Source of the DNA: an uncultured Thermogutta sp. | GTDB lineage: Bacteria > Planctomycetota > Planctomycetia > Pirellulales > Thermoguttaceae | Direction: 5' to 3' | Length of the DNA: 64,000 nt | Assembly (NCBI GenBank): GCA_937128505.1 | Contig: CAKZMM010000026.1 | Location: forward strand, 1-64,000 | Part shown: positions 1 through 64,000 of the stretch, in pieces | Position numbering within the stretch: the stretch's first letter is position 1 | Layout: each line of letters begins with the position of its first letter | Notes under the pieces: model-generated | What the model was told of the DNA's origin: nothing | What the model saw: only the letters and a program-made list of their open reading frames with translations | Database searches by the model: none | Made by a program: the position numbers and the translations under genes

Positions 1-314
1 CCATCAAGCACTCCTTACCCTCGGCTGCATCCTGATCTGCTATAAATGCCTGTGCGGCTCATTTTGTTAGAGGCTCTTAATCAATTTCGTTTGTCGTGAA
101 CAAACCAACCGAATATTCCACGCAGGAGTTGACGTATCGAAACCGACAACCGGTACTCACTGGAACCCAAAAGTAGCCTCTTCCGGCCCATCGCCCCTTC
201 CCACTTTTACCCGTCTATTACGTTGTGCTTTCGCCCACAGGGTGATGATTCCACCGCCACTTAAATCGGAGCCTTAAAGCTTTAGTAAGACTTCCCCCAC
301 TATAGCTTTTTCAC
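1..314. other. Noncoding left edge
   Basis: I see no convincing gene, RNA or strong hairpin here. It lies downstream of the 3' end of the cytochrome gene, which is read leftwards and stops at 315. Confidence 0.4.
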
Positions 315-3311
315 TCACTGACTTGAAAAGATTTCGTCGACTGCCGGACAAACCATCCCGGCCGAAGCCTTATCATGAGAATTAAGTCCCACGCAACGAT
401 CACTAACGAATTCACAAGCGAATTCTCCAGTCGAATGAAAAGTTGAAAAGCTCCCCTCAGGGTTATCCGCCCCCAATTGCTGAGCTTCGACCGCAATCTC
501 CATCGTAGGTCCACCATTTACCGGACGGAGACGATAGAGGACAACCTTTTCGGCGGCCCGATCTGCTGCCGGGTAACGCTTACGGGCGGCGGCAACTGCA
601 ATGTCCCGTGCATTATCGTCGACACGATACTCCGCATGCAGCAGGCGATGTTCTTTTGCCTTCTCGGCCTCCCCCAACATGGCATAAAGAAGGGATAAGT
701 TGTAATGAGCCGTGATGTTTTCCGGGTCCAGTTCAAGCGTTCGATGGAACCACTGCCGCGACTCTTCCAAAAGGAGTTTTCGTTTTTGGGCTTCCGCCTG
801 CCGAATCCGTCGGGCCTGGTCGAATAAAGTTTCGCCGAGGAGATTCAGGACCTCGTAGTCTCTCCGAAAGTCGAAACCTCTCGCTGATAACTCCGGCGGG
901 GGCGGTTGATCTACGATCTGTCGCAAGCTGGCCGCTGCTTCATCCAGATGCCCCTGCTGGCGGTTAATCACGGCCGATAACCAGCTTGCGGTCCACCACG
1001 GAAATTCCGGCGGCGGGGCACGCAAAGCCCTTTGAAGACACCGGGTCGCTTCGTCTAAGTCTCCCTCGATTTGATACACCCGGGCTAGGTTCAGCGGACC
1101 GTGATAACTTCCGAGCGATTCAACCTGCCGAAAAGCTTCAGCCGCCTGCCGCAGTTGAGCCTTACCTTTGAGCAGAAGACCGATGCCATAATCGTTCCAT
1201 CGTTCCCAAGTGGGTATCTTCTCGATAGAGTCATCTGAACTGAGCCACTGCGTGGGGGCTTCCACGCCGGCCGCCGCTATGTCCCCAACAGCAAGGCTGA
1301 CTGAATCGCTGCAAAGGACGGTTACCGGCAACTTGTTTCGATAGGGTTTGCCGGGCTCTAGACCGGGAAGGGGCTTTTCGCCGGGTTTCATCTGGCTCAC
1401 TACAAAATTCATAAGCTCCCAATCGAACTTTCGGTAGCACACGGCGGCTTTGATTTCGAGAATGCCGCCCGCAGCGGCCTCGGGCACCGCAAGCAGGTAA
1501 TGGATGGTGTTCGCGGCGCCGGGCGGGATTTGATGATCGTAAAGCGGTACGAAAATATCTTGAGGATTTCTCCGCGCAATCCGATTCCCATGTCGGTCCA
1601 GCATGAAAACGTTGATGAAATGCGCCTCAGGATCAACACGACCCCATTCGTCAATACCACCACTTTCCACCAAGGGCTTGCCGTTTAGGTCGACTCTCAA
1701 ATGAACCCAAACCTCGTTCGAGTCGGTTGTGCCTTGTGTAAAATGATGACCAACACCAAGTGTACGTATGACCACTTCAAGCAAGTAGTGGCTCCCTGGG
1801 CGAAGCAGTGGGACTTGCGGACGCAAAGGGGCGAGCAAACGGCCGTCGATGTGACCCCCTTCTCTAAGCCCGAACAAATCGATTCGAAGCTGACCTTGAA
1901 GAAACTGCTGATGCAATTCCACCATAGTCGGATTGCCCCGGAAGAAAGGTAGCGCTGTGTTAGCGCCGAGGAACCAATGACTTCGCACGCTCAAACCTTC
2001 TATTTCCGGATAAGGCTTGGCGCCGAAATCGGCAGAACTAACCGGGGGCATATGGCAGGCAGCACAATTGCTTTTTGCTTGCTTCGGATAGTAAAAACTA
2101 CGAGCCCCGTGTCCCGAAACACCGCTCAGCAAAAACGAATCATAATGGTTCTGCCCCCGCAGGAACTTGTAGTCGTTCACCGATTTCGGAATGTGCACTT
2201 TATGGCAAACGGAGCAAAACTCGGCCGTTCGATGGAAGGGCTTCAAAAAGGTCCTCTTATGGAACTCTGGCTTAGCCCGGATGAGCTGGTGGTTCACCCA
2301 TTTCAAAATGGGGTTTTGGCTGAAGGCGAACGGGTAATGAAGCGGTTCCTCGATCGTATAGTCACCATTGCCTCGCACGGAATTGATGGCGACTATCGAG
2401 TGACAACTGCTGCAAGTAATCCCCGCATGGGCCAAGGGATCGTGAATATCATCAAAATCCGGATCGTCGAATGCTCCGCTAAATAGCGGAACTGGGTCGT
2501 GGCACCCCGCACACCATCGTGAGCGAAGCACATTGCCATCCCGCTGGAGCGAAACTTGCCGCGTCTCACGAACCGAGGCCAAGTAGACCGGATTATTCAT
2601 GGAAGCGAATCGATGCGCACTTTCTGCCCATTGAGCGTGTACATCAGGATGGCAATCTTTGCAGTATTCGTTATCCAAAAGTAACTCGGGGCGAATATGC
2701 CGCCCGTGAGCAGTTCGTGCAAAAGATGGGGCAAAAATACTCCGCTCTTGCCCCGCATTCGCCGCGATCTGCCGACCGCGGGGGTCGAAACCATGTCCAA
2801 TCACAAATAAGGCGCAAACGCCCACTACCGCGCCGATCCACGCGAACATCCGCAAGGGGCGGATTCCTCGACCGCTAACGCGATGCAGCCAATAAAGACC
2901 TAAAGCAAAAACGGGAGTCAACACGTGAACCCAATAGGCTATCGATCGAATCAACGGATGCTTTACCGCCAAAGGCTCCGGACGCCACAGGAGCAAACCA
3001 CTGACCACCAAAGCAGTGGCCACCCCAACAAGCAAAAATCCCCAGCGTTTGGTTGCCGGGCGACGCACCCCCGCCATGGACCGCCAATGGAGCAACACAT
3101 ATGAGATAAGTAACCCAATGAAGAATAGACCACCAACCAGATGCACTAGAAAGAAGTATTGGTAGGCATAATTCTGAAGGACAAAACCGGTCACATGCTC
3201 CATGAAGGTTATGCCGGATAAATAAAGACCGTTTCCGGCCAGCAAGATTACACAGAGATTAGTGGCCCAAAAGAGCCACAAGCTCCATCCTCTCAAAACT
3301 CGCGATTTCAT
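315..3311 (-). CDS. Membrane-anchored pentaheme cytochrome c with C-terminal TPR domain
   Basis: A 998-residue protein probably involved in electron transfer at the cytoplasmic membrane. The first ~175 residues hold about five hydrophobic segments (roughly 8-32, 52-74, 90-110, 121-142, 155-172) with several histidines (H57, H129, H143), resembling a cytochrome-b-like membrane domain. Five CxxCH heme c sites follow: CKDCH at 217, CAGCH at 267, CSSCH at 300, CSVCH at 366 and CAACH at 416. This is the cytochrome c554-like multiheme arrangement. From about 740 to 920 there are TPR-like helices (for example around ALRAPPPEFPWW and LELDPENITAHYNLSLLYAM). The ATG at 3311 is followed directly by the first membrane segment. 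The multiheme assignment is firm; a b-heme in the membrane part and the electron partner are inference. No other respiratory gene lies beside it. Confidence 0.85.
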   Translation of the reverse strand: MKSRVLRGWSLWLFWATNLCVILLAGNGLYLSGITFMEHVTGFVLQNYAYQYFFLVHLVGGLFFIGLLISYVLLHWRSMAGVRRPATKRWGFLLVGVATALVVSGLLLWRPEPLAVKHPLIRSIAYWVHVLTPVFALGLYWLHRVSGRGIRPLRMFAWIGAVVGVCALFVIGHGFDPRGRQIAANAGQERSIFAPSFARTAHGRHIRPELLLDNEYCKDCHPDVHAQWAESAHRFASMNNPVYLASVRETRQVSLQRDGNVLRSRWCAGCHDPVPLFSGAFDDPDFDDIHDPLAHAGITCSSCHSIVAINSVRGNGDYTIEEPLHYPFAFSQNPILKWVNHQLIRAKPEFHKRTFLKPFHRTAEFCSVCHKVHIPKSVNDYKFLRGQNHYDSFLLSGVSGHGARSFYYPKQAKSNCAACHMPPVSSADFGAKPYPEIEGLSVRSHWFLGANTALPFFRGNPTMVELHQQFLQGQLRIDLFGLREGGHIDGRLLAPLRPQVPLLRPGSHYLLEVVIRTLGVGHHFTQGTTDSNEVWVHLRVDLNGKPLVESGGIDEWGRVDPEAHFINVFMLDRHGNRIARRNPQDIFVPLYDHQIPPGAANTIHYLLAVPEAAAGGILEIKAAVCYRKFDWELMNFVVSQMKPGEKPLPGLEPGKPYRNKLPVTVLCSDSVSLAVGDIAAAGVEAPTQWLSSDDSIEKIPTWERWNDYGIGLLLKGKAQLRQAAEAFRQVESLGSYHGPLNLARVYQIEGDLDEATRCLQRALRAPPPEFPWWTASWLSAVINRQQGHLDEAAASLRQIVDQPPPPELSARGFDFRRDYEVLNLLGETLFDQARRIRQAEAQKRKLLLEESRQWFHRTLELDPENITAHYNLSLLYAMLGEAEKAKEHRLLHAEYRVDDNARDIAVAAARKRYPAADRAAEKVVLYRLRPVNGGPTMEIAVEAQQLGADNPEGSFSTFHSTGEFACEFVSDRCVGLNSHDKASAGMVCPAVDEIFSSQ

Positions 3312-5102
3312 AGATTTGTGCGGCTCCGATATTAGCGAAAGCGCATCAAGTTAGTTGGCTAGCAAGGATCCAGAATTCCAAAACAAGACTTAGCAAAGAT
3401 TAAGAATCAGCAAAAATAACGATCCGCGAGAGAAACGACCCTTTCGCACGCATTTCAAAAGGTTTATCCTCCCTGAGCTCTTTGGCTCCAAGCCCCCCTA
3501 ATCAAGAATGTCCAGCCAAGAGGTCGGAGTAAATTGATACGTGCGTCCCCACCACGTCCATTGGTGGATATGGATTTCCCCCTAATCAATAACCACCTCA
3601 ACTCCGCACGCGGCAATATGGCTTCCTAACAATCGGCGTACGGGAAACCATCCGCCCCCATTAGCGGGGGCTTGACTAGCTCAGGATGCGATCTACTCGG
3701 TGAGGATCCTCCACTGACCCTTATTAGGGGTCCGAACCCAAGGACCAACCGACCGTTGCCGTATCTCAGCCCGAGCAATTAATGATGGAGCCGCGCCGCG
3801 AAGAAGATTTGTTTTTAGCTCGTTAAAGTCTTGCCGACTTGTTAACTGCTGCAAAAACCGATGAATTTCGGCGCTACCGCCTTTGCCTCGTGATCCGGCC
3901 GCCGCATATCTCGCGACACAAAAGACGGGCGAAAGCATCATCAAGCCAGCGAACGCTTGCTACAGATCCCCCCTTTGAACGCCTTCAACCTCCCCCTAAC
4001 GAAAACGCAAACATGAACTCACCCAAGCCGAGGTGATTAATCTCAAAGAGGTCCGACTTCCGCGGAAAAGGCCGCAGGTAAAAACCGGGCTGAAGCCGAA
4101 CCAACTCGTCGATTTTCATGACACAATCCATCACAGATTTTCATCAGGTTTAACTGTCATTATAAACTAATGGAAACTGCCTGCAATCGTGTGTCCTTGA
4201 ATAACGCTGAAAGCCGCAGGTTTGTTGTACGGTCACAAAGTAACCGCAAACCTGCACTTTTTGCGGCGATAAATCTTTAAATCTTTCGGGTGTCCGCCAA
4301 TTCTCTGGGGTGCCCAACCCCAAAAGACTCTAGGGGGTCCAACCCCAATCCTCTTGTTGATAAAGACTTGCGAAAGACCGCGAGGGTCTCACGCTACGCC
4401 TCCAAACCCTAGATGGAACAACCGGAAAACAACATTGACCGGCCAAATCACCTCTGATACTTTGCGTGAGCTACTTGGGCCGGTAGCCTGATTTAGAAAA
4501 CTACCCAACTTTTCCTCTTCGGGTAAAGATTTCGATTTTCCGTCTAGGGCGAGTGTCCCCCAAAATTCAACAGTTTCTTCATGACGTTTTAACCTATTAT
4601 CGGGAAGTTATCTCGTACGCGGCATACGAGCAAAGAAACACCGTTTTACCAATGAAATGCACGCACGAATGATCTATTCCGCCCACCCGACACACCGAAA
4701 ACTTATCACGATCATCATTGTAGTAATCTATCAAGTAATCTTTCTTAGGGAGAAACTGAGGATAAGTTTTAGAAGGGGGCCTTTTGATTCTTTAAGTCAG
4801 AGTTGCTTGAGTAATTGAATACATGCGCTTTGTCATTCAAGGATCGGCGAGAGCAAGGGGTAAGCCACCAAAGTGTATTACCGCCGCTGAACCTCGAGAT
4901 TAAAGAGGTTTTTAGCGATTTTTGCGATCAGGAGTCGGTCAAAGGCGGTTTGTTTAGGCGCAGTAAACGGCACTGATTTCCGAAATGGCCATGGCTTTCG
5001 GCACCTCTTTCGACTTCTAAATTCATCATCTATTATCTTATTACTGACGTTAACTTGCCGCCCATAAGCTCATAGTCAAATCGGACAATTGCTTTCTCGT
5101 TT
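3312..5102. other. 1.8 kb spacer without a supported gene
   Basis: This is the longest spacer in the window. Reading frames are short and show no recognisable motif. It contains small internal duplications: AAATCTTT twice at about 4270-4287, and a GGGGTGCCCAACCCC / GGGGGTCCAACCCC pair near 4307-4346. A minus-strand frame at 3693-3944 has a weakly hydrophobic start but no family resemblance, and a stop lies just upstream of it. It may be decayed coding DNA. Confidence 0.35.
4303..4354. repeat. Imperfect tandem duplication, about 25 bp period
   Basis: Two adjacent copies share the core TCTnGGGGTnCnCAACCCC, at about 4304 and 4329. Each copy can also fold GGGGT against ACCCC. It lies inside the large spacer between the cytochrome and the hydrolase. 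Confidence 0.5.
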
Positions 5103-7733
5103 TTGCCACGGATTGGCTCCGGCAAATCACCCATGGAAGGTTTGTCAAGTTCTCTTCATGCGGTCCCGCATGCCTGGGGGAGTGCCCCGGATTTTCGCGG
5201 CAAAACCCCGCGTAGGTCTGTCTTGGGACATTATCGTGGGGGGCTCGCATTACTTTACACGCTGCTTCTACTCTCGACTTTCGGCTGTGCGACAACCAAG
5301 TATGCATCTCTTCGAGAAACACCCGACAATCCCCTCGTCGATCAGCTAAGATTAACCTCCCGAAAAGGGCCTCGCCCAAGTCCCCGAACTGAGCAGTTTC
5401 TCCGCGTTCATGATTTGACGGAAGCGTGGAAAGAAGAAGACCCCCGAAACTTCTTGGCACGTGTCCAACGCTTAATTCAGGAGGAACCAGGAGCCGAGAA
5501 GATTTATGCCGTGTCGGAACTTGCTTATCTTGCCGCCAAAAAGAGCGAATCTCATAACCCCCGTCTTGCTCTGGATCTTTATGGAGCGTCTGTATTGCAC
5601 GCTTTTGAGTACTTATTCGACGAGCAATTCCGTGACCTTCGAAACCCCTACGATCCCCAATTTCGCGGAGCCTGCGATCTTTACAACAGCGCCCTGGAGG
5701 GAATGCTGCGGTTGGTCTGTCGTCGGCACGGACTTCGTCCCGGAGCTACCTATCGCTTGGAAACCGCCACGGGCTCTTGGCAGCTTAGTTGTCTGATTGG
5801 GGCGGGCCTATGGCGGCCGGAAGAATTTGAGCGATTCGAGTTCGTCAGTGATTACGAGATTCGTGGTCTAAAGAATCTTTATCGAACCTACGGTTTAGGC
5901 GTCCCGCTCATCGCGGTACGCCGCAACGATGCGAGGCACGGACCTGAAGCCACCTACTACCCTGACAATCTAAGTTTTCCGGTGACGGTCTTCCTACGGC
6001 CCCAATTTGGCCCGAATCCCGATGCCGACTGTGACCCTGCGGATCGTTTCGCCACCCTCGAGCTTTACGATCCCTTGGTAACCACGGACATCTACTGCGG
6101 TACGGTCGTCGTTCCCTTGCAAAGCGATCTGACCACGCCGCTAGCGTATTTTCTTTCTGATCCTCGGATGGCAAATCTGGCTACGCTCGGCCTCCTTCGC
6201 CCCGAAACTTTGCTGACGTTTCAACCCGGCCGTTCAAAGCCGATTATGGGACTCTATATGGCTCAGCCTTATGAGCCCGGAAAAATTCCGGTGGTGATGA
6301 TTCACGGGCTTTGGTCCAGCCCCATGACTTGGATGGAAATGTTCAATGATTTGCGCAGTTCACCGGAGATTCGCCGTCATTACCAGTTTTGGTTTTATCT
6401 TTATCCGACAGCACAACCTTTCTGGGTAACGGCGGCACAACTGCGACATGACTTGGCCCAAGTGCGGGAGACCCTTGATCCATATCACCGCGAGCCCGCT
6501 CTGGACCAAATGGTTCTCATCGGGCACAGCATGGGGGGACTGGTCGCTCGACTCCAAACGATTGACAGTGGCGACGAATTCTGGCGGCTTATCAGTGACC
6601 GACCATTCGAAGAGGCACGCGGAAATTCAGAAGTTTTGGCGCGGGTTCAAACCGTCCTCTTCTTTCGTCCCAGCCCGCAGGTTCGGCGAGTCATCACCAT
6701 CGGAACGCCGCATCGGGGGAGTCATTTTTCCAATTTGACCACTCAGTGGATCATGGATCGCCTCATCCGCCTTCCGGAGATTTTAATACGTACGCGGGAT
6801 GCTTTCGTTCAACAGAATCGGGCGTTGATTCGCGACAGCCGGCTTTTGGAGATCGAAACCAGTATCGGAGCCTTGGACCCCGAGAGCCCATTTTTTGCCG
6901 CCATGCATCGATGTCCGAAGGCAACCTGGGTCAAATACCACAACATCATCGGGATCATTCCGCGACGCGGTTTACTAGGGAAGTGGGCGGCGGATAGCGA
7001 CGGGGTCGTCAGTTATGTCAGCGCTCACATGGACGATGTGGAATCGGAGTTGATTGTTCCGGCCGATCACATGACGGTACATGCCCATCCGCGGGCTGTG
7101 CGAGAAGTTCGCTGCATTCTTCTCGAGCACTTAGCCGAGATTCAGTCTTTCAACGTGCTTCCCCCTCTGGTCTCCGAGGGACCACAACCCGTGGGAACTC
7201 CCAATCCATGTGGGTTGCCCTGGGCTACTAAGGATTATCGCCTTTTATGGAGCGAGCCTCCTTTCCCTCAAGCGATTCCTTGGCCCCATGGGGCCACGAG
7301 CCCACCGAATCTGCCGGTACCCGCGACAGTTTCACCTTGGTCAGGAGCCGACTATCTTAGTCAGCCTTCTATACTTAGTCAGCCTTTCATACGCGGCGAT
7401 GACGATTGGCGAATCAACGATTGGAATGACCACCTGAACCCTTCCCAAGGTGCCCACGGGCAATTTGTGCCCACAAGGCCTTTTCCCCTCATGAATGAGC
7501 AACGGCCGTCGAATCCGATTTTGCCAACCTCGTTCGCAATTCAGAGCGGAACACCGGGCCAATATGAGGGCATACGGTCCGCGCCTCTTGCTGGAGCTAC
7601 TTACCCGAAGGGGTCTACTCAAGCACACTATGCCCGACGATCGATCCCGTCTACGGTTAATCAACCGCCCCTGCATCTGCCAGAGGGGGAAAGCATTCCC
7701 TGGGCCATCGGCAAAGAACCCCTTCGTCGGTAA
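5103..7733 (+). CDS. Large alpha/beta-hydrolase (lipase/esterase-like) putative lipoprotein
   Basis: A predicted exported serine hydrolase. The hydrophobic stretch LALLYTLLLLSTFGC (Cys62) reads as a lipoprotein signal, which would anchor the protein in a membrane. Residues ~400-660 hold the hydrolase core: VVMIHGLWSSP at about 397 (oxyanion-hole HG), nucleophile elbow GHSMGG (Ser476), TPHRGSHFS, an acid candidate in DSDGVVSY and a candidate histidine in PADHMTVH. About 300 residues precede the core and ~190 proline-rich residues follow it; neither is recognised. The longest frame starts at TTG 5103. ATG 5133 is possible, and TTG 5223 would put the signal peptide at the very N-terminus, so the true start is uncertain. 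The substrate is unknown. It stands alone with long spacers on both sides. Confidence 0.8.
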   Translation: MPRIGSGKSPMEGLSSSLHAVPHAWGSAPDFRGKTPRRSVLGHYRGGLALLYTLLLLSTFGCATTKYASLRETPDNPLVDQLRLTSRKGPRPSPRTEQFLRVHDLTEAWKEEDPRNFLARVQRLIQEEPGAEKIYAVSELAYLAAKKSESHNPRLALDLYGASVLHAFEYLFDEQFRDLRNPYDPQFRGACDLYNSALEGMLRLVCRRHGLRPGATYRLETATGSWQLSCLIGAGLWRPEEFERFEFVSDYEIRGLKNLYRTYGLGVPLIAVRRNDARHGPEATYYPDNLSFPVTVFLRPQFGPNPDADCDPADRFATLELYDPLVTTDIYCGTVVVPLQSDLTTPLAYFLSDPRMANLATLGLLRPETLLTFQPGRSKPIMGLYMAQPYEPGKIPVVMIHGLWSSPMTWMEMFNDLRSSPEIRRHYQFWFYLYPTAQPFWVTAAQLRHDLAQVRETLDPYHREPALDQMVLIGHSMGGLVARLQTIDSGDEFWRLISDRPFEEARGNSEVLARVQTVLFFRPSPQVRRVITIGTPHRGSHFSNLTTQWIMDRLIRLPEILIRTRDAFVQQNRALIRDSRLLEIETSIGALDPESPFFAAMHRCPKATWVKYHNIIGIIPRRGLLGKWAADSDGVVSYVSAHMDDVESELIVPADHMTVHAHPRAVREVRCILLEHLAEIQSFNVLPPLVSEGPQPVGTPNPCGLPWATKDYRLLWSEPPFPQAIPWPHGATSPPNLPVPATVSPWSGADYLSQPSILSQPFIRGDDDWRINDWNDHLNPSQGAHGQFVPTRPFPLMNEQRPSNPILPTSFAIQSGTPGQYEGIRSAPLAGATYPKGSTQAHYARRSIPSTVNQPPLHLPEGESIPWAIGKEPLRR

Positions 7734-8107
7734 TTCAAGCCCGTATTTCGTTGGCAAGCTCCTGCCGAGTTTGGGAGGTTCGGTTTTCTGTGACGGTGCA
7801 GGATTTTCGACAATTATTCCTCGGCCGGCCAACGCTTTCCAAGCAAGAGCGAATCATCATTACGCCGTAATTCAGGGCCTTATTCTTTGTAATTTAGGGC
7901 TTTATTCTTTCGTTAAACCTCCAATCTATCTACGCATTTTCTTTCCAAGAAGCTCGTTGCCCCGTTCCCGGCTACTCAACGTGCGAGCACTCTTCGTGAC
8001 ATTCTCTCGGGGTGTTTGAAAGTGTACGGATTTACACTTTCATTAATTGTCACCCGCAAGTGTCTTTTTCTTTGATCCGCGACGCCTAACTACTGAGGGG
8101 CACAACG
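7734..8107. other. Convergent-gene spacer with a 22-bp duplication
   Basis: The spacer lies between the hydrolase and the convergent radical SAM gene. No gene or clear terminator is seen. It holds the tandem duplication listed separately at 7868. Confidence 0.4.
7868..7911. repeat. 22-bp imperfect tandem duplication (2 copies)
   Basis: Copies at 7868-7889 and 7890-7911 follow the pattern TAATTyAGGGCyTTATTCTT plus TG or TC, with 19 of 22 positions identical. It is noncoding on both strands as far as I can tell. Confidence 0.8.
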
Positions 8108-9919
8108 TCATCCGAAAACGGATCCTTTCAGTAGATGAAGCTCTTCTAACTGCATTTGCGCCCGCGAGAATTCCCGACGCAGATACTGGGGACCTTGGCG
8201 GATTGTGGTGTGATCCCAAGGAAGTGGCTCATCGAGCTCATAGGGTTGGTGAAGCAAGCTATCGATATCCACCCCGCTTTCTTCAATAGCTTCCCTCCAA
8301 AGATCGCTACGGAAATGGTCGCTCCAACCGTCGAGCCGAGCCCCCTTTCGCCAGGCTCGCTCAATGACCGCTCCCAATCGCCGGTCGCCCCGGGCGAGTA
8401 AGCCTTCCAGGAGACTCGCTTCGACGTCGTGGTACTTGATTTCCACATGACGGGATCGTCTGTACCTGACGAGCCGCCGATGAACGTCCGCGAAATATCC
8501 GCGGGTCTGCATCCCGTGCCACTGATAGGGGGTGTGGGGCTTGGGGACGAAATTTGATACGTTCGCTATCACCGTGGCAGGCTTTCCGACCACTTGACGC
8601 CGCAATTCCGAAAGCGTCTCCGCCAACTCGACGATCCCTTTCAAATCTTCTTCTCGTTCCCCGGGCAGCCCGCACATGAAGTAAAGCTTGACCCGATCGA
8701 ACCCCCTTTCAAAGGCACGGCGGCACCCAGATACAAGGTCCGCATTGCTAATGGGTTTGCCGATTTGTTGCCGCATGTCGTCGCGGGCCGCTTCAGGAGC
8801 AAGCGTCAGACCGCTTCGCCGGTCGGTTTCAAGCAACTCTCCGACCAATTTTAGTTGCTCATTGATCCGCAAACTTGGTACCGAAATACTTACATGTAAG
8901 GGCGCCAATCGCTCTTTTAGTTGGTGCATCAACTCCTCAAACGCCGGGTAGTCGCTCGTGGAAAGCGAAAGGAGCGAAACCTCGTTGTAGCCTGTGTTCT
9001 CGTAGGTTTCTAACACACCCTTAATAATGGTTTGCACCTTTCGCCAACGCAGTGGCCGCTTCAACGTCGTGCTTTGACAGAATCTGCATCGCCACGGGCA
9101 ACCCCGCATGATCTCGATAGCGATTCGGTCCTGCACACACTCGATGTGTGGCACCAGCGGTCGGGTCGGTAAGGGCACAAGATCCAAGTTGGGCACAAAA
9201 GCAGGACGAATCTGTGCCGGCACCCCCGAAAACTTTGGCCGGGGAGCCATCATCCAGCCTTTGGGTCCCAATTGAACTTCATAGCACACCGGCACATAAG
9301 CGAACGGCAGACGTTCCGCCATGGCTCGCATGGCTGACAAGCGATCCGAATGAGCCTCGCGCACCTCTAGCCACAGCCGACAAACCTCAGGCAACGATTC
9401 CTCACCATCTCCCAAAACGAACAAATCGATAAAATCGGCCATCGGCTCCGGATTCTGGCAACACGGTCCTCCCGCAATGACCAGCGGGTCGCGCAGCGAA
9501 CGATGCTCGCCCCGAAGTGGAATCTCTCCCAGATCCAGAATCGTCAATACGTTGATGTAGTTGAGCTCATGTTGGAGGCTGAAACCAATCACATCAAACC
9601 GATCGAGCGGCGTGAAGCTCTCCAAGCTGTAAAGCGGTAACCCGTGCTTTCGCAGTTGTTCTTCCATATCCGGCCACGGGGCAAAGACGCGTTCGCAAGC
9701 CCAGTCATCCAGCCGGTTTACCGCCGCATAAAGGACCTGCAAACCGTGATTACTCATGCCGATGGAGTAAACATCGGGAAACGCAAGGCAGAGTCGGCCA
9801 CGGACAGCGGAAGCAGGCTTCCTCACCATATTCCATTCCCCACCCAGGTATTGGGCAGGTGTTTTGACATTTAGAAGAACGGAATGTTCGAGTTTTCGCT
9901 TTAGTTCTTGATTGAACAT
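8108..9919 (-). CDS. B12-binding radical SAM protein, TIGR03960-like
   Basis: A 603-residue iron-sulfur enzyme that is expected to bind S-adenosylmethionine and probably a cobalamin. The radical SAM cluster motif is at C274-x3-C278-x2-C281 (RGCPWRCRFCQ). The N-terminal ~250 residues (LCLAFPDVYSIGMSNHGL, VIAGGPCCQNPEP, FVLGDGEE) match the B12-binding/switch part of the family. In many bacteria this protein is the N-terminal half of a larger product with a DUF2344 domain (TIGR03936); here it ends without it. I chose ATG 9919 (MFNQELKRK), with AGGAAGGG upstream, over the longer frame from 10006, because the family begins with this helix. The exact reaction is not established. Confidence 0.85.
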   Translation of the reverse strand: MFNQELKRKLEHSVLLNVKTPAQYLGGEWNMVRKPASAVRGRLCLAFPDVYSIGMSNHGLQVLYAAVNRLDDWACERVFAPWPDMEEQLRKHGLPLYSLESFTPLDRFDVIGFSLQHELNYINVLTILDLGEIPLRGEHRSLRDPLVIAGGPCCQNPEPMADFIDLFVLGDGEESLPEVCRLWLEVREAHSDRLSAMRAMAERLPFAYVPVCYEVQLGPKGWMMAPRPKFSGVPAQIRPAFVPNLDLVPLPTRPLVPHIECVQDRIAIEIMRGCPWRCRFCQSTTLKRPLRWRKVQTIIKGVLETYENTGYNEVSLLSLSTSDYPAFEELMHQLKERLAPLHVSISVPSLRINEQLKLVGELLETDRRSGLTLAPEAARDDMRQQIGKPISNADLVSGCRRAFERGFDRVKLYFMCGLPGEREEDLKGIVELAETLSELRRQVVGKPATVIANVSNFVPKPHTPYQWHGMQTRGYFADVHRRLVRYRRSRHVEIKYHDVEASLLEGLLARGDRRLGAVIERAWRKGARLDGWSDHFRSDLWREAIEESGVDIDSLLHQPYELDEPLPWDHTTIRQGPQYLRREFSRAQMQLEELHLLKGSVFG

Positions 9920-10376
9920 GTGACAAAATCGTCCCTTCCTAAACTGAAGTAATGCATTTTCCAATGCTACGATTCGGATCCGTGATTTGCTCGATTCCCG
10001 AAACAAGCTTTTGCGACATTGGGGGCGACGAGCCGAAACCTTACCTACATGAAGACCTTTCGCACAGCTTTTTTGCGGAGAATTCGAGCCCGCACGATCG
10101 AATCCATTACGATTCGATCCCGGGAAACCTCTACTGCGATCCCCAACAATTATTACCCGAGGGGCTGCGAGAATTTAGAGCGCAAAAATGCTTCGCTTGC
10201 TCATTGAGAGTTCAGATTAGGAACTTAAGGATGCGCCGGAAAAAAGCAATTTTTCCACGAAAAGCGATCAACCGCCCATAAGCGCAAACCAGCCTCGTAA
10301 GCGCGGCAGGGCATTCCTTTCACATGTTGACTTAAATTCCCGGTGACCAGGGAGCGTGCGGCGTCACCGGCATCTT
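9920..10376. other. Spacer upstream of the radical SAM gene
   Basis: No gene or RNA is recognised. AT-rich stretches near 9940-9960 could hold the promoter of the leftward radical SAM gene, but I cannot place -10 and -35 boxes with confidence. Confidence 0.3.
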
Positions 10377-12560
10377 TTATGCTCTATCGCCCCGCCTTCT
10401 TAGCGCTTTACCGCCATTTTTATTGAGGTTGGCGAGCCGGAAATCCAGCTCGCGCCGGTCCAGATCTACCCGGGCCACCACGACTTTTAGTCGGTCACCT
10501 AATCGAAAAGTATTGCCCGAGCGATGACCGCTGAGTGTGTGCGTCTTGCGATCGAACCGGTATACATCATCCCGTAGGGTGCTGACATGAATAAGCCCCT
10601 CGGCCGGCAATTCTACACCTTGCACAAAAAGTCCGTAGCGTTCCACGCCGGTCACCACCGCTTCCATCTCCAAACCGATCCGCTCTTGAAGGTAATTGAG
10701 AAGCTTGAGCTTAATCAGCTCACGTTCAGCCATCTCGGCCCGTTCTTCCCGTTCCGAGCAATGCTCCCCAATTGCCACAAGTTGATAGTAATCGGTCACC
10801 GGCTTACGCCCCTCCAGAACCGCGTCAAGCAACCGGTGCACCGTTAGGTCCGGATACCTCCGGATCGGCGCGGTAAAGTGGCAATAGGTATCCGTCGCCA
10901 AGGCAAAGTGCCCTTCAGGCCGCGGACTGTAAATAGCACGCTGAAGCGAGCGAAGAACTGCATAATGGATGGCATATTGCTCCGGTCGGCCCGCTACAGC
11001 GGTGAGCAGTTGTTGCAAAGCAAACCGGCTTTCCAAGCTCTCGGACCTGATGCCCAACCCCGCCACAAAATCGTTCAGCTCCCGTAGTTTCCGCAGCATG
11101 GGGTCCTTGTGAACCCGGCGGAGAAAGAATAGCCCCTTTTCCTGCAAGAAATCGGCAACCGCTTCATTGGCGGCGAGCATAAATTCTTCGATAATCTGAT
11201 GACTTTCCGTATGTTCGATCAGCCGCGCTCCGCAAACTGCTCCCGAAGAATCCAATTCGACTTTTATTTCGGGCAAAATAAGTTCAAGCGCTCCCCGTTG
11301 TCGCCTCCTCCGCCGCAGAATCATGGCCAGGCGATGCATCCCGGCTAGCAGCCGACAAATCTCAGCCCCCCATTTGGTCTCAAAGTGGCCCGGGTCGGCC
11401 AAGAACGCATCGACCTCCTCGTAGGTGAGACGCTGCCGGCTGCGAATGACCGAACGATGAAACTCCCGATGCGTCACAATTCCGTCCGGGGTATAGTCCA
11501 CAAATACCGTTTTTGTGAAGCGCAATCGCCCGGGCTGGAGGCTGGCCAGCCCGTTGGAAATAAGCTCCGGGAGCATCGGGATGACTCGATCCGGCAAGTA
11601 CACGCTGGTGGCCCGGTTGTACGCTTCTCGGTCCAAAGCGGAGCGTGGAGGCACGAAATAAGCCACGTCGGCGATGTGCACGCCCAACCGCCATGAACCA
11701 TCCGGGTGCTGCTCCAAAGAGACGGCATCATCGAAGTCGCGTGCATCCGGCGGGTCGATCGTAATACACAAAAGCCTCGTCAAATCGAGCCGATCAGGAG
11801 GGACCGCCTCTCGAAAAGCGCGGGTTTGCTCCCGGGCTTCCTCCAGGACATCTTCTGGGAACTCTTCCGGTAAATCAAACTCCCGCATGACCAGGTGGGT
11901 ATCAAAACCCGGCTTGCCCCGGCGTCCCAACACCTCGACGATCACTCCCTCCCCCTCGTGGTAAGCGGTGGGGAAGCGGATCATTTCGATGACCACTTTG
12001 TCGTCCGGCTGTACCCCTTTTGCCCCTGGATCCCCGACGAAGATGGCAGCCGGAAAAAGCCCTCCATCCACCTCCACATAACCGAACCGGCCCGCCTCGA
12101 AATAGGTTCCAACAAACTGGAGGGTTTGTCGTTGAACCACTTCGACGATCTTCCCCCGCGGCCCCTCGCCGTTGACCCCCGCTGGCTCCGTCAGTTCCAC
12201 ACGCACGATATCACCGGTGGATGCGTCGCCCGTTCGAGACACAGGGATAAATACATCCCCTGAAGTCAGCGTGGCGAATTCGCCTTTGGGCCGTACGAAG
12301 CCGTAGCCCCCCTCAGATCGGCGAAAAGTGCCGACGATCTGTTTAACCGTTTCCCGCAGCGAAGACACCGGCCGAACCACGTGGCCCTTCCCAAAACTGA
12401 TCAAACCCCGTTTGACCATGGACTTGATGAGCCGACGCAACTGCGGCACTTCTTCCCGCGGTACCCCAAGGCGTTGAGCAATCACCTTCGGCTTTACGGG
12501 GTGATAATTCGGACCATTGACCAGCTCTAAGATTGATTTTTCTAACGATTCTTGTCCCAT
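10377..12560 (-). CDS. rnr: Ribonuclease R (RNB-family 3'-5' exoribonuclease)
   Basis: A processive cytoplasmic exonuclease that degrades structured RNA from the 3' end. Domain order is complete: N-terminal winged helix (about 5-65), two cold-shock OB domains (about 75-220), RNB catalytic domain with DPPDARDFDDAV at about 269-280 supplying the metal-binding aspartates, and a C-terminal S1 domain (about 640-715, GVERYGLFVQGVELPAEGLIHVS). The ~727-residue length is normal for bacterial RNase R. The RAIYSPRPEGHFAL and FTAPIRRYPDLTVHRLL blocks are typical of the family. I prefer ATG 12560 over an in-frame TTG two codons upstream. It shares orientation with the exonuclease gene at 13013, but a 450-bp gap argues against one transcript. 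Confidence 0.95.
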   Translation of the reverse strand: MGQESLEKSILELVNGPNYHPVKPKVIAQRLGVPREEVPQLRRLIKSMVKRGLISFGKGHVVRPVSSLRETVKQIVGTFRRSEGGYGFVRPKGEFATLTSGDVFIPVSRTGDASTGDIVRVELTEPAGVNGEGPRGKIVEVVQRQTLQFVGTYFEAGRFGYVEVDGGLFPAAIFVGDPGAKGVQPDDKVVIEMIRFPTAYHEGEGVIVEVLGRRGKPGFDTHLVMREFDLPEEFPEDVLEEAREQTRAFREAVPPDRLDLTRLLCITIDPPDARDFDDAVSLEQHPDGSWRLGVHIADVAYFVPPRSALDREAYNRATSVYLPDRVIPMLPELISNGLASLQPGRLRFTKTVFVDYTPDGIVTHREFHRSVIRSRQRLTYEEVDAFLADPGHFETKWGAEICRLLAGMHRLAMILRRRRRQRGALELILPEIKVELDSSGAVCGARLIEHTESHQIIEEFMLAANEAVADFLQEKGLFFLRRVHKDPMLRKLRELNDFVAGLGIRSESLESRFALQQLLTAVAGRPEQYAIHYAVLRSLQRAIYSPRPEGHFALATDTYCHFTAPIRRYPDLTVHRLLDAVLEGRKPVTDYYQLVAIGEHCSEREERAEMAERELIKLKLLNYLQERIGLEMEAVVTGVERYGLFVQGVELPAEGLIHVSTLRDDVYRFDRKTHTLSGHRSGNTFRLGDRLKVVVARVDLDRRELDFRLANLNKNGGKALRRRGDRA

Positions 12561-13012
12561 CGTCAATCTTACCGATATCTTTGCCTGCCCTTAGAACGTG
12601 TCAGATGCCTTAACGTTCGTAAACTGAAATTACCCAACAGGCGACCTTTTATCGTTCGATAGTCAAAGACCGTCCCGCACATTCCCGGCTTAATCGATAT
12701 TGAGCCATTGCTACGAAACAAATTCAAACGCAAGCCTCTTTTAGAGGTAAGGCTCTGACTTCCGTTTCCGCCTGCTGCCGTCGGATAACGCGGTGCCGAG
12801 CCATGCCCTACGGAGTGCCCTTACGGCGAAATCTACTTAATCATTGTATAGTATACGTGCCGTCCTGCCCGGGAGGTCTGCCAGATTGATGCGAAAGCCT
12901 GTTTCGCCGACACACCGAAGACGCTTCCGACATTCTGCGAGCCATACTTTTTCGGGGGGTAAAGCCGCGGTTTTGAGCTTTAAGGACCGGGTGTTCACCG
13001 ATCAAGTACAGT
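12561..13012. other. Spacer between rnr and the YhaM-like gene
   Basis: No supported gene is present. Short frames on both strands lack family features. Confidence 0.3.
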
Positions 13013-14014
13013 TCAAAGGCGAGCATCTTCCTCGCGCGACAAGCCCCGGAATAATTTCCGCCCCACCACAGGATGATACCGAGACCAAGCCTCCTGAGGC
13101 CGAACACCTGCGGACAACATCTGGGCAAAGGCTCCGAGTTTCGAATCCAGGGTATCCAAATAATGTAAGGCCACCGCCTCCAGCGTCATCGGAAGCTTCG
13201 GGCTACCAAACTCGTAGTGCCCGTGGTGGCTGACGATCATATGCTCAAGCCGGAGAGCCAATTCAGCGGGAAACGGTTCACCGGTCAGAAGCTCCGCTTG
13301 CCGAATCTTTTCGCGAAGGATGTGGGTTCCCAAAACGATGTGACCGATCAGCTCGCCTTCATCGGTATAGGCGGCCTGAGTCTCCGGGGACATCTCGCGG
13401 AGCTTCCCGATATCGTGGAGGAGAATACCTGCCGCGAGCAAGTCCCGGTCAAGATAAGGGTAGCACGTCGCTGCTTTGTCCAACATTTCCAGCATCGTCA
13501 CGAGGTGTTCCAAAAGGCCGCCGCGATATGCGTGATGATACGCCAAAGCCGCCGGCGCCTCCGCGAGTTGTTGCATCAAAGGTTCATCACTCAGAAAGCA
13601 GTCCACCAGCGCAATCAAAGCCGGGGTCTCTACCCGGCCAAGAAGCTCGCGGAGGCGGAGTTGCAAGCGAGCGATCGCGGCATCCGTTAGCGGAAAAAAA
13701 TCATCCTCAATTACTTCCGTCGCTGAAACCCGTTCAATTCGCTTGGCGATGATTTGAAGTCCCCCTTGAAAAACCTGGGTGGTCCCCTCGACACGGACAA
13801 AGTCGCCGTCCTCGAAGGAACGATAAAGGGCCTCGGCTGAGTTCCAAGCCCGGGCCTCGATCGTGCCGCTTCGATCCGACAAAAGCAGTTGCAAGTACAA
13901 CTGCCCATGGCGGTTCGGCCTTAAGGATTTTTTGCTGGCGCGATAAATCTCACCAACCGCTTCATTCTCGCCCAATTGAGCAATGAATCTTCGTCGCATA
14001 TCGCCGGCTTTCAC
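13013..14014 (-). CDS. YhaM-like HD-domain 3'-5' exoribonuclease
   Basis: A 333-residue protein of the YhaM/CBF1 type, which degrades RNA (and ssDNA in some members) from the 3' end. The N-terminal part is an OB fold (about 15-95: LQLLLSDRSGTIEARAWN, DFVRVEGTTQVFQGGLQI). The HD phosphohydrolase domain follows, with histidines at 160-161 and 170, the HD pair at 200-201 in GILLHDIGKL, and a later MIVSHHGHYEFGSP block. The frame opens with GTG 14014; ATG 13999 (MRRRFIAQL) is an alternative, and neither has a strong ribosome-binding site. Having RNase R next on the same strand suggests an RNA-decay neighbourhood, though not an operon. Confidence 0.88.
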   Translation of the reverse strand: MKAGDMRRRFIAQLGENEAVGEIYRASKKSLRPNRHGQLYLQLLLSDRSGTIEARAWNSAEALYRSFEDGDFVRVEGTTQVFQGGLQIIAKRIERVSATEVIEDDFFPLTDAAIARLQLRLRELLGRVETPALIALVDCFLSDEPLMQQLAEAPAALAYHHAYRGGLLEHLVTMLEMLDKAATCYPYLDRDLLAAGILLHDIGKLREMSPETQAAYTDEGELIGHIVLGTHILREKIRQAELLTGEPFPAELALRLEHMIVSHHGHYEFGSPKLPMTLEAVALHYLDTLDSKLGAFAQMLSAGVRPQEAWSRYHPVVGRKLFRGLSREEDARL

Positions 14015-14408
14015 TCAGTGTTTTTCCACGTATTTCGCAGCCCCCAACCAAGCGTACGAATCTCTCGGTTCGAATGAAATTTTCGACCGTATCGAAATTT
14101 ACGATCGTATTTCACCACGACTAACACCCCAAGGCAAATTGACATTCTTTTAAGGAAAACAAAGCCTTAATCGCGGCAGAGAAAGCTGCGCAGCAATCCG
14201 GCTCGAAGAGAGACCGTTTCTGAGATGCTTGCACAATTACCTGATGAGCTACACAACACTCTGGCAATTCGCCCCCAATGCGAGACCGAACTGAACCCCA
14301 CCCACCGACAAAACGGACAATATAGGAGAAATCACTCGACCAACTCAGTTCTACTTCCGCCCCCAATTATCTCTCACCGAAGCCGCGGGAATGCCAGGGT
14401 TTTGTCGC
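14015..14408. other. Spacer between sulfatase and YhaM-like gene
   Basis: I see no supported gene. A minus-strand frame of ~80 codons at 14121-14366 has no recognisable motif and is probably accidental. Confidence 0.3.
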
Positions 14409-15962
14409 TCAATTCCTTCGCAGCTCCCCGGGGCCGCATCCATCGGGCAAGCGCCACGGCACGCTTGCGCAACGGCGTCGATGAGCCTGCAACTCGCTCA
14501 TCAGCTGGGAAAAAACCTCAGGTCGAGCAGTCGCACAATCCTTGGTTTCCCCGGGATCATCTTGAAGGTTGTAAAGCTTAAAAGGCTCCTCGGGCATATT
14601 TTGCAGAAGTTTCCACGGACCCTTTCGCACCGCATAAATCGCCCGACCGTTAAATTTACCCCCTTCCATTCGCACCCAAAAAAGTGTTCTTGTCTCCTCG
14701 TGCATTGAATTGCCGAGAAGAATCGGAAGTAAACTGCGACCATCGATCTCTCCCGGCGGCAGAACGCCTGCAAGCTCACAAATTGTCGGGAAAAGATCCA
14801 TGCTCAAACCGACTGCATCAGTCTGGCTCTCCGGCGGGATATGTCCAGGCCAAATCGCCAGTGCCGGGACTCGTATTCCTCCCTCCAACATTTGCCCCTT
14901 TTCGCCCGCAAGCGGACCGTTATCCGACCCGAAAGCCTCCTGCCCTCCATTGTCGCTCGTAAAAAACACGAAAGTCCGCTCTGCCAATCCGAGCCGGTAA
15001 AGCGTCTCCAACACCCGGCCGACTGCCCGATCGAGATCTTCCACTAAAGCTGCCAGCTTGGCCCTGCGCTCTGAAACCTTGGGAAAACGCTGGCGATATC
15101 GCAGCAACGCATCCTCCGGCGGCTGTATCGGGCTATGGGGCGCATTATAAGCCAGGTATAGAAAGAAAGGTTCTCGGGCATGCTCTTCCAGGAAGCGGCA
15201 CGCGAACTCCGTAAAAACCGACGTCGCATGACCGGGGGGATCGATCTCCCGCTCGCCCTCCCTCATGTAATTGATCCCGTGCCGGCGATGATTCCAATAA
15301 TCGTCCATCATGTCCCCTATAAATCCCCAGAACAAATCGAAACCGCGCCTCGTGGGAATATTAGGGACATCTAACCCGAGATGCCATTTGCCCACCATCG
15401 CCGTTTGATAACCGGCCCGTTTTAGAAGCTCTGGCAACAATGTCGCTTCCGGGGAAAGAAATCCCCAGGAATTGTCGCAATGGGTGCGGATCACACCCGG
15501 CACGCCGACACGGTCCGGAAAACATCCCGTAAGCAAGGCGGCTCGCGTGGGGGAACACACGGGTGAATTAGCATAGAACTGGGAGAATCGCATTCCCTGC
15601 TTGGCCAAACCGTCAATATTTGGCGTGTGCAGATCCGTGGCCCCATAACACCCCAAATCCCCATACCCGAGGTCATCTGCCAAAATTAAGATCACGTTTG
15701 GCCTCGAGACGACAGCCCTCTCTTGGCCCACCGTACTACCGAGGAGACTGCAAGTGGCGAGGAATATCGCCGCCAAAGCGGCCAGCGCCCTGCTCGCTCC
15801 ATTGCGCTCAAATATTTCGGAGCCACCCTCCGCCACATAAGGCCCCGAGTCCTTCGCAGGAGAATCGCGCCCAATAAACTGCGAGGCCTTTAACGCCGTG
15901 CAAGCACTAGTTAGGAACCATCCCGAAAGCGCAAAATGGGGAGCAGATGTCAAAAATATCAT
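14409..15962 (-). CDS. Exported sulfatase (arylsulfatase A-like)
   Basis: A sulfatase that would hydrolyse sulfate esters, probably of polysaccharides, outside the cytoplasm. The core begins with RPNVILILADDLGYGDLGCYG, whose DD pair binds metal. The formylglycine site is CSPTR at 136-140, the aerobic FGE-type Cys-x-Pro-x-Arg motif. HTPNIDGLA, GKWHLG, FFTSDNGGQ and a GEKG catalytic-lysine motif complete the signature. A hydrophobic run at about 58-78 acts as a signal or anchor but sits behind an unusual ~55-residue leader. ATG 15962 has a good upstream AGAAGGGGGG; a GTG at codon 43 would give a shorter, more standard signal peptide. The maturing enzyme is not obviously in the window: the FGE-like protein at 19754 lacks the catalytic cysteines. 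Confidence 0.92.
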   Translation of the reverse strand: MIFLTSAPHFALSGWFLTSACTALKASQFIGRDSPAKDSGPYVAEGGSEIFERNGASRALAALAAIFLATCSLLGSTVGQERAVVSRPNVILILADDLGYGDLGCYGATDLHTPNIDGLAKQGMRFSQFYANSPVCSPTRAALLTGCFPDRVGVPGVIRTHCDNSWGFLSPEATLLPELLKRAGYQTAMVGKWHLGLDVPNIPTRRGFDLFWGFIGDMMDDYWNHRRHGINYMREGEREIDPPGHATSVFTEFACRFLEEHAREPFFLYLAYNAPHSPIQPPEDALLRYRQRFPKVSERRAKLAALVEDLDRAVGRVLETLYRLGLAERTFVFFTSDNGGQEAFGSDNGPLAGEKGQMLEGGIRVPALAIWPGHIPPESQTDAVGLSMDLFPTICELAGVLPPGEIDGRSLLPILLGNSMHEETRTLFWVRMEGGKFNGRAIYAVRKGPWKLLQNMPEEPFKLYNLQDDPGETKDCATARPEVFSQLMSELQAHRRRCASVPWRLPDGCGPGELRRN

Positions 15963-15981
15963 GCTTGTTACCCCCCTTCTT

Positions 15982-16055
15982 CGCTCGGATGGAGGACATC
16001 GGCAGTATCAACGTGATTGAAAAAGAGGGCACCGTTCTGCGCTCGGATGGAGGAC
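15982..16055. repeat. Exact 16-bp duplication, 58 bp apart
   Basis: CGCTCGGATGGAGGAC occurs at 15982-15997 and again at 16040-16055, directly upstream of the sulfatase start. The spacing resembles the other 58-61 bp duplicate pairs in the window. It could be a duplicated regulatory site. Confidence 0.6.
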
Positions 16056-16249
16056 CGGTTTTCAATCCCCGCAAAAAATCGGTTTCCGATCCCTCCAAAA
16101 AACAGGGAGAAAGATCACTTAGCGATACCCAAGCTGCAAGGTCAGGCCCAAACAAATTGTTTGTTACCGAGCTGCATCACCAATTTAGCGACGAATCCGC
16201 CGAAAAACAAATAAGCTTCACGATAAGCTTCTTGACATCTTCAGCTTTG

Positions 16250-17317
16250 TTACCGGCAATTCTTCTTGGCGAAAGCCGAGAACGTGGCGGCTTTTTTGTC
16301 CCCCGAAGCCTCTTGGCCCGTCAAATGAGACCCGAGGCTAGCTCCATCCTTCGCGGTTTCCGGTCGCGACCCCTCCAGAAACGTATAACGAATCACTAAG
16401 CCGAACAAAATGATGCCACCTCCCACAATCGTCCAAAACGCGGGGATCTCCGCCCAAACAAGCCAGACCCAAAGCGGCATGACCAATGGCTCGATTAGAC
16501 CGATAAGAACCGCCTCTTGACTGGGAATGTCCTTTAACCCCTTAATCAGCAAGTAATAAGGAAGGGCCATCTGGAGACTTCCGAAGGCCATTAACACAAC
16601 GAGTTGCCCAAGACTGGGAATCCTCCCCCAAACTGCCAGAAATGGAAAAAGGACGGCGACCACCAGCACGTGATTGAAGACGACAAGCCAGGCAGGATCC
16701 TCTCCCCGCAGTCGTCGCATAAAAACAAGCACTCCGGCGTATGCCAAACCGGAGATCAGGCCCAAAACAGTACCCCAAGGAACACCACCCGCACCGACTC
16801 CTACGCGGCGAAATTCAAAGAAAAGAATGACCACAACCCCCGCGATTGCGCAGGCAAGGGGCATAATATCCCGCTGGTCGGCCGACTCCCGGAAAAACAA
16901 CCAAGACATAAAAAAGACCCAAGCCGGTGCCGTATATTGAAGCCAAATGGCATTGGCGGCTGTCCCCAACACCATGGCCGATAGATACGTAAGGTTCATT
17001 AGGACGAAGAATAGGCCAAGCGGAACCAGCAGCCAATTCAGTCGCCGCTGCCGGACGAAGGGACTGAGAATCAAAGCCGCGAAGACTGCTCGCCAAAACG
17101 CCAGCAAAAGACCTCGGATCTCCTCGGGCCACTCGGCAAATACCGGTGCCGCCTTGACAAAAAGCCCACTTGTGCTCCAAAGGAGTGCTGCCGCCACAAC
17201 GAGCAACCTACCCCGCCAGCGACTGACGGAATCCCCTGTTCTTGACGCGTGTGAAAGCGGAGAATCTGCTGCTTCAGCAAGTAACGGTCCAGTTAATTCA
17301 TTTCCGTCAGTTTTCAC
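16250..17317 (-). CDS. EamA/DMT-family transporter (10 TM)
   Basis: A membrane transporter of the drug/metabolite superfamily, made of two EamA repeats of five helices each. The first helix is LLVVAAALLWSTSGLFVK; the motif-like end of the first repeat and the FGSLQMALPYYLLIKGL and LIEPLVMPLWVWLVW blocks of the second are typical. The substrate is unknown. The frame can be extended to a TTG at 17473, giving an ~85-residue polar leader that is unusual for the family. GTG 17317 has GGAG six bases upstream and leaves a normal length (~355 residues), so I chose it. The gene follows ApbE on the same strand and is probably cotranscribed with it. Confidence 0.85.
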   Translation of the reverse strand: MKTDGNELTGPLLAEAADSPLSHASRTGDSVSRWRGRLLVVAAALLWSTSGLFVKAAPVFAEWPEEIRGLLLAFWRAVFAALILSPFVRQRRLNWLLVPLGLFFVLMNLTYLSAMVLGTAANAIWLQYTAPAWVFFMSWLFFRESADQRDIMPLACAIAGVVVILFFEFRRVGVGAGGVPWGTVLGLISGLAYAGVLVFMRRLRGEDPAWLVVFNHVLVVAVLFPFLAVWGRIPSLGQLVVLMAFGSLQMALPYYLLIKGLKDIPSQEAVLIGLIEPLVMPLWVWLVWAEIPAFWTIVGGGIILFGLVIRYTFLEGSRPETAKDGASLGSHLTGQEASGDKKAATFSAFAKKNCR

Positions 17318-17479
17318 CGTGGGCTCCAATTTCCTGATTAACTCCGCTCGTGATCGCCGCAAATAAATCCGGCTTGCCACCTGTACTTGCCCATTCGAGC
17401 GTGCAGCTTTTCCCCCGCGTGCATTTGCCCTTTTGTAACCAGGAATAAGCCTTCGTTCACTCGTGCGATTCAAATACTA

Positions 17480-18691
17480 TTATTTCTTTGCGGGAGTCCC
17501 TCCGTTCTCCGACCCGAGCCTAGTTACATCAAGTAGTTCCGCGCCGGACGTAATCAACTCGCTGGCTTTCAGCAAAGGAAGGGTCGACCATCGGGCAGAA
17601 CGGTAGACCTCGTAGCCTCTGCTAATACCATCCAGTTGGCCAGGGTTGGATCGCGGACTTGATGAATCCGACTCCCGGTTCTTTGCTTCACGAATAAATT
17701 CCGCGGCACACCCCTCGATTCGGTCCACAAGTTTGAGCCCGGCCTCCGGACCAAGCACACTGACCGCAGAGGCCAACGCATCGGCCGTGGTACAATCGGG
17801 ACCCACCACAGTCACCATGCTCCGTCCACGCATGGCCCAACCTGAACGCGGATCTATCAGGTGAGAGTAACGCTCGCCGTTTATCGTGATATGTTGAAAG
17901 CGGTCGCCACTCGTAGCAACGGCACAATTCGCAAGTATTAGGAATTGCTCCGGTTGCGCCGTGGGCTCAAACGGCTGAATGGCGATGACCCAACCGCTTC
18001 GCCCCGGCGGCGGCTCGCCAAGCCGGATGTCTCCCCCCGCGTCCACAAACGCGTGCCGGATTCCGCGCTCGCGGAGCAGTTCAATGCTTTGGTCGACGGC
18101 GTATCCCTTGGCAATCCCGCCAAAATCCAAAAGCATTCCCGGCCTATTTAACAACACACTTCGGGTTTCCGCGTTTGTCGATACGAAACGATAACCTACT
18201 GATTCCTTCGCCTGTTCCAGAGCGGAAACCGAAGGCAGTTCCCGCTGCCGCCGCGCTCTCCGCCACAAACGCACCACCGGACCGACTGTCACGTCGAATG
18301 CCCCCTCGGATTGCTCAGAAAACCATAGGGAACGATTCAACAATTCCCACAATTCCGGGCTAACTGGGAGCCAGCAGTTTGTTCCAGCAGAAGCGGCCAA
18401 TCTTTTCACTTCACTGTCAGGCAGATAGTCGCTAAAAATCTCATTAAGTTGATTAAATCGATCCTCAATATTGCATATAGCTTCTTTAGCGTCGCAATCA
18501 TCTTCTGCAAAAAAAACAACTTTTACCGGCACAGCCATCGCAACAAATTCGAATTCGAAACGCTGCAATCTGGGATTGGCGGCTTGCCCAGAACTCGGCG
18601 GGCACTTGGGTTCGCCCCCCAATAACAGTTGGCTCGAAAACATCAAGAGGAAAAGCAAGGTTACAGCAGGACTCATATTAGTAATGTTCAC
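17480..18691 (-). CDS. apbE: FAD:protein FMN transferase (ApbE)
   Basis: An exported Mg-dependent flavin transferase that attaches FMN through a phosphoester to Ser/Thr of target proteins such as redox subunits. An N-terminal hydrophobic stretch (VTLLFLLMFSSQLLLGG) serves as signal peptide. Family motifs are present: LLDFGGIAKGYAVDQ, HAFVDAGGDIR, the HLIDPRSGWA block (usually DPRTG) and TTADALASAVSVLGPEAG, which carries the metal-binding aspartate. About 45 C-terminal residues beyond the core are not conserved. GTG 18691 opens the frame, with ATG 18676 as alternative. The transporter gene lies immediately downstream. The flavinylated partner is not evident in this window. Confidence 0.92.
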   Translation of the reverse strand: MNITNMSPAVTLLFLLMFSSQLLLGGEPKCPPSSGQAANPRLQRFEFEFVAMAVPVKVVFFAEDDCDAKEAICNIEDRFNQLNEIFSDYLPDSEVKRLAASAGTNCWLPVSPELWELLNRSLWFSEQSEGAFDVTVGPVVRLWRRARRQRELPSVSALEQAKESVGYRFVSTNAETRSVLLNRPGMLLDFGGIAKGYAVDQSIELLRERGIRHAFVDAGGDIRLGEPPPGRSGWVIAIQPFEPTAQPEQFLILANCAVATSGDRFQHITINGERYSHLIDPRSGWAMRGRSMVTVVGPDCTTADALASAVSVLGPEAGLKLVDRIEGCAAEFIREAKNRESDSSSPRSNPGQLDGISRGYEVYRSARWSTLPLLKASELITSGAELLDVTRLGSENGGTPAKK

Positions 18692-19165
18692 TTTTTGACA
18701 GCAGGCTACTCGCCGAAAGGATGCTCCGTGTAAACAGCTCCTGGTGAGCCTTTATGAAGCTTGACCGTGACCCCACCCGCACACGCATTAACCGGTCCTA
18801 ACAGCAACATCTCTAAAAGTTTATACATGAGGGGCACACCAATTACGATTGGATATTTAACCCCTTAAAAACCACCAAGTAAGATACGATTTGGCAGACT
18901 GATGCTAATCTCCGTCACCTCACGCGACTAAAAAGCCAAATGATGCATTCATTTTTTGCTCTGTTTTGATTGGGCCGAGAAACAAGCACACAAAGTCCAT
19001 GAACCAAGCACCCAAAATCGACTATTATTAGGGAACTGCGCAGGATTACTACTTTAAAAGTGTTTTAGGCGGCCCAGCGATCCAATTTCTCATTTAATGT
19101 ATCCGATGCGTTCAAGGACTCCTGCTCATCCTCCTAATCCGAAACCGAGTTCTTCTAGTACTTAT

Positions 19166-19231
19166 ACTTGAACGTACACGGATAATTCATGGCCCACTAC
19201 TTGAAGGTACACGGTTAATTCATGGCCCACC
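19166..19231. repeat. 33-bp imperfect tandem duplication (2 copies)
   Basis: Copies at 19166-19198 and 19199-19231 share ACTTGAAnGTACACGG, then an AATTCATGGCCCAC block, with 30 of 33 positions identical. The unit resembles an IS terminus in flavour, but no transposase remains nearby. Confidence 0.8.
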
Positions 19232-19260
19232 TTGCGAGTGGCTTGGCGAAGTGTCTTCTC

Positions 19261-19290
19261 TGCGTTAAAAAATTCTGCGTTAAAAAATTC
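19261..19290. repeat. Exact 15-bp tandem duplication
   Basis: TGCGTTAAAAAATTC is present twice with no gap (19261-19275 and 19276-19290). Confidence 0.85.
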
Positions 19291-19520
19291 GGCATTGGGG
19301 ACGGCCTGGAACTTCGTCCCAGATTATCTTGCAAAGGGTAAAAAGAACAAAAGAATAGCCGACTCCCCAGTTCGCCGGTTCCTCCCAAGTACCGTGCGGC
19401 CCCCCGAAGGGCCCTTTATCTGGTCAAAAGTGCCTCCCAGAAATGCCTTGGCTTTGTCCCTGATTTGCGTCGGCGAGGCAGGTGTTTTAGAATGGGCGGA
19501 AGCGCATTCACCGAATAAGC

Positions 19521-19608
19521 TCGGTTTGCGCACTGAGTTGTTCCATATTCGTATTGTGGACAACGATGCATTAAAGATGGTCGGTTCGCGCACTGAGCCG
19601 TTGGATGT
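19521..19608. repeat. 28-bp duplicate pair, 60 bp apart
   Basis: TCGGTTyGCGCACTGAGyyG starts at 19521 and again at 19581, with partial similarity continuing for about 8 bases. Confidence 0.65.
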
Positions 19609-19686
19609 TGAGTCCTGTAGAAAGTACCATCGTGCAATCCGTTGAGGTGTGTAAAAGTGACGTGATCTGGTTGGAGGGATTAGACC

Positions 19687-19726
19687 GTGATCCCTCGGTT
19701 AGAGTGGTGATGCCTCGATTAGAGTT
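19687..19726. repeat. 20-bp imperfect tandem duplication
   Basis: GTGATsCCTCGrTTAGAGTk is repeated at 19687-19706 and 19707-19726, just ahead of the FGE-like gene. A further GAGTTTTGA / GAGTTTTGA echo follows. Confidence 0.75.
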
Positions 19727-19753
19727 TTGAGAAGAGTTTTGAAGGAGCTTGAT

Positions 19754-20965
19754 GTGAAACAGTTCGTAACGTGGAGATCAGATCGAATGCATGAATGCCG
19801 CCCCCTAAGCCGGGCACTCCGAGTGTGGGTTTGGATCCTCCTTTTGCCCATGCATTTTACAATCGCGGCTTTCGCGGGAGAAAGTTCCGATTTGCCGCAA
19901 GACTTCGACCCTAATGCCTTGATTTCTTTAGAGCTATTCCCCCATGTGAAACCGGTTCCCGAGGTTTCGATACCGGATGCTGAGGCCACCGACGAGGCCA
20001 GTATGAAGCCTTATACGGAGGTGGTTCCGGGGACCGAGGTAAAAATCGAAATGGTACCCATCCCAGGTGGGAAGTTTCTCATGGGAAGTCCGGAAGACGA
20101 GCCGGGCCGAAATGAGGACGAAGGACCTCAGCATGAAGTAGAAATCGAACCGTTTTGGATGGGTAAATACGAAATTACCTGGCAACAATACGATGCTTGG
20201 GCCCTGAAACTCGACTCGCAATGGCGACGTCTAAAACGGCAGGCGGAAAGCCGTGAGCCTACCGCATGGGAGCGCCTGGTGGATGCTATCGCTCGCCCCA
20301 CCAACGCTTATACCGACATGACCTTCGGGATGGGCCGCGAGGGTTACCCGGCCATTTGCATGACGCAGTACGCTGCGAAGTTTTACTGTAAGTGGTTATC
20401 GGTGAATACAGGCCGTTTTTACCGATTACCGACCGAAGCAGAGTGGGAATATGCCTGCCGAGCTGGGACCACCACGGCTTACTCGTTCGGGGATGATCCG
20501 GAAAAGCTCGGCGAATACGCATGGTATTTCGATAACGCCGATGATGCCTACCAAAAAGTAGGGCGGAAAAAGCCGAATCCTTGGGGTCTTTACGATATGC
20601 ACGGGAATGTGGCGGAATGGTGCTTAGATCAATATGTACCGGACTTTTACAAGCGTTTTGCCGGGAAGACAACTAAGAATCCTTGGGCAGTTCCGAAGGA
20701 CGAATATCCGCGAGTGGTTCGAGGTGGATCTTGGGATGATGATCCGGAGGCTTGCCGGAGTGCCGCACGCCGGGGATCCCACCCCGATTGGAAAATGCAA
20801 GATCCCCAAATCCCGCAAAGTATCTGGTTTTTGACGGATGCGCCGTTTGTCGGCTTCCGGATTGTGCGGCCCTTGCGAACTCCATCGCCGGAAGAGGCAA
20901 AGCTGTATGAGCCAGAGGTGGAAATCCTTCGCGAGTACATCAAAGCTCAAGGGGGCAAGCAGTAG
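19754..20965 (+). CDS. Exported FGE-like (SUMF1) domain protein, catalytic cysteines absent
   Basis: An exported protein with a formylglycine-generating-enzyme-like fold. A signal segment ([20 protein letters not shown]) is followed by the FGE-sulfatase domain from about residue 85: [87 protein letters not shown] and VGFRIVRP. True aerobic FGEs carry two active-site cysteines shortly after RGGS; here that segment reads [18 protein letters not shown], and the usual GFRC cysteine is also missing, so formylglycine synthesis is unlikely. I chose GTG 19754 because AAGGAG sits six bases upstream; ATG 19787 also has a GGAG. Many planctomycete paralogues of this fold have unknown roles. Confidence 0.85.
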
Positions 20966-21171
20966 TTGCGGCGGAACTGAGTCGTGCAGTTGAACGTGTT
21001 TGTAAAAAAGAAATGTGCTCGTAAAAAAAGATAAAAAGAAGATTGGATCTGCTTTCAAAAAACCAGTCAAGCTCTTGCAAAATAAGGAGTAACCACGTTT
21101 AACTTCTTGAGACTTTTCCTGACGTAGCTTGGTATATCCCGGAGTGAACGATCCCCAAGGAGTATCGAACG
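20966..21171. other. Spacer between FGE-like and oxidoreductase genes
   Basis: A-rich repeats (GTAAAAAAGA-type, about 21000-21035) lie in this 206-bp gap. AAGGAG just before 21172 is the ribosome-binding site of the next gene. Confidence 0.4.
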
Positions 21172-22500
21172 ATGCAGCGGGAAAAAACGACGAGGCGTGA
21201 GTTCTTGCAGACTTCCGTAGCCATTGCAACGGCTGCCGGCGCGGGAACCTCGGCATCAGTTGCCCGAGTGGCTCATGCTCAAGGCTCTGATGTGTTGAAA
21301 GTGGCCTTAATCGGCTGTGGGGGTCGCGGCCACGGTGCAGCGCAGGACTGCTTAACTGCCTCAAAGGGCGTGAGGCTTGTAGCGGTAGCGGATGCGTTCG
21401 AGGATCGGGCTCGCGGGGTCGCCGATGCCCTGCGGAACGATGCCAATTTCCGAGACCAAGTCGATCTTCCAAAAGATCGGGTTTTCGTCGGTTTGGACTC
21501 CTACAAGCACGCGACGGATTGTGGCGTGGATATCGTGCTATTGAACTCCCCGCCCGGGTTTCGACCTTGGCATTACCGGTACGCAATCGAGCGGGGGAAA
21601 CATGTGTTCATGGAAAAACCCTGTTGCACAGACGCGCCCGGCTACCGCGTTTTGCTCCAAAGCAACGAAATGGCCGATAAGCAAAAGCTGAAAGTCGTGG
21701 TGGGATTGCAAAGGCGCCATGATCCACGGTATCGCGAGACCATTGCCCGAATCCATGACGGGGCGATTGGTAAACTGATGTATACCCGCGTTTATTGGAA
21801 CGGCGGTGGAGTGTGGATTCGCGGACGAGAGCCCAATCAGACGGAGATGCAATATCAGGTACGCAACTGGTACTATTTTGTTTGGCTATCGGGCGACCAC
21901 ATCTGCGAACAACACATTCACAATTTGGACATCGGCAACTGGGTGCACGGAGGGCATCCGGTTGAAGCCAATGGGATGGGAGGAAGGCAGTTCCGGACGG
22001 GTGCCCGATTCAATAACAATGTCGGTCACATCTACGACCACCACTGTGTCGAGTTCACCTTTGCCGACGGAAGCAAGATGTTCAGTCAATGCCGCCACAT
22101 CCCCAATTGCTGGGACAATGTCTCCGAGCATGCTCACGGCACCGAAGGATACTCGAATTGCAACGGCGTGATCGAGGGGAAGAATTCCTGGCGCTACCGA
22201 GGCCCCGGCGTCAATCCATATCGGCAGGAGCACGTCAATCTGATCCAAGCCATTCTCAAGGATGAACCTTTAAATGACGGTTGGCATGCGGCCACCAGCA
22301 GCTTCACCGCGATCCTGGGGCGGATGGCCACTTATTCCGGACAAGTGGTGCGTTGGGATGAAGCAGTGGAAAAAGGCCCGAAGGAAGTTCCGGATCCTGA
22401 AAAATGGGCTTGGGATGCAGAGCCGCCGGTAAAACCCGACGCAAGTGGAAGCTACGAACATCTGGTAGCCATTCCCGGGGTCTACAAGCCTTTTGCTTGA
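21172..22500 (+). CDS. Gfo/Idh/MocA oxidoreductase with Tat signal
   Basis: A predicted NAD(P)-dependent oxidoreductase or glycosidase-like enzyme acting outside the cytoplasm. The N-terminus has the twin-arginine motif TRREFLQ followed by an Ala-rich hydrophobic stretch ending AHA, a Tat signal. The Rossmann nucleotide site VALIGCGGRGHG is at about 45-56, then EKPCCTDAPGY (the family's EKP block) and the C-terminal Gfo/Idh alpha/beta domain (HICEQHIHNLDIGNWV). Planctomycetes carry many such exported paralogues, presumably for sugars, but the substrate cannot be read. AAGGAG lies ahead of ATG 21172. It follows the FGE-like gene on the same strand after 206 bp. Confidence 0.92.
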   Translation: MQREKTTRREFLQTSVAIATAAGAGTSASVARVAHAQGSDVLKVALIGCGGRGHGAAQDCLTASKGVRLVAVADAFEDRARGVADALRNDANFRDQVDLPKDRVFVGLDSYKHATDCGVDIVLLNSPPGFRPWHYRYAIERGKHVFMEKPCCTDAPGYRVLLQSNEMADKQKLKVVVGLQRRHDPRYRETIARIHDGAIGKLMYTRVYWNGGGVWIRGREPNQTEMQYQVRNWYYFVWLSGDHICEQHIHNLDIGNWVHGGHPVEANGMGGRQFRTGARFNNNVGHIYDHHCVEFTFADGSKMFSQCRHIPNCWDNVSEHAHGTEGYSNCNGVIEGKNSWRYRGPGVNPYRQEHVNLIQAILKDEPLNDGWHAATSSFTAILGRMATYSGQVVRWDEAVEKGPKEVPDPEKWAWDAEPPVKPDASGSYEHLVAIPGVYKPFA

Positions 22501-22891
22501 TTAGCGCATGCTTGATCCGATCGGCGTGATTGTCGTTGGGTTCAAAGCCCTCGGAGTTCTACAGTCTTCGCTTGCGGCGTCGTGTTTTTGCATGAGCCAC
22601 GTGGGGGTTCACCTACGGAAGAAACTTTGGTTCAAAGCCGAAGCGTGGTGGAGCTATGGCGGTATCGTTTTGCGACAGCCATCGCAACTCAGCGAAGGCT
22701 TGTGACCTTTGCAGGATCATAGCTGAGGAAAAATCAGCAGTTTTGGCGCAAGCGATCGATTGAGTGAAGCTCCATGCTTGGGCTATCCAGCGCGCCCTGA
22801 ATTGACACGAAGTGATTGTCGCAGCCGCCGTGGGCCTATGCGGCCCACGGCGAGCTCATTATTCGGGCGAGTTCTTTTTCGCTTGATCCCT
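22501..22891. other. Spacer between convergent genes
   Basis: No gene or RNA is recognised between the oxidoreductase and the convergent adenosyltransferase. Confidence 0.3.
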
Positions 22892-23443
22892 TTAGGGCTT
22901 TGTCCAAATCGGCTCGCTGTATCCGCTGCAGAAATTCTCCCATCTTGCCAGGACAAATAGTAAATCGCCCAAGCGGTTTAGATAGGCAACAAGGACTTGA
23001 GCAACTGAATGGGGGGGCTGCTGCATAAGAGCAACCACGCGACGTTCCGTCCGGCGGCAAATTGTCCGGGCAACGTGAAGGAGTGCCGCCGCCCGAGTAC
23101 CTCCCGGTAAGATGAATTGACGCAGCTCCGGAAGGCGTGCCTCGAACCGGTCGATATCGCGTTCCAGCTCGCTGACGTGCTCCGCGCCGATCATTTTGAG
23201 GCCATGGTCTTCTGGGGAAGGGCACGCTAACTCGATACCCAGGCAGAAAAGCTCTTTTTGTATTCGAGATAATATGGCCTCGACCTCCTGTCGCAAAGGT
23301 TCGGTCCGCACGAGGCCCAACCAACAATTCAACTCATCGATGGAACCGGAAGCTTCGATCCGCGGGTGATCTTTGAAAACCCGTGAACCCGCAAAAAGCC
23401 CGGTTTCCCCGCCATCGCCGGTGCGTGTGTAAATACGCGGCAT
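22892..23443 (-). CDS. Cob(I)alamin adenosyltransferase, PduO type
   Basis: A 183-residue cytoplasmic enzyme that transfers adenosyl from ATP to cob(I)alamin, giving adenosylcobalamin. The ATP-binding N-terminus TRTGDGGETGLFAG, the SGSIDELNCWLGLV block, the ARTICRRTERRVV helix and the YLNRLGDLLFVLAR C-terminal helix are all conserved, and the length is normal. It starts at ATG 23443 with GAAGAA upstream. I saw no cobalamin riboswitch core in the 700 bp upstream. A B12-binding radical SAM protein is also in the window, but the two genes are far apart. Confidence 0.93.
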   Translation of the reverse strand: MPRIYTRTGDGGETGLFAGSRVFKDHPRIEASGSIDELNCWLGLVRTEPLRQEVEAILSRIQKELFCLGIELACPSPEDHGLKMIGAEHVSELERDIDRFEARLPELRQFILPGGTRAAALLHVARTICRRTERRVVALMQQPPHSVAQVLVAYLNRLGDLLFVLARWENFCSGYSEPIWTKP

Positions 23444-24170
23444 AGTTCTTCGCGATACCTGACGTTATTTGAAGGGTGAATTGATTTGCCACACCCATCG
23501 TCCCCTTAGCTATTGACGAAAGATGACAGGACGACGGATCAGGTTTTTATGCAAATGGGTCTTCAGCTTTATCCGAATTGGTCTTCGGCTCCATCAACAC
23601 GGCTTTCAGCGCTCGAAAACTATCCGTTGACGGGCAATTATACACCGGACTGAACGGTTGGGGATTTCAATCGGAGTGCATGAATCGAACCAAAAGCTCG
23701 CATTTCTCAGTTGAGACCGCTGAATGGTGTTCAAGGTCCAAGTCTTTTCGCCGATCAACCTGAGACGGTGGCCCAGCAGGGTTAGGTTCCAGTTAGCGAA
23801 TCACAATGTTGCGCTGGCGGTGTCTCGATAGCCCCGAGTCTCGTTCCGCCGCAAAGAGCCGCAAGTGGGCCTGATTCCGTATCGCTAAAGGGTAAAGACG
23901 GTGGCGCAAAGCGCCCCCACCCGGGTTGCCGCCATCGGGGCCGCTCTTCCAATCGTCTGGCACCGAGATTACTTCATGAGCATCCTTGAAGGTATGCGAA
24001 ATTTGTGAGTTGAGCCTAAGATCAGTCTTTTCGACTTACCATGCAGCCAGGTTGGCTGCCCCCGGTACTCAGGCCAAACAAGATGCCTATCGGCAAGCTA
24101 TCGCGGGGAATCAGAGAGTCCTCTGCCGACCGGGGATACCAAACGGTCATACGACCGAATGGCAATCGAG
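23444..24170. other. 727-bp spacer with a degenerate 22-bp duplication
   Basis: The spacer lies downstream of the ExeA-like gene and upstream of the adenosyltransferase. No gene is supported. A diverged 22-bp duplication lies at 23552-23595 (17 of 22 positions identical). Confidence 0.35.
23552..23595. repeat. 22-bp diverged tandem duplication
   Basis: Copies at 23552-23573 and 23574-23595 share GGTCTTCrGCT within a CrAATkGGTCTT frame. The period matches the better preserved 22-bp duplications at 7868, 36498 and 36711. Confidence 0.6.
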
Positions 24171-26402
24171 CTAGTCGGTGCCGTCATTTCCATGCGTTTG
24201 GCGAGAAAGTCGGAAGATGTTCCGCGATTTCTCAGGGGCAATGGTCTCCGCCCTTGCGGATTTGCACCAGGAATAACTAGTGCGTTCCAGGGAAATGACC
24301 GAAGTCTTTTTGGGACGGTCTTTTGCGGCCGGTGTGCCACTTGGGTTTCGTAGCGTCCATCGCGGCCCGGAGTTCCCACTGCCCACGCCACCTCCTTCCT
24401 TTTCTGCCGGTCCAGTGTGGGCCATAACCTCTTGAGAGTCTGACACCGTGGTCAAGCCCTCCACCGAACACCCGCCAATACCCCCGGAAACAGTGATAAC
24501 CAATGCCTCCGCAAAACGGTATGTTGACTCCACCGAAAGGCTCGGCAAAAGCGGTGTTGGTGTTGCTTGGTCAGCAGTTACCGAATCCGATCGGTGTTGA
24601 GGCAGCTCGCAAGCTGCGGTGCATTCCGGCAATGATTCTTGGCATGCCTGAGTAACAGCGGCGAGTTGACTTTCCAAATCCGTGCCTTCCACGGGGCCAA
24701 GCCCTGTGCTGGATGCTCGTAAAGCTCCGCCGACATTCATTTCACCTAGCACATGCGAATTCGTGCCGTAACCGGCACAATGAACCCCCGCACTACCGGC
24801 ACCGCCTGTGGGTCGCAACGGTATCTGCTCGGGCGGGGATTGCGCCCCGGTGCTATCGAGGGTTGGTCGCGGCCTGCTGAGGCAAATTTCACCAACGTCT
24901 CCGTTCCCCGCTGGGGCAGCGTCGGCTTTCGCGTTCTCATCGGCATAACTTAGCCTCGTTAACTCGCGCAGGCTAATCCGGGTACGCCAGTTTGCCCGGT
25001 CTTTCCCGCCGAAAAGGGATCCTTCTTGCCTGGTTTGCCGGCGGCGTGCCTCGGGACAAATAAACCACACGTGAGAGTGATTCAGACCGATCTCGGCATC
25101 GAATGGCTCTGCGAACGGGTCTTCCCAACAGCACGCGGTGCCGCGCTGTGCGACCACGTCCAGTGATCCCGAAGCCTTCCCATTTGCGGTACTGGAATCA
25201 AAGGCACCTTCGCGACGGTTCGCCTCGCCGGAAAGATCGGGTGTGCTTGCGGCACTCACCCCAGCAAAGGATGTGTCCGTTACAGCGTCTCGCTGCGAAA
25301 TAGAAATCGCTTCAGATTCAGGCGCCCCTCTGGGGTCATTCAATGTGCTTAACGCTGCCTCGATTTCGGAGATTTTTTCGCATGGATCATGTGGCGCCTC
25401 GAGGACTGCCGCCGGCTGCGACCCATAACCCGCGTGAATGCTCCGCGAATGGCCAACGTCTACGTCAATTGCTGTGAATTCCGGCTGATTTGCAACCGGT
25501 CCCTCTTCCGCGGCTCCTGCGTTCGGAGTGCTCCCGAATTCGACGACCGTGCTCTTTTTGGCTCGAAGAGGTGACTCGTTCCAGGGACCGGGAAGTTGCT
25601 GAAGATCAGCCCAGGCTTCTTCAATCAATGCAGAGTCGAGGACATGCTGACCACGTGTGAATGCCAAAAAAAGTGCATGATCACAAACCTGATTGATCAA
25701 GCGCGGGATACCGGCCGTGGCTAAATGTACGGCTTCCAGAGTCTGAGGTGCCAAGATCGGATCCGGATTGGCGCCTGCCTTCTGAATCTGATAGCGCACA
25801 AACTGCTCGGTCTGAGTTTTCGAAAAGCTCTCGAGGTAACATCGCACCGTAATTCGTTGAGCAAAAGCCTCCAGTTTCGGACTGGTCAGCCGCTCTTCCA
25901 GGAGCAGACTCCCTGCCAAAACTATGGGGATTGCTGCTTGGCCAGGGAGGAGATTGCCGAGTGCGCGAATCTCTTCAAGCACCCGGAGCGGAAGCCCGTG
26001 GGCCTCATCGACGAGAAGGACGATCTGCCGTGCGATCTCTGCGGCAGAACGTTTCCCGAGATACTCGGCCAAGGCTAGGCGCAGTTCACCCTCGTCCAAA
26101 CCGCGGTATGGCTGCCCCAAATGAAAAAGTATCCCCTGTAAAAGCGCCCGCGGAGTTTCATACCGGCCTGTGAAAAGCCCCACAACACTGAACTCGGACG
26201 ACAACTGGTTTGCCAATACTCGCAAGACGAGGGTTTTGCCCGTCCCTGGCGGCCCTATGACCACGCCGATCCCCTCGCAGCGGCGGATCATGCGCAAGAG
26301 ATTCTCCACCGCAGCTTGGGCTGGCGGCGTCGCGAAAAAGTACTCCGGATCGGCAGATGCCACGAATGGTCGTCGACATAAGCCAAAAAAGCTTTCATAC
26401 AT
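24171..26402 (-). CDS. ExeA/MshM-like AAA ATPase with long low-complexity tail
   Basis: An ATPase of the ExeA (general secretion / pilus-associated AAA) family. The first ~275 residues form the ATPase: N-terminal MYESFFGLCRRPF, Walker A GPPGTGKT (about 50-57), Walker B LLVDEAHGL (Asp132-Glu133), ITVRCYLESFS and the GIPRLINQVCDHAL lid motif. The remaining ~465 residues are rich in Ser, Pro, Gly, Ala and Glu, probably disordered, and unrelated to the peptidoglycan-binding tail of classical ExeA. The frame extends to TTG 26474, but ATG 26402 begins with the family's MYxxFFGL signature. No secretion or pilus gene is adjacent, so the role is open. Confidence 0.82.
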   Translation of the reverse strand: MYESFFGLCRRPFVASADPEYFFATPPAQAAVENLLRMIRRCEGIGVVIGPPGTGKTLVLRVLANQLSSEFSVVGLFTGRYETPRALLQGILFHLGQPYRGLDEGELRLALAEYLGKRSAAEIARQIVLLVDEAHGLPLRVLEEIRALGNLLPGQAAIPIVLAGSLLLEERLTSPKLEAFAQRITVRCYLESFSKTQTEQFVRYQIQKAGANPDPILAPQTLEAVHLATAGIPRLINQVCDHALFLAFTRGQHVLDSALIEEAWADLQQLPGPWNESPLRAKKSTVVEFGSTPNAGAAEEGPVANQPEFTAIDVDVGHSRSIHAGYGSQPAAVLEAPHDPCEKISEIEAALSTLNDPRGAPESEAISISQRDAVTDTSFAGVSAASTPDLSGEANRREGAFDSSTANGKASGSLDVVAQRGTACCWEDPFAEPFDAEIGLNHSHVWFICPEARRRQTRQEGSLFGGKDRANWRTRISLRELTRLSYADENAKADAAPAGNGDVGEICLSRPRPTLDSTGAQSPPEQIPLRPTGGAGSAGVHCAGYGTNSHVLGEMNVGGALRASSTGLGPVEGTDLESQLAAVTQACQESLPECTAACELPQHRSDSVTADQATPTPLLPSLSVESTYRFAEALVITVSGGIGGCSVEGLTTVSDSQEVMAHTGPAEKEGGGVGSGNSGPRWTLRNPSGTPAAKDRPKKTSVISLERTSYSWCKSARAETIAPEKSRNIFRLSRQTHGNDGTD

Positions 26403-27271
26403 GGCGATACTCTGAGCCACCTGGGCTAAACCCTCTAGGAGTTCACACTCATACTCGGCAGGCGACGGTAGCAAGGGGATACGGCGTAAAAAGGTGTGTT
26501 TCGGTTTCGGAAACCGGCGGCGTAGCCGTTCCGCGGCCTTGTTGCACGAGCGACCGGATCCATGAGCTAATGAGTTGCCGATTTAGTAGAATCCCAGATT
26601 TATTACTACGCTCCAAAACTCAAAGGGGCCGCTCGAGACCAACGGGACACACACCTTCTGATTGGGGAGGCAAGTCCCTACTACCCATCGGCTAAAGCCG
26701 TTGGGCCGCTACAATGGTTTTAACCGTTGACCTCTACGGTTATTTACGCGCTATATGGCATCGGAGAGATTCACACAAAATACGAAGAACACTCGCTCTC
26801 CGAAGGCTTTGATGATTCCGTCAAAAGGAGAGGGTGATTGAAACGGAGAACCACCTACAATCTTTTAACTCGGCTGCACAAAGGGATATATCCCTTTAAA
26901 CCGGGACTAGCGGAATTGCGAATCTTCCGGGGGAAATTCGTCAGGGCTATCGGTCAAATTTCGACTTTTAGTTGTGCAAGCTTTTTCCGCGCGACGAACC
27001 CTTCCTGCGCCTTTTGGTGAATCAACTCGTTCATGATGAGCAAAGACGGCAATATTCGGAATGCCCGGATAAGAATCGGATCGCCCGAGTAAGAAACCGA
27101 CAAAAACCGGGTTAAGAAACCGGCAATAACGGTAGGGATATTTCAGAATAATCAGAATAACAAGAAGAAATAATAAGACGAATGCAGGCGGGGGCAAGAT
27201 TGGGGCAATGATTATAATGATTACTCTGATGATTATTCTGAATCACCAACATTGAACCGGGTTTCACTGGA
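26403..27271. other. 869-bp divergent spacer
   Basis: It holds the promoters of the leftward ATPase and rightward trpF. Imperfect echoes of AAGAAACCGrCAA occur near 27090-27125, and AT-rich AATAATCAGAATAA-type runs lie at 27140-27240. I saw no trp leader peptide or attenuator hairpin. Confidence 0.35.
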
Positions 27272-27979
27272 ATGTTCCGGGTCAAGATCTGTGGGATAAC
27301 TTCGATCCAAGATGCGGTGGTTGCTGCCCGGGAAGGTGCGGAGGCAATTGGGCTCAATTTTTTTCCCGGAAGCCCCCGTTTCGTATCCTTGGACCAAGCC
27401 ACCCAAATCACTCGGGCGATTCAAACTTACTCCGACTTTAAGCCGGCGCTTGTGGGTATCTTTGTCAATGCTCCGGTTGAAGAAATGGTTTGTGCCGTTG
27501 AAAAAGTTGGTCTCGGGTGGGTGCAACTTCACGGGGACGAGCCGCCCGGGGAAATACTCCGGTTGCGGGAAACTTCAAACGCGGGCTTGCAGATCATTCG
27601 GGCCTTTCGGGTAGCACCGGGAGGTCTCCACACGGTACTTTGCTACCTCGAAGTTTGCGAGAACCGACGTTGTCTGCCAGATGCAATCCTGTTTGATGCA
27701 GCGGTCCAAGGTACGTTCGGCGGCTCTGGTCAGCGGACGGCCTGGGACGATGCGGCAGCATACGTAGACCAGACGGGGGCTGCACCGCTTGTGCTTGCAG
27801 GAGGTTTGAGGCCAGAAAACGTGGCGGAGGCTATCCGCACAGTCCGCCCGTGGGCCGTCGACACGGCAAGCGGCGTAGAGATCCAGCCCCGCAAGAAAGA
27901 TCCTGAAAAGATTCGTGCCTTTGTAGCGGCCGCCAAATCTGCGTTTGCCTCAATATCCGGCGAGTCCTTATATCGATAA
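27272..27979 (+). CDS. trpF: Phosphoribosylanthranilate isomerase
   Basis: A cytoplasmic (beta/alpha)8 enzyme that converts N-(5'-phosphoribosyl)-anthranilate to CdRP, the third step of tryptophan synthesis. The N-terminal VKICGITSIQDA carries the catalytic cysteine, AIGLNFFPGSPRFV follows, WVQLHGDE is the family's central strand, and LFDAA, PLVLAGGLRPENV and VDTASGVE form the phosphate-binding end. The 235-residue length is slightly long. It starts at ATG 27272 with only a weak ribosome-binding site. It is isolated from other trp genes. Confidence 0.95.
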   Translation: MFRVKICGITSIQDAVVAAREGAEAIGLNFFPGSPRFVSLDQATQITRAIQTYSDFKPALVGIFVNAPVEEMVCAVEKVGLGWVQLHGDEPPGEILRLRETSNAGLQIIRAFRVAPGGLHTVLCYLEVCENRRCLPDAILFDAAVQGTFGGSGQRTAWDDAAAYVDQTGAAPLVLAGGLRPENVAEAIRTVRPWAVDTASGVEIQPRKKDPEKIRAFVAAAKSAFASISGESLYR

Positions 27980-29283
27980 ACCTAAAACCTTATCTCGTTA
28001 AAAATGAGCCGGTAGACCATTCGGCGAATGCTTTTTCACGCCCGGCTAATCCGACTAATTTTTTGCCTAATTTCCATTTTGGAGGCGTACTTTCCGGTTT
28101 CGCTCTCATTTCATGAGAAAACTCCGATTTTATGATGGAAATTTAACGCTGTCGTGAAGATTACGATTCTTGATTAACCTTAATGAACAACGAAACGTTG
28201 CAATTCTTCCGCGGAATTTAACCGATTACGCTTCCAAGTCGCCCTAGTTCATCAGTTTTGTGTTCATACCAGTTGATCGAGGTCGACGAAACGGCTGAAT
28301 ACTCTGAGCAAATGGCGTGCTGCGGGCTGAAAGCTTCATGTCTTCATGTCAGTATGATTCGGAATTTCTGTGGTCATACCTATTGGGGGAGACATTCAAC
28401 GGCGATAGGAAAACGTCATTCCGAGACAGGATTGGGCAACCTTTCTCTGCCATTTCAGCTACAAAATTGCCATTTGCACTGCCAAAAAATCTTGCCTCAA
28501 ATAGGGACACTTCGCTGCTTCTCGAAGGGAATTGAGCCAACAAAGCCTCTCCCCCTGCTATCCCCTGCTCTTTTCGTGCACATGCCGTTTGCCACTTTTG
28601 TCGGCAGAATTTCCCCGGGAGGTTTCTACCCGGATCAACAGTTTCCAACTCTCGCATTGGAACCTGCTTTTAATCACAAACTTTGGGGGCCAGTAAGTTT
28701 GCCCGGTGGAAAGTCCGCGGCAAAAAGTTATACTTTTTTCGTAATCGACGCGCTTTTTACCTTTCGCGTTTGCCGCTACATTGCGTCGATTGCGAAAATG
28801 GGATAGTTACCCCCGTCGTTTTCGCCGGGTCACGATTTGGAGTTCGGCGTCCCACGATTTGGAGGACCAGGCATTTGCACGAGCCATCTGCCTGTTAGTT
28901 CCTTGCCCAAAGGTGTGCAAGAAAACTGCAACGCGTAGAATTTGCTCTCGACCGTTATTGACTGATCTTGGCAGAGCAAGGGCGTGAGGGACGCGAACCA
29001 ATTTGGCTGGTAATGGCTGCCTGCAAATTTAGAAAACTAGAAAACTTATAATAGGCATAACGGGCTGAAAGTCAAAGTTGCTTGAAGTTGCGAACGGGAA
29101 TTTAACGTTGTAGGAATTTAACGTTGTAGCCAACTTCACGGTTGGAAAAGTCTCGCGAAACCGAGGCTTTATTTCAATTGAAGAACTTAGAGGCTAATCG
29201 CGCCGCGAAGGCAGTCTCCACGAGGTAAACATTCAAATTAGCAGTCGCGATTCGCTTTCGTCACCAACTCCGGAGGTAAAGCC
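27980..29283. other. 1.3 kb spacer upstream of ahcY
   Basis: The frames here (for example plus-strand 28258-28806) look accidental. An exact 16-bp duplication lies at 29097. I looked for SAM/SAH riboswitch-like cores before ahcY and saw none I could support. GGAGG at about 29270 is the ahcY ribosome-binding site. Confidence 0.35.
29097..29128. repeat. Exact 16-bp tandem duplication upstream of ahcY
   Basis: GGAATTTAACGTTGTA is present twice with no gap (29097-29112, 29113-29128), about 155 bp ahead of the ahcY start. Confidence 0.85.
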
Positions 29284-30600
29284 GTGGCACAAATTGCGAC
29301 AAAACTCCCGTACAAAGTAGCCGACATGAGTTTGGCGGAATGGGGCCGACGAGAAATCGAGTTGGCCGAAAATGAAATGCCGGGCCTCATGGCTTTAAGA
29401 GAGATGTATAGCAGAACTAAGCCGCTCAAAGGGGCGCGGATCGCCGGCTGTTTGCACATGACCATCGAAACAGCCGTGCTCATCGAAACTTTGGTTGAAC
29501 TAGGTGCCCAGGTGCAGTGGAGTAGTTGCAACAAATTTTCGACGCAAGACCACGCCGCTGCCGCCATGGCTGCAAGAGGGATCCCCGTCTACGCATGGAA
29601 AGGGGAGACCGACGAAGAGTACGAATGGTGTATCGAGCAAACCCTCTTTTTCCCGGACGGTCAACCCCTCAACATGATCATTGACGATGGGGGCGACCTG
29701 ACGGCAATGGTTCACAACGATAAGTACCGTTATTTGCTCTCGGGAATTCGGGGGATCTCGGAAGAAACCACCACGGGTGTGCATCGTCTCTACCAGATGC
29801 ATGCCCGGGGTGAGCTCGGCGTTCCGGCGATCAATGTCAATGATTCGGTCACTAAAAGCAAGTTCGATAACTTGTATGGATGCCGGGAGTCGCTCATCGA
29901 CGGGATCAAACGGGCTACCGACGTGATGATTGCCGGCAAGCTTGCCGTGGTCTGCGGTTATGGAGATGTGGGTAAAGGTTGCGCGCAAGCGCTGCGGGCA
30001 TATGGGGCTCGGGTCATGGTCACCGAGATCGACCCGATCTGCGCCCTACAAGCCGCCATGGAGGGGTACGAGGTTGTCACCATGGAGGAGGCAGCTTCCC
30101 GGGCAAACATCTTTGTCACGGCTACTGGCTGCTGCAAAGTAATTCGTGTCGAACACATGGAGCGAATGCCCAATGATGCTATTGTTTGTAATATTGGGCA
30201 TTTCGATGTGGAAATCGATGTTGCCGGTCTTAACAACTACCCGGGCATTCGTCGGACGAGAATTAAACCATTAGTCGATCGTTATACTTTTCCAGATGGT
30301 CACTCGATAATCCTGTTGGCGGAAGGGCGACTTGTCAATTTAGGTTGCGCGAGCGGACACCCCTCCTTCGTCATGTCTAACTCCTTTACAAATCAGGTCT
30401 TGGCTCAGATCGCCCTTTGGACGGAGCCTGAGAAATATCCGATCGGTGTGCACGTCCTGCCAAAGAAGCTTGATGAGCAGGTAGCTCGGCTTCATCTGCA
30501 AAAATTGGGATTCAAATTGGAAGAATTGACGCCGGAGCAAGCCGCGTATCTCGGCGTCCCGATAGATGGTCCGTACAAGCCTGACTATTATCGGTACTAA
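29284..30600 (+). CDS. ahcY: S-adenosylhomocysteine hydrolase
   Basis: A cytoplasmic NAD-dependent enzyme that splits S-adenosylhomocysteine into adenosine and homocysteine, keeping the methyl cycle running. Visible hallmarks are [30 protein letters not shown], the substrate-binding region with DDGGDLT and [13 protein letters not shown], the NAD motif [48 protein letters not shown] and the C-terminal YKPDYYRY that reaches into the neighbouring subunit. The length (438) is normal for the bacterial type. The start is GTG 29284, set by CCGGAGG eight or so bases upstream. It is monocistronic as far as can be seen. Confidence 0.97.
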
Positions 30601-31158
30601 ACGACAAGTGCCTCTCCGCACTTCCCCCGCAAAGCCGGCCCAATCGAGTCGCTCGCTTTAAGAGCTTTACGTGCTTGAGATTAAAGAGCGCCCGCAGAAT
30701 TATCGCACTCGCAAGCGTCTTTCAAGCGGGTAGGGAAAAGGCGGTAGATTCCGTTCTTCGGGCGCCGGGGCGACCCCGTATGGTCCGGGCTTTTGACGTC
30801 TTAAAGGCTCCCTTTATCGCAGCGTGATTGGGAAGACTGAACCACTGAGTTTCGGGGGTGCGTTGGAACCAATATCCGCCCGAAGCCAGCGGGCTTCGGC
30901 TACCCCCCGCGCGAGAGTACTCCAGGTCCGAGTGAGAGTGCGACCCCCCAATTGTCTGAGGATTCAGAACGCCCCCTTCGAGGCTAGACACTTTTCCATT
31001 GTAGGGCTCGAGAAAGACGTCCATTCGTTTTCTGGTTGCCTCCTCGCTTGACCAAACTGCTAGGTGACCCTACCTTGACCGTACATGCAGAGCAAATACA
31101 TCCCTGCGGCATTCAGGGAAAAGTCAATCACTTTTTGGTGGACGGTCGCAGCTAAATT
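30601..31158. other. 558-bp spacer with a REP-like hairpin
   Basis: AAGTGC-CTCTCC-GCACTT just after ahcY (30606-30623) could be a weak hairpin, though no T-run follows. A strong palindrome lies at 30880-30899, listed separately. No gene is supported. Confidence 0.4.
30880..30899. repeat. REP-like palindrome
   Basis: CCGAAGCC and GGCTTCGG flank a four-base AGCG loop, giving a perfect 8-bp stem in an otherwise unremarkable spacer. Planctomycete genomes often carry interspersed GAAGCC/GGCTTC palindromes. Whether this one is repeated genome-wide cannot be seen here. Confidence 0.55.
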
Positions 31159-32463
31159 ATGCCGGAAATACAAGCGTTTCGCGGGATTCGATACAACTTG
31201 GGGCAAGTAGGGTCGCTCAGCGATGTGGTGGCTCCTCCCTACGATACGATTGGGAGCGAACTTCAGGAGGAGCTCTACAAGAAGCACCCCTGCAATATCG
31301 TTCGGTTAGAGCTTAATCGGCCTGAACCGGGCGACGATGAGGCGAATAACTCTTACATAAGGGCAGCGAAGTTTTTTAAGAGCTGGTTGAACCAAGGTGT
31401 TTTGGTACAAGAAGCGGTACCGTCTCTTTATGTCTACCATCAACACTTCAACTTGGAGGGCCGCGATCATATTCGCCGGGGCTTCATGGCCCGGATGCGG
31501 CTTCAGCGATTTGGCGAAGGCATGGTTTTCCCCCACGAGCAAACGCTCAGGGCACCCAAGATCGATCGACTGATGCTCACGGCGGTTTGTAAGGCGAATT
31601 TCAGCCAGATTTTCGCCTTGTATCCGGACCCGGCTGGCGAAGTACAGCCAATCCTAGAAGAAACCATTTCCGATAAAATCCCACTGGAGGCGACGGATCA
31701 TCTCGGCGTGATTCATCGGCTATGGCCGGTAACTGATGTCGGCGTAATAGGTCGGGTATGCGCTTTGATGGGGCCGAAACCGGTCTTCATCGCTGACGGA
31801 CACCACCGCTACGAAACCGCGTGCGACTACCGAGATCAGGTCTACGACAGTGGGGCATTGAGGCCGGATCATCCAGCCAATTACGTCTTGACCATGCTCG
31901 TGGCGCTGGAGGATCCAGGCCTCGTGATTATGCCGACGCATCGGTTATTTCGAGGATTGGGGGCTCTCAACGCACTTCGGCTACAAGAGAACTTGGAGCC
32001 GTATTTTTCCGTGCGACATGTTTTGACCGGGCTAGAAGAAGGAATCCGCGAGGTTTGGGAGGACATCAGCACCGCAAGTGTGCCGGTAGCCCTCGGTTTC
32101 TTCACACGCATCGATGAGACTTGGACGATCGCTGAGCTAACTGAACAGGGGCAGGCGAAAATGGATGAGGTGGCTGCGGACCACCACGAGCCGTGGCGTC
32201 GGCTCGCCGTGAGTGTGCTGCATCGTCTTGTCATCGAGCATTTGCTCGGAGGGAACAACCTGCCCTCACCAACTTTTGTCCACCGCCTAGAAGAGGTCGT
32301 GGAGGGATGTCGGAAGGGGGAATACGAGCTTGTGGCCTTGGTTCCGCCAGTCGGCATAGCTCAAGTGCGCGATGTCAGCCTCACGGGCGAGCGATTGCCC
32401 CCGAAAACCACATACTTTTACCCTAAGCTTTTGGCAGGCTTAGTCATCAATCCGCTGGAGTAA
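31159..32463 (+). CDS. DUF1015 family protein
   Basis: A 434-residue cytoplasmic protein of the DUF1015 family, conserved in many bacteria without an established reaction. Hallmarks are the N-terminal AFRGIRYN and VVAPPYDTI, a central YVYHQHF, GMVFPHEQTLRAPKIDRL, VFIADGHHRYETACDYRD (the most conserved block) and the late ATYFYPKL-like TTYFYPKLLAGLVINPLE ending. It starts at ATG 31159. In some genomes such genes sit near serine or amino-acid metabolism; here the upstream gene is ahcY, 558 bp away, so linkage is weak. Confidence 0.9.
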   Translation: MPEIQAFRGIRYNLGQVGSLSDVVAPPYDTIGSELQEELYKKHPCNIVRLELNRPEPGDDEANNSYIRAAKFFKSWLNQGVLVQEAVPSLYVYHQHFNLEGRDHIRRGFMARMRLQRFGEGMVFPHEQTLRAPKIDRLMLTAVCKANFSQIFALYPDPAGEVQPILEETISDKIPLEATDHLGVIHRLWPVTDVGVIGRVCALMGPKPVFIADGHHRYETACDYRDQVYDSGALRPDHPANYVLTMLVALEDPGLVIMPTHRLFRGLGALNALRLQENLEPYFSVRHVLTGLEEGIREVWEDISTASVPVALGFFTRIDETWTIAELTEQGQAKMDEVAADHHEPWRRLAVSVLHRLVIEHLLGGNNLPSPTFVHRLEEVVEGCRKGEYELVALVPPVGIAQVRDVSLTGERLPPKTTYFYPKLLAGLVINPLE

Positions 32464-32602
32464 GGACTTTTTAATCAGGCCGCAAAAATTCCGGTAACCA
32501 ACCATTTACGAGCGGGCATTTGAGCTCTTCTCAGTACGCTTTGAAGCTTGCGAGAACGGCTTGATTTACTCAATCCTTCCTCGTTGACGGATTTGTCCTT
32601 AC

Positions 32603-32618
32603 CGTTTCGCGCGAAACA
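32603..32618. promoter_or_regulatory. parS-like site 1
   Basis: CGTTTCGCGCGAAACA contains the 14-bp perfect palindrome GTTTCGCGCGAAAC. It keeps the GTTTC/GAAAC half-sites of the classical bacterial parS (TGTTTCACGTGAAACA) but has GCGC in place of ACGT at the centre. It lies 1.4 kb upstream of parA. Confidence 0.7.
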
Positions 32619-32656
32619 AAGCTTTTATCCGATAATCCTTCCGCCATACCATAGGC

Positions 32657-32676
32657 TTAACCACGGGGTTGGTTAA
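32657..32676. repeat. Inverted repeat between the parS-like sites
   Basis: TTAACCA and TGGTTAA flank a six-base CGGGGT loop. It could be an operator or structural element; the function is unknown. Confidence 0.5.
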
Positions 32677-32713
32677 ACGTTGTGTAACTGTGGGGGAGTT
32701 GGCTTTTTCACCG

Positions 32714-32749
32714 TGTGAGAGCGGATGTGAGAGCGGATGTGAGAGCGAA
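32714..32749. repeat. Three tandem 12-bp repeats
   Basis: TGTGAGAGCGGA occurs three times without gaps (32714, 32726, 32738; the last copy ends GAA). It is the only direct triple of this short period in the window and sits between the two parS-like sites. Confidence 0.8.
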
Positions 32750-33046
32750 TTCGTGTGCTCTGAAGAAGGGTGTGGAATCAGCCCAGGAAGTTGACAGAAG
32801 GTTGCTTTCGCGGGGGGAATGATCGCGATTGACCCGATATCGCTGTTCGGGGTTTAGGACTCGACTTCTGACCTCAGGTTTGCAGGTTAATTTAATTACA
32901 GACCGACGGCGGATCGCTCAGGAAAGATTGTGGTCTCCCATTTGCCTTGTTGGTGGAGCGTCCAAAACGGATTTTTCGCGTTTAATTCTTAGCACCCTTC
33001 CCAAGCGGTTTTCGCACCTCTTACCGTGCGGCATAGACCCAAAGAC

Positions 33047-33076
33047 TTAGACTTGCTGAAATTAGACTTGCCGAAA
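33047..33076. repeat. 15-bp tandem duplication
   Basis: TTAGACTTGCyGAAA is repeated at 33047-33061 and 33062-33076 with one difference. Confidence 0.75.
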
Positions 33077-33376
33077 AACGTCTCGGGGCGGGTTCGCTCG
33101 GTTTATTCCCACCAAATTGCCTGCTCTCGCAAATCCTGGGCACACACTCGGAAATCTTCCCTTAGCGCTACTCCCCCATACCCACCCTTCTGAAACGGCT
33201 TGCCCGCTTCGAATAAGCCGATTTTGAAGTCACCCTGCCGGATAATTTGCGCCCGCCTCTCGCCGATGAATTCCTTTCCGGGATGATTTTGGAGTCCTCT
33301 ATGATTCTCTTTCGCTTGCTACCTATCCAGTTGATTCGGGTAAGCCACGCAAACTGCGGAAGATTTGAATTCGGTT

Positions 33377-33392
33377 TGTTTCGCGCGAAACA
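33377..33392. promoter_or_regulatory. parS-like site 2
   Basis: TGTTTCGCGCGAAACA is a perfect 16-bp palindrome, ~610 bp upstream of parA and 774 bp from site 1. Two matching copies next to parAB and none noticed elsewhere in the 64 kb make it the likely ParB target. Confidence 0.75.
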
Positions 33393-33999
33393 TACCGTTT
33401 AGGGCCTCTATTAGCGCTCATGTGTGTGTTCTACACCACAGAATAAAACAAAATAAAAAGTTCACCTCTTTACCCACGCCGGTTTAAGGTTCCTGGAACT
33501 GTTTACAACGCTAAAGGGTGCGATATTGACGACCTGGCTCAGGTGGATAGGAAGCATCCGCGTGGTACCGGCGATTTAACCGCAGATCTTCCAAGCTCTT
33601 TCATCTGCAATTCCCACCGCACCCCTTTCGCCACTCTCCTCATTCCGCTCCTTCGATTCTGGTCCTAAATGCCCTCCACCATTTGATGCTTTCCGTGTCA
33701 TGTTGCAAAACCTCAGCGACGAAGCTGTGCTGAAAGTCTCTCGTCGGCTCCCAAAGGTCAAACTACCGATTGCGCGTCTGCCTCAAAACCTCATGGTTCC
33801 GTCCGAGGCATTACAGAATCTTGAAGTGAATTATTCGGCTTGATTTCACTTCAAGTTCCCGTCCATGTTCGCCACCAACCTCACACCTTTGAAGACGCTC
33901 TTGCAAGCAGTTTGAAGAAGTGACGTTCCTCTGTTACAGACAAAGGCGGTACAATTCCCCCCGTTTCGGGCGTAATCTGCCTTGGGCAGGGCGATACCG

Positions 34000-34743
34000 A
34001 TGGGACGAGTCTTGTGTGTAGCCAATCAAAAGGGGGGGGTGGGCAAAACCACCACCGCGATTAACTTAGCAGCCGCACTTGCCAAGTCTGGGGCCAGGAC
34101 ACTGCTAGTAGATTTGGATCCGCAGTGCAATGCCACCAGCGGCTTGGGATGCCGCCCGATTATTGAGCACCCTTTGGTCACCAACCGCCCGCTTTTTGAG
34201 GCCGTAATCGCCACTCATGTGCCGCGGCTGGATCTTTTACCGGGCACCCGTAGTTTTCGAGAGGTGGAGACGTTAGCTCGGCAAGAAGCCTCGGCCCTTC
34301 AGGTACGCCGCCAGCTCCAGTTGGGCTTGAATCGGTACGATTTCGCCCTCATTGATTGCCCTCCTTCGATTGGGCAATTGACGCGGACCGCACTGGCCAG
34401 CTCGACGGAAGTACTCATGCCCATTCAAAGCGAGTACTTTGCTATGGAGGGTCTGGCCCAAATGATCGAGGTTATCCGCGAAGTAATGGCGCACGATGCA
34501 CCCGAGTTACAGTTCGCGGGAATCCTGCTGACGATGTACGATCATACCCTGGAATTAACCGCTGAGGTGGAGCAGGAAGTGCGAGAGTTTTTCGGAGAGA
34601 TCGTGTTCCAGACGGTGGTTCCTCGGGATGTCGCGGTGGCAGAAGCCCCCAGTCATGGGAAATCGGTTCTTGATTATGCTCCGCGATCTCGAGGAAGCCG
34701 GGCCTATGTAGAACTTTGCTGGGAGGTCAAGGAACTTGGCTAA
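34000..34743 (+). CDS. parA: Chromosome-partitioning ATPase ParA (Soj)
   Basis: A Walker-type ATPase that works with ParB-parS complexes to segregate the replicated chromosome origin. The deviant Walker A motif KGGVGKTTT begins at residue 11 after MGRVLCVANQ, and LLVDLDPQCNATSGL (Walker A' region) and FALIDCPPSIGQLTRTAL (Walker B) follow. The ~247-residue length without an N-terminal HTH marks the chromosomal, Soj-like type. I chose ATG 34000; an in-frame TTG at 33982 would add six residues before the conserved strand. It overlaps parB by 8 bp and the pair is clearly cotranscribed. Confidence 0.95.
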   Translation: MGRVLCVANQKGGVGKTTTAINLAAALAKSGARTLLVDLDPQCNATSGLGCRPIIEHPLVTNRPLFEAVIATHVPRLDLLPGTRSFREVETLARQEASALQVRRQLQLGLNRYDFALIDCPPSIGQLTRTALASSTEVLMPIQSEYFAMEGLAQMIEVIREVMAHDAPELQFAGILLTMYDHTLELTAEVEQEVREFFGEIVFQTVVPRDVAVAEAPSHGKSVLDYAPRSRGSRAYVELCWEVKELG

Positions 34744-36196
34744 GGAAAGGCGACTTGGCAGAGGATTGGAAGCTTTACTCGGTCGAATTCCTACGGCTGC
34801 AGGGTCCGATCCGACCCCGGAAATAAATCGAGTGCAATCGCCGCCCCCTCCACCGGATAGTCAATTTGGAGAAGCTGGGAAAAGGGCACAAAATTGTGAT
34901 TCGACTATCGGCTCGCCGAGTGAGCAAAATAGACCTCAAGCCGCAACGGTGGAAAGTGTCGGTGCTCCCTCGGGTGCCGGAGCACCCCACTTGCGTGCAG
35001 CGGCTGAGGCACGGATTTCCGGGGAGTTTTCCCCAATCGACCGAGGCATCCCAACAGTTCAAATCCACTCGGGAAGTCCATCTTTGCAAGCCCGGGAATC
35101 TGGTCAACACTCAGGCGGTGAACATTCAGGTGGTTCTCTGCCGGCAGGTCAAAACCAACCACAGGTTGCCATCACGCATCAAAGAGTGGAACGTGTAGAG
35201 GATCGCCCTCGACCCTCCACCGATTCAGCTCGGACGAAGGAATCGGGAGTCCTTTCAATCCAGGGTGCTCATGAGAATATCGCGCCCGGTCTAAACCCCC
35301 AGGTGCCGACAAGTGCAGATCTCGGGTCAGGGAACGGCGTAGCACTCTCCGGCAACCAAGTTGCGGAGATACCCGTCGATCAAGTTGAAACCAATCCTTT
35401 CCAACCGCGGAGTAACTTCGAGGATCCCGAACTGAATTCTTTGGTGGATAGTTTACGTGCCCACGGTTTACTCCAACCCATCGTGGTGCGGCGGTGCGGA
35501 AGCCGATACCAATTGGTGGCGGGCGAGCGTCGGCTGCGGGCGGCGATGAAGGCCGGATGGACTCGCGTTCCCGCGCAGATTATCGTGGCCAATGAGCGGG
35601 AATCGGCCGAGCTAGCCATTGTTGAGAATTTCCACCGAAAAGACCTGAATCCACTGGAAAAAGCCGCAGCTTTTCAGCGTTACTTACGCGATTTTGGAGC
35701 AACTCAAGAGGAATTGGCTAGCCGGCTAAAGATCGATCGATCGACGTTGGCAAACTTGATAAGACTCTTGGACCTCCCTCCAGAGGTTCAACAATCGCTA
35801 CGATCGGGAAAGATCTCTCAAGCCCACGCTCGCGCCCTCCTACCGTTGGAAGACGAGGCCGAACAAGTAGGGTTTTGTCGCCGAATTCAAAAGGAGAATT
35901 TGACGGTTCGGCAAGTCGAATCGTTGGTGCAAGAAGCCATTCGTGCCTCCGAGTCGGATCGCCCTCGCCTGCTTGCTGCGGAAGCCCCTCCACGTGCAAC
36001 CCGTTCTCGAAGCGAGCACCTCATGTCTCTTGAGCAAGAGTTCCGGGTCGCTCTCGGCACGAATGTGCAGATTACCCACAACAGTCGCGGGAGGGGAAAG
36101 CTAATCATTCACTTCCGGAATCATGAGGAATTTGAAAGGATCCGGCGGCAAATTTGCGATTCGCCCGGTTCAATCCGCCACGCTAAAGCCGGTTGA
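34736..36196 (+). CDS. parB: Chromosome-partitioning protein ParB (Spo0J) with extended linker
   Basis: A CTP-dependent DNA clamp that loads at parS and spreads. The N-terminus carries the conserved RRLGRGLEALLGR peptide that stimulates ParA. It is followed by ~190 Ser/Pro/Gln/Gly-rich residues, probably disordered, far longer than the short linker of typical ParB. The ParB core begins near residue 210: AEIPVDQVETNPFQPR, GLLQPIVVRR, the CTP-binding GERRLRAA, AIVENFHRKDLNPLEKA, then an HTH (TQEELASRLKIDRSTLANLIRLL) and a C-terminal dimer domain. It starts at TTG 34736 with GGGAGG upstream, overlapping the end of parA. The parS-like palindromes upstream are its likely sites. Confidence 0.94.
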   Translation: MAKERRLGRGLEALLGRIPTAAGSDPTPEINRVQSPPPPPDSQFGEAGKRAQNCDSTIGSPSEQNRPQAATVESVGAPSGAGAPHLRAAAEARISGEFSPIDRGIPTVQIHSGSPSLQARESGQHSGGEHSGGSLPAGQNQPQVAITHQRVERVEDRPRPSTDSARTKESGVLSIQGAHENIAPGLNPQVPTSADLGSGNGVALSGNQVAEIPVDQVETNPFQPRSNFEDPELNSLVDSLRAHGLLQPIVVRRCGSRYQLVAGERRLRAAMKAGWTRVPAQIIVANERESAELAIVENFHRKDLNPLEKAAAFQRYLRDFGATQEELASRLKIDRSTLANLIRLLDLPPEVQQSLRSGKISQAHARALLPLEDEAEQVGFCRRIQKENLTVRQVESLVQEAIRASESDRPRLLAAEAPPRATRSRSEHLMSLEQEFRVALGTNVQITHNSRGRGKLIIHFRNHEEFERIRRQICDSPGSIRHAKAG

Positions 36197-36281
36197 AGAT
36201 GCGAATTGCGAACGGGATGCAGGTCCCCTCGTTCATGGGGGGATCATTAGCGCGGATTAAAGGAGATTAAAGGAAAAGACA

Positions 36282-36337
36282 TTATTGATGTGCGATACGT
36301 TATTGATGTGCGATGTGCTGCTTTATTGACGTGCGAT
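36282..36337. repeat. Three copies of a 15-bp motif
   Basis: TTATTGAyGTGCGAT starts at 36282, 36300 and 36323 in direct orientation. Just upstream GATTAAAGGA is also doubled (about 36255-36273). Confidence 0.75.
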
Positions 36338-36497
36338 TCGCTACTTTGAAAAAAGGACTGATTATGGTCGAAGAATTGGCGCGCGACTTCGAGCGGAATC
36401 CCAATCATCTCCACTTATTTGCTTTGCGTCGTCCGCTTTTCCTATTCACCGTGTTGCAGTCGTGGTTCATCGAAAGCTTTGATCGTGTAAATACGTT

Positions 36498-36541
36498 ACA
36501 AATCTTTTGAATGTATCGAACAAATCTATTGAATGTATCGA
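36498..36541. repeat. 22-bp tandem duplication
   Basis: ACAAATCTwTTGAATGTATC plus GA is repeated at 36498-36519 and 36520-36541 with one difference. Confidence 0.85.
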
Positions 36542-36710
36542 TTTATACTTATTGCGGTACACTTACTTATAAATCACTAGGATACGGTGCGTCGGCAGTT
36601 GCCCGGCATAACGATTGCGATGAGCTCAGCCTAAAAGCCTGATCAAACGGCTGTCATTTTAGAGGTAACTGTTGCGCAGAGAAGAACGACCATTCATACG
36701 GTAGGAAAAC

Positions 36711-36754
36711 GATGATTCCAACCGTTAGAATAGATGATTCCAACCGTTGGAATA
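36711..36754. repeat. 22-bp tandem duplication
   Basis: GATGATTCCAACCGTTrGAA plus TA is repeated at 36711-36732 and 36733-36754 with one difference. It is the second 22-bp duplication within 250 bp. Confidence 0.85.
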
Positions 36755-36942
36755 ATCGAACAAAATTTGCGACACCGTTGTCAAAAGGCTTCTTGAGCGT
36801 TAGCTTAATGAAATCGAGATGAAAAAATAACCCGCATGCAAGAGCTGCGTAAAACTCCAAGCCCTTTTCTCCCGTTCAGAGACAAAATGAGTCAAAAGGA
36901 AGAAATGGGACCTTTGGGATATTCGCTTAAAACAGAAAGTTT

Positions 36943-37017
36943 CGGGGCGTAGCGCAGCCTGGCTAGCGCATCTGCTTTGGGAGCAGAGGGTCGGCGGTTC
37001 GAATCCGCCCGCCCCGA
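36943..37017 (+). tRNA. tRNA-Pro (anticodon TGG)
   Basis: The cloverleaf is complete. Acceptor arms CGGGGCG and CGCCCCG pair perfectly, the D-arm is GCGC...GCGC, the anticodon stem TCTGC/GCAGA encloses TTTGGGA (anticodon TGG), and the T-arm is GGCGG-TTCGAAT-CCGCC. The discriminator is A, and CTC follows, so CCA is not encoded and must be added after transcription. It reads CCN proline codons. It stands alone, with no neighbouring tRNA. Confidence 0.95.
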
Positions 37018-37238
37018 CTCACGCGGTTTTAGAGCGTCGAGAATGGTGTAGAAGCCCGTTAAGCCGTGCCTCGCCACCGTGCCGGGAATTGACCGAATGC
37101 TTGACCGAAAGCTACCCGCGGTAGCTTGCCATCGAATAGCAGAATGCGATTCACTGGCAAAACAATTCAATTTGGGTGAGGGCCTACCCCGAGTCGGCTG
37201 CACCGGTTTATTCCTTCTCATTGTCGGTTCAGGCCTTA

Positions 37239-38804
37239 TCAATCATTGGAATTGGCACGGCCTATGTTCGACCGGAGCAGCCGCCCCATCGCCGCCTCCA
37301 AGACCTTTTCAGGGGTTGCCTCTTCAGCGGCGAGTTCGGCGGTCAGCGATCCCCGGTGTAAAACGAGAATTCGGTGACTGAGCGCCAAAAGCTCGGGTAA
37401 CTCGGAGGTAGTAAGAACAATCGAAATCCCTTCGCGAGTCCATCGCCTTATCAACTCGTAGATCTCGTGCTTGGCTCCAACGTCAATTCCCCGAGTAGGT
37501 TCATCCAGGAGCAATACTCGGGGCGTAACCTTCAACCACTTTGCCAAGGCGACCTTTTGCTGATTTCCGCCCGATAGACTCGAAACCTCTGCATCGAGGC
37601 TAGGCGCCCGAATGCGGAGGGTCTGCACTAAACGCTCGGTTTCATGCCTTTCTAAATTGGGACGACGCCAGCCCCATCGAGCCAGGCTCGGCCAATCCGC
37701 CATCGTGGCATTCGCGATGACCGATAAAGAAAGCACTAGCCCCGTCGCCTTGCGGTCATTGGTAAGTAAAGCAATACCGCGGCGGATGGCCTCCCGCGGA
37801 TTCTTGGTTCGGAGAAGCTCGCCATCCAACCAAACCGAACCCGTTGCCCCGGCAGTCATCGGGTCAAAAAGACCCTGTAAAACCCAGCTTGCCCCCGAGC
37901 CTTGCAGTCCGGCGATACCGACCACCTCTCCTGAGCGAGCGGTAAAACTCAAGCCGCGAACCGAAGGGTTGCCGCCTGGGCCACCCTTACGGACGACCAA
38001 ATTATCGACCCTAAGCCGCTCTTTTTCACCGAGTGTGTCACGAGCGGGAAACTGTTGATTCAATTGTCGCCCCACCATCCAGCGGATCATCGTGGCTTCA
38101 TCGAGCTGCTTAGCCAAAGCGGTGCCGATTACCCGCCCGTCACGTAAAACGGTAATTCGGTCCCCCAGTTTCTTGATTTCCTCAAGTTTATGTGTGATAT
38201 AAACAATGGCGCAACCCTGCTGCTTCAATCGATCAATTACCAGAAATAACCTTTCAGCTTCGACGGCGTTAAGGGCGCTGGTTGGCTCATCCATGATGAT
38301 CACCCGGGCATTCCGCCCGAGCGCCTTAGCAATTTCTACGAGCTGTTGGACCGCAATAGGTAGATCTGCGACGGTAGATCGGACGTCGATATTCAGGCCG
38401 ACCTGCTCGAGCAATCGCATGGCGAATTTTTTCTGCCATCCTGGCCAAAGCCACCCGCCGGGTATTACGGGCAAACGGCCGACAAAAAGGTTTTCCGCCA
38501 CGCTGAGATATGGCACGAGTGAAAGCTCCTGATAAATCATCGCGATGCCAAGCTTGGCGGATTCCTGGGGCGTAGTCGGACGGACGAATCGACCGCCTAA
38601 TTGGATCGTTCCAGCATAGTCAGTAAAAACCCCCGCGAGCACCTTGACCAGCGTACTTTTCCCAGCCCCATTTTCTCCCAAAAGGATGTGGACTTCGCCC
38701 GGGTACAAATCTAAGTCGATGTCGAAGAGCACCTGGACGGGACCGAAGCTTTTGCAGATTCGGCGCATCTGAACTAATGGAAGCTTTTCGTCAGGATGCG
38801 ACAT
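37239..38804 (-). CDS. Sugar ABC transporter ATP-binding protein (RbsA/MglA type)
   Basis: A 521-residue double ATPase of the carbohydrate-uptake CUT2 family, cytoplasmic and membrane-associated through a permease. The first half has Walker A GENGAGKST (43-51), a degenerate signature (LPIAVQQLVEIAKAL) and MDEPTSAL. The second half has a degenerate Walker A (GLQGSGASW, no lysine), signature LSGGNQQKVALAKWL and LLLDEPTRGIDVGAKHEIY. A degenerate second P-loop is usual in this family. No permease or binding-protein gene follows within the window on the same strand, so the partners are elsewhere or the ATPase is shared. The substrate (ribose, xylose, nucleoside or other) is unknown. Confidence 0.92.
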   Translation of the reverse strand: MSHPDEKLPLVQMRRICKSFGPVQVLFDIDLDLYPGEVHILLGENGAGKSTLVKVLAGVFTDYAGTIQLGGRFVRPTTPQESAKLGIAMIYQELSLVPYLSVAENLFVGRLPVIPGGWLWPGWQKKFAMRLLEQVGLNIDVRSTVADLPIAVQQLVEIAKALGRNARVIIMDEPTSALNAVEAERLFLVIDRLKQQGCAIVYITHKLEEIKKLGDRITVLRDGRVIGTALAKQLDEATMIRWMVGRQLNQQFPARDTLGEKERLRVDNLVVRKGGPGGNPSVRGLSFTARSGEVVGIAGLQGSGASWVLQGLFDPMTAGATGSVWLDGELLRTKNPREAIRRGIALLTNDRKATGLVLSLSVIANATMADWPSLARWGWRRPNLERHETERLVQTLRIRAPSLDAEVSSLSGGNQQKVALAKWLKVTPRVLLLDEPTRGIDVGAKHEIYELIRRWTREGISIVLTTSELPELLALSHRILVLHRGSLTAELAAEEATPEKVLEAAMGRLLRSNIGRANSND

Positions 38805-38905
38805 ATTGGGGCTACCCTAAATGTACCTTCGCCTTTGCTGAGCAAAATGCAGGATCGCTGCTAATCTCCGGCAAGACTTGCCCAAAACGCCCGATTTCGG
38901 CTTCC

Positions 38906-39586
38906 CTACTCTTTAATTCCCACCTGATTCCATACCAGCGGCAAAGGGGCTTCTAATACCAAGGGCTCTTGGCCAATCGGATGAGAAAGTTCCAGCCGCC
39001 GGGCATGTAATGCAAGCCCCACCGGGAACCGCTTGCGACTCCCGTATTTCCGATCTCCCCATATGGCTAACCCCCTGGCCGCAAGCTGCGCCCTCAGTTG
39101 ATGCTTCCGCCCGGTAACCGGCTGAAGCTCCACTAGGACTTTGTCTGCCAAATACCGAAGTACCCGATATTGGGTAACGGCCTGCTTAGCTTCCGGGAAT
39201 TCGGGCTCGACTAATCGAGCACGGCCATGTCGCCCACCGCTTACCAGCCAATCGCTCCACTGACCCTCGCGGGGGTCCGGACACTTTTCGATCACGGCCC
39301 AATAAGTCTTGAGCACTGAACCGGCTCGGAATTGCTCGTTCAACCGCCTTGCTGCTTTCGTCGTCTTAGCCAGAATAACTACTCCGGTCACGGGAGTATC
39401 CAGCCGGCTCACGACGCCCAAGAAAACATTGCCGGTTTTTTGGTCGCGAGTTTTGATATAATGTCGCAGCAAGCTCACAACGCTGCGTCGGTCCCCCCTT
39501 ACACCCATCGTGGGTAGGCCGGCAGGTTTGTTCACGACGAGCAGATGATTGTCCTCATAAATAATCGCAAAAGGGGGACGAATCAT
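38906..39586 (-). CDS. RluA-family pseudouridine synthase
   Basis: A 226-residue enzyme that isomerises uridine to pseudouridine in rRNA or tRNA. The catalytic block is SRLDTPVTGVVILAKT, where the aspartate of RLD is the nucleophile (the usual preceding histidine is serine). IIYEDNHLLVVNKPAGLPT opens the domain, and VELQPVTGRKHQLRAQLAARG and IWGDRKYG close it. There is no N-terminal S4 domain, so it resembles the short RluA/TruC branch. It starts at ATG 39586. It lies 100 bp downstream of no other gene on its strand; the ABC ATPase follows it in the direction of transcription. Confidence 0.9.
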   Translation of the reverse strand: MIRPPFAIIYEDNHLLVVNKPAGLPTMGVRGDRRSVVSLLRHYIKTRDQKTGNVFLGVVSRLDTPVTGVVILAKTTKAARRLNEQFRAGSVLKTYWAVIEKCPDPREGQWSDWLVSGGRHGRARLVEPEFPEAKQAVTQYRVLRYLADKVLVELQPVTGRKHQLRAQLAARGLAIWGDRKYGSRKRFPVGLALHARRLELSHPIGQEPLVLEAPLPLVWNQVGIKE

Positions 39587-39978
39587 GCAGTTTGTAGAAT
39601 TTGTAGAATCAGGTGACTTTGAAATCGATTTGTCCTCGGCGGACTTGCCCGCCTCAATCAGTTCCTCAATTCGTTTTTCTTCCCGCCTCGCGCGAAATCC
39701 TTCAAAGTTCCTTAATCTGGGAAGCCGTCAGGCGTCAATCTCGGAAGCTACCCGGCGCTCGATCCGCCAAGTAACAGCTCCCAAAAGTTCTCTCGCCACC
39801 CGCGATTCGGGACAGCCTATTCACGCGTTGCGAGTTAACATACTCTACTGATAGGGCTTCACAAAATTCGGTGCTTGGGGGACTATTTTCTACTGCCGCC
39901 CCACGAGCAGGCTAAATCAACCGGTGTTGGAAACGTCACGTGTATTGAACATTACGTAAAAATTGATGAACGATTCTC
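39587..39978. other. Divergent spacer between rluA-like gene and maf
   Basis: It must hold both promoters. GCAGTTTGTAGAATTTGTAGAA (overlapping GTAGAATTT repeats) lies at 39584-39608. No gene is supported. Confidence 0.35.
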
Positions 39979-40554
39979 ATGGAGCGACCGCACCTTATCT
40001 TAGCTAGCCGTTCGCCCCGACGAAAGCAATTGCTCGCCGAAGCCGGCTACTCTTTCACAGCGATACCGCCGCACGATGACGAGCCAAAGCCCCTTCCCCA
40101 TGAGTTGGCCGAAACCTATGTCATGCGCCTTGCCTATTTGAAGGCTGCGGACGTTGCGCGAAGTTTGCCGGCGGGGCTTGTGATTGGATGCGATACCGTC
40201 GTTGAGTGCGGCAGCTTAATCCTCGGCAAGCCCACCGATCGTCCAGACGCGAGGCGGATCCTTCACACATTAAGTGGCCGGGAGCACCGAGTCGTAAGCG
40301 GCCTTTGCCTCTGGGACATACAGGCAGGGCATGGACAGCTGCGGGCTGCCGAAACCAAACTTCGAATGGATCCACTCGACGAACAAGTTATTGAAGAATA
40401 CCTCGACTCGGGGCAATGGGTGGGTAAAGCCGGGGCGTTCGGTTATCAAGACCGGATCGGCTGGGTTCACATTCTCGAAGGAAGTGAATCAAACGTTGTT
40501 GGTTTGCCGCTGGAACTGCTGGCGGAGATGCTTCAGGAATTCGCTTCTTCATAG
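39979..40554 (+). CDS. maf: Maf-family nucleotide pyrophosphatase
   Basis: A 191-residue cytoplasmic enzyme that hydrolyses nucleoside triphosphates, probably modified or noncanonical ones (dTTP/UTP or m7GTP in studied members), releasing pyrophosphate. The N-terminal ILASRSPRRKQLLAEAG is the phosphate-binding signature. IGCDTVVECGSLILGKP supplies the catalytic acidic residues, and LSGREHRVVSGLCL and GKAGAFGYQDR complete the fold. It starts at ATG 39979 without a strong ribosome-binding site. It is not linked to other cell-division genes here. Confidence 0.93.
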   Translation: MERPHLILASRSPRRKQLLAEAGYSFTAIPPHDDEPKPLPHELAETYVMRLAYLKAADVARSLPAGLVIGCDTVVECGSLILGKPTDRPDARRILHTLSGREHRVVSGLCLWDIQAGHGQLRAAETKLRMDPLDEQVIEEYLDSGQWVGKAGAFGYQDRIGWVHILEGSESNVVGLPLELLAEMLQEFASS

Positions 40555-40647
40555 CCGTGGCAATGCATTATGAAAACTTAGCTTTGCTTGGGCACCGGCG
40601 CTTTGCTGCGCTAATGGCGAGAGGCGATCGGCCCCATCAACCCCGCG

Positions 40648-40698
40648 AAGCAGAAAACCGGCCTCACCAATTTTACAAAGCAGAAAACCCGGTCCACC
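40648..40698. repeat. About 21-bp duplicate, 30 bp period
   Basis: AAGCAGAAAACCsGsyCnC-like copies start at about 40648 and 40678, in the short convergent gap after maf. A weaker third unit may precede them. Confidence 0.55.
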
Positions 40699-40704
40699 CG
40701 CGTT

Positions 40705-41109
40705 TTACTCCGGTATCGCCTCGTTCAAAACCTCCTCGTTGACGTAAATGGGAAGCGGTGGCCGGCAAGTTACGGCTACGGCGATTGCATCCGACGGGCG
40801 AGCGTCCACCTCAATAAGCTCCCCTTCCCGGCGAATTCGTAGCTTAGCGTAATAGGTGTGTTCGCGGAGTTCGCTGATGATCACATCCTGAGGTTCCCCA
40901 CCCAGGAGCTCGATCACACTGAGAATCAAGTCATGGGTCATTGGCCGGGGGAATTGCTGCCCCTTGACCCGACGTTCGATACTTGTCGCTTCGAACAAAC
41001 CGATCACGATCGGGAACGAGCGTTTCCCATCGACTTCCTTCAGCCAGATGATTTGCTGATCGTTGATTTCACTGATCAATATTCGCGACAACTCCATGCG
41101 AACCGGCAT
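40705..41109 (-). CDS. Bifunctional nuclease family protein (DUF151)
   Basis: A 134-residue protein of the DUF151/BFN family, named for a plant member with RNase and DNase activity; bacterial roles are unsettled. The sequence covers the whole domain: FPIVIGLFEATSIERRVKG, PRPMTHDLILSVIELLGG, the YYAKLRIRREGELIEVDARPSDAIAVAV block (most conserved) and PIYVNEEVL. It starts at ATG 41109 with AAGGTTA upstream. It converges on maf with a 150-bp gap. Confidence 0.9.
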   Translation of the reverse strand: MPVRMELSRILISEINDQQIIWLKEVDGKRSFPIVIGLFEATSIERRVKGQQFPRPMTHDLILSVIELLGGEPQDVIISELREHTYYAKLRIRREGELIEVDARPSDAIAVAVTCRPPLPIYVNEEVLNEAIPE

Positions 41110-42098
41110 GGCTAGTAACCTTGATTCTTAAGTTTTGGTCCCAAATTCGCAGAGCTGCGGTACGAGAACCCACCGGTATAAACTCTCTTATCGAATGACC
41201 AAAGCAGGCAATCTTTCAATTCGCCTTTCAAACTGCGTGGTCAATCGGCTATATGAGCTTGTATCTGCACTTCGCGAGTGTCCACGCCACGCTGAACCGC
41301 GCACTCTACGATTTCCGACTCAATTGTAAACCAGTGGTCTCGATTCCACTTTTTCCGCCGGAGGGCTTGGGCCCTCGCTAAAGTTCAAGACAGTATTTAA
41401 TCCGCTTTTATCGCGATCAGTGTGCAATTTTGCGGGGCATAATTCGATACTTTAGAGCCCTGCCGTGCATTATAACCGAAGGATCGTAGTCTTTGGTAGG
41501 GTCGAACGACCCCCACTTATTCATGATTGATCTCGGCGGCACGGCATGGGCAAACCGTTCCGCCAAGTCAATTAAAGCATGCGTGGTTCTCACCCAGAAC
41601 GGCAAACGAAAGTTATTCCTAAAACCACCCCATCAAGTAAGTTAACCGCTGTTCGATTATCACTGGACATCTAGAAGCGCGAGTGGCCCCTCTGCAAGCA
41701 AGGCCGGCACATTCATCCCAGATTCCTTAGTGGTTCCGTTGGTGCGGTCCACCCATACGTATGGGCGGCCCTTTTTTAGTGGTGTTGGGGGATTCGACCT
41801 AGGAGCGGTCCATCCATACGTATGGGCGGCCCATCGCGGCCCTCCGACTTGTCCCCGTACTCATCAAGCAAAGGCACTAGATAGAGCTCGAAAACTTCCT
41901 CTTTTTGGCAAACGATTTCACATGCAACCGGCTGCAGATAAATCGAAAACAGGACTCACGGAGTGTTGTGCGCCATCCGATGATGCTCATCTGTATTCCA
42001 CACGCGAGACCCCACACTGACTTAACACCAATGATAAATGAAACTGGATCACCGCATTAGAACTTGGAATTTCGCGGCAAAATGGCAGTTGCGATTCT
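41110..42098. other. 989-bp spacer with a palindromic duplicate
   Basis: No supported gene. The notable content is the palindrome-bearing repeat pair at 41742 and 41803. The rest shows no clear RNA structure. Confidence 0.4.
41742..41832. repeat. 30-bp repeat pair, 61 bp apart, each with a CCATACGTATGG palindrome
   Basis: The copies start at 41742 and 41803 and share GCGGTCCAyCCATACGTATG followed by GGCGGCCC. The core CCCATACGTATGGG (41752-41765) is a perfect palindrome; the second copy keeps CCATACGTATGG (41814-41825). Each could be a protein-binding site or a small hairpin. Confidence 0.75.
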
Positions 42099-42698
42099 TT
42101 ACTTGGGATCTGTAAATTCCAAGGACGAGGACCCGCCTGCACTTGCCGCCTGAAGGAAGGGCCATGGGCGAGCATCCCACCCCGATGCCAAATTATGCCA
42201 TTCCACATAAGCGGCCCAACGCTCAACCTCTGTTACTTCGAAAAGATATCGCTTCGCATAATGTTCTGACCAAACCGGACGCCTCCAATTCAAGGCTTTT
42301 TGAATGACGCCCTCCGAATGCCGACGCAATTGATCAATTGAGTATTCGACCGCAAGACACACGACGTGGAGATACCATGGCTGCACCGTGAGGGCCCGAA
42401 CTCGTAGGCCCAATTCCCGGACCCAGCCCGCTCCCACCAACGCTCCGATACGATGAAGCTGGTCAGACGCGAAGATTAGCGGCGAATCCGCCGTCTCCGA
42501 AGGCGCGGCCTCCGCGCGAGCGGCCCTCCCAAAACTCCGCACCGGTGGCACTGCCGGCAGGATCAACTCACGGTCAATCCACTCAAGACTTTCTTCGTCG
42601 AGAAGGTGTCCATGAGTAATCAGGGTCAGCATGACGGCTTCCGCGTCAAACACGACTTGGCCCCATTCAAAAAACTCACCCGTCGAGCCGGTCGCCAA
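42099..42698 (-). CDS. Y1/REP-transposase-like protein lacking the HUH motif
   Basis: A 199-residue protein whose C-terminal 110 residues look like the end of IS200/REP-associated Y1 transposases: RALTVQPWYLHVVCLAV at the position of the usual NHVHLVV, then PVWSEHYAKRYLFEVTEVERWAAYVEWHN resembling the GPVWxxGYxxRxxxD...YIxxNP end. Only one histidine of the HUH pair remains, so DNA cleavage is unlikely. The first ~90 residues are not recognised. It begins at TTG 42698, with a stop two codons upstream. Similar short proteins recur, from memory, in planctomycetes, which suggests an exapted family rather than a fresh pseudogene. No terminal repeats flank it. Confidence 0.55.
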   Translation of the reverse strand: MATGSTGEFFEWGQVVFDAEAVMLTLITHGHLLDEESLEWIDRELILPAVPPVRSFGRAARAEAAPSETADSPLIFASDQLHRIGALVGAGWVRELGLRVRALTVQPWYLHVVCLAVEYSIDQLRRHSEGVIQKALNWRRPVWSEHYAKRYLFEVTEVERWAAYVEWHNLASGWDARPWPFLQAASAGGSSSLEFTDPK

Positions 42699-43486
42699 TC
42701 TTTATGCCCAATTGCTCGTACCGAGACTTCATCGGACTACCCCGCCGATCAACGATCCCCGAAACCCCACCCAACTGTCACAAACACCTCGTGGCTTGTA
42801 AGCACTACAGTTTTCCCTCAGCGTTGCGGCCAGGGTGAGAAGGTGAATATCGATGACTCAGATCAATGGGCTACGTAAATTAGGGCTATTCGCAGTTTCA
42901 GCGCTTGTTTCGATTATCCTCTGTTAGTCTAATTGAAGATCGAGCCGAATAGCAATCAGGTGGCTAGAGTGGGCTGTCCCCACTTTTGGGCCGGTTTTTG
43001 GAATCGCAGACGGTGTGCCCGCCCCTCCGGCCGGCGAGGCTTCGTAGAGATAAGTAGAGATAATTTGGATCCAAACGGAGGTCTGCCACCCACTATTAGA
43101 GGAGCAACGTTTCCCGGCTCTGATTTTCAGGGAGCACAGAAGCGCAGCATTAGCGTAGTGAAACTGAAACCCCTAAAAAGCCAACGCCTATGGTTTGTGG
43201 TACGATCGCGGTAGGAATTGGCCGCATTCACAAAGTGTGACGGATGATAGTGCTTTATCGCTTGACGAGTGGATAACCCCCTGGCTTGCAGGGAATTTCT
43301 TGCCGAGGCTAGCTCAAATCTTGCTCCGCGCAGGATTTCTACCGACGCCTGAACCTTGGATTGGAGTGTTCCGGCAATCTGCTCCGGTGTGCAAAAAAGA
43401 GCCGTTGAGCAAGAGCATGCATCGTCAACAATTATCGACTTTCCTGCTGCTATTCCCCCCGTGCTTTACGGAGAAGAACTCGCAAT
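42699..43486. other. 788-bp divergent spacer
   Basis: No gene is supported. A small exact duplication, GTAGAGATAA twice at 43044-43063, is present. The region must carry the promoter of the methyltransferase gene; GGAG near 43471 may be its ribosome-binding site. Confidence 0.35.
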
Positions 43487-44497
43487 ATGACGACCAAGCC
43501 GATAACCCGACAGGACCTATTAGAGTGGGGCACGGCGTTCATGTCGGGCTGCATCTTGGGGGCTGCCGCAGAACTCGAACTTTTCGATGCCCTTGGCAAG
43601 CAGCAGCTCACGGGGGAAGAAATCGCGGCCAAGCTCGGTAGTGATCTTCGCGCCACACGGATTCTGCTTGACGCCTTAGCCGCCTTGGGGGTCTTGGAGA
43701 AAGTTGAAGATCGCTACAGCGTTCCGGCCAGTCTTCAACCAAGCTTGAGCCTCCATCACCCAGAAACCATTCTCCCGATGGTTTTACATCGCATGAACAT
43801 TTTCCGTGCCTGGGCCCAGATGGCATGGACTGTGAAAGCCGGGATTCCCGCCCCACGGCCTGCCAGCATCCGAGGGTGGGAAGCCGACCGAGATGCCTTC
43901 GTCGCCGCGATGCACGTCGTATCGTCGCCGGTTGCCGACAGTTTAGTAGCCAAGCTGGGTCCCCCGCCCTTTCACCATCTTTTGGATGTAGGGGGTGCCT
44001 CCGGTACGTGGACGCTCGCTTTTTTGGGCGCTAGGCCGAACGCCGTGGCTACCATCTTCGACTTGCCGCATGCTATTGAGCAAGCAAAACGCCGGTTGGC
44101 CGATCATCCCCAGGCGAAACAAATTCACTTGGTAGCTGGGGATTTTTATCGGGATCCGCTTCCTGCCGGTGCCGACTTCGCCTGGGTCAGCGCCATTGCT
44201 CATCAACACGCTCGGGAAGATAACCGTGCCCTTTTCGCCAAAGTTTTCCAGGCCTTAGAGCCGGGCGGTAAAATCGCGATTCGCGATATCGTGATGGCGC
44301 CGGACCGCACACGCCCTCTGCAAGGGGCCTTATTTGCCGTCAATATGCTGGTTGCCACTGCCCGCGGAAACACATTCACTTTTGAGGAGTTTTGCGAGGA
44401 TCTAATCAGTGCCGGGTTCAACTCCCCTGAGCTGGTGGTTCGCTCAGAAGATATGAATTCGGTGATCATGGCCACCAAGCCTTCAAGCTCCGCTTAG
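43487..44497 (+). CDS. Family 2 O-methyltransferase (acetylserotonin-type)
   Basis: A 336-residue SAM-dependent methyltransferase with an N-terminal winged-helix dimerisation domain (about 15-95: GCILGAAAELELFDALGKQQLTGEEIAAKLG, LLDALAALGVLEKVEDRYSV) and a C-terminal Rossmann domain with the SAM motif LLDVGGASGTWTLAF. The AIAHQHAREDN segment matches the position of the family's catalytic histidine. LEPGGKIAIRDIVM and TFEEFCEDLISAGFNSPEL are standard. Such enzymes methylate hydroxyls of small molecules such as quinones, polyketides and carotenoids. No biosynthetic neighbour reveals the substrate. It starts at ATG 43487. Confidence 0.88.
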   Translation: MTTKPITRQDLLEWGTAFMSGCILGAAAELELFDALGKQQLTGEEIAAKLGSDLRATRILLDALAALGVLEKVEDRYSVPASLQPSLSLHHPETILPMVLHRMNIFRAWAQMAWTVKAGIPAPRPASIRGWEADRDAFVAAMHVVSSPVADSLVAKLGPPPFHHLLDVGGASGTWTLAFLGARPNAVATIFDLPHAIEQAKRRLADHPQAKQIHLVAGDFYRDPLPAGADFAWVSAIAHQHAREDNRALFAKVFQALEPGGKIAIRDIVMAPDRTRPLQGALFAVNMLVATARGNTFTFEEFCEDLISAGFNSPELVVRSEDMNSVIMATKPSSSA

Positions 44498-45033
44498 ACC
44501 CCATTTGGGCACCCAACCACCGATTCCACAGCACGTCCGGCTGGCGGACACTATGCCCTTTTGTACTCCTGCTTGGCCATAAACATTTGTATTCTCGGTC
44601 GGCCATAAAAAGACGAGGGACCTCGTGCCACCGGGCGGACGCCAATAAGTGAAGATTTCTTTGCTCCGCTTCGGATTTCCTCCTCCGCAAGAGCGTCGGG
44701 GGCAAAAGATCGCGGTGTTGATCCCGGAGTTACGGGGGAAAGCTCGGTTTAAGACGCCTTGTATCCCCCCGATTAGAAACCGGTTGATCCGAGGCGGCTT
44801 TCATCCCAATAACTGGCCCCCGAGATTCCAAGCTTCTCGACCCGCGGCAATGGGCCACGAAAACCCCATGACTCCGGGAGTTTTTTCACTGAAGGCGGAG
44901 CTTGATTTCAAAAATCTCCAAAAACTCGGGTCGAGCGAAAATACCCGATAGACCGAATCTGCCTTTTCCGCCACCGCGTTTTCCAGTCCATGCCGATCAG
45001 GGAAATGCTGGAAACCGGTGCTTTGCGAAGCGA
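44498..45033. other. 536-bp convergent spacer with a 26-bp duplication
   Basis: No gene is supported. The 26-bp duplication at 44560 is listed separately. Confidence 0.35.
44560..44611. repeat. 26-bp diverged tandem duplication
   Basis: TTTGTAyTCnnG followed by yCGGCCATAAAnA-like sequence occurs at 44560-44585 and 44586-44611. The GGCCATAAA part is exact in both. Confidence 0.65.
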
Positions 45034-45810
45034 CTAATTCGCAGGCTTCGGTTCCGAGCGGGTAAACATGGGGGCAAGCAATTCGATAGGTACCGGGAAG
45101 ACGATTGTCGTGTTGTGCTCGGCACCAATTTCAACCAATGTCTGGAGGTATCGCATGACCAAAGCCTTCGGCTGTTCCTCGAGAATTTTGGCCGCATCGC
45201 GAAGCTTGGCTGCCGCCTGAAATTCGCCTTCCGCATGGATGATCTTGGCACGGCGTTCTCGTTCGCTTTCCGCCTGCTTGGCCATAGCGCGACGCATTTG
45301 GTCCGGCAAATCGACGTGTTTCAATTCCACCAGAGACACCTTGACGCCCCAAGGGCCAGAGTGCCGGTCGATCACTTCCTGCAAATGGAGGTTGATTTTC
45401 TCCCGCTCAGCCAAAAGTTCATCCAATTCGACTTGCCCCAATACGCTTCGCAAAGTGGTTTGCGATAACTGATACGTGGCGTAGCGGTAATCTTCCACTT
45501 CCAGGACGCTCTTGCTCGGATCGACGACGCGGAAATAAACCACGGCATTCACCGTAACCGACACATTATCCCGCGTGATCACATCCTGTGGCGGCACATC
45601 CTGCACATAGGTCCGAAGGCTTACCCTGACCAACCGATCGATCGGCCAAAAGAGCAAAATCAAGCCGGGCCCCTTCGCCCTTCCCAGGACGCGGCCCAAA
45701 CGGAAGATTACACCCCTTTCATACTCGAACAGTACACGGATGCACGACAAGAAGTAAGCGATCACCACAGCCAGGAATAACCCTACCATTTGCACGGCGT
45801 TGACGTCCAT
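45034..45810 (-). CDS. SPFH-domain slipin (stomatin-like)
   Basis: A 258-residue membrane protein with one N-terminal hydrophobic helix ([16 protein letters not shown]) followed by the SPFH domain: [66 protein letters not shown], and the coiled-coil region with [22 protein letters not shown]. Slipins form large membrane-associated rings and are partners of NfeD proteases. Here NfeD is the next gene upstream on the same strand, 594 bp away. It starts at ATG 45810 with GAGGAG upstream. Confidence 0.93.
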
Positions 45811-46404
45811 CGCATGAATCTCCTCAAACTAAAGTAACAGTTCCCTCGTCGCAGCAAACTCCCCCCTGAACCAACGCGACCTTGCGCCACAGGCCTGCCC
45901 GGCGCACGTCCCCCTTTGATGTCCGTAACTACCACCGTGATTGCGGATGATTATCGTATTGTGGACCACCTCAAGCAAACAACCATTTGGACGCACAAAT
46001 TTCTCCACGACAAACCGCATTTTCTCCCCGAGAAACTAGTAGTTGGAGCTGTTTCTAACGAAGAGGTTAAATCGCTCCGCACTTGCCGGCTTTTCGGCTG
46101 AGTACTACTCAGAACTACGCGGAACCGTTCGCAAACTCAAAACCCTGTAAGACGCCCAACTTACCGCCAAACGCAACCTCTAGGTCCAAGCTTCTATGAG
46201 CCTAAAGCCCGTCGGCGAGGCCGTTATCGGTGGTCCCGCCCTCAAATCGCTGATCCCCTGCAAAAAAGCGGGGTCGCAAGTTATTCGCCGCGAGTGGGTA
46301 TGCCGCGGAGGCCTCCAATCGAGACTTTGAACTATGGGAAACGTAGAGAACAAGTGATTCAACGGTCCTGCTACGCTCGCCACACGACTCTCAAATGACT
46401 TGCT
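45811..46404. other. 594-bp spacer between nfeD and slipin gene
   Basis: No supported gene. The gap is long for an operon, so the slipin gene probably has its own promoter here. Confidence 0.3.
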
Positions 46405-48228
46405 TTATTGGAACCGGCTAACCTCGGCGGAATCTGTCTTTGGCTGCACGCATAACGTCAAGCCATCGCGGCGTAAAACGGAGCACATTGTACCCTGCCG
46501 AATAGGCTGATCGCTGGAGGCCTGCCACCATTCGCCGTGGACCAAGACTTTTCCTACGTACTGCCCCTCCTGAAACGTGAAATCCGTCTTTGCCTCAACC
46601 ACTTGTCCCGCGATATCCTCATCGCCTGTCTGGACTCGACCCCGATGGCTACGCAGCACACCCAGCATCAGTAAAAACACAATCGCTCCGGTTGCGAAAG
46701 CAATGGGTACGATCAGGTTGAGGGAAACGCCAGAGAATTCCGTCGGCGACTCGATCAGCATCAATCCCCCGAGAATCATACAGGCGACTCCGGCCAAAGT
46801 GAGTAAGCCATAGCTAGCCACGAACAACTCGCCGACAAAAAGCCCAAACGCAACGACGATCAACCCTAAGCCTAAGTAATTTACCGGAAGGACGGATAAA
46901 CCGTAAAGACCTAGCAGCAGGCAGATCAACCCTACGGTCCCGGGCACGCCCCAACCCGGTGAATAAAGCTCGAAAAGAACCCCGTAAAAGCCGAAGATCA
47001 AAAGAATCAGAGCCACCTGAGGATGACTGAGTAGGGAGAGCAGCCGTTCCCCCCACCACATGGATATCTGTTCAAGCGTAGCCCCTTTCGTTCGTAAGGT
47101 GTAAGGCCCCTGCGGCAACTGCACCAGTCGCCCGTCGAGCTTTTCTAACAGGTCATTCAAATCGCTTGCCTGAAGGTCGACAACTTTTAGCTCCACTGCC
47201 TCGCGGTCGGTGATCGAGACACTTTCCCGAACGGCTCGAACAATCCATTCCGCATTCCGCCCGCGTTCCTCTGCCAATGCCTGAGCCCAACTGACGGTAT
47301 CATTCACGATCTTCTCTTCCATCGGGCTGGAAGCGCGCTTGGCGTTTTTCTCGGCAGCCGCCGGCTTTTCCGACTTTGAGGCTTCCGACTTCTCGTCGGC
47401 CTCTCCCTGAGCCGTCAGGGAAGATTCGGGGGTCGAACCCGGCGGCTCATCCGACGGACCGATCTGAGGTGTTGGGACCCCTGCCGGGTCTTCTACAGCC
47501 TGAATCAGCTTTAAGAACTCGCCGTGCCCCCCAAAAAATTCACGCCTCCCGTCTCCCCAGGACGACAGGCGGTCGTTTTTGATTTCCGAGTTCAGACCCA
47601 TGAAAGGCCTAGTAAACAAGCTCCGCAATTGCGACTCCGGCTCCTCCGAGGGCTGGAAAGGTAGCCCCCCAATACTCACCGGATGGGCAGCGCCGATCGT
47701 TGTCCCGGGAGCCATGACCGCCACATGCGAGGCCATGGTGATGAACACCCCTGCTGAGGCCGCGCGGCTTCCCGCCGGCGAGACATAAACGACGATGCAT
47801 ACCCGGCTATTTAAGAACCTTTTGACTAATTGACGAGTCGATTCCAGTAGCCCACCAGGCGTGTCCAGGCTGATAATCAAACATTCTGCCTGCCGAGATT
47901 CTGCTTCGTCGATCGCCCGAAGGATATAACCGGCCGTACCCGGCGTGATCGTTTCATTTTCGAGCATGGCATGCAACACAAGCGGCCGCCGGGTTGAACT
48001 TTCTTCTTTAGATTCTTTATCCTGCGCAATTCCCCACCCGGCCCACAAGACTCCCAGCACCCCGACGATCCCTACAAAAAGCGCTCCCAGGGTTGAGCAA
48101 ATGCCATTCCCTCGGAAATTCTCCCCAAAAAGTCGGGGTAACCGACGGCAACTGAGAAATTTTTCTTTCCGCCGGGAAACAAACCGGCACCTCTGCCTGC
48201 GACCGCAACCGGGAAGCGAGTTTCCCAT
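46405..48228 (-). CDS. NfeD-family membrane serine protease (NfeD1b type)
   Basis: A 607-residue membrane protein with a ClpP-like protease domain. A hydrophobic stretch at about 45-68 (LGALFVGIVGVLGVLWAGWGIA) targets the membrane. The protease fold includes LIISLDTPGGLLESTRQLVKRF and SPAGSRAASAGVFITMASHVAVMAPGTTIGAAHPV, where Ser of ASAG is the nucleophile; the lysine probably lies in the later EKIVNDTVSWAQALAEERGR block. Between them a ~110-residue Ser/Glu/Lys-rich insertion lengthens the protein. Four to five membrane helices follow, and a C-terminal OB domain (GQVVEAKTDFTFQEGQYVGKVLVHGEWWQA) ends it. NfeD and slipin together are thought to handle membrane protein quality. Confidence 0.92.
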   Translation of the reverse strand: MGNSLPGCGRRQRCRFVSRRKEKFLSCRRLPRLFGENFRGNGICSTLGALFVGIVGVLGVLWAGWGIAQDKESKEESSTRRPLVLHAMLENETITPGTAGYILRAIDEAESRQAECLIISLDTPGGLLESTRQLVKRFLNSRVCIVVYVSPAGSRAASAGVFITMASHVAVMAPGTTIGAAHPVSIGGLPFQPSEEPESQLRSLFTRPFMGLNSEIKNDRLSSWGDGRREFFGGHGEFLKLIQAVEDPAGVPTPQIGPSDEPPGSTPESSLTAQGEADEKSEASKSEKPAAAEKNAKRASSPMEEKIVNDTVSWAQALAEERGRNAEWIVRAVRESVSITDREAVELKVVDLQASDLNDLLEKLDGRLVQLPQGPYTLRTKGATLEQISMWWGERLLSLLSHPQVALILLIFGFYGVLFELYSPGWGVPGTVGLICLLLGLYGLSVLPVNYLGLGLIVVAFGLFVGELFVASYGLLTLAGVACMILGGLMLIESPTEFSGVSLNLIVPIAFATGAIVFLLMLGVLRSHRGRVQTGDEDIAGQVVEAKTDFTFQEGQYVGKVLVHGEWWQASSDQPIRQGTMCSVLRRDGLTLCVQPKTDSAEVSRFQ

Positions 48229-49248
48229 ACAGCACCTGTTAGCTGGTTTATGTCACTTACTTTTTGTCAACTTTTTGTCAGATTTCGCGAGTCATTCACG
48301 GTAAAACCGAAAGTTTCTTCAGCGTTCGCCTCAAAAACCTACATAGGATAAAAGAAGCAGGATTACAATTTGAAGGCCCCGGTTTCGGAAACCACCTCTC
48401 TGCCCAGAACTAAGTCAAAACACCGGGCCCACACTTTACAACATCCTATTCTCAAGTGGCCGAAGTTTCTCCAACTCGATCCTGTCTCACCTGGAACCGA
48501 TAGTGATGGGGGAAAGCATTACGAAGCTTTGTCGACGGGCAAGACATTCTTTGGCAGCCTAAACCTACACCTACAACCTCAAAGGAAATTTAAGCCGAAA
48601 GTTAGAAATGTCTAAAGGTCCTCGATAGCTTTGCCAGGTCAAAAATGGTCCCCGCCGTCAAGCTGCGTCGAAATCACCCAATTTTGATCCGCACCTTTTT
48701 CTCCGCACTTATACGAAGTCCAAATGGCAACTCACCGCTGATTCATCACCAAATTAACAACTCAAGCAAGCAGTATTAGGCCCTATGAAATGTTCTCCGA
48801 ATCCGCCCTGCTACTAGCCTGTACTTCCGCAAACATGACTTTCTAAGCATCATAACATTGTCGCCGAAAATATCTAGGATTCACGGCTCTGGGGGCTTAA
48901 GCTGCTCAGTCCAGCTTAGGCCCCGCTTAGTCCGCTCGACAATGTGTGGGCCCTCCTCGCGAGGCGGCACCAAGCCTATAAAATTTTTCAGTTCCGGGGA
49001 TTTGAGACCGACCGGCCATTGGCAAGACTTTCAAGGGACAATCCTGATAATTAATGAAACAAGGATTCCAGAAACGGCGATCGCTGCGGGAGCGCAGCAA
49101 GGATCACTTGGGTTAGGACATTGGCAAGGAGATTAACTAAAAATTTGACGCGAAAGGGCACTAATGCCGCTGTTACGAAGGTAACTCGTTTGGCCTTCAG
49201 AATCACAACTTAATGCACAAAACAACGTGTCATTTATAAGAGTAACAG
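48229..49248. other. 1.0 kb divergent spacer
   Basis: It must hold the promoters of nfeD (leftward) and uvrA (rightward). An exact 11-bp duplication ACTTTTTGTCA x2 lies at 48259-48280, about 30-50 bp upstream of the nfeD start. I saw no LexA-like palindrome near uvrA that I could support. Confidence 0.35.
48259..48280. repeat. Exact 11-bp tandem duplication upstream of nfeD
   Basis: ACTTTTTGTCA is present twice without a gap, within the likely promoter zone of the leftward nfeD gene. Confidence 0.7.
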
Positions 49249-52107
49249 ATGTCTGCGCGTCGTAAAATTGTTAACAAGACTTCCAGTTCGAAGAATGGAA
49301 CAGCGATCCAGCTACGCGGAGTGCGAGTTCACAATCTTCAAAATATCGATGCAGATTTACCCCATGGAAAGCTCGTGGTCATTACCGGACCGAGCGGTTC
49401 CGGTAAAAGCTCATTGGCTTTCGACACGCTTTACGCCGAGGGACAGCGTCAGTATCTGGAAAGCCTTTCCCTTTATGCCCGCCAATTCTTTCATCAGCTC
49501 GAGCGTCCGGATGTTGATTTGATCGAGGGGTTGCCACCGACATTGTCGGTAGACCAACGGGTCGGTCTTTTCAGCCCCCGAAGTACGGTGGCAACGGCGA
49601 CGGAAATCTACGACTACCTACGGCTACTTTATGCGAAGTTGGGCACTCTCCGGTGTCCTAAATGTTTGCAACCGATCCAGCGGCAGTCAGCCGAGCAAGT
49701 AATTGAGGCACTTTTGCGACTACCTTTCAACACACGTGTCATGCTATTGGCCCCTTTTGTTCGCGGGCGAAAAGGGGAGCATAAAGACCTATTTGTTCGA
49801 CTACGGAGACTTGGCTTTGTTCGAGCGCGTGTGGATGGCCAATTGGTCGATTTGGAGCAACCGCCAAGTCTTGCCCGGCAGCGCCGCCACAACATCGAAG
49901 CGGTGGTGGATCGGCTGGTCATACGTCCCGAGGTTGCCGCAAGAGTTCGGGAGTCCGTTAATTTTGCCCTCCAACATGCCGAAGGTGCGCTCCTTGTCTG
50001 TTACCAAACAGCAGGTCAGGAACGTGGGGAGTGGCAAGAGCGGCTCTTCAGCACTCGATATGCCTGCCCCTCTTGTCAGATTAGTGTTGCCGAATTAGAG
50101 CCTCGAACTTTTAGCTTTAACAGTCCTTATGGTGCTTGCCCGACCTGCGACGGATTGGGGGTAGTGGATCAATTCGATCCCGAGCTTCTCATCCAAAACC
50201 GGAAGCTCCCTTTGGGTGGGGGTGCCATGCCTTTATGGGACCAGATGCCTGCCAGTTGGCGGCGCTCCTGCCGCGATTGGATTGAGCCGTTCTTGAAAAA
50301 GCTCGGCGCCTTGTGGGAAACACCTCTCGCCGATTTGGGCTCCAAAGCCCTTGGGCAACTACTTCGGGGAGATGGCAAGGAGTTTACTGGGCTCCTACCT
50401 TGGCTGGAGGAACGATTTCGGCATAGTTCCTCGAGTTTTGAAAGCATATTGGCGGACTATCGTTCGCGTCTCCCTTGCCCGGATTGTGGGGGGGCTCGTT
50501 TGCGACCTGAAGCGCGGGCGGTAACGATCAGCGACCAAGCCATCCACGAGTTGACCGCTATGACCGTGGAGGCAGCCCAGCGATTCATCGCCCAATTGAC
50601 GTTCAGTGAGTCCCAAAAGCCGATCGCTCGACCGATTGTCGGTGAGTTGTTGTCGCGGCTCGACTTCCTCCGCAGAGTGGGCGTTGATTATCTGACCTTG
50701 GACCGTCCCACAGAGACCCTTAGCGGTGGTGAACTCCAACGGGTTCGACTGGCCAGCAGCCTGGGAGCAGGCTTGGTTGGCGTTTGCTACATTTTGGACG
50801 AACCTTCCATCGGCCTGCACCCCCGAGACAATGCCCGGCTCATTGAGGCCTTGAGGGAACTTCAGCAGCACGGCAATACGGTCATCGTTGTTGAGCACGA
50901 TGAGTCGATGATTCGAGCCGCCGACTGGGTTCTGGATTTGGGGCCGGGCGCGGGACGCCACGGAGGTCGGGTGGTAGCCGCCGGAACGCCGGCTGACTTA
51001 GCCGAATCTTACCGGTCGATCACGGGGCAGTATTTGTCGGGACGACTTCAAATCCCATTACCCCGCCAACGGCGATCCGTGTCCGCGCAATACCGCATTC
51101 GTCTCGAAGGAGTGAGAACGAATAACCTCAAGAACATTACCGTGGATTTTCCGCTCGGGGTCTTCATTTGTGTCACCGGTGTCAGTGGTGCAGGGAAAAG
51201 TTCACTGATTAGCGAGACCTTGGCCCGGGCTTTGCGGCGCCATTTGGGGCTGGGAGGTCCGAAACCGGGTCCGTATCGGGCCATTCGCGGGGCGGATAAG
51301 ATCGACAAGGTCGTGGAAATTGATCCCTCCCCCATTGGTCGAACCCCCCGAAGCACACCAGCCACCTACATCGGTGTTTTCGATCATATTCGGCGGGTGT
51401 TTGCCGGATTAAGGGAGTCGCGCGAGCGAGGGTATAAGCCTGGGCGTTTCAGCTTCAATGTGCGGGGCGGCCGTTGCGAAGCGTGCGAAGGCCACGGCCA
51501 GCAGTGTATCGAAATGACCTTTCTCCCCGATTTGTACGTATCCTGTCCTGCTTGCCAGGGAAAGCGATTCAATCCCCAAACGTTAGAGGTGACTTACCGC
51601 GGAAAGTCCATCGCGGATATCTTAGAGATGTCGGTCGAGGAAGCCATCAAAGAATTTCAAAACTTTCCCATCATTCAGCGATTGCTTCGCACGATGCAGG
51701 ACGTGGGTCTCGGCTATCTGACTTTGGGACAGGCTTCACCCACGCTTTCAGGCGGTGAGGCCCAAAGAATCAAGCTCGCTGCTGAACTGAGCCGTGTCAG
51801 TACGGGCCGAACTTTGTATATCCTCGACGAACCGACGATCGGGCTTCATAGTGATGACATTCGTAAACTTCTTCAGGTTCTAAACCGGCTCGTTGACGCG
51901 GGTAACACGGTCATCATTATCGAGCACCATCTAGACGTCATTAAAACGGCCGATTGGATTATCGATCTCGGGCCCGAAGGTGGGGATCGCGGAGGGTATC
52001 TCCTCGCAGCAGGAAGACCCGAGGAACTCGCATCGCTCCCTGACAATCTCACCGGCCGTTTTTTACGATCTTGTCTCGAGCACACGCCGACGACCATCGC
52101 CTCGTGA
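49249..52107 (+). CDS. uvrA: Excinuclease ABC subunit A
   Basis: A 952-residue DNA-damage sensor of nucleotide excision repair; it loads UvrB at lesions. Two ABC ATPase modules are present: Walker [10 protein letters not shown] (47-55) with signature [16 protein letters not shown], and Walker [10 protein letters not shown] with signature [16 protein letters not shown]. Zinc ligands occur as CPSC...CPTC (the first ATPase's finger) and CEAC...CPAC inside [14 protein letters not shown], the signature UvrA zinc module. The UvrB-binding and insertion domain is kept (residues ~130-245), so this is not the short UvrA2 form. It starts at ATG 49249 with AAGAG upstream. Its 952-residue length is slightly above the usual ~940. 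Confidence 0.96.
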
Positions 52108-53023
52108 CCGTTTTATCCTGGTCTCAAGATAATTTTCTGTGCGTCTAATGAACGGTGCTGTGAAAACCTTGAACGACCGTCGCCCAGAGGAACTAAACCT
52201 GGGAACTGAAGCTGCTTCCAAAACACGCCATTGAGCCAATGCGATTCGGATTTTGGGAGCGTGCGCTAAGAGGAGTTAAGTGACAAGTTGCGACCAGCTA
52301 AATGAGAGAAGTTAGGAAACAGTACAAGAAGTGTAAGAAGGAGCATGAGAACGCAACAAGTTAAGGAGGGGTGCTTTAAAGGCAAGGAGGGGTGCCTTGA
52401 AGGAATAAGCTAAAGCGAGGGCGTTATGGCGGGTCATAACGTGAGGATTGAAGCCCGCCATAAGCAGTACGCTTAGGCCCACGAGGGGCTCACCAAGCCG
52501 GGCATCGTTCCGAGAGTGCGATAAGAACTATCCTACTTTCGGGGGTAATGATTCGAGGGTCCTCGTCTTTTGCAGCGGAAGTTTTTTAATCATTCCCGCG
52601 AACGCACGGTCCCCCAGGGGTTTCGGGGCTTGACGGCTCCTCTGCCTCGACGAAATACGGAGCGCAAAAGATGGGCCTTTTTCTCGTTGGGCCTTTCCTT
52701 CAGAAAGTGCGTTGCTAAAAATTTCGTCAAAGGACTCCTCGGAGGTCCTGAAATGAGTTCCCTCAGAGGAGCTGTGACCAATACAGCAGTTCGTTTCCCA
52801 CTGCGCGGGGAGCAACCCGCACTCGGCGTTCTCGTAGTGAAAGGTGCTTTCAATACAACATCTCGCAACACATTGCGCGGGGGTGCATTTGCTTCAATTG
52901 GAACCAATGAGTTCGGTCTTCATTTTTGTATTTCGTGATACTTTTTTTCGCGGAAGGGTTAATTAGGTCCTGCCGGAGAAGTCCCTAGCAACCTTCTCTT
53001 AGTTCTCGGAATGAGATCGAGCG
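52108..53023. other. 916-bp spacer
   Basis: A 21-bp duplication lies at 52363. Several overlapping frames around 52530-52940 on both strands lack any family signature and are not called. GGAATGAGA before 53024 may serve the next gene. Confidence 0.35.
52363..52404. repeat. 21-bp tandem duplication
   Basis: AAGGAGGGGTGCyTTrAAGG plus one base is repeated at 52363-52383 and 52384-52404, with about 18 of 21 positions identical. Confidence 0.75.
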
Positions 53024-55084
53024 ATGTTGCGCCCTCACCTCTACTGGATTTTGCTGGTCGCCTTATTTGGGAACCTGGTCATATCCGATGACGTTATGAG
53101 TCAAGAACGCCCCTTTTCGCAGCGTATCCGTGTGCCACCATGGCCAGAAGGGCTTGAGTGGCTTAATTGTGCGGGTCCAATCACCCTTGAGCAGCTCCGG
53201 GGGAAGTTCGTTCTTTTGGACTTCTGGACCTATTGTTGCATCAACTGCATGCACGTACTGCCGGAGCTGGAAAAACTGGAGCGTGCCTATCCGCGGGAAT
53301 TGGTCGTAATCGGTGTGCACTCAGCAAAATTTGACGCGGAGCGCCGCTCCGAGAATATCGTGGAGGCGATTCGCCGTTACGGCATCCGGCATCCAGTGGT
53401 CAACGACGCACGCCATGAACTTTGGAATGGGTTCGGTGTCCGCGCTTGGCCCACACTCATCCTGATCGATCCCGAGGGCTACGCGGTATGGGGAACAAGC
53501 GGGGAAACCACTTTCGAGACCTTGGACGCTCTGTTGCGGCGTGCCCTGCCAGACTACCGGCGGCGGGGATTGATTGACGAGACTCCCCTGGTCTTTGGGC
53601 TGGAGACGCGGCAGCCAAGTCGCACCCCACTTCGCTATCCAGGCAAAATCCTTGCCGACGAGGCTTCGCGTCGACTGTTTATCTCCGATAGCGGGCACCA
53701 TCGAATCGTCGTGACCGATTTTGAGGGGAATGTGTTGGCAATGATCGGCGAGGGGCGACGCGGTCGCAAAGACGGCGATTTCTCCTCTTGCCAATTCAAT
53801 GATCCCCAAGGATTAGCGTTGAAAGGGGATCTGTTGTATGTCGCCGATACCCGCAATCACCTGATCCGCAAAGTCGACCTCCGTGCAAACGAGGTGCGGA
53901 CCATTGCCGGCACCGAGGTGCAGAACCGTCAACCGGTCGTGACGGGCAGTCGCGCTCCGCTCCGACAGCCGTTGGCAAGCCCGTGGGATTTGCTGATCCA
54001 CGAAGATTACCTCTATATTGCCATGGCGGGACCCCACCAAATTTGGCGGATGCGACTGAATGAGCAGGTCATCGAACCCTTTGCCGGCAATGGCCGCGAG
54101 GATATTATCGATGGTCCTCTCTTGCCGCGGCGGCCTTTTGAACTGGGGTTTGCGGCGTTTGCTCAGCCTAGCGGATTGGCTACGGATGGTTTGTGGCTTT
54201 ACGTGGCGGATAGCGAGGGAAGTTCGATCCGCGCCGTACCCCTTCGGGGTCAAGGTGGCGTCCGAACGGTGGCAGGCACCGCGTGGCTTCCCATGGCAAG
54301 GCTGTTTACCTTTGGTGATGTGGACGGACCCCCGCAATCGGCCCGATTTCAGCACCCGTTAGGGGTAGTGTTTTACGAGGGTCAACTATTCGTCGCAGAC
54401 ACGTACAACAATAAAATTCGTGTCATTGATCCTGCCACCGGTCAAACAAAAACCCTCGTCGGAAGTGGCGAAAAAGGCTTTACAGACGAACCTCCGACGT
54501 TCAATGAACCGGCCGGAATCACGGCGGCGGCAGGTCGGCTTTTTGTGGCGGATACGAACAATCACTTGATCCGGGTGGTGGATCTCGCAACCGGTGGAAA
54601 AGTGTCCACGTTAGTTTTGAAAGGGCTTGAGCCGCCCTCGATAGACTTTGCTCCGGTTGAAGAAGATGAATTGGCCGGTAGGGACGAAATCCTTCTAGAT
54701 CCGGTCGAACGCAGCATAAAAAACGGTCTCTTGACCTTTCAATTAAACCTGCGTCTGCCTTTCAACTATAAACTGAATCCGCTGGCCCCGTTGAGCTTTC
54801 AGATAAGTTTGGCCGATGTTGGGAAACCGCGGGGAAATCTTGCCATCGTGGATTCGCATTTGGGTCGGACTCATGTGCTCAAGAATCCCGAAACTCAGTC
54901 CACAATTTCAATACCCGTACAAGGGGACTCAGGCGAGATTCCTCTAAAAGTTACCGTCACTTACTTCATTTGCCAGGAGGGCCGGGAGGGACTTTGCAAA
55001 GTCCGAAGCTGTCAATGGTCAGTTCCAATTCGCGTGGTAGCCGATGGATCCCACGAGCCCATAGTCTTGGAAACCCGCCCCTGA
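53024..55084 (+). CDS. Thioredoxin-NHL repeat protein (NHLRC2-like)
   Basis: A 686-residue exported protein combining a thioredoxin-like domain with an NHL beta-propeller. The signal segment is LYWILLVALFGNLVISDDV. The thioredoxin part (about 55-180) has FWTYCCINCMHVLPELEKL with the CxxC pair at Cys72-Cys75 and AWPTLILIDPEG with the cis-proline. About six NHL repeats follow (LADEASRRLFISDSGHHRIVV, LYVADTRNHLIRKVD, LFVADTYNNKIRVID, LFVADTNNHLIRVVD). The last ~130 residues resemble a beta domain with a paired-cysteine CQEGREGLCKVRSC segment. This is the vertebrate NHLRC2 architecture, also common in planctomycetes. The function is probably redox or protein interaction in the periplasm. Confidence 0.9.
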   Translation: MLRPHLYWILLVALFGNLVISDDVMSQERPFSQRIRVPPWPEGLEWLNCAGPITLEQLRGKFVLLDFWTYCCINCMHVLPELEKLERAYPRELVVIGVHSAKFDAERRSENIVEAIRRYGIRHPVVNDARHELWNGFGVRAWPTLILIDPEGYAVWGTSGETTFETLDALLRRALPDYRRRGLIDETPLVFGLETRQPSRTPLRYPGKILADEASRRLFISDSGHHRIVVTDFEGNVLAMIGEGRRGRKDGDFSSCQFNDPQGLALKGDLLYVADTRNHLIRKVDLRANEVRTIAGTEVQNRQPVVTGSRAPLRQPLASPWDLLIHEDYLYIAMAGPHQIWRMRLNEQVIEPFAGNGREDIIDGPLLPRRPFELGFAAFAQPSGLATDGLWLYVADSEGSSIRAVPLRGQGGVRTVAGTAWLPMARLFTFGDVDGPPQSARFQHPLGVVFYEGQLFVADTYNNKIRVIDPATGQTKTLVGSGEKGFTDEPPTFNEPAGITAAAGRLFVADTNNHLIRVVDLATGGKVSTLVLKGLEPPSIDFAPVEEDELAGRDEILLDPVERSIKNGLLTFQLNLRLPFNYKLNPLAPLSFQISLADVGKPRGNLAIVDSHLGRTHVLKNPETQSTISIPVQGDSGEIPLKVTVTYFICQEGREGLCKVRSCQWSVPIRVVADGSHEPIVLETRP

Positions 55085-55829
55085 CCACTTTTGTCCAAAC
55101 CTCGTAAGAGTAGCTTCACTCGCACCAATCAGCGCGCATTCCCTTGAGAAAATTTGGTTATTTGCACTCCCGCATCTTCCGCAGCTTTTCGCCGGCTGAC
55201 TTTGCCAAACCGTTGCTCAAAGTGTCGGAACCCTATTTCAAGATGTCGGCAGCCGTGCACGAACTTCGCAGTCTCAGTAGCCGGTGCGAACCCACCGCGC
55301 CGTCGTCGTGCTGAGATTTAGGGCATGAAAATCTAATGTATTTGTTTCCTTCAACACCAGTTCCTTGCTCGCCTTCGAAGTAATCGTTTTCCCGGCGGTT
55401 CCCCTTTTTGTCCTCAACTTTTTGCCGACTGCCCCATTTTCCACACGGTTTTCTTGCTCGCGTGTCTTGACAAAGCGGTTCACAACCGGTCAGAAAGCGG
55501 TGCGATGGCGGGAAGCTGGGAACGCGGTGATTGCAAGGTCCGCATGCGCTTTGAACTCGCCATTACCCTGCTTGCCCAGAATGTTGGAAATATCCAGAAT
55601 GTTGGAAATGGTATGATGCTTACAGTTTGGATCGGCTTTTCTATTTGCCGCATAATGTATTCGAATTTCGGCGATCCAGCTCCCGGATTTTAGCCACAAA
55701 GCTGATGGCATTCATGCCTGAGATTAGGGGATCCATTGGATAAGCCTCAGGATTCATCCACTGAACCCATAGGCAAGTTTTATAGACATTTGGGAAATAA
55801 TTGGTATCTAAGAAACTAAGACCTCGAAG
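55085..55829. other. 745-bp spacer
   Basis: It contains the 18-bp duplication at 55576. No gene is supported. Confidence 0.35.
55576..55611. repeat. 18-bp tandem duplication
   Basis: CCAGAATGTTGGAAATrk is repeated at 55576-55593 and 55594-55611, identical over the first 16 bases. Confidence 0.8.
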
Positions 55830-57113
55830 ATGAGCAAAAACGTGGAACTTGGCTCCGTGCGGGGTGAGTCACTGAAGGCAGAGGGCCTTCTTTGCCGGTT
55901 GGTTGCCATTCCGAGCGTCAATCCGATGGGTCGTGTGGAAATGCCTCCAGAGTGCGGTGAGGCTCGGATTGCCAATTTTCTGGCGGAACTGCTGGAAAGC
56001 TGGGGGCTTGCAATTTGGCGTCAGCCCGTGGATCCCGGCCGAGAGAATATCGTGGCAGTAGAGACGGATATTTCAGGCCCGCAGGAGAGTCATTCCGCCG
56101 TTTCAAAGAATCAGGATGACAGAGCACTCCTGGTCTTTTCGGCGCACATGGACACGGTGCCGCCAAGCCCGGAGATGGCTCGGCCATTTGACCCGTGCGT
56201 CATCGGTGGTCGCCTCTACGGCCGCGGGGCGTGTGATGTAAAAGGCGGGATGGCCGCAATACTCCTTGCTTTGCAGAGGCTATTAAGCCAGCCAAAGCAA
56301 ACGGGAGTTCGCTTAGGGGTTGCGTTTACGGTAAATGAAGAATTCGGTTTCTCAGGCTCTCAGGCTTTGGCTCGGTTGATGGGTACCGGCGGCCAAAAAT
56401 CGGTTTCCGGAGATGCTGGGCCGCCATTCGATTTTCATCCCGCGGCCGTCGTTGTTGCGGAGCCTACGAGCTTAAACGTGATTGTTGAGCATAAAGGGGT
56501 GGTCCGTTGGCGTTGTCATGCCCGAGGTAAAGCGGCCCACAGTGCTTTTCCTGATCGGGGGATCAACGCTATCTACCAGATGGCCCATGTTTTACGCGCA
56601 ATCGAAGAATACGGAGATCAACTCGCACAAAAGCGCGCGGTGGGTCGCTCGGGAAAGCCCTCTGTCAGCGTCGGCACTATCACTGGCGGGGTCAGCGTCA
56701 ATACCGTCCCTGATTCTTGCACCATTGAAATTGATCGGAGGCTTGCGCCAAACGAATCCCCTACTGATGCCCGGGAAGAGCTGATTAGATGGATCGAAGA
56801 GCGGACGGGCTTGAGGGAAGGCATCGAGCATGAGGAGCCTTCAATGGTGGGCCTTCCGCTCCCGGATCAGTCGAATCAATCGATCGCTCGACAGCTTGCA
56901 CACCTCGCGGAGCAAATCGCGGGTCGTGGAGAGATGTTAGGAGCTCCCTATGCTACCGATGCTGCATTCTTCGTAGCGGCGGGAATTCCAACAATCGTGT
57001 TTGGACCCGGCGCCATCGAGCAAGCTCATACCGCCGATGAGTGGATATCCCTCGAGGAAGTAGAGACGGCAGCCGAAATCCTCTTTCACCTCGGGCGCGG
57101 TTTTCGCGGGTGA
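55830..57113 (+). CDS. M20-family metallopeptidase (ArgE/DapE/CPG2 type)
   Basis: A 427-residue zinc amidohydrolase that removes an acyl group or splits a peptide bond. The metal and catalytic residues are visible: SAHMDTVPP (His and Asp), GRGACDVKGGMAA (bridging Asp), VNEEFGFSGS (Glu-Glu pair: base and zinc ligand), VVAEPTSLNV (Asp/Glu ligand) and a late GPGAIEQAHTADEWI with the last histidine. The dimerisation domain (GVVRWRCHARGKAAHSAFPDRGINAIYQMA) splits the catalytic one as usual. The substrate cannot be decided between acetylornithine-, succinyl-DAP- and carboxypeptidase-like members. It starts at ATG 55830. Confidence 0.9.
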   Translation: MSKNVELGSVRGESLKAEGLLCRLVAIPSVNPMGRVEMPPECGEARIANFLAELLESWGLAIWRQPVDPGRENIVAVETDISGPQESHSAVSKNQDDRALLVFSAHMDTVPPSPEMARPFDPCVIGGRLYGRGACDVKGGMAAILLALQRLLSQPKQTGVRLGVAFTVNEEFGFSGSQALARLMGTGGQKSVSGDAGPPFDFHPAAVVVAEPTSLNVIVEHKGVVRWRCHARGKAAHSAFPDRGINAIYQMAHVLRAIEEYGDQLAQKRAVGRSGKPSVSVGTITGGVSVNTVPDSCTIEIDRRLAPNESPTDAREELIRWIEERTGLREGIEHEEPSMVGLPLPDQSNQSIARQLAHLAEQIAGRGEMLGAPYATDAAFFVAAGIPTIVFGPGAIEQAHTADEWISLEEVETAAEILFHLGRGFRG

Positions 57114-57485
57114 GAGCGATTGGTAGTGAACTGGGGCATTCGGGGGTGTAACCGTCACATTGAAGGAACGAGAAAGGGAGTAATGAGAAGGAACGTCGAG
57201 GTGAGTAGGGGCCTTTTCTACCACAGAGCTCCTGGAGGCTTGACGATTGAATCGAGAAGAATCAGGGTTCGGTCACGCATCGCCGAAAATCGGCCGCAGA
57301 ATAAAATTTTCCCTTGGCTTGAAACGTGAGCAAACTGACGTCAGGTTTACACCATTGCAAAGGGCCCCGCCGTTGCGAAATATGTGCGGAATTAGAGTGC
57401 AATTTGTGAAAAACATGCACTCTGCTAATATGCAAGTAAGTATTCTACTAATCCACAAGATTAAGCGAACTCCGGAGAGGCGGCT
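57114..57485. other. 372-bp spacer
   Basis: No gene is recognised. The DUF72 gene's ribosome-binding site CCGGAGAGGCGG lies at its right end. Confidence 0.35.
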
Positions 57486-58235
57486 ATGCGAAAACAAAAG
57501 CCGCGCGTTTACGTGGGTACATCTGGCTGGAGTTACGCCGATTGGCAAGGTCGCTTCTATCCGGAAGGTGTCAAAGCTCGGGATTGGTTAAATTATTATG
57601 CCCAGAAATTCTGTACGGTTGAGGTTAATGCGACGTTTTACCGGATACCGACACCGGCAATGATCGCTAGTTGGAACGCCCGACTTCCCGAAGAGTTTCA
57701 TCTTGTGCTCAAGGGCGCTCGGTCGGTAACCCATTTGGCCAGACTCGAAAATTTCGCGACCGACCTGGAGATTTTTCTTGAAAGAATACAGCCCTTAAAA
57801 AGATTGCAAGTGATCCTTTGGCAATTACCGCCGTCGTTCCATTTAGACTTGGACCGCGTGGAGCGATTTCTGGCGGTTTTGCCTCGAGATTACCGGTACG
57901 CCATGGAGTTTCGCCATCCCAGTTGGTGGTGCAAGGATACTGCCCAACTGCTTCAGCACCATAAGGCGGCGTTTGTGGCAGTCAGTCACCTGCGGCTTCC
58001 CGCGGAAATTATCCCCACAACCGACTTTCTCTATCTTCGGTTTCATGGGCTAGGGCGGCAACTCTACCGCTACGATTACTCCGAGGCGGAGTTGCGGGAA
58101 TGGGCTGCTCGAGTTTCCGCTTTTTTGAAGACCTGTGCCGTGTATGCATTTTTTAACAATGACTGGGAAGCAAATGCGCCAAAAAATGCGAAGCAATTCG
58201 AGCAGCTTTTATTGAAGGGTACAACCGAAGTTTAG
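57486..58235 (+). CDS. DUF72 (YecE-like) TIM-barrel protein
   Basis: A 249-residue protein of the DUF72 family, a TIM-barrel-like fold of unknown reaction found across bacteria and archaea. The N-terminal VYVGTSGWSYADWQGRFYPEG is the signature, followed by VEVNATFYRIPTPAMIASWNARLPEEF, LHLARLENF-like and VILWQLPPSFHLD blocks, YAMEFRHPSWW and the YAFFNNDWEANAPKNAKQ ending. ATG 57486 has a good GGAGAGG upstream. It is followed by the SRAP gene after 156 bp on the same strand and may be cotranscribed with it. Confidence 0.93.
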   Translation: MRKQKPRVYVGTSGWSYADWQGRFYPEGVKARDWLNYYAQKFCTVEVNATFYRIPTPAMIASWNARLPEEFHLVLKGARSVTHLARLENFATDLEIFLERIQPLKRLQVILWQLPPSFHLDLDRVERFLAVLPRDYRYAMEFRHPSWWCKDTAQLLQHHKAAFVAVSHLRLPAEIIPTTDFLYLRFHGLGRQLYRYDYSEAELREWAARVSAFLKTCAVYAFFNNDWEANAPKNAKQFEQLLLKGTTEV

Positions 58236-58391
58236 CCGGATACCGGGAACATGTCGCTTCAGTTTCCGCTCAGCAATTGCCTGCCGTTGTACCGGGGAAT
58301 CGTTCTCCAGATTCGGATCCCCCTATTTGCTTCGCGATGGTACGGCGCGAATTTTGAGCCGGCCTGTAGTAGTTTTTCGGAGTAGGGCTTC

Positions 58392-59072
58392 ATGTGTGGA
58401 AGATTCACGCTGCGCGCCACAGCCAAACAGATCGCTGAGCAATTCGGCATATCCACGGTCCCGGATTTCCCTCCACGGTTTAACATCGCGCCAAGCCAGC
58501 CAATTCTAGCCGTTCGGACGCGATTTCCCTTCGATTCACCCCTCGAGCGCGAATGCCTTTTTATGCAGTGGGGGTTGGTTCCGCATTGGGTCAAGGAATT
58601 GAAAGGCGCACCGGCCTTCATCAATGCAAGGTCGGAAACGGTGGAGGAAAAACCGGCCTTTCGCGTACCGTTTCGCTACCGTCGGTGTCTCGTACCAGCA
58701 GACGGCTTCTATGAATGGCGTAAGTTGCCGCGTGGTAAACAACCATATTTCATTTGTTTAAAAGGTGACACACTGTTTGCCTTCGCAGGACTATGGAATC
58801 ATTGGGAGGCACCGGACGGCTCGGCATTGGATTCCTGCGTCATCTTGACGACAGATGCAAATCAGGTAATGCGGCCCATTCACGACCGCATGCCTGTGAT
58901 TCTTTCTCCAGAACACTATGCGAGCTGGTTGGACCCCCAAATCACGGACTTTTCGCAGCTTCGATCCCTTTTACAACCTTACCCAGAGGAGCGGATGGAG
59001 GCTGTGCCCATTACGTCCCGGGTCAATAATCCCAAATTTGACGATCCCCGTTGTTTGGAACCGGCGGTGTAA
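58392..59072 (+). CDS. SRAP-domain abasic-site protein (YedK/HMCES-like)
   Basis: A 226-residue protein that covalently caps abasic sites in single-stranded DNA. Cys2, exposed after Met removal (MCGRFTL), forms the thiazolidine crosslink. RFNIAPSQP, NARSET (Asn78), VPADGFYEW (Glu108) and the HDRMPVIL histidine (His164) match the E. coli YedK active site. The length is normal. ATG 58392 has GGAG/AGGG upstream, and Cys2 confirms this start. It is independent of a visible SOS operator here. Its neighbour upstream is a DUF72 gene. Confidence 0.95.
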   Translation: MCGRFTLRATAKQIAEQFGISTVPDFPPRFNIAPSQPILAVRTRFPFDSPLERECLFMQWGLVPHWVKELKGAPAFINARSETVEEKPAFRVPFRYRRCLVPADGFYEWRKLPRGKQPYFICLKGDTLFAFAGLWNHWEAPDGSALDSCVILTTDANQVMRPIHDRMPVILSPEHYASWLDPQITDFSQLRSLLQPYPEERMEAVPITSRVNNPKFDDPRCLEPAV

Positions 59073-59177
59073 GCCCTTTGGTGAGGGGCCTTTCGAAACA
59101 AGTGGGGATATTATTCCCGCTTGCGGGAGGACCCGGGTATCTCCGCGGGTAATACCGGCACAACTGTAAAGGGCGGC

Positions 59178-59266
59178 TGGGTAACCCCCTAACCGGGGGT
59201 CGTCGTGGTAGCTCAAGCTCAATGAACTCAGGATCAGATGGGTAACCCGCGACCCGGGGGTTGTCG
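59178..59266. repeat. Repeated GC hairpin, 61 bp apart
   Basis: TGGGTAACCC starts both 28-bp copies (59178-59205 and 59239-59266), and CGGGGG then a GTCG tail ends both. The first folds ACCCCC-TAACC-GGGGGT. The 61-bp spacing equals that of the CCATACGTATGG pair at 41742. Confidence 0.7.
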
Positions 59267-59847
59267 GCTTACTCCGCGTATCTTACCGGAAGGACTGCCT
59301 TAAATTGTTGCCACGTTTGGCCCTGCACGAAAATGGTCGGGAACACTCCTTGCAGCGTGTTGCGGCCCTAATTATGAGTAACGCAGGGGTTTTGGGCTGT
59401 TGGGCAGATGTTGCTTAGCGGTAATCCGCAATATTCTGCCATGCCGCCCTCTCGGCAGTTTGCCATCCGCTTTGCGGCCGTCGAGCTACCGGTAAATGCA
59501 GGCCGACTCCTGAAAGTCCAGGAACGGAGGCAAAAGTCGGGCCACCATCTTCAGTCGCCCGATTGACAAAAAGGATACCAATCGTCAAACTCTTGGCTTC
59601 CGATTTTTCCTCGGAGCTCTCGCGCGCTAAAATCAACCCACAAACAGGATGCACCTTTAGGTGAGGCAGTTCAATCGCGGCTAAGAAACCCGGGAAACGT
59701 GGCGGCTGAGGCCTCGCTTTAAGGGCCCATATTGGGGGATCCTTCGGATTTCCGATATGGTCGCCGATTCTCGGCGAAAGAGCGGGGGCGAGCGGCTGGG
59801 CCAGAATTTACAAAGCTACCCTATGTGGATTAAAAGGGAATTTTCGG

Positions 59848-59879
59848 GGATCCAATTGATTGAGGATCCAATTGATCGG
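59848..59879. repeat. 16-bp tandem duplication
   Basis: GGATCCAATTGAT plus three bases is repeated at 59848-59863 and 59864-59879. Confidence 0.75.
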
Positions 59880-60268
59880 GAAAAATAATGTTTCACCATA
59901 CCTTCCCGCGGAAGGAGCGGAAAGCGAAAAAACGATGGTGGCGTAGGAAAGCTCTGTCACCAAGGGAAATGGCGGCTAAAGACGGGATAAGGATCTTTCT
60001 GCCCTTTCGCATCAATGGCCGTCTGGTTCAATCCAACGTTTTTCAGAGGTAGAGCGGCATCCGGAGCAGCAGAATTGTCACGCGAGGACGGAAGAATTCC
60101 TTCCCCAAAGACATGAGCATATGGAGAAAGTCTCCTAAGGGTAACACGCGTTCGGGCATTTTGCTCAAATGTATCCTTCTCGTGAACGGTCACGGGAAAA
60201 AGTCAAGTGATTAAAAAAGTTAGGTCCACAATTGGGCGAAACTGTCTTTTTACCGGAGGGGAGCAGCC

Positions 60269-61054
60269 ATGGAAGTCGTGATTTATCCGAATTACGAAGC
60301 AATGAGCAAAGCCGCTGCTCAGATGGTGGCACGAGTTCTAAATGCCAAGCCTAATGCTGTCCTTGGTTTGGCTACCGGCAGCACACCGGAGGGTTTATAC
60401 CGTGAGCTGGTCCGCATGCACCGCGAGGAAGGCTTAGATTTTTCCCAGGTCACGACGTTTAATCTCGACGAGTACGTGGGTCTGCCGAAGTCCCACCCTC
60501 AAAGTTACCATTACTTCATGCATGAAAAGCTGTTTAAACACATCAATATTGCGCTACAGAATATCTATATCCCATCGGGTACCACCGACAACTATGAGGC
60601 GTTTTGCAGGTGGTACGAGGAGCGGATTCGGCAGTGCGGCGGGATCGATCTTCAGATTCTCGGCATCGGGGCCGATGGCCACATCGCTTTTAACGAGCCG
60701 GGCAGCTCTCTCGGTTCGCGGACTCGCATCAAAACTTTGGCCCGGCAGACTATCGAAGACAACGCTCGGTTTTTCGACGGGCGGGTGGATTTGGTGCCGA
60801 TCTACGCCATTACCATGGGCGTCGGTACCATTTTGGAAGCACGTAAGATAATGCTTTTGGCCAGCGGGAAGAGCAAAGCGAAGGCCGTCGCGGCCACCAT
60901 CGAGGGTCCAGTCACCAGTATGATCACGGCGAGTGCTTTGCAACTTCATCGCGATGTTACCATCTTCTTGGACGAGGAGGCAGCAAGCGACTTGAAACTA
61001 ATCGATTATTACCGCTGGATCCAGGCCAATAAGCCGGGCGCACCAAAAACCTGA
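60269..61054 (+). CDS. nagB: Glucosamine-6-phosphate deaminase
   Basis: A 261-residue cytoplasmic enzyme that converts glucosamine-6-phosphate to fructose-6-phosphate and ammonia. Hallmarks are VLGLATGSTPEGLYREL (phosphate binding), FNLDEYVGL (catalytic Asp), SYHYFMHEKLF, ILGIGADGHIAFNEPGSSL (catalytic His and Glu) and VPIYAITMGVGTILEARKIMLLASG. The length is normal for the allosteric-type family without the C-terminal sugar domain. It starts at ATG 60269 with GGAGGGGAG upstream. The next gene on the strand is a GlmU-like nucleotidyltransferase, 664 bp away, which fits amino-sugar traffic. Confidence 0.95.
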   Translation: MEVVIYPNYEAMSKAAAQMVARVLNAKPNAVLGLATGSTPEGLYRELVRMHREEGLDFSQVTTFNLDEYVGLPKSHPQSYHYFMHEKLFKHINIALQNIYIPSGTTDNYEAFCRWYEERIRQCGGIDLQILGIGADGHIAFNEPGSSLGSRTRIKTLARQTIEDNARFFDGRVDLVPIYAITMGVGTILEARKIMLLASGKSKAKAVAATIEGPVTSMITASALQLHRDVTIFLDEEAASDLKLIDYYRWIQANKPGAPKT

Positions 61055-61083
61055 TGGCTCAACGACCGGCGACTTTTGGGCTT

Positions 61084-61121
61084 GTTCGCAAAAGTTTTGA
61101 GGGTTCGCGAAAGTTTTGAGT
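61084..61121. repeat. 19-bp tandem duplication
   Basis: GTTCGCrAAAGTTTTGAGk is repeated at 61084-61102 and 61103-61121, with 17 of 19 positions identical. Confidence 0.75.
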
Positions 61122-61551
61122 GTCGCATAACGGACTAAAGGTTTTGCGGACGCCCGGCCGGGAAGCCTCGCATCGCGAAGTTCGTTCGGCGGCCTTCACT
61201 TTGGAGATTGCCGCGGGGCTCGCTGCCACTTGATGAGGCAGTGCAAATTTGCCTTTGCCCGGGTAGCCGCCTGGGTTCGCCCTTCAAATGGCCAGAAAAA
61301 TGTGCAGAGAATTTCTCTAGAAAAGAGAACCCAAACATGCGGGAAATTCCGGGGCGGCTTGGAGGATTTTTGTCTTTCTGGCCTCACCCCCTGCGTGTGG
61401 GGGAAGTCCTGCGTTCAGCGGTACGCCGTCGCAATCGTGTCACGTTACCATCGGAGTGCAGAGGAAGTCCCCAAAAACTAGAAGCTATTCTATACTGTGT
61501 TTCGTGCTTGATTATCGATTTCGCAAGGTAAAGTTTTCCTTTCTTGCACCT

Positions 61552-61671
61552 GGACAAAGATGATCGGATTTAGGCAAAGATGATCGGAGATTCAGCCATC
61601 TGAGCCAGTCAGATGTGGGTCTCCGCCATCTGGGCCAGCAGGATCGGATATTCCGCCGTCGTACAAATCGG
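61552..61671. repeat. 30-bp tandem array (about 3 units) with an upstream GATGATCGGA doublet
   Basis: Units begin at 61582, 61612 and 61642, each opening GAT and carrying TyyGCCrTC and (first two) GnGCCAG. Upstream, CAAAGATGATCGGA occurs twice (about 61555 and 61575). It lies 50-170 bp before the nucleotidyltransferase start. Confidence 0.65.
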
Positions 61672-61718
61672 AAATTCCAGAAAAAATCGAACCCGCAGGC
61701 GGTGAGGGAGAAACGTTT

Positions 61719-63008
61719 ATGCGATTGGTGCTGGTAGATTGGCCTTCGGCAAAGCGCTACCATTTCGACCCTCTGGCACTAAGTCGGCCGATTTTCGCGC
61801 TTCGCTGCGGCATGAGCTCCTTGGGTGAAAAGCTCATTCGCAAGTGGCAAGCGGACCACGTGGTGCTGATTATGCCACCGTATATGGAAGCGGTCTACCG
61901 CGCGGACTCCTACCGGCCCGTTAATGAGATAGACCGGATTTTCGAACCCCCGGATGATGTTTTATTCGTGCATGGTCGCGTTAAAGCGTCCGGATGGGAG
62001 TATCCCTCAATTGGGCCAAGCGAGGTCATTTTGGATTCCGATGGCGAGCTTCTCGTCGCTCGGGTAAGCCGGGATGATTTACAAAAGCTCGACCGAAGTA
62101 GTCTCGAAGGCCTTTTAAAGTCTATCCCGGAGAATTTACCTCTAGTCGAAGCAGAAGTGCCAACCTGGCAATATATCTGGGATTTGATTTTGGCTAACCC
62201 AGATCAGATCCGCGAAGATTTCGCCGCCATGGGCCGGTATGGAATGGAAGGAACGGTAGAGCAACCTTTCGCCCTGCGAGGAAATGCCGATGATTTGTAC
62301 ATTGCACCCGGCGCGCTTGTCCATCCTATGGTGGTGATCGATGTACACGGTGGACCGGTGTACATCGATACCGATGCGGAGATCCATCCCTTTACGCGGA
62401 TTGAAGGTCCGTGCTATATCGGTCGTCGAACTATCCTTTATGGGGCCAAGTGTCGCGAAGGAAACTCCTTCGGCCCAGTGTGCCGGATTGGTGGAGAAGT
62501 CGAGGAATCAATCATCCAAGGATATTCCAACAAGTACCATGACGGATTCCTCGGCCATGCCTATGTGGGCGAATGGGTAAATCTCGGGGCCTTAACAACC
62601 AATAGTGACTTGAAGAACGACTATTCGCAGGTCGAGGTCATTCTGGATGGCCGCCGGCCTATCCCCACAGGTTCGACGAAAGTTGGCTCGCTTATCGGCG
62701 ATCACACGAAGACCTCCATCGGCACCCTACTGAACACCGGGGCTTATGTCGGGGCAATGGCTTTGATCACCGGCACGGGCAAACCCCTACCGAAGTTTAT
62801 TCCCTCTTTCGCTTGGTTCTTGGATGGCATCGTCACCAAGGGTTATGGGAAGAAAAAACTTTATGAGACGGCTCAGGTAGCGATGTCGCGTAGGCGGCAC
62901 CGGTGGACTCCTGCCATGGAGGCCATGTGGGACAAAATCTACGAGATGACAGCTCCCGTGCGCGATGAGGCCATCAAACGCGGCCGGCGATCCCTCGCTC
63001 CCGGATGA
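61719..63008 (+). CDS. GlmU-like sugar nucleotidyltransferase / left-handed beta-helix protein
   Basis: A 429-residue protein resembling the GlmU-like family (TIGR03991), putative sugar-phosphate nucleotidyltransferases. The N-terminal half (VLVDWPSAKRYHFDPLALSRPIFALRCG, LFVHGRVKASGWEYP) is a divergent nucleotidyltransferase-like domain without the classical GxGxRxxP loop. From about 190 a hexapeptide beta-helix runs (LYIAPGALVHPMVVIDVHGGPVYIDTDAEIHPFTRIEGPCYIGRRTIL), followed by NKYHDGFLGHAYVGEWVNLGALTTNSDLKNDY and TSIGTLLNTGAYVGAMA, as in UDP-GlcNAc-forming enzymes. It may make or acetylate an amino-sugar nucleotide; the lost loop leaves nucleotidyl activity open. ATG 61719 has GAGGGAG upstream. 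Confidence 0.85.
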   Translation: MRLVLVDWPSAKRYHFDPLALSRPIFALRCGMSSLGEKLIRKWQADHVVLIMPPYMEAVYRADSYRPVNEIDRIFEPPDDVLFVHGRVKASGWEYPSIGPSEVILDSDGELLVARVSRDDLQKLDRSSLEGLLKSIPENLPLVEAEVPTWQYIWDLILANPDQIREDFAAMGRYGMEGTVEQPFALRGNADDLYIAPGALVHPMVVIDVHGGPVYIDTDAEIHPFTRIEGPCYIGRRTILYGAKCREGNSFGPVCRIGGEVEESIIQGYSNKYHDGFLGHAYVGEWVNLGALTTNSDLKNDYSQVEVILDGRRPIPTGSTKVGSLIGDHTKTSIGTLLNTGAYVGAMALITGTGKPLPKFIPSFAWFLDGIVTKGYGKKKLYETAQVAMSRRRHRWTPAMEAMWDKIYEMTAPVRDEAIKRGRRSLAPG

Positions 63009-63323
63009 TCACACACGCGGACAAAAGCGCAAGGCTCCGTGCCGGTTCCTGACAACCCCAAAACGGTGCAGTGAGGCCGGCAAAACTCCTAAATGTTTGC
63101 GAGCCGCTTTTTGCAACATTCTGCTGCCTTGCAACGCCTTGTAGCGAACTCTCAAAGGGTAAGCGACTCAAACGTGCACACCGCGCCTGAATTTGCGTTG
63201 CAAAATCGGTGGGTGTGGCGGAGGGTTTACCCTCGATAAAGCTGGACCTTGGTGGGCCGCACTCGGCACGGCATCTTTGTTGCACCGATGCTAAGAATTG
63301 CCCATTACTGGGCAAAAACCGTT
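63009..63323. other. 315-bp convergent spacer
   Basis: No gene or clear terminator is seen. Confidence 0.3.
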
Positions 63324-64000
63324 CTATCCGCCCCAAAGTTTCCGCAAAAGCTTTGCTCCTTCCGGATCGTGCTGAATTACCTCTGCCCGGACAAACGGGT
63401 AGAAATCGTTAACGCCGAACCATGCCTCCGAAAGTTCGGCGAAATATTCCTGCGGGTTTTCAATCGCATAAGCACGGCGACGGCTTCCTCCCCAGTGAAG
63501 AACACGCAGGTATTTCCCGCTTTCCACTGCCTGATGCCAGGCGGCCTTTATTTCCGGATTATCATACCCCCCTAAAAAGCGATGATGATACGCGTGAGCA
63601 AGTTCGTGGAGCACCATCGAGGGCTGACTCAAGGTCCAAGCGAGAAATGTTTCAGCATTGCCGATTTCCACTGCTCCGGCTTTGTCGGGGTTCATCCCGT
63701 GCGCTTTGAGCCACCCTCGTGAAGGATGGTAGCAAGCGCAGGTAACTCGGGTGCTTGAGTGCTCGACCCATATCGGGACTTCCCGAAGTTTGTCCACCGC
63801 TCGCTCGGGCACAGTCCGGACAATGGCATAAAGTTGAATATCGAGCAATTCAAGCACTCGATCACTCAGCTCCCTGTGCTCCTCCAACAGAGACCGGTGG
63901 ACAAGGACCCGCCAACCCCGGATGATGCGTTCGTGATAGTTCTCGGTGGGTTCATAGGGCAATTCAGTCCCCAAGAGCGGGGCGGTATCTGTCTGGGGTA
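63324..64000 (-). CDS. HExxH metallopeptidase-like protein (5' end beyond the window)
   Basis: A probable zinc metallopeptidase-like protein. The C-terminal ~216 residues are visible from an internal TTG at 63974, and the frame stays open through PQTDTAPLLGTELPYEPTEN-like sequence to the window edge, so the N-terminus, perhaps a signal peptide, lies outside. The zinc motif is VLHELAHAYHH (about residue 122 counted from 63974), with a later NPQEYFAELSEAWFG glutamate as candidate third ligand. This layout recalls the anthrax-lethal-factor-like (ATLF/M34-type) fold. The substrate and role are unknown. It converges on the GlmU-like gene. Confidence 0.7.
   Translation of the reverse strand, partial: PQTDTAPLLGTELPYEPTENYHERIIRGWRVLVHRSLLEEHRELSDRVLELLDIQLYAIVRTVPERAVDKLREVPIWVEHSSTRVTCACYHPSRGWLKAHGMNPDKAGAVEIGNAETFLAWTLSQPSMVLHELAHAYHHRFLGGYDNPEIKAAWHQAVESGKYLRVLHWGGSRRRAYAIENPQEYFAELSEAWFGVNDFYPFVRAEVIQHDPEGAKLLRKLWGG

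Follow-up and report, generated by a model that had tools for sequence, protein, structure and literature searches.

The window, a stretch of 64,000 nucleotides from an uncultured Thermogutta sp., carries close to its start a gene on the reverse strand whose product starts with five membrane helices and continues with five CXXCH sites for heme c and, further on, a beta domain followed by TPRs (Table 1). Contig C26 starts where the window does, at base 1, so the downstream flank of the gene is limited to 315 bases. Shuffling the residues of the protein 20,000 times yielded a mean of 0.013 CXXCH motifs and a maximum of 2, compared with the five observed. The first-pass annotation had placed a membrane segment, heme sites and TPRs in one chain of 998 residues; this is confirmed here and holds likewise for the intact aligned relatives. 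The beta domain between hemes and TPRs and the neighbouring gene described below were both absent from that annotation.

Table 1. Features of the cytochrome gene and its flank (positions in the window).
Feature	Residues	Position	Strand	Basis or remark
21-base repeat near many contig ends, probably an insertion-sequence terminal repeat		57..77	+	19 places in the genome
Whole gene	998 aa	315..3311	-	ATG start; stop codon 315-317
Five-helix membrane domain, bundle like heme-b proteins in the model	9-174	2790..3287	-	AF2, VIA-align
His57, helix 2, predicted periplasmic half	57	3141..3143	-	invariant in 80/80 and 16/16 divergent
His75, helix 2, predicted cytoplasmic end	75	3087..3089	-	invariant in 80/80 and 16/16 divergent
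His129, helix 4, predicted periplasmic half	129	2925..2927	-	invariant in 80/80 and 16/16 divergent
His143, helix 4, predicted cytoplasmic end	143	2883..2885	-	invariant in 80/80 and 16/16 divergent
Pentaheme c domain	about 207-446	1974..2693	-	Pfam, CXXCH motifs, structural alignment
Heme site 1, CKDCH	217-221	2649..2663	-	motif
His233, candidate distal heme ligand	233	2613..2615	-	invariant in 24/24 of mixed alignment
Heme site 2, CAGCH	267-271	2499..2513	-	motif
Heme site 3, CSSCH	300-304	2400..2414	-	motif
His351, candidate distal heme ligand	351	2259..2261	-	universal in mixed alignment
Heme site 4, CSVCH	366-370	2202..2216	-	motif
Heme site 5, CAACH	416-420	2052..2066	-	motif
His445, candidate distal heme ligand	445	1977..1979	-	universal in mixed alignment
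Beta domain, aligns with c552 jointly with pentaheme core	about 475-676	1284..1889	-	AF2
His522, candidate distal heme ligand, within beta domain	522	1746..1748	-	universal in mixed alignment
TPR domain	about 700-921	549..1214	-	Pfam, AF2, structural alignment
C-terminal tail, unconserved, low confidence	948-998	318..470	-	alignment, AF2

The architecture is real and recurs in many Planctomycetota and some Verrucomicrobiota. Near full-length relatives are present in 14 of 99 related genomes, and family matches in 100 of the 392 genomes of the phylum Planctomycetota. From at least 584 relatives (at least 590 stretches), 80 loci from named genomes were kept, and the five-CXXCH frame was found in every one. 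Because relatives occur in many genomes and retain the five CXXCH motifs, the fusion is not an accident of assembly. The 80-sequence alignment comprises 79 loci and the window (L078 was left out, though it has the five-CXXCH frame), and 16 divergent loci were picked by scores from 29 divergent matches among 102 matches; these 16 all keep the five CXXCH histidines. The gene is broken across two frames in one genome (G048), and in another (G068) the cytochrome and FG-GAP genes are both doubled, pair by pair.

Modelled alone with AF2, the membrane part forms helices at residues 9-41, 48-79, 85-109, 119-146 and 152-174 (mean pLDDT 86.5), and its loop charges follow the positive-inside pattern, which predicts a cytoplasmic N-terminus and a periplasmic heme part. 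Two conserved histidines stand on each of two helices, a trait of di-heme cytochrome b bundles. Their invariance spans two subfamilies, even though membrane-domain identity to the window's own is only 27-39% among close relatives; histidines 118 and 173, unlike these four, are variable. VIA-align placed the model nearest to cytochrome b6 (2e74_A, 141 aligned, rmsd 3.5) at a Z of 10.9, within the range below about 13 in which helical bundles may share mere arrangement, followed by Hya cytochrome b (10.4), FdnI (9.6), bc1 (7.7-9.5), NOX5 (9.4) and b561 (8.2). Among the 50 matches listed, 49 are heme-bearing membrane proteins by title, with many repeated entries for bc1 or b6f, and the only other one is a designed four-helix bundle (Z 7.9). 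The outcome that the first-pass annotation named as refuting, a prediction lacking a four-helix heme-binding bundle, did not arise: the model is a bundle with heme-b proteins as its nearest neighbours and four invariant histidines, although this likeness falls short of proof. No established cytochrome-b family could be linked to the membrane part by sequence profiles (hhalign, Pfam): hhalign probabilities were 13% for the DUF4405-type family (PF14358; reversed control 0.6%) and 6% for the Ni_hydr_CYTB-type family (PF01292; reversed control 4.6%), and Foldseek returned no match at E<=0.001, the best being FdnI at E 1.1. Pfam hits to Yip1 (17/80), DUF7139 (13), DUF2231 (8) and DUF420 (6), as well as to COX1 (5/80) and DUF4405 (4/80; E<=0.1), were weak and scattered, and we attribute them to chance or general membrane character.

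The heme region is related in fold to pentaheme c552. Model residues 207-673 align with c552 (5ze8) over 345 of 385 residues (Z 14.6, rmsd 3.9, 19% identity), and phmmer matched the same protein at E 0.0007 over about 100 residues. The description of the region as c554-like holds for residues 217-305 only, where Pfam Cytochrome_C554 (PF13435) scores 30.8 bits against a cut-off of 20.8; the hemes together with the beta domain match c552 instead. Across the heme regions of 38 members, the NCBIfam models for ExtKL and DmsE matched 36 (best 1.5e-9) and 34 (best 1.9e-5), respectively. The window's own heme region scored 16.2 bits with the ExtKL equivalog NF040886 (cut-off 250) and 22.2 bits with the DmsE decaheme model (cut-off 192.2), with E-values of 0.003 and 8.3e-5. 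Since DmsE outscores ExtKL on the window, ExtKL is not singled out, and the relationship to c552 is one of fold only. A NapC/NrfH/CymA quinol dehydrogenase was rejected, as the NrfH equivalog TIGR03153 reached 12.7 bits against a cut-off of 134.2 and the protein has five helices instead of one short membrane segment. A PHROGs search returned no match. Outside the CXXCH motifs, only four histidines are universal in the heme and beta domains of 24 sequences, for five c hemes; histidines 360, 389, 401 and 604 are conserved to at least 90% in the window's own subfamily.

The C-terminal repeats, which the first-pass annotation allowed might turn out to be unrelated sequence, are genuine TPRs: Pfam TPR_8, TPR_11, TPR_17 and TPR_19 all exceed their cut-offs, and residues 734-895 superpose on a consensus TPR protein with a Z of 17.0 (134 aligned, rmsd 1.8). 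Foldseek and VIA-align matches to the full model are mostly TPR proteins, and the lack of other multiheme cytochromes among them is not evidence. A profile search of solved structures, built on an alignment that still included ten full-length divergent relatives, was likewise dominated by TPR hits and was set aside.

The gene has one recurrent neighbour. Among the 71 loci that leave 1.5 kb or more for a downstream gene, 58 have an ORF with FG-GAP motifs in that position and in the same orientation, and 13 have none there; in the 74 listed placements of this neighbour cluster, it follows the gene directly 59 times and lies upstream 10 times. The divergent loci have such a neighbour in 11 of 16 cases; two of the remaining five have less than 450 bases of room, and L131, L135 and L143 lack it with room enough. 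Neighbours were called from a simple count of FG-GAP motifs, and Pfam was run on those of L080 and L054 and on P0001, the product of the partner gene, which matched UnbV_ASPIC (PF07593; 40.6 bits against 23.4) and FG-GAP_3 (124.4 against 26.9). An orthologue of the neighbour is present in 14 of 14 carriers compared with 1 of 85 other genomes (Fisher 4e-16, kinship ignored); in one genome (G086), cytochrome and neighbour lie on separate contigs. The co-inherited propeller protein is likely the partner of the cytochrome, and the partner docking suggested by the first-pass annotation gains support from it. At its N-terminus the neighbour carries a hydrophobic stretch in 54 of the 59 close loci, and a lipobox-like pattern in 8 of the 11 divergent loci (the match in L139 falls inside the propeller), which suggests that the protein is probably membrane-tethered. 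We know of no assigned role for FG-GAP/UnbV proteins in these bacteria; co-inheritance points to a specific role, open to testing, for one of them and connects that protein with a pentaheme module whose fold is related to that of c552. Sixteen loci encode, near the gene, a second protein with FG-GAP domains (about 1,200 aa), and the one example tested has a TPR match below the cut-off.

In the source genome, the orthologue of the neighbour lies at the end of contig C52 and the cytochrome on C26. The two genes are presumably adjacent, apparently parted by an insertion sequence; the ends of C52 and C26 share no exact overlap over 10 bases. The 21-base repeat, whose reversed control has 0 places in the genome, stands between the cytochrome gene and the contig end that faces the presumed partner on C52. 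The same genome has 17 places that match an FG-GAP/UnbV probe.

Every one of the 14 carriers has a heme-copper oxidase (COX1), as do 50 of 85 non-carriers, a weak association (Fisher 0.0018, kinship ignored). Genes of the NrfD family, to which the ACIII membrane subunits belong, coexist with the cytochrome in 10 of the 14 carriers, including the source genome, so it is not a simple replacement of complex III.

Taken together, we consider it fairly probable that the protein is a one-chain cytochrome of the cytoplasmic membrane with two b and five c hemes, which is quinone-linked and docks a dedicated propeller partner. In the N-terminal bundle, helices 2 and 4 would enclose a stacked pair of b hemes, ligated by His57-His129 on the periplasmic side and His75-His143 on the cytoplasmic side, and the bundle would exchange electrons with the quinone pool. 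Next in the path would be the pentaheme module in the periplasm, with electron flow most likely directed outward from quinol. The TPR tail would grip the membrane-tethered FG-GAP/UnbV propeller encoded by the next gene, which may position the final acceptor or complete its site. A more detailed version, which we put forward tentatively and with some doubt, leads from the quinone pool through the two b hemes to a c552-type relay with an open heme, with the TPRs clamping a tethered, probably calcium-binding UnbV propeller. If true, this would define a two-gene respiratory module of Planctomycetota and Verrucomicrobiota, in which a one-chain quinol-to-periplasm oxidoreductase acts beside, and perhaps in some species replaces, alternative complex III, and in which the UnbV propeller completes or feeds the active site.

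Electrons could also run the other way, from a periplasmic donor through the pentaheme and its propeller partner to the b hemes and the quinone. The sequence fixes no direction, one-chain cytochromes of the CbcL/MtrH/MtoC type have been proposed for both directions in a passage of an earlier study (PMC6295460), and the oxidase in all 14 carriers is compatible with either. Yet besides the FG-GAP cluster no neighbour cluster, some of them unannotated, occurs in more than 16 of the 80 loci, so that no periplasmic donor enzyme is linked to the gene, and we regard reverse flow as unlikely. Less likely again, the single chain would be a full quinol:substrate reductase that unites the roles of NrfH and NrfA, with an open c heme reducing a small periplasmic molecule. 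The shortfall of universal distal histidines speaks for such a site, but the four histidines conserved in the window's subfamily could fill the fifth position, and each of the five sites reads CXXCH, none having the CXXCK heme motif of NrfA.

Two further readings are less likely still. The lack of a sequence link to cytochrome-b families and of a significant Foldseek match would suit membrane helices that act purely as an anchor and bind no heme b, with the pentaheme as a tethered electron carrier or structural part; we find this improbable, given that four histidines remain invariant across two subfamilies in an otherwise divergent domain and that the nearest structural neighbours are heme-b bundles. 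We give least credence to the view that TPR and propeller together assemble or scaffold some other complex of the envelope, with electron transfer secondary. Both are generic interaction domains, and the 1,200-aa FG-GAP protein of the 16 loci, with its sub-threshold TPR match, would fit as well, but the heme sites are all strictly conserved, which indicates that redox function is under selection.

With its helix-bundle arrangement and the paired histidines of helices 2 and 4, the membrane domain resembles cytochrome b6, Hya cytochrome b and FdnI, in which such pairs are the ligands and which are separate subunits. It differs in the spacing of these histidines (18 on helix 2, 14 on helix 4) and has no detectable sequence relationship to either of the cytochrome-b Pfam families compared. 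The likeness to c552 of Thermochromatium tepidum and the PHC family lies in the pentaheme core and beta domain as one unit. As described in PMC11976967, this family comprises ExtKL, Gsu2801 and the sPHC and lPHC of cable bacteria, for which at least one pentacoordinate heme has been proposed, and c552 has no clear function. The passages on the cable-bacteria members describe them as extracytoplasmic and soluble and mention neither a membrane bundle nor a TPR end (PMC11976967), whereas the window protein has both.

CbcL, MtrH and MtoC combine, in a single polypeptide with a quinone-linked role, several c hemes and a membrane domain of di-heme-b-like type (PMC9129911; PMC6295460). Given these one-chain fusions and ImcH, the initial statement that such parts are usually split over subunits is not supported in the form given, and since CbcL is a known example, a b/c fusion in one chain is not new in itself. 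By its published description, CbcL begins with a half that bears the c hemes, and six helices make up the C-terminal half (PMC6295460); the window protein has the reverse order, with five helices first, then five hemes, beta domain and TPRs. ImcH shares N-terminal membrane helices and C-terminal c hemes in one chain, but has three helices and seven CX2CH motifs, and its description mentions no TPR or beta domain (PMC6295460), compared with five helices and five hemes here. The full architecture did not show in the titles and abstract openings listed by searches of the open-licence PMC literature, and the family retains putative quinone entry, heme relay and docking domain as a single evolutionary unit. 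An FG-GAP gene of the CRTAC1/UnbV type also lies next to multiheme cytochromes in a cluster that encodes hydrazine-synthase-like alpha and beta-gamma subunits and not the cytochrome of the window (PMC12758564). New here is the linkage of the cytochrome to an FG-GAP/UnbV propeller gene.

The cytochrome belongs to a conserved family and is no accident of one genome. The first-pass annotation had joined a membrane domain, five heme sites and TPRs in one chain, an anatomy borne out by the reading frame, the CXXCH motifs, Pfam and AlphaFold2. The five CXXCH sites (residues 217, 267, 300, 366 and 416) contrast with 20,000 shuffles that average 0.013 and reach 2 at most, and Cytochrome_C554 (residues 217–305) and several TPR models exceed their Pfam cut-offs. 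AlphaFold2 modelled the whole chain from an 80-row alignment with a mean pLDDT of 85.1 and a pTM of 0.84, values below 50 being confined to residues 180–187 and 948–998; the membrane part modelled alone reached 86.5.

Features of the cytochrome gene and its product
Feature	Position	Strand	Remarks
Cytochrome gene	window 315–3311	−	single open frame, 998 codons, ATG start
Membrane domain	residues 9–174		five helices, N-terminal
Pentaheme domain	about residues 207–446		second in order
Beta domain	about residues 475–676		between hemes and TPRs; absent from the first-pass annotation
TPRs	about residues 700–921		
C-terminal tail			follows the TPRs; unconserved

Near full-length relatives are present in 14 of the 99 related genomes, the source genome included, with one copy (G048) split over two frames; the gene is missing from the only two further members of its genus in this set. 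A scan of public genomes returned at least 584 relatives among at least 590 stretches, of which the best 80 were kept: by record title, 74 from Planctomycetota, five from Verrucomicrobiota (L105, L107–L110) and one titled only “bacterium” (L064). All 80 loci, L078 included, contain a five-CXXCH frame, and the closest among the matches listed is a Thermogutta MAG (61%). Sampling the phylum evenly gave 392 genomes, 100 of which match at E ≤ 1e-100, some only partially; a second, divergent subfamily, judged from scores, accounts for 29 of 102 matches.

Membrane domains share just 27–39% identity with the window's copy, yet His57, His75, His129 and His143 are invariant in all 80 aligned sequences. 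The same four are kept in all 16 divergent members fetched; His118 and His173 vary. Helices 2 and 4 each carry two of the invariant residues, placed towards opposite membrane faces. Mean net loop charges over the 80 rows (in order, +3.3, −0.4, +4.5, +0.9, +3.7 and −0.6) point to an N-terminus inside and hemes outside, so that helices 2 and 4 would run in the same direction, pairing His57 with His129 and His75 with His143. In a second-look alignment, the membrane model matched cytochrome b6 best (Z 10.9, 141 residues, rmsd 3.5), followed by Hya cytochrome b (10.4), FdnI (9.6), bc1 (7.7–9.5), NOX5 (9.4) and b561 (8.2). By title, 49 of the 50 rows are heme-bearing membrane proteins, the exception being a designed four-helix bundle (Z 7.9), and the aligner's own note cautions on helical bundles. 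The b6 alignment ends at an offset of 59 (model 150, chain 209); for His129 and His143 to fall on residues 187 and 202, presumably the helix-D ligands of b6, offsets of 58 and 59 would be needed, close to the one observed.

Residues 207–673 align structurally with a pentaheme cytochrome, c552 from Thermochromatium tepidum (5ze8; 345/385 residues, Z 14.6, rmsd 3.9, 19% identity), which phmmer also reaches by sequence (E 0.0007, about 100 residues). At E ≤ 0.1 the ExtKL profile is matched by 36 of 38 family members (best 1.5e-9), with scores far short of the profile's cut-off, and the DmsE decaheme profile by 34 of 38 (best 1.9e-5); for the window's own heme region, DmsE (8.3e-5) scores better than ExtKL (0.003).

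The commonest neighbour cluster occurs in 64 of the 80 loci (median length 635 amino acids); Pfam identifies two tested examples and the source genome's copy as FG-GAP/UnbV (CRTAC1-like) proteins. The 74 listed placements put the neighbour directly after the cytochrome gene, in the same orientation, in 59 cases and upstream in 10. Of the 71 loci with room, 58 have a same-strand ORF with FG-GAP motifs that starts no more than 1.5 kb downstream. Such an ORF directly follows or overlaps the divergent cytochrome in 11 of 16 loci; L136 and L138 have fewer than 450 bases of room downstream, and L131, L135 and L143, with room, have no downstream FG-GAP neighbour. A hydrophobic N-terminal stretch (54 of 59 neighbours in the close set) and a lipobox-like pattern (8 of 11 in the divergent set, the L139 match falling inside the propeller) suggest two ways in which the neighbour's product is held at the membrane. 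Sixteen of the 80 loci (L040:5645–9229 and 15 others) encode another FG-GAP protein, about 1,200 amino acids long; it lies just upstream of the cytochrome in most of the loci where it was placed, and the single example tested has a TPR match below cut-off. Ten loci (L045:8811–9686 and nine others) have a gene for an NHL-repeat propeller in the cytochrome's vicinity, directly upstream in eight.

In the source genome, 17 places match an FG-GAP/UnbV probe, the best being C52:72013–73737(−) (668 bits, 56%), with the runner-up well behind at 312 bits (36%); besides the C52 gene, eight match most of the probe (269–313 bits) and eight are fragmentary. The partner's ATG is separated by 162 bases from the end of contig C52 (73,938 bases), and the gene is oriented as expected if C52 precedes the window's contig, C26. 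Both facing ends carry the same 21-base repeat (window 57–77 and C52:73860–73880), found at 19 places in the genome (13 exact, six with one mismatch); at least 15 of these are no further than 150 bases from where a contig ends, and a reversed control pattern occurs at none. The repeat is probably terminal to an insertion sequence whose multiple copies interrupt the assembly. Most likely, this element parted the cytochrome from its partner in the assembly, and we infer that C52 and C26 are adjacent. A search with the C52 protein hits 15 of the 99 genomes at E ≤ 1e-120, namely all 14 cytochrome carriers and one of 85 non-carriers, G092 (Fisher 4e-16, uncorrected for kinship). In G092, a 55-residue C-terminal cytochrome remnant (locus L186 on C228, 11278–11442) immediately precedes a partner frame that stays open as far as the contig end, reflecting either gene decay or an assembly error. 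In G086 the two genes lie on different contigs; G068 has both twice, each pair together, the more divergent pair (C62:6247–9363 and 9642–11348) accompanying the standard one.

The evidence best fits a b/c cytochrome in one chain that is linked to quinone and docks the propeller protein through its TPR end: electrons would pass between quinone, b hemes and c hemes within the single chain, and the TPRs would hold the partner. Flow outward from quinol is preferred because it is the commoner use of such modules; the reverse direction is unlikely. Outside the CXXCH motifs, four histidines (233, 351, 445 and 522) are universal in 24 sequences of both subfamilies, one fewer than five bis-His hemes need. 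A reductase working at an open heme is rather improbable, and, by their conservation, residues 360, 389, 401 and 604 (at least 90% in the window's subfamily) could include the missing ligand. For the membrane model, Foldseek found no match at E ≤ 0.001 (best row FdnI, E 1.1), profile comparison of this part established no relation to DUF4405 or Ni_hydr_CYTB proteins, and the predicted likeness to heme-b bundles falls short of proof; helices that, despite their invariant histidines, form a heme-free anchor are less probable again. A scaffold role is the least probable of these alternatives. Apart from one for an ApbE flavin transferase at a distance of 14 kb, none of the window genes tested beside the cytochrome is an electron-transfer gene. 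Heme-copper oxidase (COX1) is present in 14 of 14 carriers versus 50 of 85 non-carriers (Fisher 0.0018, uncorrected for kinship and completeness), and 10 of the 14 carriers have genes of the NrfD family, which is also represented in alternative complex III. The hosts thus bear oxidases, and the cytochrome is not simply a stand-in for complex III. Window 14409–20965 groups a sulfatase (14409–15962), an EamA transporter, the ApbE gene and an FGE-type sulfatase-modifying-factor gene.

A CRTAC1-type FG-GAP gene also adjoins hydrazine-synthase-like multiheme genes (PMC12758564), which makes two associations of this propeller class with multiheme cytochromes. Our search of the open-licence literature found no description of the present architecture among the papers listed. 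The earlier contrast with quinol-oxidising multiheme proteins usually split over subunits was too strong, because proteins that unite a di-heme b domain and c hemes in one chain are on record, and the fusion principle is already known. In CbcL, nine c hemes are N-terminal and six helices C-terminal (PMC6295460; PMC9129911); compared with that arrangement, the present family differs in domain order, heme module, beta and TPR domains, and its co-inherited neighbour.
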